Part shown: positions 1-32,374 of the stretch, in pieces
Position numbering within the stretch: position 1 is the first letter of the stretch
Layout of the letters: every line of letters begins with the position of its first letter
Assembly: GCA_029782475.1 (NCBI GenBank)
Contig: JARPSM010000022.1
Location: 1-32,374 of the forward strand
Source: Nitrososphaerota archaeon
Lineage (GTDB): Archaea > Thermoproteota > Nitrososphaeria > Nitrososphaerales > Nitrosopumilaceae
DNA length: 32,374 bases
Reading direction: 5' to 3'
Notes under the pieces: generated by a model
Databases searched by the model: none
Seen by the model: only the letters and a program-made list of their open reading frames with translations
What the model was told of the DNA's origin: nothing
Translations under genes and position numbers: made by a program

Positions 1-2
1 AT

Positions 3-530
3 GGAATGGATGGTGCTATGGATGATGGAATGGATGGTGCTATGGATGATGGAATGGATGGTGCTATGGATGATGGAATGGATGGTGCTATGGATGATGG
101 AATGGATGGTGCTATGGATGATGGAATGGAACCTTTATCAAATAATAATGAAGATGGCAGTTGTTTAATTGCTACGGCAGCATATGGAACTGAACTTGCA
201 CCACAAGTCCAATTACTTAGAGAGATTAGAGACAATACATTATTCAGTACAAGTTCTGGTACTGTATTTATGAGTGGGTTTAACATGATATACTATTCAT
301 TTGCACCAACAGTTGCAGACTTGGAGAGAGAGAATCCAATGTTTAAAGAAGCAGTAAAGGTTTTGATTACACCGATGCTTTCGACATTATCCATAATGTC
401 ATTAGCTGATGAAGGCTCAGAAGTAGAGGTTTTAGGGTTGGGAATCTCTGTAATTGCACTTAATCTAGGAATGTATGTTGGAATTCCAGCATTTGGTATT
501 CTAAAGTTGTACCAGTTTAGGAAAAACTAA
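3..530 (+). CDS. CFI-box C-terminal domain surface protein (5' end outside window)
   Basis: This is the C-terminal part of a larger gene: the frame is open to the left edge and the repeat enters from upstream, so the first ATG in the window is probably not the start. After five MDGAMDDG units comes a short linker and then SCLIATAAYGTELAPQVQLL, a clear match to the CFI-box motif (C-[FL]-IATAAYG followed by LAPxVQxLRxxRD), with its Cys 13 residues after the last repeat unit. Further on are hydrophobic stretches and a basic tail (FRKN), as expected of a C-terminal anchoring region. CFI-box tails are common on exported proteins of ammonia-oxidising archaea and are thought to be processed or anchored at the surface; that role is family knowledge, not shown here. 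The function of the missing N-terminal part is unknown. Confidence 0.8.
   Translation, partial: GMDGAMDDGMDGAMDDGMDGAMDDGMDGAMDDGMDGAMDDGMEPLSNNNEDGSCLIATAAYGTELAPQVQLLREIRDNTLFSTSSGTVFMSGFNMIYYSFAPTVADLERENPMFKEAVKVLITPMLSTLSIMSLADEGSEVEVLGLGISVIALNLGMYVGIPAFGILKLYQFRKN
6..125 (+). repeat. Perfect 24-bp coding tandem repeat, 5 full copies
   Basis: Five identical 24-bp units run head to tail at 6-29, 30-53, 54-77, 78-101 and 102-125. Each encodes MDGAMDDG. Bases 1-5 match the end of a further unit, so the array continues upstream of the window. The unit keeps the reading frame, so any gain or loss of copies changes protein length by 8 residues without a frameshift. The encoded segment is acidic and rich in Met and Asp, and probably forms an extended linker or metal-binding stretch ahead of the C-terminal CFI-box region. 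Confidence 0.95.
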
Positions 531-585
531 TCAATTTTGGAAATTCAAGAGAGGTTTTTATGGATCCGTGCAGATGATCTAACTA

Positions 586-1461
586 ATGAAGACTAAAGCA
601 ATTTGCTCATTCTTCGTACTATTTGCCATTGCATCTGGTATAGCTACGATAGCACCAGATGCCTTTGCAGATCATTCAGAGGTAACAATTGAAAATGCAC
701 TAGGTTCTAGTGTCCCAGGTTGTGAGGAAACACCTGAAGGATGTTTCATCCCAAGTATTGCAACAGTTGATGTAAATGGAAAGGTGATCTTTTCAAATAA
801 AGACAATGCAGCACATACATTCACATCAGGTGTGATGGGGGAAGATTCTAGTGGAGTAGCATTTGATTCTGGTTTAGCGTTACCAGGAAGTATATATGAA
901 TGGACTCCAACTGAAGTAGGTGAATATCCTTACTACTGTCTAGTCCACCCTTGGATGATTGGTACAATCATAGTACAAGAAGTTCAAGCTGAAAAATATA
1001 TGCATGATGATGAGTCAAAGCATGATGGGGACATGATGATGGTCGACGCAATTGCAACCGGAATGTTATCTGACGGTACGATGGTCGCAATCAAGACCTC
1101 AACACCAACTGCAGGTGAAATGATGGAAATTTCCATTGAATTTGCCAATGCAGAACATGTTAACCATGACATAATGGTTATGCAAAACGGTGAAGAAGTT
1201 TTGCACGATACAGACGCACATCACCATGATGGCATGGGCGTACATATGACATCAGCACTAAGTTCTTCTGATCCAGTAGATATCACCATTACCTTCCAAG
1301 GTTATGGTGTTGATGATCCTAAAACAGGACCAATTGGTGAAGAAGTTGTATTTTCAAATGTTGTTCCAGAATTTGGTACAATTGCAATGATGATACTAGC
1401 TGTTGCAATCATAAGCATCGTAGCAGTAACTGCAAAATCTAGAGTCGTTCCAAGATTTTAG
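586..1461 (+). CDS. Cupredoxin (plastocyanin/halocyanin-like) with PEFG-CTERM anchor
   Basis: An exported blue-copper protein of 291 aa. Residues 1-28 are a signal peptide ending in AFA. Residues about 30-132 form a cupredoxin domain: His77 (in AAHTF), Cys118, His121 and Met124 (in CLVHPWM) supply the full type-1 copper ligand set. Residues about 138-255 form a second beta-rich segment rich in His, Met and Asp (MHDDESKHDGDMMM, HDTDAHHHDGMG), probably an extra metal-binding region. The C-terminus carries VVPEFG, a hydrophobic helix and a basic tail: the PEFG-CTERM signal recognised by thaumarchaeal archaeosortases. It probably carries electrons on the outer face of the membrane, or buffers copper. 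The T-rich, TATA-like stretch TTTTTATGG at about 555-563 lies 27 nt upstream of the ATG, so a leaderless transcript is likely. It converges on the next gene with a 14-bp gap. Confidence 0.9.
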   Translation: MKTKAICSFFVLFAIASGIATIAPDAFADHSEVTIENALGSSVPGCEETPEGCFIPSIATVDVNGKVIFSNKDNAAHTFTSGVMGEDSSGVAFDSGLALPGSIYEWTPTEVGEYPYYCLVHPWMIGTIIVQEVQAEKYMHDDESKHDGDMMMVDAIATGMLSDGTMVAIKTSTPTAGEMMEISIEFANAEHVNHDIMVMQNGEEVLHDTDAHHHDGMGVHMTSALSSSDPVDITITFQGYGVDDPKTGPIGEEVVFSNVVPEFGTIAMMILAVAIISIVAVTAKSRVVPRF

Positions 1462-1475
1462 GAATTCCTCTTTTT

Positions 1476-2114
1476 CTATTTTCTTTTTACTAGAGATATA
1501 ATTGCCAAGATAATAGCTGCTGCTGCAATTGACAATCCAAATATTGCAAAGTCATAAGATACACCACCATTAGAAGGAACTTTGGTTTCTCCTGAATTCA
1601 GTTTAGAAACATCTTGTTGTAATGATGAAATCGCATTCTTTAATGCAGCAATGTCAGTATCTCCTCCACTGCTCGTAGGAGGGAAATCTAATACTGCTGT
1701 AGGCTCTACATCTTCAACTGGGATTTTCACATCTATAGACACACCACGAATTTCACCTTTGAATTCAACCATGTAACTGCCTGTTTTAGTTGGAATAATT
1801 GGGGAGAAATAATATCCGGGTCTTGGATCAGAATTAATATCAATTTTTTTGGATGCACCACCATACATTACAGTTGCATCAGTATTTTTGAAAACACTAG
1901 TTACTCCTTTACGAGTTCCTTCTGTTTCTCCAGCCTCAGTAATTTTGAATACAAGATCATTTCGTATTCCTACAACAGGGGGTTCAATTCCCCACCCTGC
2001 TTCAATTTCATATGGTTCAACATGTACAGTAGTATGTGCAAATGAGGGGGCAATCATGCCAATGGAAAATAATATTGCTATTAAACTAAAAACTGCTATA
2101 TTCACGACCATCAT
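1476..2114 (-). CDS. Small exported membrane-anchored protein with mature N-terminal His
   Basis: No named family is recognised with certainty. The frame is open to 2243, but the ATG at 2114 is preferred. It starts a good signal peptide (residues 1-26, ending APSFA), and a TATA-like TTTACATAAA lies about 28 nt upstream. Predicted cleavage leaves His27 as the first mature residue (HTTVHVEPYE). A beta-rich domain follows (27-130), then a short coiled coil (about 150-170, ALKNAISSLQQDVSKLN) and a C-terminal transmembrane helix with a KRK stop. The His-first N-terminus and an H-x-x-x-H spacing resemble exported copper proteins such as the CopC, YcnI and PmoB types. The gene is divergent from the CopC-CopD fusion at 2207. 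A copper-handling role on the outer membrane face is inferred from that context. The length from this start is 212 aa. Confidence 0.72.
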   Translation of the reverse strand: MMVVNIAVFSLIAILFSIGMIAPSFAHTTVHVEPYEIEAGWGIEPPVVGIRNDLVFKITEAGETEGTRKGVTSVFKNTDATVMYGGASKKIDINSDPRPGYYFSPIIPTKTGSYMVEFKGEIRGVSIDVKIPVEDVEPTAVLDFPPTSSGGDTDIAALKNAISSLQQDVSKLNSGETKVPSNGGVSYDFAIFGLSIAAAAIILAIISLVKRK

Positions 2115-2137
2115 TGGCAATTCATCAGTTATTATCT

Positions 2138-2182
2138 TTATGTAAATTGGTACAAATTTAGAAAAGGGTAAACTGTTTAAAT
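2138..2182. promoter_or_regulatory. Divergent promoters for the His-first protein and the CopC-CopD fusion
   Basis: The 92-bp gap between the two start codons holds two TATA-like boxes. On the minus strand TTTACATAAA (2138-2147) is about 28 nt from the ATG at 2114. On the plus strand TTTAAATT (2176-2183) is about 27 nt from the ATG at 2207. Both spacings suit leaderless archaeal transcripts and suggest shared control. Confidence 0.55.
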
Positions 2183-2206
2183 TGCCATAAATGATCTTAA
2201 CAACAA

Positions 2207-4981
2207 ATGAGAAAATTTCTAATAATTTTACTAGTCTTATCATTTATTTCCATTCCATTTGCAGCAGCTCATCCATTTACTGAAGAAACTATTCCAAATT
2301 TAGGATCAAATGCTCCAGTTGGAACATCAGAAGTAATTGTATATTTTTCAGAGCCAGTGGATATCAACTTTAGTGAAATCAAAGTTTTCGACAGTAGTGG
2401 TAATCAAATTGATAACAAAGATACCGATTACTATGAAGACAAATTATCTCTAATTGTCACCACTTCACCACTTGATGATGGAGTTTATACAGCATCAGTT
2501 AAAGTTCTGTCAAAAATTGATGGACATTTAGTTCCAAGTGCATTCTTGTTTGGAGTTGGAAATGTCATAATCCAAGATACTAATCTACCTGACGTAGATT
2601 CAGAAATAATATTTTTTCCTGAAGCTGGAGCAAGATTTCCTGGAATTTTAGGTCAAACCATTGTTTTAGGTGCAGTAATTGCTTCATTACTAATTTGGGG
2701 AACTCAAAACAAACAACTAATCAAAGAAGAATTAGATAAAGTTGAAATTTTTCATCATGGAAAGTTCATGTCCATTACTGGTATTGGGTTGATGCTAGTA
2801 TTCATCTCAGATATTTTGATGATTATAGTTCAAACACTCCGATTAGAAACTTCGCCAATTGATGTGATTCAAACATACTTTGGTACAGTTTGGTTTGCTA
2901 GAATGGTTATCACCATAGTTTTACTCGGTATTTGGTTTGGCATGGATAGAAAAAAAACTCTATCAAAGAAAAATCAAATTCCAATGCTTGTGGCATCTCT
3001 AATGTTGATTTCAACTTCTAGTTTGATTGGTCATGGTGCAGCTAGTGAACAAATGGGAGCATTAGCATTAGATTACATTCACAATTTAGTTGCAGCAATT
3101 TGGATTGGTGGAATCATATACTTTGTTTTTACTTTACTTCCAACATTTTCGCAACTAAAGGATGCAAACAGAGAAAAGATGAGCTTGGTAATGATTCCAA
3201 GATTCTCTATTGCATTTATCATCTCAGTAGGTATCGTAATAATTACAGGACCAACTCTAATGTGGTTCTTGGAAACTGATGTGGGATTAATCACAGAATC
3301 AGTGTTTGGTCAATTAATAATTCTCAAAATTGCAATTGCAGCAATTATGGTAGGCTTGGGTGGATTTTTCCAACTTAGAGTACAAAAAAATGCAGAAAAG
3401 AATTTTTCATCAGGCAAAATTCTAGTTTTCAAAAAACTAAAAAAATCCCTCAAAGTAGATGCAATATTAGGAATTATTCTCCTAGTAGTGGTTGCATTAC
3501 TAACTAATGGAACATTGCCAGCAGGTGAAATCCAAAAAGTAGATGCTCAAGAAATTATTTATGGATTCAAAACTATAGAGTTTTCAGAAAATGCTAAATT
3601 TGATATCGATATTTCTCCATTTTCAAGTGGAACAAATACAATTCTAGTTAAAGTAAGTGATTTCGAAGGGAATCAACTTTATGATTCCGAACAAATTCAT
3701 GTGAAAATATCAAACCCATCAAAAAATATCTCTCCAATTGAGGTTCCAGTAAATTACAAAAATCTCTCTGATCCAATTCAATTTCAGGGAGAATTAACAT
3801 TTGGATTTTCAGGTGAATGGTTAGTGGAGATTGAAGCTCAAAGAACTGAGAATGCTAATGAATCAATTATGTTAAATTTACTTGTAAAACCTAGACTAAC
3901 AAATATTCAAACACAAATTATTGAATATGAATTACCAGAAAATGCAAAGCCACTATTCCCAGTGCATGACGGAAAGAATTCATTATGGATAAGTGATGCA
4001 TCTGCTCCTAAATTATGGGAATTCTCACTTGAAACAAATGAATTTACATCTTATTCATTTGATGGTTTAGTTTCAACTTTTCTGACACAAGATAACAAAG
4101 GAAGAATCTGGTTTACAGATACACCTAGAAATCAAATTGGATTTATTGATATTGAAAGTAAAGAAATTACAACAAAGACTTTACCAAAACTAGATCCAGT
4201 GATTTCAGAAAACACCCCACTATTTATCAAAGCAGATTTTGATGACAACATTTGGATCACAGTTGTTAACAAGGATAGAATTCTAAAATATATTCCAGAA
4301 GAAGATATCTTTGAAGAAATAGTTTTACCAGACAAACAATCACTTCCATTTGCATTAACTATTGATGAAGATGGAAAAATTTGGTATTCGACAACTGGAG
4401 CTGGGAAAATAGGATACATAGATCCTCAAACTAATGAACTAACTCAGATTTCAACTGAAACAGTTTTGCAGGCACCTGAAGATTTAGTTTTTGATAACGA
4501 TGGTAACTTGTGGATTGCAGAGCATACAGGCTTGGCAATTACTAAATTCAATCCAATTTTAGAGACATTTAGCAGAGTATCTGTGCCTAATGAAGAGGCA
4601 TTACCATTTGGTATGACATTTGATAAGTATGGAAATATTTGGTTTGCACAACATACAGTAGATAGTCTAGGAGTTTATGATCCAGATAACAATGACTTGT
4701 TAGAAATTCCAGTTCCAACAGAAACTTCTTTTATTCAATTTATGACATCAGATGGAAACGACAATGTATGGTTTGTTGAACAACAATCAAATAAAATTGG
4801 AACAATAAAAATGACAGAAGTTCCAGTTAGTATTTCACAAGTTCAAGAATCAAATGATGTAAAAATAAAATATACTGAATTGGCATCACCATTGATTGCA
4901 TTAGGGATTATTGCAACATCATTATTTTTCGTAAAGAGTGTAAAGGACAAAAGAAGATTAAATTCTTTAATTAATTCTTAG
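2207..4981 (+). CDS. CopC-CopD copper protein fused to a seven-bladed Vgb-like beta-propeller
   Basis: A 924-aa membrane protein. Residues 1-21 are a signal peptide (ending FAAA). Residues 22-120 are a CopC domain: mature His22 plus Asp105 and His107 in DGHLVPSAFLFG match the Cu(II) site of CopC (His1, Asp, His). About 145-430 is a CopD-type multi-helix membrane domain with HNLVAAIWIGG. About 440-570 is an Ig/YtkA-like beta domain often found after CopD. About 575-870 is a propeller with seven x-x-[IL]-W repeats (SLWIS, RIWFT, NIWIT, KIWYS, NLWIA, NIWFA, NVWFV), like streptogramin lyase/Vgb folds. One helix and a basic tail close the protein. CopC-CopD fusions bind and move copper at the cell surface; the propeller may dock a partner rather than act as a lyase. 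The gene ends with an 11-bp tail-to-tail overlap with the permease gene. Confidence 0.85.
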   Translation: MRKFLIILLVLSFISIPFAAAHPFTEETIPNLGSNAPVGTSEVIVYFSEPVDINFSEIKVFDSSGNQIDNKDTDYYEDKLSLIVTTSPLDDGVYTASVKVLSKIDGHLVPSAFLFGVGNVIIQDTNLPDVDSEIIFFPEAGARFPGILGQTIVLGAVIASLLIWGTQNKQLIKEELDKVEIFHHGKFMSITGIGLMLVFISDILMIIVQTLRLETSPIDVIQTYFGTVWFARMVITIVLLGIWFGMDRKKTLSKKNQIPMLVASLMLISTSSLIGHGAASEQMGALALDYIHNLVAAIWIGGIIYFVFTLLPTFSQLKDANREKMSLVMIPRFSIAFIISVGIVIITGPTLMWFLETDVGLITESVFGQLIILKIAIAAIMVGLGGFFQLRVQKNAEKNFSSGKILVFKKLKKSLKVDAILGIILLVVVALLTNGTLPAGEIQKVDAQEIIYGFKTIEFSENAKFDIDISPFSSGTNTILVKVSDFEGNQLYDSEQIHVKISNPSKNISPIEVPVNYKNLSDPIQFQGELTFGFSGEWLVEIEAQRTENANESIMLNLLVKPRLTNIQTQIIEYELPENAKPLFPVHDGKNSLWISDASAPKLWEFSLETNEFTSYSFDGLVSTFLTQDNKGRIWFTDTPRNQIGFIDIESKEITTKTLPKLDPVISENTPLFIKADFDDNIWITVVNKDRILKYIPEEDIFEEIVLPDKQSLPFALTIDEDGKIWYSTTGAGKIGYIDPQTNELTQISTETVLQAPEDLVFDNDGNLWIAEHTGLAITKFNPILETFSRVSVPNEEALPFGMTFDKYGNIWFAQHTVDSLGVYDPDNNDLLEIPVPTETSFIQFMTSDGNDNVWFVEQQSNKIGTIKMTEVPVSISQVQESNDVKIKYTELASPLIALGIIATSLFFVKSVKDKRRLNSLINS

Positions 4982-5789
4982 ATAATAACCCTGCAGATTT
5001 TATGCCCATAGTTCCTGCAAGTAAACCAATTGCTACCAAAACAATAGTTCCTGCAGGAGTAATATCAAAAATATAAGAGATTAAAATTCCTGAAACAACT
5101 GAAAATACTGAGAAACTCATTGAAATAATTGCTGTTTGTTTGAATCCCTTACCATACATAATTGCCGTAACATTAGGAATTACAAATAGAGCTGAAATTA
5201 ACAATACACCTACAAGTTGTATTGATGTAACTACAGTAATTCCTGCCATAAACACTATCAAATAATTTATTTTTTCTACAGGAATTCCACTAACTTTGGC
5301 TTGTTCTTCATTAAATGTTGAATAAAGAAGTTGTCGATAAAATAATAAAATTACAATTAGAATTGCACCAGTCAATGTCAAAACTAGAACAGTGTCATCT
5401 ACACTAACAAGTAGAATACTTCCAAATAGAAAACTAAAGATATCGATTGTAAATCCTCCAGATAATCCAATGATTACAAGCCCAACTGCTATGCCTGAGG
5501 ATAATAAAACTGCAATAGATGCATCCCCAGATATGTTGTATCTGTCTTTGATTTTTGTAATTATTAGTGCACTAGCTATAGAAACGGCATATGCAGTCCA
5601 TAAGGGATAAACACCAGCCAATAATCCTAAAGCAATTCCACCAAATGATGAATGTGCAATTGCATCACCAAATAATGAATACCGTCTTAAAACTAGAAAC
5701 AAACCAACAACTGAGCAAAGAATTGCAATTGCAACTCCTGAAATTAATGCTCTATGCATAAAACTAAAAGTTAGAATTTCAAAAGACAT
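4971..5789 (-). CDS. znuB: ABC metal transporter permease (ZnuB/MntB type, ABC-3 family)
   Basis: A 272-aa integral membrane protein with about 8 hydrophobic helices. It starts MSFEILTFSFMHRALISG and has the ABC-3 hallmark stretch LVLRRYSLFGDAIAHSSFGG, followed by the conserved cytoplasmic segment NEEQAKVSGIPVEKINYL, which couples to the ATPase. ABC-3 permeases carry Zn2+, Mn2+ or Fe2+ into the cell with a cluster A-I binding protein. It is the last gene of a three-gene minus-strand operon (binding protein, ATPase, permease), 2 bp after the ATPase stop. Substrate cannot be fixed from the permease; Zn2+ is favoured because the partner binding protein has a long His/Asp-rich loop. Mn2+ remains possible. 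Confidence 0.88.
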   Translation of the reverse strand: MSFEILTFSFMHRALISGVAIAILCSVVGLFLVLRRYSLFGDAIAHSSFGGIALGLLAGVYPLWTAYAVSIASALIITKIKDRYNISGDASIAVLLSSGIAVGLVIIGLSGGFTIDIFSFLFGSILLVSVDDTVLVLTLTGAILIVILLFYRQLLYSTFNEEQAKVSGIPVEKINYLIVFMAGITVVTSIQLVGVLLISALFVIPNVTAIMYGKGFKQTAIISMSFSVFSVVSGILISYIFDITPAGTIVLVAIGLLAGTMGIKSAGLLSKN

Positions 5790-5791
5790 GA

Positions 5792-6514
5792 TTAATGATG
5801 ATGCATGTGTTCCTGCATTGATGCTTCTGAATATTGTTTAACTAGATCATCATCTGAAAAGAATTTTTCAGATTCACCATGAAAGAATAAAGTTCTATTC
5901 AAACATGCCACGTGATTTGCTAGTTTGTTTACTGCATCCAAATCATGGGATGACCAAATAATTGTAATTTTTTGTTTAAAATTTAATTCGCGAAGAATAC
6001 TGTAAAATAAATCAATACTTTGTTGATCAATTCCCGTTACAGGTTCATCTAAGATCAAAATTTTTGGGTTATTTACCAAAGCCTTTGCAATAAAGACACG
6101 TTGTTGTTGACCTCCAGATAATTCACCTATTCTTCTTTCACGTAATTCATGTATCCATAATTGTTGTAAAACCTCATCAATTTTATTTTCATCAGATTCT
6201 TTTCTTAATCCCATTCTAACTACGTCAGTAACTGTTACTGGGAAATTTTTTTCAAAGATTGGTTTTTGTGGAACGTATCCAAGTTCTTTTAGATAGTTTT
6301 TTGATTTTTTTATGTCTTCATCAAAAAATTTGATTGTTCCTTTGTATTTTGTATTAAGACCAAGCATTGATGCAAAAAGGGTAGATTTTCCTGCTCCATT
6401 AGGCCCAATTATGCCTAGAAAATCACCTTGGTTAACAACTAAACTAACATTATCGAGGGCCTTAACATCAGGATATTGAACTGTCAAGTTATTGATTTCA
6501 ACTACTTTCAACAT
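5792..6514 (-). CDS. znuC: ABC metal transporter ATP-binding protein (ZnuC type) with His-rich tail
   Basis: A 240-aa ATPase that drives the permease. Walker A is GPNGAGKST (residues 37-45), the Q-loop is in GYVPQKP (about 80-85), the ABC signature is LSGGQQQR (132-139) and Walker B is ILILDEP (152-158), with the H-loop His in SSHDLDAV. All catalytic motifs are intact and length is normal for the family. The C-terminus ends MQEHMHHH, an extra His/Met cluster that could sense or bind metal on the cytoplasmic side; this tail is not needed for ATPase function and is the only odd feature. The start overlaps the binding-protein gene by 7 bp, so the two are probably translationally coupled. Confidence 0.92.
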   Translation of the reverse strand: MLKVVEINNLTVQYPDVKALDNVSLVVNQGDFLGIIGPNGAGKSTLFASMLGLNTKYKGTIKFFDEDIKKSKNYLKELGYVPQKPIFEKNFPVTVTDVVRMGLRKESDENKIDEVLQQLWIHELRERRIGELSGGQQQRVFIAKALVNNPKILILDEPVTGIDQQSIDLFYSILRELNFKQKITIIWSSHDLDAVNKLANHVACLNRTLFFHGESEKFFSDDDLVKQYSEASMQEHMHHH

Positions 6515-7440
6515 AACGCTTCCTTCAAATTTTCAAGGTTTTGTGTCATTTTTGAAATATAGTTATCTTCAGATACAATCTCAAGTGGAGATAAAACTAA
6601 AACTCTGCCACCTATTTCATTTGCAATAATTTGAGAAGTTTTTGTATTTACAGTCTCTTCACTAAAAATTACTTTAATGTTTAATTCTCTAGCTGTTGAA
6701 ATAACATCCTCTAATGTTTTTGCCGTTACTTCTCCATGAGAATTAGTTGTTGCAACAATAGTATGTTGATTTAGATCATATTCATCTGCAAAATAAGAAA
6801 ATGCATCATGAAACGCAATAAAATCAGAGTTACATCCAGATAGTTCAGTTCTAATTTTTGAATCAAGTGAATCTAATTTTTTGTTATATTTTTCAGCATT
6901 TGCAAGATAAAACTCACTGTTTGTAGAATCAGAATTAGCAAATGCATTTGCAATATTTTGCACTTGGATTTTTGCATATAATGGATTTAACCAAATGTGT
7001 GGGTCCCCTTCAAGATGACCATGTTCATCCTCATGTCCTTCATCCTCATGTCCTTCTTTAGATGAATTTAGTTCAATTCCATTACTTGTATTAACTATAA
7101 TTCCTTGGTAGTCATTTTCAATTAAATCATCAACCCAACTCTCAAAACCAATTCCATTTATCACAATTAAATCTGACTTTTGCATTCGTTGTACATCTTT
7201 GATTGTAGGTTCCCAATCATGTGGTTCGACTCCAACTGGAACAAGTAAAGTTGCATCAATTTTTTCTCCGCCCACAATTTGAGAAAATTCATGGAGTGGA
7301 TTAAATGATGAAACGACTTGAAGTTTAGAATTATCATTACTTGTAAATTCTTGATTGACATTGGTGCCATAAACAACAATAGAAGTTAATGGAATTACTA
7401 CTACAATTGCAATTATTGCCATCTTAGTTTGGGCATTCAT
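6508..7440 (-). CDS. znuA: ABC metal transporter substrate-binding protein (ZnuA type)
   Basis: A membrane-tethered binding protein of cluster A-I. The frame is open to a TTG at 7452, but the ATG at 7440 is preferred: it directly precedes the N-terminal hydrophobic anchor (NAQTKMAIIAIVVVIPLTSIVV), and an AT-rich box (7461-7470) sits about 26 nt upstream. Metal ligands expected in the family are visible: His in GVEPHDWEP, His in DPHIWLNP, His in FIAFHDAF, and the acidic residue of FSEETVNTK. Between the first two lies the loop EGHEDEGHEDEHGHLEGD, the His/acid-rich stretch typical of zinc binders. The gene heads the znuA-znuC-znuB operon and is divergent from a NikR-like regulator. Zn2+ is the likeliest substrate. 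Confidence 0.88.
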   Translation of the reverse strand: MNAQTKMAIIAIVVVIPLTSIVVYGTNVNQEFTSNDNSKLQVVSSFNPLHEFSQIVGGEKIDATLLVPVGVEPHDWEPTIKDVQRMQKSDLIVINGIGFESWVDDLIENDYQGIIVNTSNGIELNSSKEGHEDEGHEDEHGHLEGDPHIWLNPLYAKIQVQNIANAFANSDSTNSEFYLANAEKYNKKLDSLDSKIRTELSGCNSDFIAFHDAFSYFADEYDLNQHTIVATTNSHGEVTAKTLEDVISTARELNIKVIFSEETVNTKTSQIIANEIGGRVLVLSPLEIVSEDNYISKMTQNLENLKEALC

Positions 7441-7460
7441 ACTGCTGCTCAATCTAGATT

Positions 7461-7510
7461 ATTAATAAATTTATAAAATCTTAATAAGATTTATTGCTAA
7501 ACTTATAAAA
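7461..7510. promoter_or_regulatory. Divergent znuA / NikR-like promoter with 17-bp palindrome operator candidate
   Basis: The palindrome AAATCTTAATAAGATTT (7476-7492) has perfect 8-bp arms about a single central A. It lies between two TATA-like boxes: ATTTATTAAT on the minus strand (7461-7470, about 26 nt from the znuA ATG) and CTTATAAAAT on the plus strand (7502-7511, about 26 nt from the regulator ATG). The position next to the TFB/TBP sites of both genes fits a repressor operator bound by the ribbon-helix-helix product of 7531-7914. Confidence 0.6.
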
Positions 7511-7530
7511 TAATTAATAACATTAGGTAT

Positions 7531-7914
7531 ATGCCAATAGTTTCAATCTCTCTAAATGATGAAATTCTATCTGAATTAGACAATCTTCAATCTTCAATGG
7601 GATTCTCAGGTAGATCAGAAACAATCAGAGCAGGAATCAGAGCATTTGTTTCTGAAGAAAAACAAAAAGCAGATTTAGCAGGAAATATTCATGCAATTCT
7701 TTTGGTTGTACATAATGATGAATTTGATCATATAGTTTCTGGAATTACACATAATTTTGAGGATCTAATTACAACTCATCTTCATAGTAAAATTGAGAAA
7801 GAAAAATGCATGGAACTATTTCTGATTGATGGAGATGCTGAAAAAGTTTCTATAATGACAAAAGATTTTCAAACAAACAAAAATATGGATACTGTTAAAC
7901 TGGTAGCTATCTAG
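7531..7914 (+). CDS. NikR-like metal-responsive ribbon-helix-helix regulator
   Basis: A 127-aa regulator. Residues 1-45 are a ribbon-helix-helix DNA-binding domain (PIVSISLNDEILSELDNLQ, then GFSGRSETIRAGIRAFV). Residues 50-127 form an ACT-like domain as in NikR, with candidate metal ligands His in ITHNF, then THLHSKIEKEKCMEL. NikR uses H-x-H followed by Cys with five residues between; here seven residues separate the second His from Cys, so the site is altered. Its divergent position to znuABC and the palindrome between them suggest it represses that importer when metal is plentiful. It may therefore sense zinc or another ion rather than nickel. The start ATG is close to a TATA box and probably leaderless. 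Confidence 0.8.
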   Translation: MPIVSISLNDEILSELDNLQSSMGFSGRSETIRAGIRAFVSEEKQKADLAGNIHAILLVVHNDEFDHIVSGITHNFEDLITTHLHSKIEKEKCMELFLIDGDAEKVSIMTKDFQTNKNMDTVKLVAI

Positions 7915-7946
7915 ATAAAATTTTAATAAAATACAAATCAAAGATT

Positions 7947-9534
7947 TTATGAAAAGAGTTCAATGAGAAATGTTCTTTCAGAAACTCTTTCTCGATTTGA
8001 CGTATATAGATTAAGAGCTGTATTAGTCTCTAAAACAGTTTTATCATCAGTATTTAATTCTGTCATTTTTAGATCAATATCATAATTACTTCCAACATAA
8101 TTTTTATTGTATATTGGTAAAATTGGATTTTTACTTCCTAAAAATAATAAAGAATCAACAGACTCATCAAGATTATTGTATATGTGAATGTTTGAAAAAA
8201 CAGAATTGTATGTATTATAGAAAATAAAAAAATCATCCATAGTCATGCTATACATAGGGAACCCATTGAGAAGAAATACCATTTTCAGTTAAATGTGATT
8301 TTTGTAATTCAAAATATTCTTTAGTAAACAAACTACTATGATTATCATAGAGTTCAGCTGGCTGTCCTGTAATTATATCAAAAGTTTGATTTGTTTTTAA
8401 TAGCCAATTTCTACCATCATCAATAATTAGATTATGGTTAAAATTTTCACGCGAAAATTTTTCATTAATAGTGATAATTGCAGGATCAATTTCTAGAGTG
8501 GTTACTTTCATTCCATAATTTGCTAACCACATAGAGGTATCACCACAGCCCAATCCTACATTTAGGGCGGTTTTTGGAAGACTCTTAAAATTATGACGAT
8601 AAACTTCGGTAGGGAATTTAGCAAGATTTTTTCCATCTTTTAACTCTCCAAAATGATCAAAAGCGCATTGACTTTTTCCATTAATGTACATTCTTTTCAT
8701 ATTTTCCTTTGGGTCACTAATGATAGTTATTGTCGCATAAGGGCTTTCTTCATAATGAAGTAGTTGTTGTTGATCTATAAGTTGATGGTATGCATTCACA
8801 GTCATACTGTGAGAATTTAGAATTTGGTACAAAGGGACAGAAAGTGCTTCTACATCATACGTAGGGAAGATTAAGAAGAAAGGAACTAAAATTATTATAA
8901 TTATTGCCAAATAACGCAATTTGATAAATCGTTTTATTCCAAGAATAATAGTCCCCATACCTAAATTAATAATTGCAGTAATGATCAAGCTTGTTTGAAT
9001 TCCAAGAAAAGGAATCATCAAAAATCCAACAACGAGTGTCCCAATTACTGCACCAGCACTGTTTGCAGCATCTAACTTTCCAACATCATATCCAATGGAT
9101 TCAAGTTTTTTAGCATATGCTTTGATCATGATTGGCAATGTTGTACCCATCAAAATTGCAGGAATAGAAATTATCAAAATAGATAAAAGAATTTGTACAA
9201 TAAAAAATAATATTTGATTTGGTAATACGGCATGATATATTTCCAAATAAATAGGAGGTAAATAACTAAAAGTTGGTAATAGTAAAACACCGTAAGTACC
9301 AATACCAATTTGAATAAACGCAAAAAATTTCATAGGATTTTTAATTCTATTAGAATATTTACCAGCTAACCAACTACCTATTGCTAGACCAAGAATGAAT
9401 GATGCAATAATAGTAGAGACTGCATACACAGTAGTTCCAAATACTAAAGATAAGGGTCGTATCCAAATAATCTCATAGAATAATGCAGTTACCCCAGAAA
9501 CCCCTAGTAACAAAATAATGATATTTCTCTTCAT
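7947..9534 (-). pseudogene. Membrane-fused spermidine-synthase-like protein, single-base frameshift
   Basis: Two overlapping frames (8248-9534 and 7947-8282) make one protein of about 528 aa if one base is removed from the CCC run at 8257-8259 (plus-strand GGG). The join then reads QWVPMYSMTMDDFF, matching the usual QWVPLYxxT of this family; as written it stops at QWVPYV. The N-terminal part (about 1-220) has 7-8 transmembrane helices. The C-terminal part is a Rossmann-type SpeE-like domain with GLGCGDTS (about 318-326) and TTLEIDP. The usual GGGDGG glycine loop and the acidic motif needed for aminopropyl transfer are not seen, so true spermidine synthesis is doubtful even if intact. A sequencing error or a recent mutation are both possible. 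Confidence 0.75.
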
Positions 9535-9616
9535 ACCTTAGAATAGAGGTATACTCTTAGACGTAAATAGTTCTTGATAGTTTAGAGAATATACCGGTAC
9601 AATCATAGAACATAAG

Positions 9617-9640
9617 TTTTAGAATAATTACATTCTAAAA
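9617..9640 (-). terminator. Hairpin at the 3' end of the PEFG-CTERM gene
   Basis: TTTTAGAAT and ATTCTAAAA are perfect 9-bp arms around a 6-nt loop that contains the stop codon of the gene ending at 9628. It is A/T-rich and could mark a transcript end or processing site on the minus strand. It does not end in a clear long U-run. Confidence 0.35.
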
Positions 9641-11007
9641 TTTAGAGAATTCAAAGGTAGTTTTCTACTAAATCCAACTATTACAAAAAATGCAACACCA
9701 AGTATCAATAATGCAATAGTTCCAAACTCAGGTACAACTACTAAAACAAACTCAGTTTCTTGTCCTGTATTTCTAATATTTTCAAATTTTATTACTGTTG
9801 GTCCGGTCTGATCTTCAGTAAATGTAAATTTTTCAAATTCACCACCTACTTGTGCTGTTCCAGAGGCTCGATGGATTTCTTCTCCATTTTGAATTATCAC
9901 AAACGTATAGTCAGAACTTCTTAGAGGTTCATTTGTTCTTCCATCTCTAATTGTAAAAATAAAATTTGTAGCAACATCAGGTTCCACATCCTTTGGATCC
10001 CATGAAAGATGTACTTTAAAGTCTTCACTTTTTGTATAAGCTTCTAATGGAAATGCTGTATCTTCACTCATAGAGATTGTGAATGTCATATTATCAGGAT
10101 AATCATCAAGATCTTTTTTCATTTCATTTTTTAAATATCGTAAATGATCTTGTAACAAAACAAAATGAATTATTCTTTCATCATCTTCTGTATAGTCATC
10201 AACAGAGACTGAAGATTTGAATAGTTCAATTCCGTTGACATATCCTGAATAACTAGGTGCCAAAAACTCGACAAAATCATTTGGAAAATGTGTTTCTACG
10301 TGAACCACATTAACGTGTGACATTTGTTTTTCACTCCAATCAAATGGCATTTCAAACGTAACTTGACTAGTCCCATAATCATAATTGAAATTAGAAATTG
10401 TATCAAAATATGATTTTAAGCGAAATTCAACATCATTATTCTCAGAATCCTCTTCAATGAAAGAAACAGTCTCAATTAGGCTCAAATCTGCATTATAGAT
10501 GCCTGAATCCTCAATGATGTTTGTAGGCTCATCAATGGTTCGTATTTCAATCTCAAAAGTATACAATCCACCTGAAGTAAATAGTGGACCAACTATTTCA
10601 ACCGGATTAGATTCTGTTCCATGCCATGCACCAAGTAGAGAATCCTGCTCTCCACGAATTACAAAATTATCAAACCCTTGTTTTGGGGTTATTTTTATTG
10701 GTAATACACCATTATCTGTAAAGAAATAATTTCTGAAAATCATTTTATCCTTATGAAATAAACCAATAAGAAAAGTTACATTTTTTGCATTTTCTTTTGT
10801 TTCATCTTCTGTAGCAGTAATTGTAATTTGACCTTCCTGATCACTTTCAAAATACATCGGCATCTCTACTGAAATTGATAGTTGTTTTCCCTGTACATCC
10901 ACTGATGATATGGTATCAATACCAAATCCATGTCCATAAACACTACTTGCAGGAAACAACAGACATGCTATTAGTGCAAATATTGCAAAATTTTTGATTG
11001 ACATCAT
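9628..11007 (-). CDS. PEFG-CTERM exported beta-rich protein
   Basis: A 459-aa exported protein of unknown role. Residues 1-25 are a signal peptide (MMSIKNFAIFALIACLLFPA, then SSVYG); predicted cleavage would leave His as the first mature residue (HGFGIDTISSVDVQGK). The body is long runs of beta-strand-forming sequence, probably two or three Ig-like domains, with an extended acidic region near 170-195 (SFIEEDSENND). The C-terminus has VVPEFG, a hydrophobic helix and the basic tail FSRKLPLNSLNFRM, the PEFG-CTERM sorting signal. It probably sits on the outer face of the membrane. It starts 4 bp after the LON-domain gene, so the two may be cotranscribed. No catalytic motif is seen. Confidence 0.8.
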   Translation of the reverse strand: MMSIKNFAIFALIACLLFPASSVYGHGFGIDTISSVDVQGKQLSISVEMPMYFESDQEGQITITATEDETKENAKNVTFLIGLFHKDKMIFRNYFFTDNGVLPIKITPKQGFDNFVIRGEQDSLLGAWHGTESNPVEIVGPLFTSGGLYTFEIEIRTIDEPTNIIEDSGIYNADLSLIETVSFIEEDSENNDVEFRLKSYFDTISNFNYDYGTSQVTFEMPFDWSEKQMSHVNVVHVETHFPNDFVEFLAPSYSGYVNGIELFKSSVSVDDYTEDDERIIHFVLLQDHLRYLKNEMKKDLDDYPDNMTFTISMSEDTAFPLEAYTKSEDFKVHLSWDPKDVEPDVATNFIFTIRDGRTNEPLRSSDYTFVIIQNGEEIHRASGTAQVGGEFEKFTFTEDQTGPTVIKFENIRNTGQETEFVLVVVPEFGTIALLILGVAFFVIVGFSRKLPLNSLNFRM

Positions 11008-11011
11008 ATAT

Positions 11012-11719
11012 CTATACTGTTAATAATTCCTCAACTTGCTTAATTAGTTCATCCATAGTAGTTGCTTCTAAGATTGGTTGTAATTCATTTGGATCCTTAG
11101 CTCCTATTGCAGATAATGAGTATACATAATCAACTGTAGGTGTGTCAGTGTTTAGATAGTATTGTTCCAAAACATGATCTAGCGAATGTGAATCAACAAC
11201 TTGAGGAAGTGCTTGTTTGATAATTTTCTTTTTCCATAATTCAACTAGTGCTTCCCATTTTTCAAGAGAAATGTTCTCATCAATTTCAGGAATCATTTCA
11301 ACTTCTGCTTGTATGTACATTTTTTCTCCTGTTCCAACTTTTTCATGTATTTCAGAAATTTCTCGGTGCCCTTCCACTGAAAGAGGATCATAGTTTGTAG
11401 GTTGTGTAATAGATGGTGGAATAATTCTTTTAATTTTAAATGAATTTCGTCCTAGAGTTTCAATGTGTAATTGTAGTCCATCAATTTCTACATCTTCACA
11501 TTTAGAAATTTTAGCAATTGTCCCTACTAATTTTGGAGAATTCCAGCCATTAACAGAATTATTTTCATCAATCAAACATACACCAAACTGACCATCACCA
11601 ATCATGCAATCATCAACTAATTGCTTGTATCGAGGCTCAAAAATTCGAAGTGGTAGTTCTTGTCTAGGAAATAATACCAAGTCTAAAGGAAATATTGGAA
11701 TAATTTTTGTTTCAGTCAA
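11012..11719 (-). CDS. Stand-alone LON substrate-binding domain protein
   Basis: A 235-aa protein made of the N-terminal (substrate-binding) domain of Lon without its AAA+ or protease domains. Residues 6-35 (IPIFPLDLVLFPRQELPLRI, then FEPRYKQLVDD) are the diagnostic start of this fold, and GQFGVCLI and VGTIAKI follow in order. The C-terminal part (about 115-235) is helical. The start is TTG: it directly follows an in-frame stop, and the domain's first strand begins five residues in, so no later start is possible. In other organisms such proteins are poorly understood; roles in protein quality control or as adaptors are guesses. It lies just upstream of the PEFG-CTERM gene. Confidence 0.85.
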   Translation of the reverse strand: MTETKIIPIFPLDLVLFPRQELPLRIFEPRYKQLVDDCMIGDGQFGVCLIDENNSVNGWNSPKLVGTIAKISKCEDVEIDGLQLHIETLGRNSFKIKRIIPPSITQPTNYDPLSVEGHREISEIHEKVGTGEKMYIQAEVEMIPEIDENISLEKWEALVELWKKKIIKQALPQVVDSHSLDHVLEQYYLNTDTPTVDYVYSLSAIGAKDPNELQPILEATTMDELIKQVEELLTV

Positions 11720-11771
11720 CTACTGATATTGAAACGTCTCCAGATATATGGAATACGGATTATCTCAAAAT

Positions 11772-12701
11772 CTAAAAACCATTTTCATTTAGAATCATAC
11801 CTAGTAGAGCTGCACGGGTATGTTTTCCATATTCTGCTTGTTCAAAGTACTTGGCATTTTTTATTTTATCGACATCTGCAGAGATTTCATCTATTCTTGG
11901 TAATGGATGCAAAATTATTGAATCATCTTTCATTCGCTTTAACATATCCAATCCTACAACATAACTTCCTTTGACTTTGAGATATTCTTCTTCGTCAGGA
12001 AATCTTTCTTTTTGAATTCTTGTTACATAAAGAACATCAAGTTCATCTAAATGATCTTCAATATCACTAGATTCAGTAAAGTCTAATTTCTTTTTAATTT
12101 CATAAGTAGAATCAGATCTTATTCGTAATGATTCAGGAGAAATTAATCTAACATCAACATCATAATTTCCTAGTCCATGTAATAGAGAATAAACAGTTCG
12201 TCCATACTTTAAATCACCTACAATTCCAATCGTTAAACCGTCTATCTTTTTCTTTTCTTTTTTTATTGTGTACAAATCTTGAATTGCCTGAGTTGGATGT
12301 TCTTCTGTACCACTTCCTGCATTGATAATTGGCTTGTCAGAAATTTCGGCAGCAAATCTACTAGAACCATCAAGAGTATGACGTAAAACTAAAACATCTG
12401 AATAAATGGACATTATTCTAACAGTATCAGCAAGACTTTCACCTTTTTGAGTAGATGAAGATGTTATATCAGAAATTCCTAGAGAATTTCCACCAATGGA
12501 TGCCATAGCAGAATCAAAGCTAAGACGAGTTCTAGTACTTGGCTCATAAAACAAATATCCCAATGTTTTACCTTTGGAAATTTCTCTTCTTTCAGATAGG
12601 CTTAGTTTCATAATTTTATCAGTGGATGTAAAAATAGATTCCAGTTGTTCTTTGGAATAATCCTTAATTGAGATGATATCTTTTTGGTAAAACTCGTTCA
12701 T
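11772..12701 (-). CDS. pyrB: Aspartate carbamoyltransferase, catalytic subunit
   Basis: Joins carbamoyl phosphate and L-aspartate to give N-carbamoyl-L-aspartate, the committed step of pyrimidine synthesis, in the cytoplasm. Of 309 aa, the carbamoyl-phosphate loop YEPSTRTRLSF has Ser55-Thr56-Arg57-Thr58-Arg59. Further catalytic motifs are HPTQAIQDLYT and the C-terminal HPLPRIDEI. Length matches the family. The start is an ATG 41 bp from the start of the regulatory subunit gene, which is on the opposite strand. The minus-strand box TTGTATAGT (12725-12733) lies about 28 nt upstream, so the transcript is probably leaderless. Holoenzyme formation with PyrI and feedback control by nucleotides are expected from the family. 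Confidence 0.95.
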   Translation of the reverse strand: MNEFYQKDIISIKDYSKEQLESIFTSTDKIMKLSLSERREISKGKTLGYLFYEPSTRTRLSFDSAMASIGGNSLGISDITSSSTQKGESLADTVRIMSIYSDVLVLRHTLDGSSRFAAEISDKPIINAGSGTEEHPTQAIQDLYTIKKEKKKIDGLTIGIVGDLKYGRTVYSLLHGLGNYDVDVRLISPESLRIRSDSTYEIKKKLDFTESSDIEDHLDELDVLYVTRIQKERFPDEEEYLKVKGSYVVGLDMLKRMKDDSIILHPLPRIDEISADVDKIKNAKYFEQAEYGKHTRAALLGMILNENGF

Positions 12702-12707
12702 TCTTTC

Positions 12708-12733
12708 AATAATATATACAGGTGACTATACAA
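12708..12733. promoter_or_regulatory. Overlapping divergent promoters of pyrB and pyrI
   Basis: In the 41-bp gap between the start codons, AATAATATATAC (12708-12719, plus) is about 29 nt from the pyrI ATG and TTGTATAGT (12725-12733, minus) is about 28 nt from the pyrB ATG. Each TATA box falls in the upstream region of the other gene, so binding at one promoter could affect the other. Confidence 0.5.
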
Positions 12734-12742
12734 AGTATTCTG

Positions 12743-13204
12743 ATGGAACAGTCCGACCTCATGGTTCGACGAATTAAAGAAGGCACTGTAATTGACCACA
12801 TAGATGAGGGGAAAGGTCTCCAGGTTCTCAATGCATTACAAATTGATGGAAAGGACGGTAGTCTAATCACCTTAGCCCTAAATGTTCCTAGTGGTAAATT
12901 TAAGAAAAAAGATATCATCAAAGTTGAAGATAAATTTCTAAAAGATGATGATACAAACAAGCTAGCAGTAATTGCACCATCTGCAACAATCAACATGATT
13001 AAAGAATACAAACTTGTTGAGAAGAGAAGAGTCTCATTACCAAATGAGATTGATAGAATTTTTAGATGTTCAAACCCTGATTGCATTACAAATAGTACAG
13101 AGCACATTGAATCTGTAATGGATGTAATTAACAAGGACGGACGAGTTCTCAAATGTAGATATTGTGCACGAGTTTTGGATGTTAACGAGCTAAAATATAA
13201 TTAA
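12743..13204 (+). CDS. pyrI: Aspartate carbamoyltransferase, regulatory subunit
   Basis: The allosteric, zinc-binding partner of PyrB. The frame opens at a GTG (12722), but the ATG at 12743 is chosen. It gives 153 aa and puts the four zinc cysteines at 109, 114, 138 and 141, the same numbers as in the Escherichia coli protein, and a TATA box lies about 29 nt upstream. The N-terminal domain has VRRIKEGTVIDHIDEGKG, the nucleotide-binding start; the C-terminal zinc domain has CSNPDC and CRYC. It is transcribed away from pyrB, unlike the usual pyrB-pyrI operon, so the subunit ratio must be set by two promoters. Confidence 0.95.
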   Translation: MEQSDLMVRRIKEGTVIDHIDEGKGLQVLNALQIDGKDGSLITLALNVPSGKFKKKDIIKVEDKFLKDDDTNKLAVIAPSATINMIKEYKLVEKRRVSLPNEIDRIFRCSNPDCITNSTEHIESVMDVINKDGRVLKCRYCARVLDVNELKYN

Positions 13205-13238
13205 AAAATCTAAAAATTTGAAAAATATGTAGTTTAGA

Positions 13239-13547
13239 CTATTGTCCTAAGATGATAAACATCATAACTATACCGTAGATTGCAATGGATTCGACCATAC
13301 CTACGAAGATGAATACTTTTGACTGTAGTGCCGGGTTTTCACTAATTACTGCTAGTCCTGCTGCACCTACTTGGCCAAGACCAATACCTGCACCAAATGC
13401 TGCTAGACCGAAAGCTAATCCTGCGCCAAGAATTTTGAATGAATCAGAATTTCCTGCTGCATCGCCTTCTGCAGCGTATGCGACTCCAGTAGATCCAATA
13501 ACGGATATTACTGCTGCTGCCAAAAGTAGTAAAACGATAGGTTTCAT
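13239..13547 (-). CDS. atpK: A-type ATP synthase rotor subunit K (proteolipid c)
   Basis: The membrane rotor subunit that carries ions. From the ATG at 13547 it has 102 aa: residues 1-25 look like a cleavable signal peptide (ending GVAYA), then two helices, 38-68 (glycine/alanine-rich, with the loop GLGQVG) and 78-100, with the ion-binding carboxylate Glu86 in FVGMVESIAIYG. A polar residue at mid-helix 1 typical of sodium-binding rotors is not evident, so protons are the likelier ion. An upstream in-frame ATG at 13574 would add nine residues (MDLREPDQK) and is a real alternative. Last gene of the E-A-B-D-(41 aa)-K cluster; its own TATA-like TTTAAATA lies at 13574-13581. G+C and codon use are higher than in the neighbours, as expected for high expression. 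Confidence 0.92.
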   Translation of the reverse strand: MKPIVLLLLAAAVISVIGSTGVAYAAEGDAAGNSDSFKILGAGLAFGLAAFGAGIGLGQVGAAGLAVISENPALQSKVFIFVGMVESIAIYGIVMMFIILGQ

Positions 13548-13602
13548 TTTCTGATCAGGCTCTCTTAAATCCATATTTAAATCATGATAATAAAATTTGA
13601 GT

Positions 13603-13728
13603 TTAACCGAGTGCTTTCTTTTTGAAAGAGGTTAAATCATCTTTAATAGATTTTGAGAAATCCTCATGATCTTTTTCTATAACTTTTTTAGAATTTTCAA
13701 GTAATTTTTTTATTTCTTCTTTTGCCAT
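13603..13728 (-). CDS. 41-aa charged helical protein inside the ATP synthase operon
   Basis: A short ORF with an ATG 2 bp after the atpD stop and ending 55 bp before the atpK start. It begins MAKEEIKKLLENSKKVIEKD and is almost entirely Lys, Glu, Asp and Leu/Ile, with a heptad-like pattern over residues 5-38, so a single amphipathic or coiled-coil helix is likely. It does not resemble subunit F. Its position and composition hint at a shortened peripheral-stalk helix (subunit H-like) or an assembly factor; that is inference. Short length makes chance hard to rule out, but the exact fit between two ATPase genes and the coding-like composition support it. Confidence 0.6.
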   Translation of the reverse strand: MAKEEIKKLLENSKKVIEKDHEDFSKSIKDDLTSFKKKALG

Positions 13729-13730
13729 TA

Positions 13731-14360
13731 TTATCTACTTTCCATCTTGGCCTTTACTTTTTTTAACTTTGCGAATTCTTCCCTTTCTCTCTCTTCAAGA
13801 GTAGAGAGAATAAATCTAATATTATCTTTGTATTGAGGAATAATGACATTTTCAAGTGCATTTAGTAATTTTTGTGTCTTTTCTAATGCTTTTGCAAGAC
13901 TAAAAATTGAATTTTCGTATTCTGCTGCTTTACAAATTTTTGGCATCAATTCTTTGATTTGTTTTGATGCTCTATCAATTGAAGAATTTGTATCTGCAAA
14001 TCCATAAGGCATTGATTTTGTATCTTTTTCAGTTACAGTAAGTGCAGGGATTTTTACATCGACGACTCTTCTGGCATGAACTTCAACTTCCATAACAGGA
14101 GGAGTAGATTCTGCAACAGAGTCAACAGTGTTAGTACCAAGTGCTAGATATGCTTCGTTTACAGATTTGTAAATATCTTGTAAAGGATCCCAAATTCCAC
14201 CTCTTGCTTTAGATGCTTCTTGAATCATTTCTTCAATATTTTTTAAGAGAACTTTACGTTTATCATCTAAAATTTGCTGAACCATGACAGCAATTTGTGT
14301 TGATTTTTTATATTTGAAAAGTTCAATCTTTGTTGCTGCAACGTTTTGTCCAAATGACAT
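13731..14360 (-). CDS. atpD: A-type ATP synthase central stalk subunit D
   Basis: The rotor-shaft subunit that turns inside the A3B3 head. 209 aa, the usual length. The N-terminal helix (FGQNVAATKIELFKYKKSTQ) and the C-terminal coiled coil (NVIIPQYKDNIRFILSTLEE) are the two long helices of the shaft; NALENVIIPQ is a signature of the family. The middle part (about 70-125) folds back as a small beta-hairpin region. It follows atpB by 4 bp and precedes the 41-aa ORF by 2 bp, so all are one transcript. No unusual feature. Confidence 0.93.
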   Translation of the reverse strand: MSFGQNVAATKIELFKYKKSTQIAVMVQQILDDKRKVLLKNIEEMIQEASKARGGIWDPLQDIYKSVNEAYLALGTNTVDSVAESTPPVMEVEVHARRVVDVKIPALTVTEKDTKSMPYGFADTNSSIDRASKQIKELMPKICKAAEYENSIFSLAKALEKTQKLLNALENVIIPQYKDNIRFILSTLEEREREEFAKLKKVKAKMESR

Positions 14361-14364
14361 TCAG

Positions 14365-15753
14365 TTACTCCTCTTCCTTGTAATATTTTTCTACGTGCTT
14401 GTCTTTGATTTTAGTAATCTCATTCTTTGGTAATTTTGATACAATCTTCCACATAAGAGCAAGTGTTTCTTCAATTGTTCTGTTCTCATCAGTTGCTTGT
14501 GTAAGGAATTCTTTTTCAAAAGTATCACCAACATCCATGTATTTGAGGTCAATTTCAGTAAGGCCTGCTTTACCTACAATACCTGCAAGTGCTCTTACTT
14601 CTTGTGCCCTAGAATATGCATCATAAACTTGGTTAGAAACTTCACTGTGATCATCTCTAGTACTTCCTTCACCAATTCCATCTTTCATCAGTCTACTAAG
14701 ACTAGACAAAATATTGATTGGTGGATAAACTCCTTGTCTGAATAAATCTCTACCAACTACAATTTGTCCCTCAGTAATGTATCCAGTAAGGTCAGGGATT
14801 GGGTGAGTAATATCATCAGATGGCATTGATAAAATTGGAACTTGTGTGACACTTCCTTTTCTTCCATCAAGTTTTCCTGCTCTTTCATAAAGTGTTGAAA
14901 GGTCAGTGTAAAGATAACCAGGATATCCTTTTCTTCCAGGAACTTCTTCTCTTGCTGCACTAATTTCTCTTAATGCCTCTGCATAATTTGTCATATCAGT
15001 AATTACAACTAAAACGTGCATTCCTAAGTCAAATGCCAAATATTCTGCTACAGTTAATGCTACACGAGGTGTGATAATTCTTTCAATTGCAGGATCATCT
15101 GCTGTGTTAAGAAATAGAACACTTCTTTTGAGTGCACCAGATTCTTCAAGACTTCTTCTGAAATATTCTGCTTCACTGTATTGCACACCGATTGCTGCAA
15201 ATACTACAGCAAAATCATCTTGTTTTCCAACAACACTTGCTTGTCTTGCAATTTGTGCTGCCAAAAGATTGTGAGACATACCAGAACCAGAAAATATCGG
15301 AAGTTTTTGTCCTCTAACTAGAGTCATCAATCCATCAATTACTGATACACCAGTTTGAATGAAATCTTTTGGATATTCACGTTGTTCTGGATTCATTGGT
15401 TCTCCGTTAATATCTACAAATTTATCAGCAATTGGATCTGGGAGTCCATCTTTTGGTCTTCCTAATCCATCAAATACTCTACCAAGTACCTCTTTTGATA
15501 CTGGCATTTCCATAACTTTACCTACAAATTTTGCTTTAGTTCCAGAGATTGATAATCCAGTTGTACCTTCAAAGACTTGTACAATTGCTTTACCGTTTCC
15601 TACTTCGAGAACTTTACCTAATCTTCGTTCTCCTTCAAGAGTTTCAATTTCAACTAGTTCATCAAATGCTGCACTTTCAACATCATCTACAACAACTAGC
15701 GGTCCTTTAATTTCTGCAATCTTACTGTATTGAACTCCGCCTTCTGCTGTCAA
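14365..15753 (-). CDS. atpB: A-type ATP synthase regulatory subunit B
   Basis: The non-catalytic partner in the A3B3 head, 462 aa. It has the B-type sequence [19 protein letters not shown] in place of a Walker A loop, which shows it is subunit B rather than A. Other family signatures are [22 protein letters not shown] and the late [11 protein letters not shown]. The start codon is TTG; its bases overlap the TGA stop of atpA (4-bp overlap), so translation is probably coupled. It is followed by atpD after 4 bp. Confidence 0.96.
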
Positions 15754-17528
15754 TTTGATACTTTCACTCCTGAAATTGATTTGAATTGTTCTTGCATATC
15801 TTTATCTAATTGATCAAGTTTTGGCATCTCATCATCTTTGATATCCATTCTTGCTTTAAGTAAACTGCTCACTACACCTAGTTCACGTATGTCAGATAGT
15901 GCTGCACCTTCTTTGAGTGCTTGTTGTCCTTTGTTGTAAAAGTCAACTAATAATTTCATTAATTTGAATTGTTTTTCTGGACTACAATAAGTATCAACAT
16001 CATCAAATGAGTTTTGTTGTAACAAACCAATCTTTACCATTCTTGCAACCTCAAGGATTAATTTTTCTTCATCAGGTAATGCTTCAGGACCTAAGAGTCT
16101 GACAATTTCTTTTAGTGTATCTTCTCTTTGTAAAATACCATAAGTTTCACTTCTAATGCTAAACCAATCTTTGCTAATGTTTTCACTCCACCATTTTGCA
16201 ATATCTGCAAGATAACCAGAATAACTGTTCATCCAATTAATTGATGGATAATGTCTAGAGTATGCAAGTTTTGCATCCAATGCCCAGAAAGTTTTGATAA
16301 ATCTCATTGTGTGAGTTGTAACGGGTTCTGTAAAGTCACCACCGGATGGAGATACAGCACCAATCAAAGTAACTGAACCGTTACGGTCTGGACTACCAGC
16401 TGCCTGAACACGACCTGCTCTTTCATAAAATTCTGCTAATCTAGATGCCAAGTATGATGGATAACCTTCTTCTGCAGGCATCTCTTCTAATCTTCCACTC
16501 ATTTCTCTAAGTGATTCAGCCCATCTACTTGTAGAATCTGCTACAAGTACAACGTCTTTACCCATATCTCTATAATATTCTGCAATTGTGACACCAGTGT
16601 AGATACTTGCTTCTCTTGCTGCTACTGGCATGTTACTAGTATTTGCGACAAGGACAGTTCTATCCATTAATGGTTTTCCACTACGTGGATCTTTAAGATG
16701 TGGGAATTCAACTAATACCTCAGTCATTTCATTTCCTCTTTCACCACAACCAATGTAAACAACAACTTGAGAGTCAGCCCATTTTGCAATTTGGTGTAAT
16801 GTAACAGTCTTTCCTGTTCCAAATGCTCCAGGGATTGAACCAGTTCCACCTTTTGCAATTGGGAAGAATGTGTCAATAACACGTTGTCCGGTTAAGAGTG
16901 GGACAGTTGGATCGTGTCTCTTATTGTAAGGACGTGGTTTTCGTACTGGCCATTTATGATACATTTTAATATCAACGGATTGTCCGTCTTTCTCAGTAGT
17001 AGCCATTACAGTTTCTAAATCATAATCTCCTTCAGATACAAGGTTTGAAAGTTTTCCACCTACATGATCTGGTGGAAGCATAATAGGATGTTCGATAAGA
17101 TCAGTTTCTTGAACATTTCCAATAATATTTCCTGCAGAAACTTCATCACCGTTACTTGCAGTTGGAACAAAATGATATTTTTTTGTCATATCAACTGCAG
17201 TTGTTGTGATACCCCTTCCAATGAAGGAACCAGATGCTTTAGATAATTCTCTTAGTGGTCTTTGAATTCCATCATAAAGTTGTCCTATAATTCCAGGACC
17301 TAATAATACACTAAGTGGATTTCCAGTACCAACTACAGGCTCACCTGGTTTTAATCCACTTGTTGATTCGTATACTTGAATAAATGCTACATCTCCGGTA
17401 AGTCGAATAACTTCACCTACTAATTTTGAATTACCTACAGTTACAGTCTCATACATTTTTGCATCAGCCATACCATCGGCTCTTACGGCAGGGCCACTTA
17501 CCCAAACGATTCTACCTTGAGCTGCCAT
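15750..17528 (-). CDS. atpA: A-type ATP synthase catalytic subunit A
   Basis: The ATP-making/hydrolysing subunit, 592 aa, typical of archaeal A subunits. Walker A is GAFGTGKT (about 233-240); the family more often has GPFGSGKT, so two positions vary, but Gly, Lys and Thr are kept. The catalytic Glu is in [11 protein letters not shown], and Walker B in [15 protein letters not shown]. The A-subunit-specific insertion (the non-homologous region, about 115-190) is present. Residues [11 protein letters not shown] and [10 protein letters not shown] are signatures. It starts 1 bp after atpE and overlaps atpB. The product forms the A3B3 head in the cytoplasm. Confidence 0.97.
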
Positions 17529-17529
17529 T

Positions 17530-18126
17530 CTAATTATTCACTCCGAATTTTGCTGCAATATCTTTCCTAATTAAAGGCTTCAAACGTTCAATTCTTGCAT
17601 CAAGAGTATTATCAAATGTCATTGCTCCATCTTTAGATTTAATGATTACACCACCAATACATTCGACAGTATCTGATGATAATTCAGATCCAGGAAATCC
17701 AGATAGTGTAGATTGAACAACATCACGATCTTTAGAATTTGTAGATACTATAACTTCAGATGTACCCAAAATTCGGATTGATTCATCTAATAATGATTTA
17801 ATCAAATTAGCATAATCACCACTGCGATCATTATTTGTAATTTCATCTAATGCCTTTGTAAAGACCTTATCAACAGAGGCTTCTAAAGCCAAAAGTTGCT
17901 TATTTCTGGCTTTAATATCAGCACTACCGATAATCTGTTTTTCAATTTTATCTGCTTCTTTCTTACCATCTGCAATAATTTTATCATATTCTTGGTCTAA
18001 TTTAGGAATAGCATCATCAAGAGTTTGTTGTGAGTCATTTAAAGCAGAATCTATACTAGATTCGATCTCTTTCTGAGTTTGATTAAGGATTTTATCAATA
18101 GTTTGTTCTAAAGCAAGATTTGCCAA
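17530..18126 (-). CDS. atpE: A-type ATP synthase peripheral stalk subunit E
   Basis: The stator protein that ties the head to subunit I. An ATG at 18144 would give 204 aa ([12 protein letters not shown]), but a TTG at 18126 giving 198 aa is preferred. The promoter element CCAAACATTAAAATC ends exactly 22 nt before that TTG, the same distance as in front of atpC, and a leaderless transcript would begin about there, so the ATG at 18144 would lie upstream of the transcript. Residues about 5-100 form a long charged helix ([10 protein letters not shown]), followed by a globular C-terminal domain ([27 protein letters not shown]), as in the family. It heads the E-A-B-D-(41 aa)-K operon and is divergent from atpI. 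Confidence 0.9.
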
Positions 18127-18148
18127 TGGGTGGCATTTATCCATAATA

Positions 18149-18163
18149 GATTTTAATGTTTGG
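18149..18163 (-). promoter_or_regulatory. atpE operon promoter element CCAAACATTAAAATC
   Basis: On the minus strand this 15-mer is identical to the one before atpC (25811-25825). The ATTAAAATC part is the TATA box and CCAAAC covers the BRE. It ends 22 nt before the TTG at 18126. Confidence 0.65.
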
Positions 18164-18183
18164 GAAACAATAGAGCAATTCAG

Positions 18184-18198
18184 AAAGATATTAAAATC
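18184..18198 (+). promoter_or_regulatory. atpI promoter with the ATTAAAATC box
   Basis: AAAGATATTAAAATC shares the final ATTAAAATC with the atpE and atpC promoters and ends 23 nt before the TTG at 18222, which supports that unusual start codon on a leaderless transcript. Confidence 0.6.
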
Positions 18199-18221
18199 AA
18201 AGAAATTACCGATGGATTATC

Positions 18222-20321
18222 TTGGTTGTGGCCGATCTAAAGCTTGGAAGTTTAATTTTACCAAGAAGTGACTCTCCAAGAGCAATTTCCAGATTAGCTG
18301 AATTTGAATGGTTTCACAAAATTGATACTGAAAATGACATGGTCACACCGGAAATTGACGATTTATTATTAGATGCTCAGCAAACTTTTCAGTCTATTGA
18401 TGATGTGGTTAAAGGACTAGGCATTCCTCCAATGGTTGGAATTTTAGAGATTATGTTCAAAGGTACAACAATCAAGAAGAAAGATTATGAAATTGATGAA
18501 ATAGAAGGGATGATTGATGACCTTAAAAAAAGGACACCTGTAATCATTGATGAATCATCTAAACTTTTAGAGGAACAAGCAACAACAAAACGCTCACTTG
18601 AAGAATACACATCTCTTAAAGAGACATTAGAAATTGCCAAGAAGCTAAACATTGATCTTTCAGGATTTGGATTGATGAAATATTTTTACACAAATCTTTT
18701 TGTCATAAATTCTGCTGACTTTGAAGAAATTAGTAGATCATTAGAAGGAATTACATTTTACAAATATGAATTAGAAAGTAAAGAGAAAGCGGCAATTCTT
18801 GTAATTTCTAGCATATCTGATTCTGATAAAACACTCAAAATACTAAGAGGATTTAATGCAAATCCATTTGTAATTCCAGAAGGAATCTCTCAAGTTCCAT
18901 CTGAAGCATTTGCATTAGCAGAATCAAAAATCAAAGAATTAACTGAGAAACAAAAAACAAATACAAAAAAAATTGCAAAGATTACAAAAAAAATAAGACG
19001 TGATATTTTAGCAATTCATGAAGAGGCTCAAATAGCCAAAGACGTTCTTGAAACAGTTAGAAAACCAGGTGGAACAAAGCACTTTGCAGTAATTCAAGGA
19101 TTCATTCCATCTAAAATGGAAGAAAAATTCAAAGATTCAACTAAACAGTGGATGTCAGTAGTTGAAGATATTACTGATCCAAAATTAAAAGAACAAATTC
19201 CAACATTATTTGATAATAAAAAATTCGTGAGGACTTTTGAAGTAATTACAGAAAGTCAAGGTATTCCAAAACATGGAGAAGCAGATCCAACTCCAATGAT
19301 TGCTCTAATGTGGCCAATTTTCTATGGGCTAATGTTTGCAGATATGGGCCACGGTCTATTACTAATGGGAATGGGATTATTATTCAAAGTAAAAGGACAG
19401 GGTGCACTTTCAAGATGGGGAATGCTAATTGCAATATCTGGTGCTTCAGCTGCAATAGCAGGTGTTGGTGCAGGTGAAGCATTTGGATTCCATCTAGATC
19501 ATATGGGACCATTAGAAGGCTTGTTGGAAGAAGGAGGAGCACTGCATTCAGTTAGTTGGATTGTAGGTATTCTTAGTGTAGCAGAATTAACATTTGATCA
19601 AGTCATCAACATACTCAAAGTTTCATTATTCATTGGAATTGTTCACTTGGTTTGGGCAATGGTTCTAAGAGTAAAGAGATTAGCTGCTGAAGGACACAAG
19701 TTTGTTATGTTTATGGAAGCAATTCCTAACATCACACTTTATGGTGGAATTGTCGTCATCATGATGTGTGCAATTGGAGCTAATTATGATGTGATGAACA
19801 TGTATTCTAAAGTTCATACTGAAGCAGTTCCTTGGGTTACAATTTTCTTAGGAGAATGGGCAGAAGTGTGGATAATTACAAGAATTGCAGTTGTGATAAT
19901 CATTACATCAATGGTCTTGATGATAGTTGGTGGTGTAATGCATGCCAAGAAACATCCTGAAGACGGAGGTTCGGCTGCAAACGTGATTATGGAAGTATTT
20001 CTTGGAAAAACAGTAGAAAGTTTAGCACATACAATTAGTTATGCTCGATTAGGAATTATGTTACTTGTACACGCCGCATTACTCATGACAGTCAATAATG
20101 CATTCCAGTCACTTGGCGGTGTAGAATCAGGTGCAGCAATGGCAATGATCATTGGAGGAAATTTGGGAATCATGATGATTGAAGGATTGATTGTATATAT
20201 CCAGTCCCTCAGATTGCACTTGTACGAATTCTTTACCAAATGGTATGATGGCGGTGCACAACCATTTAGACAAATTAGACCAGAGTTGATTTACAATCAA
20301 TTTGTTTGGAAGAAAAAATAG
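18222..20321 (+). CDS. atpI: A-type ATP synthase membrane subunit I (a subunit)
   Basis: The stator part of the ion channel, 699 aa. Residues 1 to about 350 are the cytoplasmic arm with long coiled coils (DDLKKRTPVIIDESSKLLEE, KKIAKITKKIRRDILAIHEE). From about 360 there are 7-8 transmembrane helices, beginning with the signature WPIFYGLMFADMGHG. The essential arginine is Arg609 in LAHTISYARLGIML, and a second arginine lies in SLRLHLYEFF (about 664). The start is TTG (18222); a GTG two codons later is an alternative. It is divergent from atpE and shares its promoter type. It is not in the E-K operon, so its level is set separately. Confidence 0.95.
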   Translation: MVVADLKLGSLILPRSDSPRAISRLAEFEWFHKIDTENDMVTPEIDDLLLDAQQTFQSIDDVVKGLGIPPMVGILEIMFKGTTIKKKDYEIDEIEGMIDDLKKRTPVIIDESSKLLEEQATTKRSLEEYTSLKETLEIAKKLNIDLSGFGLMKYFYTNLFVINSADFEEISRSLEGITFYKYELESKEKAAILVISSISDSDKTLKILRGFNANPFVIPEGISQVPSEAFALAESKIKELTEKQKTNTKKIAKITKKIRRDILAIHEEAQIAKDVLETVRKPGGTKHFAVIQGFIPSKMEEKFKDSTKQWMSVVEDITDPKLKEQIPTLFDNKKFVRTFEVITESQGIPKHGEADPTPMIALMWPIFYGLMFADMGHGLLLMGMGLLFKVKGQGALSRWGMLIAISGASAAIAGVGAGEAFGFHLDHMGPLEGLLEEGGALHSVSWIVGILSVAELTFDQVINILKVSLFIGIVHLVWAMVLRVKRLAAEGHKFVMFMEAIPNITLYGGIVVIMMCAIGANYDVMNMYSKVHTEAVPWVTIFLGEWAEVWIITRIAVVIIITSMVLMIVGGVMHAKKHPEDGGSAANVIMEVFLGKTVESLAHTISYARLGIMLLVHAALLMTVNNAFQSLGGVESGAAMAMIIGGNLGIMMIEGLIVYIQSLRLHLYEFFTKWYDGGAQPFRQIRPELIYNQFVWKKK

Positions 20322-20331
20322 ATAATTTTAA

Positions 20332-21123
20332 TTATTTTTCATAAAGATTTACTGTAACTTTAGTAGTCCATGGTTCTAGATTATCAGGGAAGATTACTAG
20401 TAAACCGCCATCTTTTTCGATATTTTCACAGGTACCACTATAGCTTTGTTTGTTTACACCATAGCAATCAGAATCTGAGTAGTAATCAAATTTTGAATTT
20501 GCAAAGTTTTCACGCTGCTCAAATGATGGAACAAAATATACATTAAAACCCAAATCTTTGTTGTCAGTTTTTACACTATAATCATATGATGTAATATCCT
20601 GTGAAGTACAGATTGGGAAAAATTGTGCATATCCATTTTTAATTTTTAGTTGTTGTTCTGCATTATCATAATTTTTGTTATCAATATCAGGATATACAGA
20701 AACGCTAGGATCTGTACCTAGTTGCTGTCCTTGGAGATATTCTATCTCATGTCTTACAGTATCTACTGCTTTTCTATACAACATTGGTTGCCATTCCTCT
20801 TGGCAATTGCTAAATTCGTGTTTTAATTCAACATATGATTTGTCATTGATTTCATGTAGTTGATTTGTATTGTATTCCTTAGATTCAGCATCAAATACAT
20901 GATTAACATTATTGATTTTTTCTGATTTGTGCCAAGTGTTTGTTACTTCAAAAATAATATTTTTTGAATCACTTTGCCATTCAGATAACAAGTGAACATA
21001 TATCGAATACTTGTTTACAACTTCTTGAGTTTCTGATGCAAAAATCAAATGACCAAAAAACATATTGACAAAAATTATAGAAAATGCAAAAACCGGAATT
21101 ATTGTATAGATTATTTTATTCAT
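20332..21123 (-). CDS. Exported or membrane-anchored protein of unknown function
   Basis: Not recognised. The frame is open further to 21180, but the ATG at 21123 is preferred: it begins a good signal/anchor (MNKIIYTIIPVFAFSIIFVN) and overlaps by 8 bp the stop of the 42-aa zinc-ribbon gene (ATGAATAA), implying coupled translation. The 263-aa product has about 35 hydrophobic residues at its N-terminus and then a soluble domain outside the cell. That domain has several cysteines (in SNCQEEW, PICTSQD, SDCYGV, GTCENI) that could form two disulfides, and a DUF-like beta-rich end (WTTKVTVNLYEK). Function is unknown; the regulator at 21398 may control it. Confidence 0.7.
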   Translation of the reverse strand: MNKIIYTIIPVFAFSIIFVNMFFGHLIFASETQEVVNKYSIYVHLLSEWQSDSKNIIFEVTNTWHKSEKINNVNHVFDAESKEYNTNQLHEINDKSYVELKHEFSNCQEEWQPMLYRKAVDTVRHEIEYLQGQQLGTDPSVSVYPDIDNKNYDNAEQQLKIKNGYAQFFPICTSQDITSYDYSVKTDNKDLGFNVYFVPSFEQRENFANSKFDYYSDSDCYGVNKQSYSGTCENIEKDGGLLVIFPDNLEPWTTKVTVNLYEK

Positions 21124-21244
21124 TTTGACCTCCAAAACAGCTGAAAGATAATCCACAAAAACCACATGAGAATTTATCATCTTTACATTCTATTTTTTCT
21201 GAGCCACACTTGGGACATTCCTTACTTTCGATTAACTCAGTCAT
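21116..21244 (-). CDS. 42-aa zinc-ribbon microprotein
   Basis: A short ORF with four paired cysteines: ECPKCGSEKIEC, then KFSCGFCGLSFSC. The two C-x2-C knuckles (Cys10/Cys13 and Cys27/Cys30) are the standard zinc-ribbon pattern. It reads MTELIES at the start and ends GGQNE. The stop overlaps the ATG of the exported protein downstream (8 bp), so both are translated from one message. A palindrome TTGGTCGGACCAA (21275-21287) sits just upstream of its TATA-like ACATATGTAC, which suggests regulation by the divergent Lrp-GAF protein. It could bind nucleic acid or a protein partner; function unknown. Confidence 0.75.
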   Translation of the reverse strand: MTELIESKECPKCGSEKIECKDDKFSCGFCGLSFSCFGGQNE

Positions 21245-21274
21245 GATATATCATAGTGAGAAATAGTACATATG

Positions 21275-21368
21275 TTGGTCGGACCAATTTTTATTTGCAA
21301 TTGTCCAGATCGGACATGAATAATAGTCTAAATAGAGAAATTTTATTTAAAATTGTCCGAATTGGAAA
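21275..21368. promoter_or_regulatory. Three GGTC/TGTCC palindromes in the divergent Lrp-GAF / zinc-ribbon region
   Basis: Sites: TTGGTC-G-GACCAA (21275-21287, perfect 6-bp arms); TGTCC-AGATC-GGACA (21302-21316, perfect 5-bp arms); TGTCC-GAATT-GGAAA (21354-21368, imperfect). The outer two lie next to the TATA regions of the zinc-ribbon gene (about 21265-21274) and of the Lrp-GAF gene (about 21371-21377), with the third between them. They are probable operators of the Lrp-type regulator. Confidence 0.6.
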
Positions 21369-21397
21369 TTGATATTAGATTGTTCAATTAATAAAAT

Positions 21398-22393
21398 TTG
21401 TTGGTCGACGAAGTAGACAGAATCATCTTATCGCAATTGGGTAAAAATGCAAGAATGTCATCACAAGAATTACAAAAAATAGTTGGTGTTTTAGGACACA
21501 TCATTACGGACAGAGGGATTAGACATCGTTTACAAAAATTGGAAAAAAATAATGTAATATCAGGATATTCTGCAATTTTGAATCCAAATATGTTATCTGA
21601 AAAAATTAATCGAACTATAATTTTGAAATTCAAATTTTCAAAAGATACACCCGAATTAATTAATAGATTATCAAAATATATTATTGATTCTCAGTTCTGC
21701 ATATTTTCTAGTAAATTAAGTGGAGATTATAATTGGATATGTCATTTTGTTTTTGATTCAATTGAACAATATGATCTTGAAACAAGTAATTTTCTTAATA
21801 GATTTGGAGAATTAATTTCAGACTTTCGTTCTTATGAATCAAATACTGTGAAATCCTCTCCGTATATGATTTATGATGATCAAAAAATAAGAGAAAGAAA
21901 AAGAAGAATTTATGAAATTTTAGAATCATTAAAAAAATACGATAACATTAATGAGCGATTTCAAGAAATCGTAGAAAGTATTGTAAAATATTTTGGAGCA
22001 TCATTTGCACGAATTTGGTTTGTAGATAAACAAAGAAAAGAATTGATTCTTAAATTTAGTGCTGGGAAATATACGCAGATTGATGGTAGTTTTTCCAAAG
22101 TATCAATAAATTCATTAAAAATTGGACATATTGCAAAAACCAACAAACCTGTAGTTTCAAACGATGTAGTTAATGACCCCCGAATCAAAATACATGATTG
22201 GGCTAAAAAAGAGAAATTAAAATCATTTGTAGGTTATCCATTATCTTACAAAGGAAAGGCAGTTGCTGTAGTTGCAATGTTTAGTAAGAAAAAAATGAAT
22301 TATCTTGATTTTGAATTATTTGGATTATTCTCTGAGCAGCTTTCAAAGGAATTAACAGGGTTTTTTGAGGCTAAAGACTTTCTTTCAGAATAA
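21398..22393 (+). CDS. Lrp/AsnC-type HTH regulator with C-terminal GAF domain
   Basis: A one-component transcription regulator of 331 aa. Residues 1-60 are an Lrp/AsnC helix-turn-helix (VDEVDRIILSQLGKNARMSS, with IRHRLQKLEKNNVISGY). Residues about 65-150 are a degenerate Lrp-like alpha/beta domain. Residues about 185-325 are a GAF domain (RFQEIVESIVKYFGASFARI, GHIAKTNKPVVSNDVVNDPR, FVGYPLSYKGKAVAVVAMF), which normally binds a small ligand or senses redox or light. The start is TTG at 21398 (a second TTG follows at 21401); the Lrp motif begins at once, so no later start works. Palindromes upstream suggest self-regulation. The ligand is unknown. Confidence 0.85.
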   Translation: MLVDEVDRIILSQLGKNARMSSQELQKIVGVLGHIITDRGIRHRLQKLEKNNVISGYSAILNPNMLSEKINRTIILKFKFSKDTPELINRLSKYIIDSQFCIFSSKLSGDYNWICHFVFDSIEQYDLETSNFLNRFGELISDFRSYESNTVKSSPYMIYDDQKIRERKRRIYEILESLKKYDNINERFQEIVESIVKYFGASFARIWFVDKQRKELILKFSAGKYTQIDGSFSKVSINSLKIGHIAKTNKPVVSNDVVNDPRIKIHDWAKKEKLKSFVGYPLSYKGKAVAVVAMFSKKKMNYLDFELFGLFSEQLSKELTGFFEAKDFLSE

Positions 22394-22404
22394 AATATAA
22401 AAAA

Positions 22405-22491
22405 TTATTGTTTTTGAATATCTGTTCCACAATGAACGCAAAAATAAGATCCGTTAGGAGCCCAATAGTGCTCACAATTAGAATCAGGCAT
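22405..22491 (-). CDS. 28-aa Cys/His microprotein
   Basis: A very short ORF, 11 bp from the 3' end of the Lrp-GAF gene, on the opposite strand. It reads MPDSNCEHYWAPNGSYFCVH and then CGTDIQKQ. The pattern C6-x-H8 ... C18-x-H20-C21 could bind one metal ion in a knuckle. The ATG at 22491 and TAA at 22405 bracket the whole pattern. It resembles the half-zinc-ribbon proteins found in such archaea, but no family can be named. Chance is possible at this length; the Cys/His pattern is the reason to keep it. Confidence 0.5.
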   Translation of the reverse strand: MPDSNCEHYWAPNGSYFCVHCGTDIQKQ

Positions 22492-22590
22492 ATCCAATTA
22501 TGCTATTTTTAATTCATTATCGCCATAGATTGTAATTTTGTACAAAATACGAAAAAAAATTCACATGATTTTACCTAGACTGAAAGAGGT

Positions 22591-23367
22591 TTAGTTTTCC
22601 ACAGGAAGTTCTAGTTTGTTTCCCCATTCTCCCCAAGATCCAAGATAAACTCGAACATTTTCAAACCCCAATTTTTTCAAAACTAAAAAAGAATTAGCAG
22701 CCCGATATGCCCCCTGACAATAAGTGACAATTTCAGTATCTTTTGAATAATTATACATTTGAGATAACTCATCATCATTTTTGAAAGTGCCATCTTCATT
22801 GAGATTTTGATTCCAATCAATATTGATGGCATTTGGTATATGGCCAGATTGTGCTGCACGAACTATAGTGCCATCATATTCTCCAGTTGAACGAGCATCT
22901 AGAATTTTCATATTTTTTAGATTGTCTTTAATGTATTCAAATCCTGAAATAATATCTGGATTGATTTTTCCTGAAAATTTGGAAGGTTTGAAACCATTTG
23001 GTTTTGTCTCAAGAGAAAGACTCTCTTTATTCCATTTTGTAATTCCTCCATCTAGCATGAAGACATTTTGATGTGAAAAATACATCAACATCCAAACACC
23101 TCTTGCTGCAAGCATTCCAGAAACTGAATCATAAAAAATGACTTTTTTCTCAGGTGTTACCCCAAGAAATGAAAGTAAATTTTGTGTTTGATTATTGAAA
23201 TTTTTAATTCCTTCTTGTGTTGTATCAATCCAATGAAATGCAAATAAATCCAAATGAACAGAACCAGGGATATGACCTTCTGAATATTCTTTGAAAGACC
23301 GAGTATCAGCTATGATAACATCAGGATCATTTAGGATAGAATTGAGATCTGTTGTAGAGATTATCAT
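22591..23367 (-). CDS. Two-domain sulfurtransferase (rhodanese / thiosulfate:cyanide type)
   Basis: A cytoplasmic 258-aa enzyme that moves sulfane sulfur from a donor such as thiosulfate or 3-mercaptopyruvate to an acceptor. It has two rhodanese domains: 1-120 (DTRSFKEYSEGHIPGSVHLD, catalytic position not a Cys) and 140-258, where the active loop is Cys217-QGAYR with Arg222 (YCQGAYRAANSF). The frame stays open to 23535, inside the amt gene, but the ATG at 23367 is the family start (MIISTTDLNS). CQGAYR is unlike the CRKGVT or CGSGVTA loops of the best-known enzymes, so the substrate is open. The N-terminal extension before 23367 belongs to amt in another frame. Confidence 0.85.
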   Translation of the reverse strand: MIISTTDLNSILNDPDVIIADTRSFKEYSEGHIPGSVHLDLFAFHWIDTTQEGIKNFNNQTQNLLSFLGVTPEKKVIFYDSVSGMLAARGVWMLMYFSHQNVFMLDGGITKWNKESLSLETKPNGFKPSKFSGKINPDIISGFEYIKDNLKNMKILDARSTGEYDGTIVRAAQSGHIPNAINIDWNQNLNEDGTFKNDDELSQMYNYSKDTEIVTYCQGAYRAANSFLVLKKLGFENVRVYLGSWGEWGNKLELPVEN

Positions 23368-23437
23368 GATTGAGATAAAACGATCAGCACTAAATTGATT
23401 TGGATTAAAATAAAAAGAAGAAGAAAAGGGTTTTTTT

Positions 23438-24997
23438 CTATTCGTTAACGTATGCTCTTTCGCCATGCTGTGCCAAATCGAGACCAATCTCCTCTTCTTT
23501 TGGAGTGACTCTGATTCCGCCCGGCCATACGACATCCATTACTTTGAGGATTACAATAGTAACACCAAAGGCATAGCCTACTGATATTGCAGCACCGATG
23601 ATGCTGATTGCTTGCTGTTCCATTCCTTCTGCTGTACCAGTCCATGCACCGATACCGTCTCCAGTATCCCAAATGTGTGGACTAGCTAATGTACCAGTCA
23701 AAATTGCACCTGTAAGACCACCCATTCCGTGTACTCCCCATACATCTAATGCGTCGTCCCATTTGCGTGCGCTCTTGAATGCGATACATGCATAACAAAC
23801 TGTACCAGCTGCAATACCGATTATAATCGCAGCCATTGGACCTACCCAACCTGAGGCTGGTGTGATTGCTACCAATCCTGCTACTGCTCCTGTTGCAGCT
23901 CCAACAATACTTGGTTTTCCTGTATGTGCCCAAGACATGAGCACCCAAGTTACTGCAGCCATACCAGTTGATGTATTTGTAACAGTCCATGCGCTGACGG
24001 TAATGCCGTCTACCATAACTTCACTTCCTGCGTTGAAACCAAACCATCCAAACCAGAGTATTCCTGCTCCGAGGACTACCATTGGGATATTGTGTGGTTC
24101 CATTGGCACTTTGCCATATCCAAGTCTTCTACCAAGGACTAGGGCTCCTGCCAATGCAGCAAATCCTGAAGAAATGTGTACTACAGTACCACCTGCAAAG
24201 TCTAGTGCGTACGACGGTGGTAGGTCTGGATCGAGATCAAGTGACCCTCCTCCTATGTATCCGCCTCCCCAGACCCAATGTGCTATTGGATCATAAACGA
24301 AGGTTCCCCATAAGAGAACGAATATGATTAATGCGCTGAATTTGATTCTGTCAATTAATCCACCAATAATTAGAATTGGTGTAATTATTGCAAATGTTGC
24401 TTGGAACATTGCAAATAGTTGGTGAGGTACTGTACCAGGCCAACCTTGACTACAAACATCTCCTTCAACCATTGCATTCATCTGGTAAGCTGCTGACCAT
24501 GTGTCTGCACATGGACCTGCTTCACCTAATGGTGCGTATGGTGATACCATGTTAAATCCGACATAATCGAGATTTCCCATGAACATGTTTGCATCTGAAT
24601 CAATTCCACCAAATGCTAGTGAGTAACCCCATAGAACCCATTGTACTGACATTAGACCCATTACGATTAAGGTCATACCAAGTACATTGACGACGTTCTT
24701 TGATCTGGCTAAACCGCCATAAAAGAAGCCGACACCTGGGGACATGAAGAGTACCAAAGATGTTGCTGTAAGCATCCATGCTGTATCACCTGTATCAATT
24801 TTACAAGGTAGCATGCTGCCATCTTCTTCATACCAACATTCGTTAGGATTACCAGTGTAAATTCCACTGGTTCCTTTGACATATCCATCCATACCATCAT
24901 CAACACTTTGTGCATATGCCTGAGACATAGCACCAACTGCTGTGATAGATACTGCGGCTACAAGTAATAGAGCATACTTGTAGTTCCTAGAATTCAT
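23438..24997 (-). CDS. amt: Ammonium transporter (Amt family) with signal peptide
   Basis: Brings ammonium into or past the membrane, the energy and nitrogen source of ammonia oxidisers. 519 aa: residues 1-29 are a signal peptide (ending QAYA), then about 11 helices. Signatures are MSPGVGFFYGGLARSKNVVN and GVHGMGGLTGAI; the twin pore histidines are in DFAGGTVVHISSG and DVWGVHGMGG. The C-terminal cytoplasmic tail is EEEIGLDLAQHGERAYVNE, close to the AmtB tail that signals with PII proteins. G+C-rich codon use compared with neighbours suggests high expression. The box CTTAAATAA (25019-25027, minus) lies 26 nt upstream of the ATG. No PII gene is next to it. Confidence 0.96.
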   Translation of the reverse strand: MNSRNYKYALLLVAAVSITAVGAMSQAYAQSVDDGMDGYVKGTSGIYTGNPNECWYEEDGSMLPCKIDTGDTAWMLTATSLVLFMSPGVGFFYGGLARSKNVVNVLGMTLIVMGLMSVQWVLWGYSLAFGGIDSDANMFMGNLDYVGFNMVSPYAPLGEAGPCADTWSAAYQMNAMVEGDVCSQGWPGTVPHQLFAMFQATFAIITPILIIGGLIDRIKFSALIIFVLLWGTFVYDPIAHWVWGGGYIGGGSLDLDPDLPPSYALDFAGGTVVHISSGFAALAGALVLGRRLGYGKVPMEPHNIPMVVLGAGILWFGWFGFNAGSEVMVDGITVSAWTVTNTSTGMAAVTWVLMSWAHTGKPSIVGAATGAVAGLVAITPASGWVGPMAAIIIGIAAGTVCYACIAFKSARKWDDALDVWGVHGMGGLTGAILTGTLASPHIWDTGDGIGAWTGTAEGMEQQAISIIGAAISVGYAFGVTIVILKVMDVVWPGGIRVTPKEEEIGLDLAQHGERAYVNE

Positions 24998-25018
24998 TAA
25001 ATTTATCGAAATTGAAAA

Positions 25019-25027
25019 TTATTTAAG
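25019..25027 (-). promoter_or_regulatory. amt TATA box
   Basis: CTTAAATAA on the minus strand is centred 26 nt from the amt ATG, which fits a leaderless transcript. Nothing else is clear in the 127-bp gap to the next gene. Confidence 0.5.
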
Positions 25028-25124
25028 CATTGGAGACTAGAAAGCATACAAAAAAGTAAGTTATTATATTTCATCATATTCTGATAGTAACATAAAAGAT
25101 GAACATTATGATAAAGGTGAGTAA

Positions 25125-25805
25125 ATGAAAGTCAAATCTAATACGAAATTAGCAATTTTTGATACATTCAAGACAAAAGGTGACGATCTTACTGGAGAAG
25201 CAAATAGACAAAGAGCGATCATTGTCATACTTGGAAGCAATGCAAATCCTGCAGAAAGAACTAGAACTGGAATATCTCAAAGAATAGCAAAAAAGGCCGA
25301 TATTGCATGGAAAAATATCTACTCAGGAATATTTCGAGATCTAGATGAGATTTTGCTCCCTATTGGTATTGCAGAAGAAGATGGTAGATTGCCTTTGAAA
25401 CGAGGTCCAAAAGCATTACAAGAGAAAGGAATTCCATATTACCATTTAACAAAAAAAGGGATCTTGGTTGCATTGTCAATTACTGAAGTAAAAAATAAAG
25501 AAAACCTCATGAAAGAATTTTTTTTACTGGCTAATTCTGATGAAAAAGAATTCAAAGAGATTCTCTCTAGTCTAATGGAATCTAGTCCAATTTTCACTCA
25601 TTCAATTTTTCAAAAATATGTAAAGGCATTTTGTGAGAATAAGATCGAGAAACTATTACCATTTAATCTTGCAAAATTAAGTCAAATTCCAGATGAATCA
25701 GCAATTATTCAAAAAGAGATTTTAGATGCATTTTTGAAATTTTCTAAATCAGAAAAAGACGAGGCATTGAATTTCTTAAACAAAATTATTCCAGATGGGC
25801 AATAA
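25125..25805 (+). CDS. Possible winged-helix protein of unknown function
   Basis: No family is recognised. The 226-aa product is basic and soluble. Residues 42-118 (RTRTGISQRIAKKADIAWKN ... IPYYHLTKKGILVALS) alternate helices and a short strand pair, as in winged-helix DNA-binding domains. The rest is helical and acidic (EKEFKEILSSLMESS, KSEKDEALNFLNKI). The ATG has a good ribosome-binding site just upstream (AAAGGTGAG), which is unusual among these mostly leaderless genes. It sits between amt and the ATPase subunit C gene, 42 bp from the latter. Regulation of amt is possible but only a guess from position. Confidence 0.55.
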   Translation: MKVKSNTKLAIFDTFKTKGDDLTGEANRQRAIIVILGSNANPAERTRTGISQRIAKKADIAWKNIYSGIFRDLDEILLPIGIAEEDGRLPLKRGPKALQEKGIPYYHLTKKGILVALSITEVKNKENLMKEFFLLANSDEKEFKEILSSLMESSPIFTHSIFQKYVKAFCENKIEKLLPFNLAKLSQIPDESAIIQKEILDAFLKFSKSEKDEALNFLNKIIPDGQ

Positions 25806-25810
25806 TATCG

Positions 25811-25825
25811 CCAAACATTAAAATC
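25811..25825 (+). promoter_or_regulatory. atpC promoter element CCAAACATTAAAATC
   Basis: Identical over 15 bp to the atpE promoter element (minus strand of 18149-18163), and ends 22 nt before the atpC ATG. Confidence 0.65.
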
Positions 25826-25847
25826 AGTTACTCATCACGCTTTTTTA

Positions 25848-26879
25848 ATGGGTAAGAATGTCTACGCATCTGTAAAATCATACAGTCAGAGAGGGAAATT
25901 GCTAAAAAAGGCCGATTTGCAGACTTTGGCAGAATCAAGAGATCTTGAAGAATTAATGACTAGAATTAAAAATACAATTTATGGAGATGCAATTTCTGAT
26001 GTCCAAAAACCATATACTTCCCAAAGCATCGAGTCTGGTTTAAGAGGTCATTTAGCAGGAGTTCATTATTCAATTGCAAAGACTGCAGGAGATTCAAGTA
26101 TTTTAGATGCATATTATATGAAATTTATTATTTCAAACTTAAAACAAATTCTCAAAGGTAAGGTTTTAGGAAAATCTCAAGAAGAAATTGAAACTCACAT
26201 TAATCTTCGTGCAGAAGAATTAATCAAACAAAGAGATGTAATTATCAAAGCATTAGTTTCAAAAGATTTGGAAGAAACAGTTGCTAGTTTAAATTCAGTT
26301 CAGTTTGGTGATGAGATTTCAAAAGCATCTTCTTTGTATAATGAAACAAAAAATATTCAAGTTTTTGATACATATTTTGATAAGATTTTGTATCAACAAT
26401 TAGGACGTGCTTTGAAAAATACCAGAGACCGAGAAGTGATAAAATTAGTTGGAATGGATGTTGACTTTTACAATCTTCTTAGTGTCATTAGAGGAAAATT
26501 TTGGGGATTAGATGATTCACAAATTGAAGATTTGGTTGTTTCACAAACCCCATCAGTTCCTAAAGAATTACTTCAAAGAATGATGGCAGCTACAACAATT
26601 AGAGACGCATTTGCAGAATTATCAAACACAAAATATAAAAATTTAATTCCTGATGTTGAAAACGAATTAGATGCTGTAGCTCAATTTGAGAGATCATTTG
26701 AAATGTTACTTTACAATTCATCAGCAAGATCATTTACCAAAATGTTCAGTTTTGCTACAATTATAGGAATTACAAAATTAACAGCTTTTGAAGTAAGGAA
26801 TTTAGCAGCAATTGCATATGCAGTTGAGCAAAAAATTGCGACTGATATCACAATGTCAAAACTAATTGTAAAAGAATAG
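25848..26879 (+). CDS. atpC: A-type ATP synthase subunit C
   Basis: Connects the rotor ring to the central stalk. The 343-aa product is almost all helical, as expected, with the signatures GKLLKKADLQTLAESRDLEE near the start and GMDVDFYNLLSVIRGKFWGL at about residue 201. Its ATG is 27 nt from a TATA box of the same sequence as atpE's promoter. It lies about 5.5 kb from the atpI end and is separated from the other subunits by unrelated genes. It is followed after 8 bp by a 78-aa membrane protein. Confidence 0.93.
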   Translation: MGKNVYASVKSYSQRGKLLKKADLQTLAESRDLEELMTRIKNTIYGDAISDVQKPYTSQSIESGLRGHLAGVHYSIAKTAGDSSILDAYYMKFIISNLKQILKGKVLGKSQEEIETHINLRAEELIKQRDVIIKALVSKDLEETVASLNSVQFGDEISKASSLYNETKNIQVFDTYFDKILYQQLGRALKNTRDREVIKLVGMDVDFYNLLSVIRGKFWGLDDSQIEDLVVSQTPSVPKELLQRMMAATTIRDAFAELSNTKYKNLIPDVENELDAVAQFERSFEMLLYNSSARSFTKMFSFATIIGITKLTAFEVRNLAAIAYAVEQKIATDITMSKLIVKE

Positions 26880-26887
26880 TTTTTAAA

Positions 26888-27124
26888 ATGATTAAATTTC
26901 CAAAGAAAAAACAAAATATTTCTACAGAGGCGTTAATCAACACTATTTGGGTTAGCACATTTTTAGCAATGATTTTTTCAATACCTCCATTAGCGATATT
27001 TTTAGGAATATATTTTGGGACAGGGAATCTTGCCGTAGGTGCAATTCTAGGATTTTCCATGCATTTTGTTATTTTAGCATTTTCAGGCAAAATTTCAAAA
27101 TTTTTAACTCAAATTTTAAGCTAA
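26888..27124 (+). CDS. Small 2-TM membrane protein after atpC
   Basis: A 78-aa protein with a basic start (MIKFPKKKQN), two hydrophobic helices at about 17-40 and 46-67, and a basic end. Glycines in the second helix and the short turn are reminiscent of the AtpI/AtpZ helper proteins of F-type operons, which aid rotor assembly or ion supply, but the similarity is only in layout. It begins 8 bp after atpC and is probably on the same transcript. No known family is claimed. Confidence 0.65.
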   Translation: MIKFPKKKQNISTEALINTIWVSTFLAMIFSIPPLAIFLGIYFGTGNLAVGAILGFSMHFVILAFSGKISKFLTQILS

Positions 27125-27158
27125 ACTATAAGTGGTCATAGTAATGAAATAATCTATC

Positions 27159-27806
27159 ATGATGGGGGATAGAGATTTTCGAAGTACTATCGAAAATGCA
27201 ATAAATTCCATTGGAAAAGAGCTAGAAATCAATATTGATTCAGCAGATATTCAAACTATACACCTACATGAGGTAGTACAATGCCTACGAAGATCATATT
27301 ATGATAGAATAGATCCTCAAGAAGTTCAGAGAAAAGGATTCAATGAACTTCTTTCAGGGCTACTTAGAAAATTACAATACGGTAGTGATCCAAAGGATTT
27401 CAACATAGAAGATATCAAACTAAAAGGTCAAGTGGACATGTTAATTGATGACTCTATATTCTTATTCAGAGGAGCAACAGAAGAGTTAGAAAACCCTCTA
27501 GCAAATGATGTTCTTTATCTTAATGCATGTATGTGGATTTATGATAAACCAGATGGAATTATCATATACATAACTGGAGACAGAAAAGAGACATCATTTT
27601 CAATTTCACGAAACAAAAAAATGTTTGAGGAGATTATTCGCAGGATTAGAGTTCTAAATGATCTTCTAAAAGAGCAAAAAACCCCTATTTTAGAACCATC
27701 AAGTGAATGCTCTGATTGTCAATATTATGAAAGATGTTTCATGAAAAAGAAAAATGCAAAACAATTAGACCTAGCAGAAATGTTAGGATTTGGCAAAAAA
27801 GATTAG
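27159..27806 (+). CDS. Cas4-like / RecB-family protein with Fe-S cysteines, ExK motif not seen
   Basis: A 215-aa protein with the layout of Cas4-type nucleases. Cys42 in CLRRSYYDR, and Cys184, Cys187 and Cys193 in ECSDCQYYERC, match the four cysteines that hold a 4Fe-4S cluster. The Asp of the PD-(D/E)xK core is Asp93 in GQVDMLIDD. Where the second motif E-x-K is expected (about 102-104), the sequence is LFR in IFLFRGATEEL, so catalysis may be lost or moved. The sequence then follows Cas4 (ENPLANDVLYLNACMWIYDK). No CRISPR array or other cas gene is in the window, so a role in DNA repair or as an Fe-S-bound binding protein is more likely. Confidence 0.7.
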   Translation: MMGDRDFRSTIENAINSIGKELEINIDSADIQTIHLHEVVQCLRRSYYDRIDPQEVQRKGFNELLSGLLRKLQYGSDPKDFNIEDIKLKGQVDMLIDDSIFLFRGATEELENPLANDVLYLNACMWIYDKPDGIIIYITGDRKETSFSISRNKKMFEEIIRRIRVLNDLLKEQKTPILEPSSECSDCQYYERCFMKKKNAKQLDLAEMLGFGKKD

Positions 27807-27828
27807 TGAAAAATTAGAAAAATGTTGT

Positions 27829-27845
27829 AAAGGAAAAATTCCTTT
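27829..27845. terminator. Hairpin between convergent genes
   Basis: AAAGGAA-AAA-TTCCTTT has perfect 7-bp arms, between the Cas4-like stop (27806) and the stop of the microprotein at 27848. It lies just 3' of the latter's stop on the minus strand and could act as a terminator or 3' stabiliser there. Confidence 0.4.
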
Positions 27846-27847
27846 GT

Positions 27848-27958
27848 TTAATCGAGTGGTTCTGGATGTCCTTTACCACGTAGAGCGAAACACACTACTG
27901 CGAGTGCAATTGCGACTCCTGCTGCTGCGCCAAATGCGGCCATACCTGCTTCTGCCAT
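27848..27958 (-). CDS. 36-aa single-TM microprotein with very strong promoter
   Basis: Short ORF missed by usual length cutoffs. It starts MAEAGMAAFGAAAGVAIALA and continues VVCFALRGKGHPEPLD. Residues 5-25 are a single, Ala/Gly-rich helix, then a short basic-acidic cytoplasmic or outer tail. Codons are G+C-rich (GCA, GGA, GTC runs) as in amt and atpK, unlike the A/T-rich neighbours, which points to high expression. A strong box TTATAAAAG lies 28 nt upstream. No family is recognised. It could be a subunit of a larger membrane complex; small single-helix subunits occur in respiratory and ammonia-oxidation complexes of such organisms. Confidence 0.65.
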   Translation of the reverse strand: MAEAGMAAFGAAAGVAIALAVVCFALRGKGHPEPLD

Positions 27959-27981
27959 TTGATAAAAAACAATGAAACGGG

Positions 27982-27990
27982 CTTTTATAA
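27982..27990 (-). promoter_or_regulatory. Strong TATA box of the 36-aa microprotein
   Basis: TTATAAAAG on the minus strand is a near-ideal archaeal TATA box, centred about 28 nt from the ATG at 27958, with BRE-like GGCAAAG just before it. Confidence 0.6.
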
Positions 27991-28056
27991 CTTTGCCAAT
28001 ATTTTTGCTCTAAAAACATATTATCATAATTTTAGAATTTTATGATACTATCAAGT

Positions 28057-28608
28057 TTATTTTGTAAATTCAAAATTAAGTGTATTTTCTTGACCACTAG
28101 TCATTGAACTTAGATTGTAAAAGACAGTGCCGGAAACTCTCCAAGAGGGATTATCATCTTTGAGGGCTTGCCATAATTCAGGAGTATTGTCATTACCTTT
28201 CAAGTCAATAGTTTCCTTTAGAATTATTGAATTTTCACCAAGAAGAGTATAGTAGTTTGATCCAAATTCTACCATTCCTGTAGGTCTACTTCCAATTTCA
28301 CCACCCGTAATTTGTTCAGATTCAGAGTAATTTGTTTCAAATAACTGATAATCCATTGTTTGTACAATTACGGCACGCGGATTAGGATTAGAGATTTTAA
28401 ATGCAATATTGATTGTAGCTGTTCTTTCTGTAACTCTTTCAACAGAAAGATCATCTAATTCGATTTGAATAGCTTGAGCTTCTGGATTACTTTGAGTTCC
28501 AGGATTGTCTTGAGAAGGTATGGTAATAGTAGGTCCTACTAAAAGAATTCCACCTAAAATTAGAGCAAGTGTAGCAACTGCTATACCAACAAAAATTTTA
28601 GGATTCAT
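28057..28608 (-). CDS. LEA14-like (WHy domain) membrane-anchored protein
   Basis: A 183-aa protein with an N-terminal hydrophobic anchor (residues 4-26, KIFVGIAVATLALILGGILL) and an external beta-sandwich. The segment INIAFKISNPNPRAVIVQTMDYQLF is the characteristic core of the LEA14/WHy fold (N-P-N in the first half). Such proteins bind no known ligand but occur in stress tolerance. It is transcribed away from the 118-aa gene at 28679 and converges on the 36-aa microprotein region. No further function can be read from the sequence. Confidence 0.7.
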   Translation of the reverse strand: MNPKIFVGIAVATLALILGGILLVGPTITIPSQDNPGTQSNPEAQAIQIELDDLSVERVTERTATINIAFKISNPNPRAVIVQTMDYQLFETNYSESEQITGGEIGSRPTGMVEFGSNYYTLLGENSIILKETIDLKGNDNTPELWQALKDDNPSWRVSGTVFYNLSSMTSGQENTLNFEFTK

Positions 28609-28678
28609 GAATTTTGCATTTCCTCTTGATGTCTTAAATGTTAAGACAGTTATTATACCATTGCAGGAAGGAAAAATT

Positions 28679-29035
28679 ATGCAGTATTTTCAAGCCGTAC
28701 AGCAAGGAAAACAAAGAGCAGGAAAATCACAGATGAAAATGTTTGAAGTTGCGGGATTTGGCATGTTAACTTTGACTACAAAAAAGATCGATGGAAAATT
28801 TTACCCTGTCGGAGAAGAAGAATTTACTGCAGCGATTAGTTCTGAAGATGGTCATGTTGCTGTAATAGTAGATAAAGATGGATTTACCAAGGCTCAATCC
28901 AAGGCTGTAGAGAAAGAGGAAGCCTTATCAATTTATAAGAAATTGCGAGATACTGGAATTCCTGAATATCCAAAAAAAGATATTCAAATATGGTCTCAAT
29001 CTAGACCTACAATTCAAAACGACTCTTCTGATTAA
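28679..29035 (+). CDS. Conserved-looking 118-aa protein of unknown function
   Basis: The frame opens at 28520 across the start of the LEA14-like gene, but the ATG at 28679 (MQYFQAVQQGKQRAGKSQ) is preferred: it follows a purine-rich AGGAAGGAAAAAT and the coding-like sequence starts there. The product is small, soluble and charged, with a strand-rich centre (FGMLTLTTKKIDGKFYPVGE, HVAVIVDKDGFTKAQSK) and a helical end. It has no catalytic motif or known domain. It is convergent with pyrH, whose stop is the next base. Confidence 0.65.
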   Translation: MQYFQAVQQGKQRAGKSQMKMFEVAGFGMLTLTTKKIDGKFYPVGEEEFTAAISSEDGHVAVIVDKDGFTKAQSKAVEKEEALSIYKKLRDTGIPEYPKKDIQIWSQSRPTIQNDSSD

Positions 29036-29719
29036 TTATTTTGAAGGAAGAATAATTTCAGTACCAACATTGCCACCTTTTATTGCCTTTTCAATAATTT
29101 TTGTATCTGCTTTTAGAATTCGTGTTTTAATTTTTGAACGCTCAATAATTTTTAGGGCAACAATATCCATCAAGTCATATCCGCCTGCTATAGAATCTTC
29201 ATGAACTAACATATTTTTTAAATTCTTTAATTCTATTTGTTTGAATTTTTTTGCTTTTTTGAATTTGTTTGGATCCATGTCATAAACTCCATCAACATCA
29301 GTAGCATTAAGAAATTGTTCAGCTTTGATTTTTTCTGCAATTAATGCTGCTGTTCCATTAGTGCTTTGACCAGGATGAAGACCTCCAGCTACAACAATTA
29401 ATCCATCATCTACGGCATGTTTTACTTCTTGTAAAGTAGTTGGAGGATGTGAATATGCTTTATTTTTTAGAGCATAAATCAATAATTTTGCGTTTAATCT
29501 TGAAATTTCAATCCCCAATTCATCTAGTGTGGATTCATCTGCTCCAGAAGATCTTGCATGAGATATGTAATGGCGTGCAATAGTACCGCCTCCAGCAATT
29601 ACAATAGGTTGACAAAATTTGCTAATTTTCACTAAAAATGCGGCATAATCTTTTAGGGCTTTGACGTTATCCATACCAAAAACTCGACCAGACAATTTGA
29701 TCACAATTCGTTTTTTCAT
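29036..29719 (-). CDS. pyrH: Uridylate (UMP) kinase, archaeal type
   Basis: Phosphorylates UMP to UDP in the cytoplasm. The 227-aa product has the amino-acid-kinase fold: KLSGRVFG at the N-terminus binds [14 protein letters not shown] is the glycine-rich loop, and [20 protein letters not shown] is the diagnostic kinase motif. It is of the archaeal, shorter kind. Its ATG overlaps the stop of the HD-domain gene (ATGA, 4 bp), so translation is coupled. It is the last gene of the tmk-HD-pyrH operon. Confidence 0.94.
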
Positions 29720-30951
29720 TTTAGAACACCAAGGATTGATTTTGCAGCAATTTCAACTTTTTTTCTGTTCTTTTGATGAGTGTATATTCTAAGTATGTTC
29801 ATAAACCCAGAAATCGCTGAAACCACGGGTATATCAGAAATTGGCATCTCTTTTGCTGAAGATTTTGTACCCTCATTAGCTATCAAAATGATTGATTTTG
29901 ACTCATTTTTTGATGGGGCAAGTGGGATAGATGGAGTAACAGAACTATCTACAAAAATTTCATTTTCATCAACTTTAGATTTTTTAGAAATTTCAATTCT
30001 GAGTTCATCTGTTCTAGTTTTCTTCAAATTTGTTTGATTTGTGAGAATTCTCTCATATACGCATTTTAACAATTTACGATTTTGATAATCTTCTGCAAAT
30101 TGCCTTGCTCGTTTTAGTTTGGGGGATTTGGATGTGATCAAAGATGATAGGACATATTCATCAGTTAGTTTAACAAACTCATTTAGATTAAAAGAGGTAA
30201 AGCCGAATTCATCATCAGATATTCTTAATGCTTCAATAAGCATTACTTCTGCTGCACGTACTGTCTTGTGAAAATATACTGCTTTGAACATTTGATATCT
30301 AGAATGCATCATAGATTCAAAAGAATAAAGTGCTGAACGTTCCAAGGCAAGTTTATTTTTATGGATATCAAGTGATTGTGTAATTCTTTTATGATCTATT
30401 TTTGCATGTTCTGCTCCTGTAAAATAACCATCTCTTAGTAAATAATCCATCATATCTGCACTCAAAGCTCCTGAAACAATTTCATTTAGATATTGGAATT
30501 TAGATTCTCCAAATGCAATTTTAGTAATTAGTTTTTTATCAAATCCTGTTTTTGATAATATATCACCAATTTCAGATTCTAGAATAATTTTTTTTCCATA
30601 ATCTTCATGTGAAATTTTTTTCTCTTGTATTACTTCTTCAAATAAATGAGAAAAAGGTCCATGACCAATATCATGTAATAAACCTGCAATGCGTAATAAT
30701 TGAACATCATCAGAATTTAGAAATCCTTTTTCATTTAATGCAAATCCAGCTTGACTAGCAATGTGCATAACCCCTAGAGAATGTTCAAATCTACTATGTT
30801 GAGCAGAAGGATATGTCAAATGTGCACCAGAAAGCTGTTTGATTCGTCTTAATCTTTGAAAAAGAGGATTATCAATTATTGGAAGTTCATAATCATAAAC
30901 ACGAATAAAATCATGAATTGGATCAATAATATCTAGATAATTTTTTTTCAT
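29716..30951 (-). CDS. HD-domain phosphohydrolase (dNTPase-like)
   Basis: A 411-aa metal-dependent phosphohydrolase of the HD superfamily, like dGTPase/SAMHD1-type enzymes. The metal ligands are His57 in [10 protein letters not shown], His93-Asp94 in [15 protein letters not shown], and a later Asp in [10 protein letters not shown]. The N-terminal segment ([20 protein letters not shown]) and [20 protein letters not shown] are family signatures. It could remove triphosphate from dNTPs or act on another nucleotide. It lies between thymidylate kinase and UMP kinase and overlaps each by 4 bp, so a role in balancing pyrimidine pools is a good inference. Confidence 0.88.
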
Positions 30952-31553
30952 AATCCTAATTTCTTTGAAAATATTTTTAGAATTTCTTCATGTACTTCTT
31001 CTTTAGACTTGGTAGCATCAATTATTTTCCAATGTTTTTTCTTGGCAACAGTTCTGTAAAGATTAGAAATTTTAATAGAGAATTCTTTATTTTTTTCAAA
31101 CTTGTCTCTTTTCATTTTCTTTCCACCAATTTTATTTCTTGGAGTTCTTGAAAATGATTCTTTTTGAGTAACATCAAGCAAAATAACAAGATCAGCCTTT
31201 GGAAGACCTTCATCAAGACTCTCAAGCCATTTTTGCTTTAAACCATTTGCTAATCCATAAACCAAGTTAGAATGATAATATCTATTCATGATTAAGACAG
31301 AATTTTTCTCCTCAGCTGCTAAAATGGTATCAAATTTTTCCCATCTGTTAGCTGCTAAGAGACAGTGAATAACTTGTGGAGGAAATTTTCGTTTTCCATC
31401 TAAATATCTTCTAATTTCTTTACCAATTGGTGTTTCATAGTCAGGAAAATGAAATAGTTTTGTTTTGATTTTTCGTTTTTTGAGGGCCTTTTCTAAAAGA
31501 ATAGATTGTGTTAGCTTTCCTGCTTGATCTCCACCTTCAATTACAATAATCAT
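30948..31553 (-). CDS. tmk: Thymidylate kinase
   Basis: Phosphorylates dTMP to dTDP. The 201-aa product has the P-loop GGDQAGKLT (residues 7-15; GxDGAGKxT is usual). The second motif, normally DR-Y, is NRYYHSNLVYG here, with Asn for the usual Asp, but Arg and Tyr are kept. LANRW-like ANRWEKFD and the LID region are present. It is the first gene of an operon that continues with the HD hydrolase (4-bp overlap) and pyrH. Confidence 0.9.
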   Translation of the reverse strand: MIIVIEGGDQAGKLTQSILLEKALKKRKIKTKLFHFPDYETPIGKEIRRYLDGKRKFPPQVIHCLLAANRWEKFDTILAAEEKNSVLIMNRYYHSNLVYGLANGLKQKWLESLDEGLPKADLVILLDVTQKESFSRTPRNKIGGKKMKRDKFEKNKEFSIKISNLYRTVAKKKHWKIIDATKSKEEVHEEILKIFSKKLGL

Positions 31554-31634
31554 GAGATATCAAAACTGAGAGATTGATTGATTAAAAATCTATCAAGATA
31601 GTGACAAGTCTGTTATTAACACTGAGGCACGAAA

Positions 31635-31754
31635 TATGACTATGTCACTTATCTCTAAAGAAAAGAAAAACCAATCAATCTAACTGAAAATCTATACCAA
31701 CGTGAGAAATTGATAACAAAATTAGTACAAACAGCAAAAAAAGATGGTGATTAG
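31635..31754 (+). pseudogene. Broken short ORF with a frameshift in an A-run
   Basis: One frame begins MTMSLISKEKKNQSI and stops; after a one-base shift in the AAAAA run (31666-31670), the next frame continues PINLTENLYQREKLITKLVQ TAKKDGD. The joined reading is a plausible short, basic, helical protein. It is not recognised. It sits in a region of decayed DNA, so it is either a pseudogene or chance. Confidence 0.35.
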
Positions 31755-31856
31755 GTATATTCTACCCCTAACATGTATTTCAACAACAATTCAAATAGAT
31801 CAGAATTCCTGTTGTTATATCTCCATTCCATCTCTTTGAGGTATAGTAAGTAGCTG
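31751..31856 (-). mobile_element. C-terminal remnant of an IS1595/ISXO2-like transposase
   Basis: On the minus strand the segment YLLYLKEMEWRYNNRNSDLF, then ELLLKYMLGVEYT and stop, resembles the C-terminal helices of ISXO2-type transposases (xYLxEFxFRYNxR). Only about 33 codons remain; the DDE catalytic part is absent. The remnant ends at the 38-bp repeat copy that begins at 31855. Confidence 0.45.
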
Positions 31857-31892
31857 TTTGTGTTCTGAAGCATCAGAGAATGTCCATACAAT
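31855..31892 (+). repeat. 38-bp direct repeat, copy 1
   Basis: Matches 32181-32218 at 37 of 38 positions (GAAGC versus GGAGC). It borders the transposase remnant. Confidence 0.85.
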
Positions 31893-31976
31893 TCAAGCAC
31901 ACAGCAGGAAAAACTGGACTCGGACGTTAAAAAACTAGAAAAAATACAAGGGTCTAAAATAATCATTAAATACGAT

Positions 31977-32120
31977 ATGAAGACCAAGAAAGCTGTGACT
32001 CAACCAGAAAAGAAGCTGACAAAAGAGGAAAGAATGGAACGGAGCATAAAATGGCAGATGAAAAAATATCCAACATTGGACAGGGCATCGGCCATATACA
32101 ACATCAATCATTGGAGTTAG
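31977..32120 (+). CDS. 47-aa basic ORF, doubtful
   Basis: An ORF with an ATG at 31977 that reads MKTKKAVTQPEKKLTKEERM and ends NINHWS. The same frame is open upstream to 31869 but without a start codon, so it may be the end of a larger, broken gene. It is richer in G+C and in CTG/GCT codons than its surroundings, suggesting another origin. No family is recognised. Confidence 0.3.
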   Translation: MKTKKAVTQPEKKLTKEERMERSIKWQMKKYPTLDRASAIYNINHWS

Positions 32121-32164
32121 AGAAGAAAATATTAAAAAAATAAAGAGGAATAAATCCTACTATT

Positions 32165-32263
32165 TTAACCTGAGTAGGCTTGTTTGTGTTCTGGAGCATC
32201 AGAGAATGTCCATACAATAGCACCATCATCAGTAGTAGATGGAAAAGTAATCCGTTTGGCTCA
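32165..32263 (-). pseudogene. C-terminal gene fragment containing repeat copy 2
   Basis: The minus strand encodes TFPSTTDDGAIVWTFSDAPE, then HKQAYSG and stop, preceded by an in-frame stop. It looks like the tail of a lost gene. The repeat copy 2 lies inside it, so the 38-bp repeat is probably a duplicated piece of this gene's end. The parent protein is not recognised. Confidence 0.35.
32181..32218 (+). repeat. 38-bp direct repeat, copy 2
   Basis: Second copy of the repeat at 31855-31892, 326 bp away in the same direction, with one mismatch. Confidence 0.85.
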
Positions 32264-32374
32264 AAAAAATGATCAATTCCTCAAATTATCAAGATAAAAA
32301 GATCCAGATACAAGCATCATGTGCCTATTTTATTGAAATAATTGTTGTGAATCAGTTGAGACAGGGGAAAATAT

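Follow-up and report, generated by a model that had tools for sequence, protein, structure and literature searches.

An Lrp-family regulator with a GAF domain and its predicted operator array at a divergent promoter of ammonia-oxidizing archaea

Among described archaeal regulators, Ss-LrpB of Sulfolobus solfataricus (PMC2995911, PMC4046817) offers a close comparison for the protein presented here, which we call LrpGAF: both combine an Lrp-family helix-turn-helix (HTH) with a RAM domain. In the control region of its own gene, Ss-LrpB binds several regularly spaced 15-bp palindromes of the form 5-5-5, which the predicted LrpGAF sites resemble, and Ss-LrpB regulates its own gene and mainly nearby targets, as we propose for LrpGAF. 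Helical phasing, DNA wrapping and the dual, positive and negative autoregulation by Ss-LrpB have been reviewed for the archaeal Lrp proteins, for which dimer sites located directly before the promoter elements are described as activator sites (PMC2995911). Likewise, Ptr2 of Methanocaldococcus jannaschii, another Lrp-family protein, has sites just upstream of the promoter; it acts through recruitment of TBP and has no GAF domain (PMC2995911), whereas activation by LrpGAF is a proposal only.

Despite these similarities, LrpGAF differs from the described systems in several respects. Ss-LrpB has no GAF domain, and its consensus, TTGCAAAATTTGCAA, is unlike the LrpGAF sites. Described Lrp sites are spaced by two or three helical turns, whereas the two full LrpGAF sites, A and B, lie five to seven turns apart, with a half-site at three, and the LrpGAF array, unlike that of Ss-LrpB, spans a divergent promoter. 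Where the Ss-LrpB type is defined by three cooperative sites that lie two or three turns apart in the regulator's promoter, we find two full sites and one half-site; by our analysis, the LrpGAF array would work like that of Ss-LrpB, but is not a member of that type. Short Lrp-type paralogs from Nitrosopumilaceae (e.g. G021:C1:760300) are about 30% identical to LrpGAF over residues 2-160 and share the HTH and a RAM-like region, but lack the GAF domain. Conversely, the GAF domains of PtsP, NifA-like NLH proteins and free Met-sulfoxide reductase match that of LrpGAF in fold and sequence, but these bacterial domains occur on kinases, on AAA+ proteins or alone, without an Lrp core. None of the open papers that we searched names an Lrp-GAF regulator of ammonia-oxidizing archaea, and within these papers, the HTH-RAM-GAF layout appears to be undescribed.

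The locus and the LrpGAF protein

The window, i.e. the whole stretch of DNA analyzed here, comprises 32,374 nucleotides from a Nitrososphaerota archaeon of the Nitrosopumilaceae (contig JARPSM010000022.1). Two divergent open reading frames are separated in it by a gap of 153 bp (21245-21397), around which the following features are arranged:

20332..21123, minus strand: exported protein of 263 aa, counted from its ATG at 21123, with GGAGGT just 5' of that codon
21116..21244, minus strand: microprotein, a putative 42-aa zinc ribbon of the CxxC/CxxC type
21267..21275, minus strand: AT-rich conserved block beside half-site C, the probable TATA region for the leaderless facing gene
21275..21287: palindrome TTGGTCGGACCAA of the TTGGTC/GACCAA type, conserved only in the GGA at 21281-21283 (half-site C)
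21302..21316: predicted operator site A, TGTCCAGATCGGACA, with arms TGTCC and GGACA around AGATC
21354..21368: predicted operator site B, TGTCCGAATTGGAAA, with arms TGTCC and GGAAA around GAATT, its centre 52 bp from that of A
21369..21376, plus strand: TTGATATT, the probable LrpGAF TATA box, immediately 3' of the GGAAA arm of site B
21398..22393, plus strand: LrpGAF regulator, 331 aa, TTG start
LrpGAF residues: winged HTH 4-54, RAM-like domain 72-148, linker helix 161-180, GAF domain 184-322

The 3' end of the microprotein gene and the 5' end of the exported-protein gene overlap at ATGAATAA, an arrangement compatible with an operon. The four cysteines of the microprotein are invariant in seven homologs, while all of its Pfam matches remain below the cut-off. 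The exported protein, which has no Pfam match, had been placed within 21116-22393, but lies mostly outside this span; nor is it rich in cysteine, as had been suggested, with only four such residues among its 263.

Two further small proteins were observed in this neighbourhood. A second unannotated, conserved zinc-ribbon microprotein (28 aa from the ATG, MPDSNCEHYWAPNGSYFCVHCGTDIQKQ; 22408-22491, minus strand) sits between the LrpGAF and rhodanese genes and has homologs at five other loci (L035, L036, L132, L136, L140). A Lys-rich, repetitive protein of 54-61 aa (MGFLKKLKDTTEKGIEKGTDLGKQ...) is encoded downstream of the exported-protein gene, between it and the ATPase I-subunit gene, at three loci (L031, L033, L037) and is absent from the window.

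LrpGAF itself was originally described as an Lrp HTH joined to a GAF sensor. Both parts were borne out, and a RAM domain between them had been missed. The window protein matches GAF_2 (PF13185) with 54.1 bits against a curated cut-off of 28.6, and a GAF domain was found by Pfam in all 32 orthologs compared. An AsnC-type HTH is detected in 29 of these 32 at E<=0.01, with the window protein below the Pfam cut-off, and AsnC_trans_reg in four; the NCBIfam Lrp model covers residues 3-135 of the window protein (4e-12, below its equivalog cut-off). In an AlphaFold model (mean pLDDT 79), the segment between HTH and GAF adopts the beta-alpha-beta-beta-alpha-beta layout of RAM domains, and Foldseek finds PDB matches of the model to complete Lrp structures over their whole length (3i4p, 2dbb, 2gqq), as well as to many GAF domains. 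With its N-terminal AsnC-type winged HTH and the RAM fold, LrpGAF as modeled is a complete Lrp/AsnC-family protein with a diverged RAM domain and a C-terminal GAF sensor. Within the RAM domain, C101 (on a strand; window about 21698-21700) is invariant in 32 of 32 aligned orthologs, and C115/H116 are nearly invariant in a closer set; together, these residues are a possible redox or metal site.

The predicted operator array and its conservation

As originally predicted, the gap contains three palindromes (21275-21287, 21302-21316 and 21354-21368). Site B is an imperfect dyad (TGTCC/GGAAA), and A and B are the only matches to TKTCC-N5-GGAMA in the whole window. Two GC-containing dyads whose arms are at least 5 long are present in the gap, against 0.044 expected from its dinucleotide shuffles (p 0.009), so that chance alone is only a moderately poor explanation of the palindrome content (p 0.009-0.02). 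It is for their conservation, rather than for these statistics, that we regard the palindromes as meaningful.

Orthologs of LrpGAF, accepted at full length and E < 1e-40, were found in 60 of 400 Nitrososphaeria genomes, all from the families Nitrosopumilaceae and Nitrososphaeraceae; 13 of 95 genomes of Nitrosopumilus, the genus of the window, carry one. No full-length Lrp-GAF protein was found outside Nitrososphaeria among 398 genomes of the phylum. We compared the upstream regions of 47 non-duplicate ortholog loci, for which only the dyad form was taken from the window sequence. Site B is found at 45 of these and site A, in the same place, at 41, the centres being 51-54 bp apart at 31 loci, 62-64 bp at eight and 73 bp at two, that is, five helical turns, or six or seven in some soil lineages. 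Recognizable sites are absent at two Nitrososphaeraceae orthologs (L081, L083) and at a distant homolog (L093), and site A is missing at four loci besides these two orthologs. Exactly 21 nt before A, half-site C reads GGA at 32 of 41 loci, against a background frequency of 1.9%, and GAA at the other nine; measured from GGA to GGA, the C-A spacing is always 31 bp, or three helical turns, as in the window. The two full sites and the half-site have thus persisted in two families, among regulators that have diverged by about 50%. The TTGGTC/GACCAA palindrome, by contrast, was rejected as a third full operator, as only its GGA half is kept across orthologs; we regard TTGGTCGGACCAA as a local variant of half-site C and not as a conserved palindrome.

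The operators also covary with the protein. Residues of the second HTH helix (G40 and H43 in the window) track the operator type: GxRHR accompanies TGTCC operators at ten of ten loci and is found at none of the other 37, TVRHR goes with GGCAA arms in four of four cases, and AxRQR occurs mostly with TTTCC operators. On a tree built without the helix columns, GxRHR and TGTCC each change twice, and with so few independent changes a sign test cannot reach significance; we therefore claim none formally. Together with the conservation in two families, this covariation strongly supports the view of a sensing regulator flanked by operators, as had been proposed. Of the three palindromes, two are conserved.

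Both promoters appear to be contained in the same stretch: B abuts the probable TATA box of LrpGAF, and C adjoins the probable TATA region of the divergent gene. The block after B is conserved as T-N-N-A-T-A-T/A-T-A (TNNATATTA), at the distance where a TATA box would be expected if the LrpGAF mRNA is leaderless. On the other side, 36-38 nt separate half-site C from the facing ATG at 31 of 41 loci, even though the facing genes are unrelated.

We consider it probable that LrpGAF is a local, autoregulating switch of the Lrp family, which binds the array and controls both divergent promoters. Dimers of LrpGAF would occupy both dyads and probably also half-site C, all from the same face of the helix, and assemble a single nucleoprotein complex across the whole divergent promoter; we infer this binding and its cooperativity. 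The complex would control two leaderless promoters at once, that of LrpGAF through B and that of the facing gene through C, and a signal or ligand sensed by the GAF domain, and possibly by the RAM domain too, would alter the oligomeric state or DNA binding. The predicted output in this lineage is the zinc-ribbon microprotein with the exported protein. We assign the sites to LrpGAF because of their conservation, their whole-turn spacing, the covariation of helix and operator, and the restriction of arrays to genomes with LrpGAF described below.

As for the sign of regulation, effector-dependent activation of the facing gene combined with concentration-dependent autoregulation seems slightly more likely than plain repression, although the matter is close to undecided. 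We lean to activation since the outer sites lie just upstream of promoter elements, as in archaeal Lrp activators. The alternative is a simple autorepressor, where B and C block TBP/TFB at both promoters until a GAF ligand releases them, and where the facing gene is whatever happens to be de-repressed. This is a serious if somewhat doubtful possibility: Lrp-family proteins commonly repress their own genes (PMC2995911), and B and C do abut the LrpGAF and divergent TATA elements, respectively, but they lie upstream of TATA and start rather than over them, and constrained upstream sites are typical of described archaeal Lrp activators (PMC2995911).

Second arrays and the genes facing LrpGAF

The array is not used throughout the genome. 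A scan of the window's own genome found no other A-B array, and across most genomes, single TKTCC-N5-GGAMA sites elsewhere occur near control levels, which speaks against a regulon-wide motif; the remaining ones in G000 lack the central consensus. Of six extra sites that we fetched, four lie inside long open frames (G130:1788017, G128:230062, G128:1783444, G021:372024), one in G104 mostly overlaps such a frame, and one (G130:1302982) belongs to a second array. In the scan of 95 Nitrosopumilus genomes, consensus-like arrays were confined to carriers of LrpGAF. Likewise, 37 genomes of the Nitrosotalea group have one consensus-like array each, which is the LrpGAF locus in those also searched for it.

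In three Nitrosopumilus-type carriers (G021, G130, G407), C, A and B recur in a second complete array that has no LrpGAF gene next to it. This array precedes the gene of a type-2 paralog of the exported protein by some 300 bp. This paralog is about 34% identical to the exported protein of the window and 71-79% among these loci, and a micro-like relic lies between it and the array. In G183, the type-2 paralog occurs at the microprotein locus itself, and the exported genes of two further loci (L037, L109), about 34% identical to that of the window where measured, may be of this kind as well. In the three species, A, B, C and the distance to the ATG are kept while the spacers have diverged, and it is from these arrays before a paralog that we read the exported family as a real output, likely a target of LrpGAF in trans in some relatives. 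That the second arrays are instead decaying remains of duplicated LrpGAF loci seems unlikely to us; the micro-like traces before the type-2 gene, and a B side without an LrpGAF gene or clear TATA, would fit such relics, but not the sites and ATG distance retained despite spacer divergence, nor the intact open reading frame of the paralog.

While the promoter is constant, the facing genes are not. The microprotein directly faces LrpGAF in the window and at four other loci (L031, L033, L037, L109), whereas in two near relatives (L036, L048), three genes, encoding proteins of 120 and about 97 aa and a DUF6789 protein, stand between the two. DUF6789 is the first facing gene at L044, an alpha/beta hydrolase at L032 and L088, an exported protein of 87-90 aa in most Nitrosotalea-like genomes, and a pair of uncharacterized proteins of about 103 and 200 aa in several Nitrososphaeraceae. 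Regulator, zinc ribbon and exported protein, first thought to be a self-contained module, form one only in part of Nitrosopumilus, and adjacency of the gene pair is clade-specific. Nitroreductase, OsmC and pyridoxamine-oxidase-like genes recur as neighbours at some loci; they hint at detoxification, but are no evidence as to the ligand. As a side observation, L036 (JAJFFN010000022.1) is filed under a bacterial Robiginitomaculum MAG; it is Nitrosopumilus-like, with an ATPase subunit 100% identical over 257 aa, and by this evidence a binning contamination.

Could microprotein, exported protein and regulator form a dedicated three-part sensing system, with the zinc ribbon modulating the regulator or its output? 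The microprotein occurs in 12 of 95 Nitrosopumilus genomes, all 12 of which carry LrpGAF, and in order with the exported gene; G032 (L133), which lacks LrpGAF, retains a degraded remnant of the microprotein C-terminus just upstream of the exported gene, suggesting that regulator and microprotein were lost there, and relic-like traces precede the type-2 gene. Physical linkage alone can yield such shared presence, however, and most LrpGAF carriers (Nitrosotalea, Nitrososphaeraceae, G015) have no microprotein. Of 61 relatives, 29 encode the exported protein, many of them in the absence of LrpGAF; there, its gene sits between that of the ATPase I-subunit and a zn2/rhodanese/ammonium-transporter block. 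We judge a three-part system rather improbable. In one genome (G275:C43:9792-11422), LrpGAF is apparently split by a stop and a frame overlap and the microprotein has an internal TGA, either through joint decay or assembly errors.

Finally, it is very improbable that another transcription factor uses the palindromes for a general stress or nutrient regulon in which LrpGAF is only one target: the array is unique in its own genome, it follows the presence of LrpGAF in the 95 genomes, and it covaries with the recognition helix of this protein.

Implications for regulation in ammonia-oxidizing archaea

Gene regulation in ammonia-oxidizing archaea is very poorly understood, and LrpGAF offers an operator and a recognition-helix specificity code, both predicted, as well as a clear set of targets and three natural spacing variants. 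Its HTH-RAM-GAF layout suggests two sensing inputs within one Lrp protein. We further entertain, at not quite even chances, that the bidirectional leaderless promoter and the fixed C-A-B array constitute a portable control cassette, in which the dual-sensor (RAM and GAF) regulator and both promoters persist over long evolutionary times, while the gene at the divergent start codon is exchanged between lineages and can be copied to loci in trans. If true, the exchange of facing genes behind an unchanged promoter would show how archaeal regulators gain new targets.
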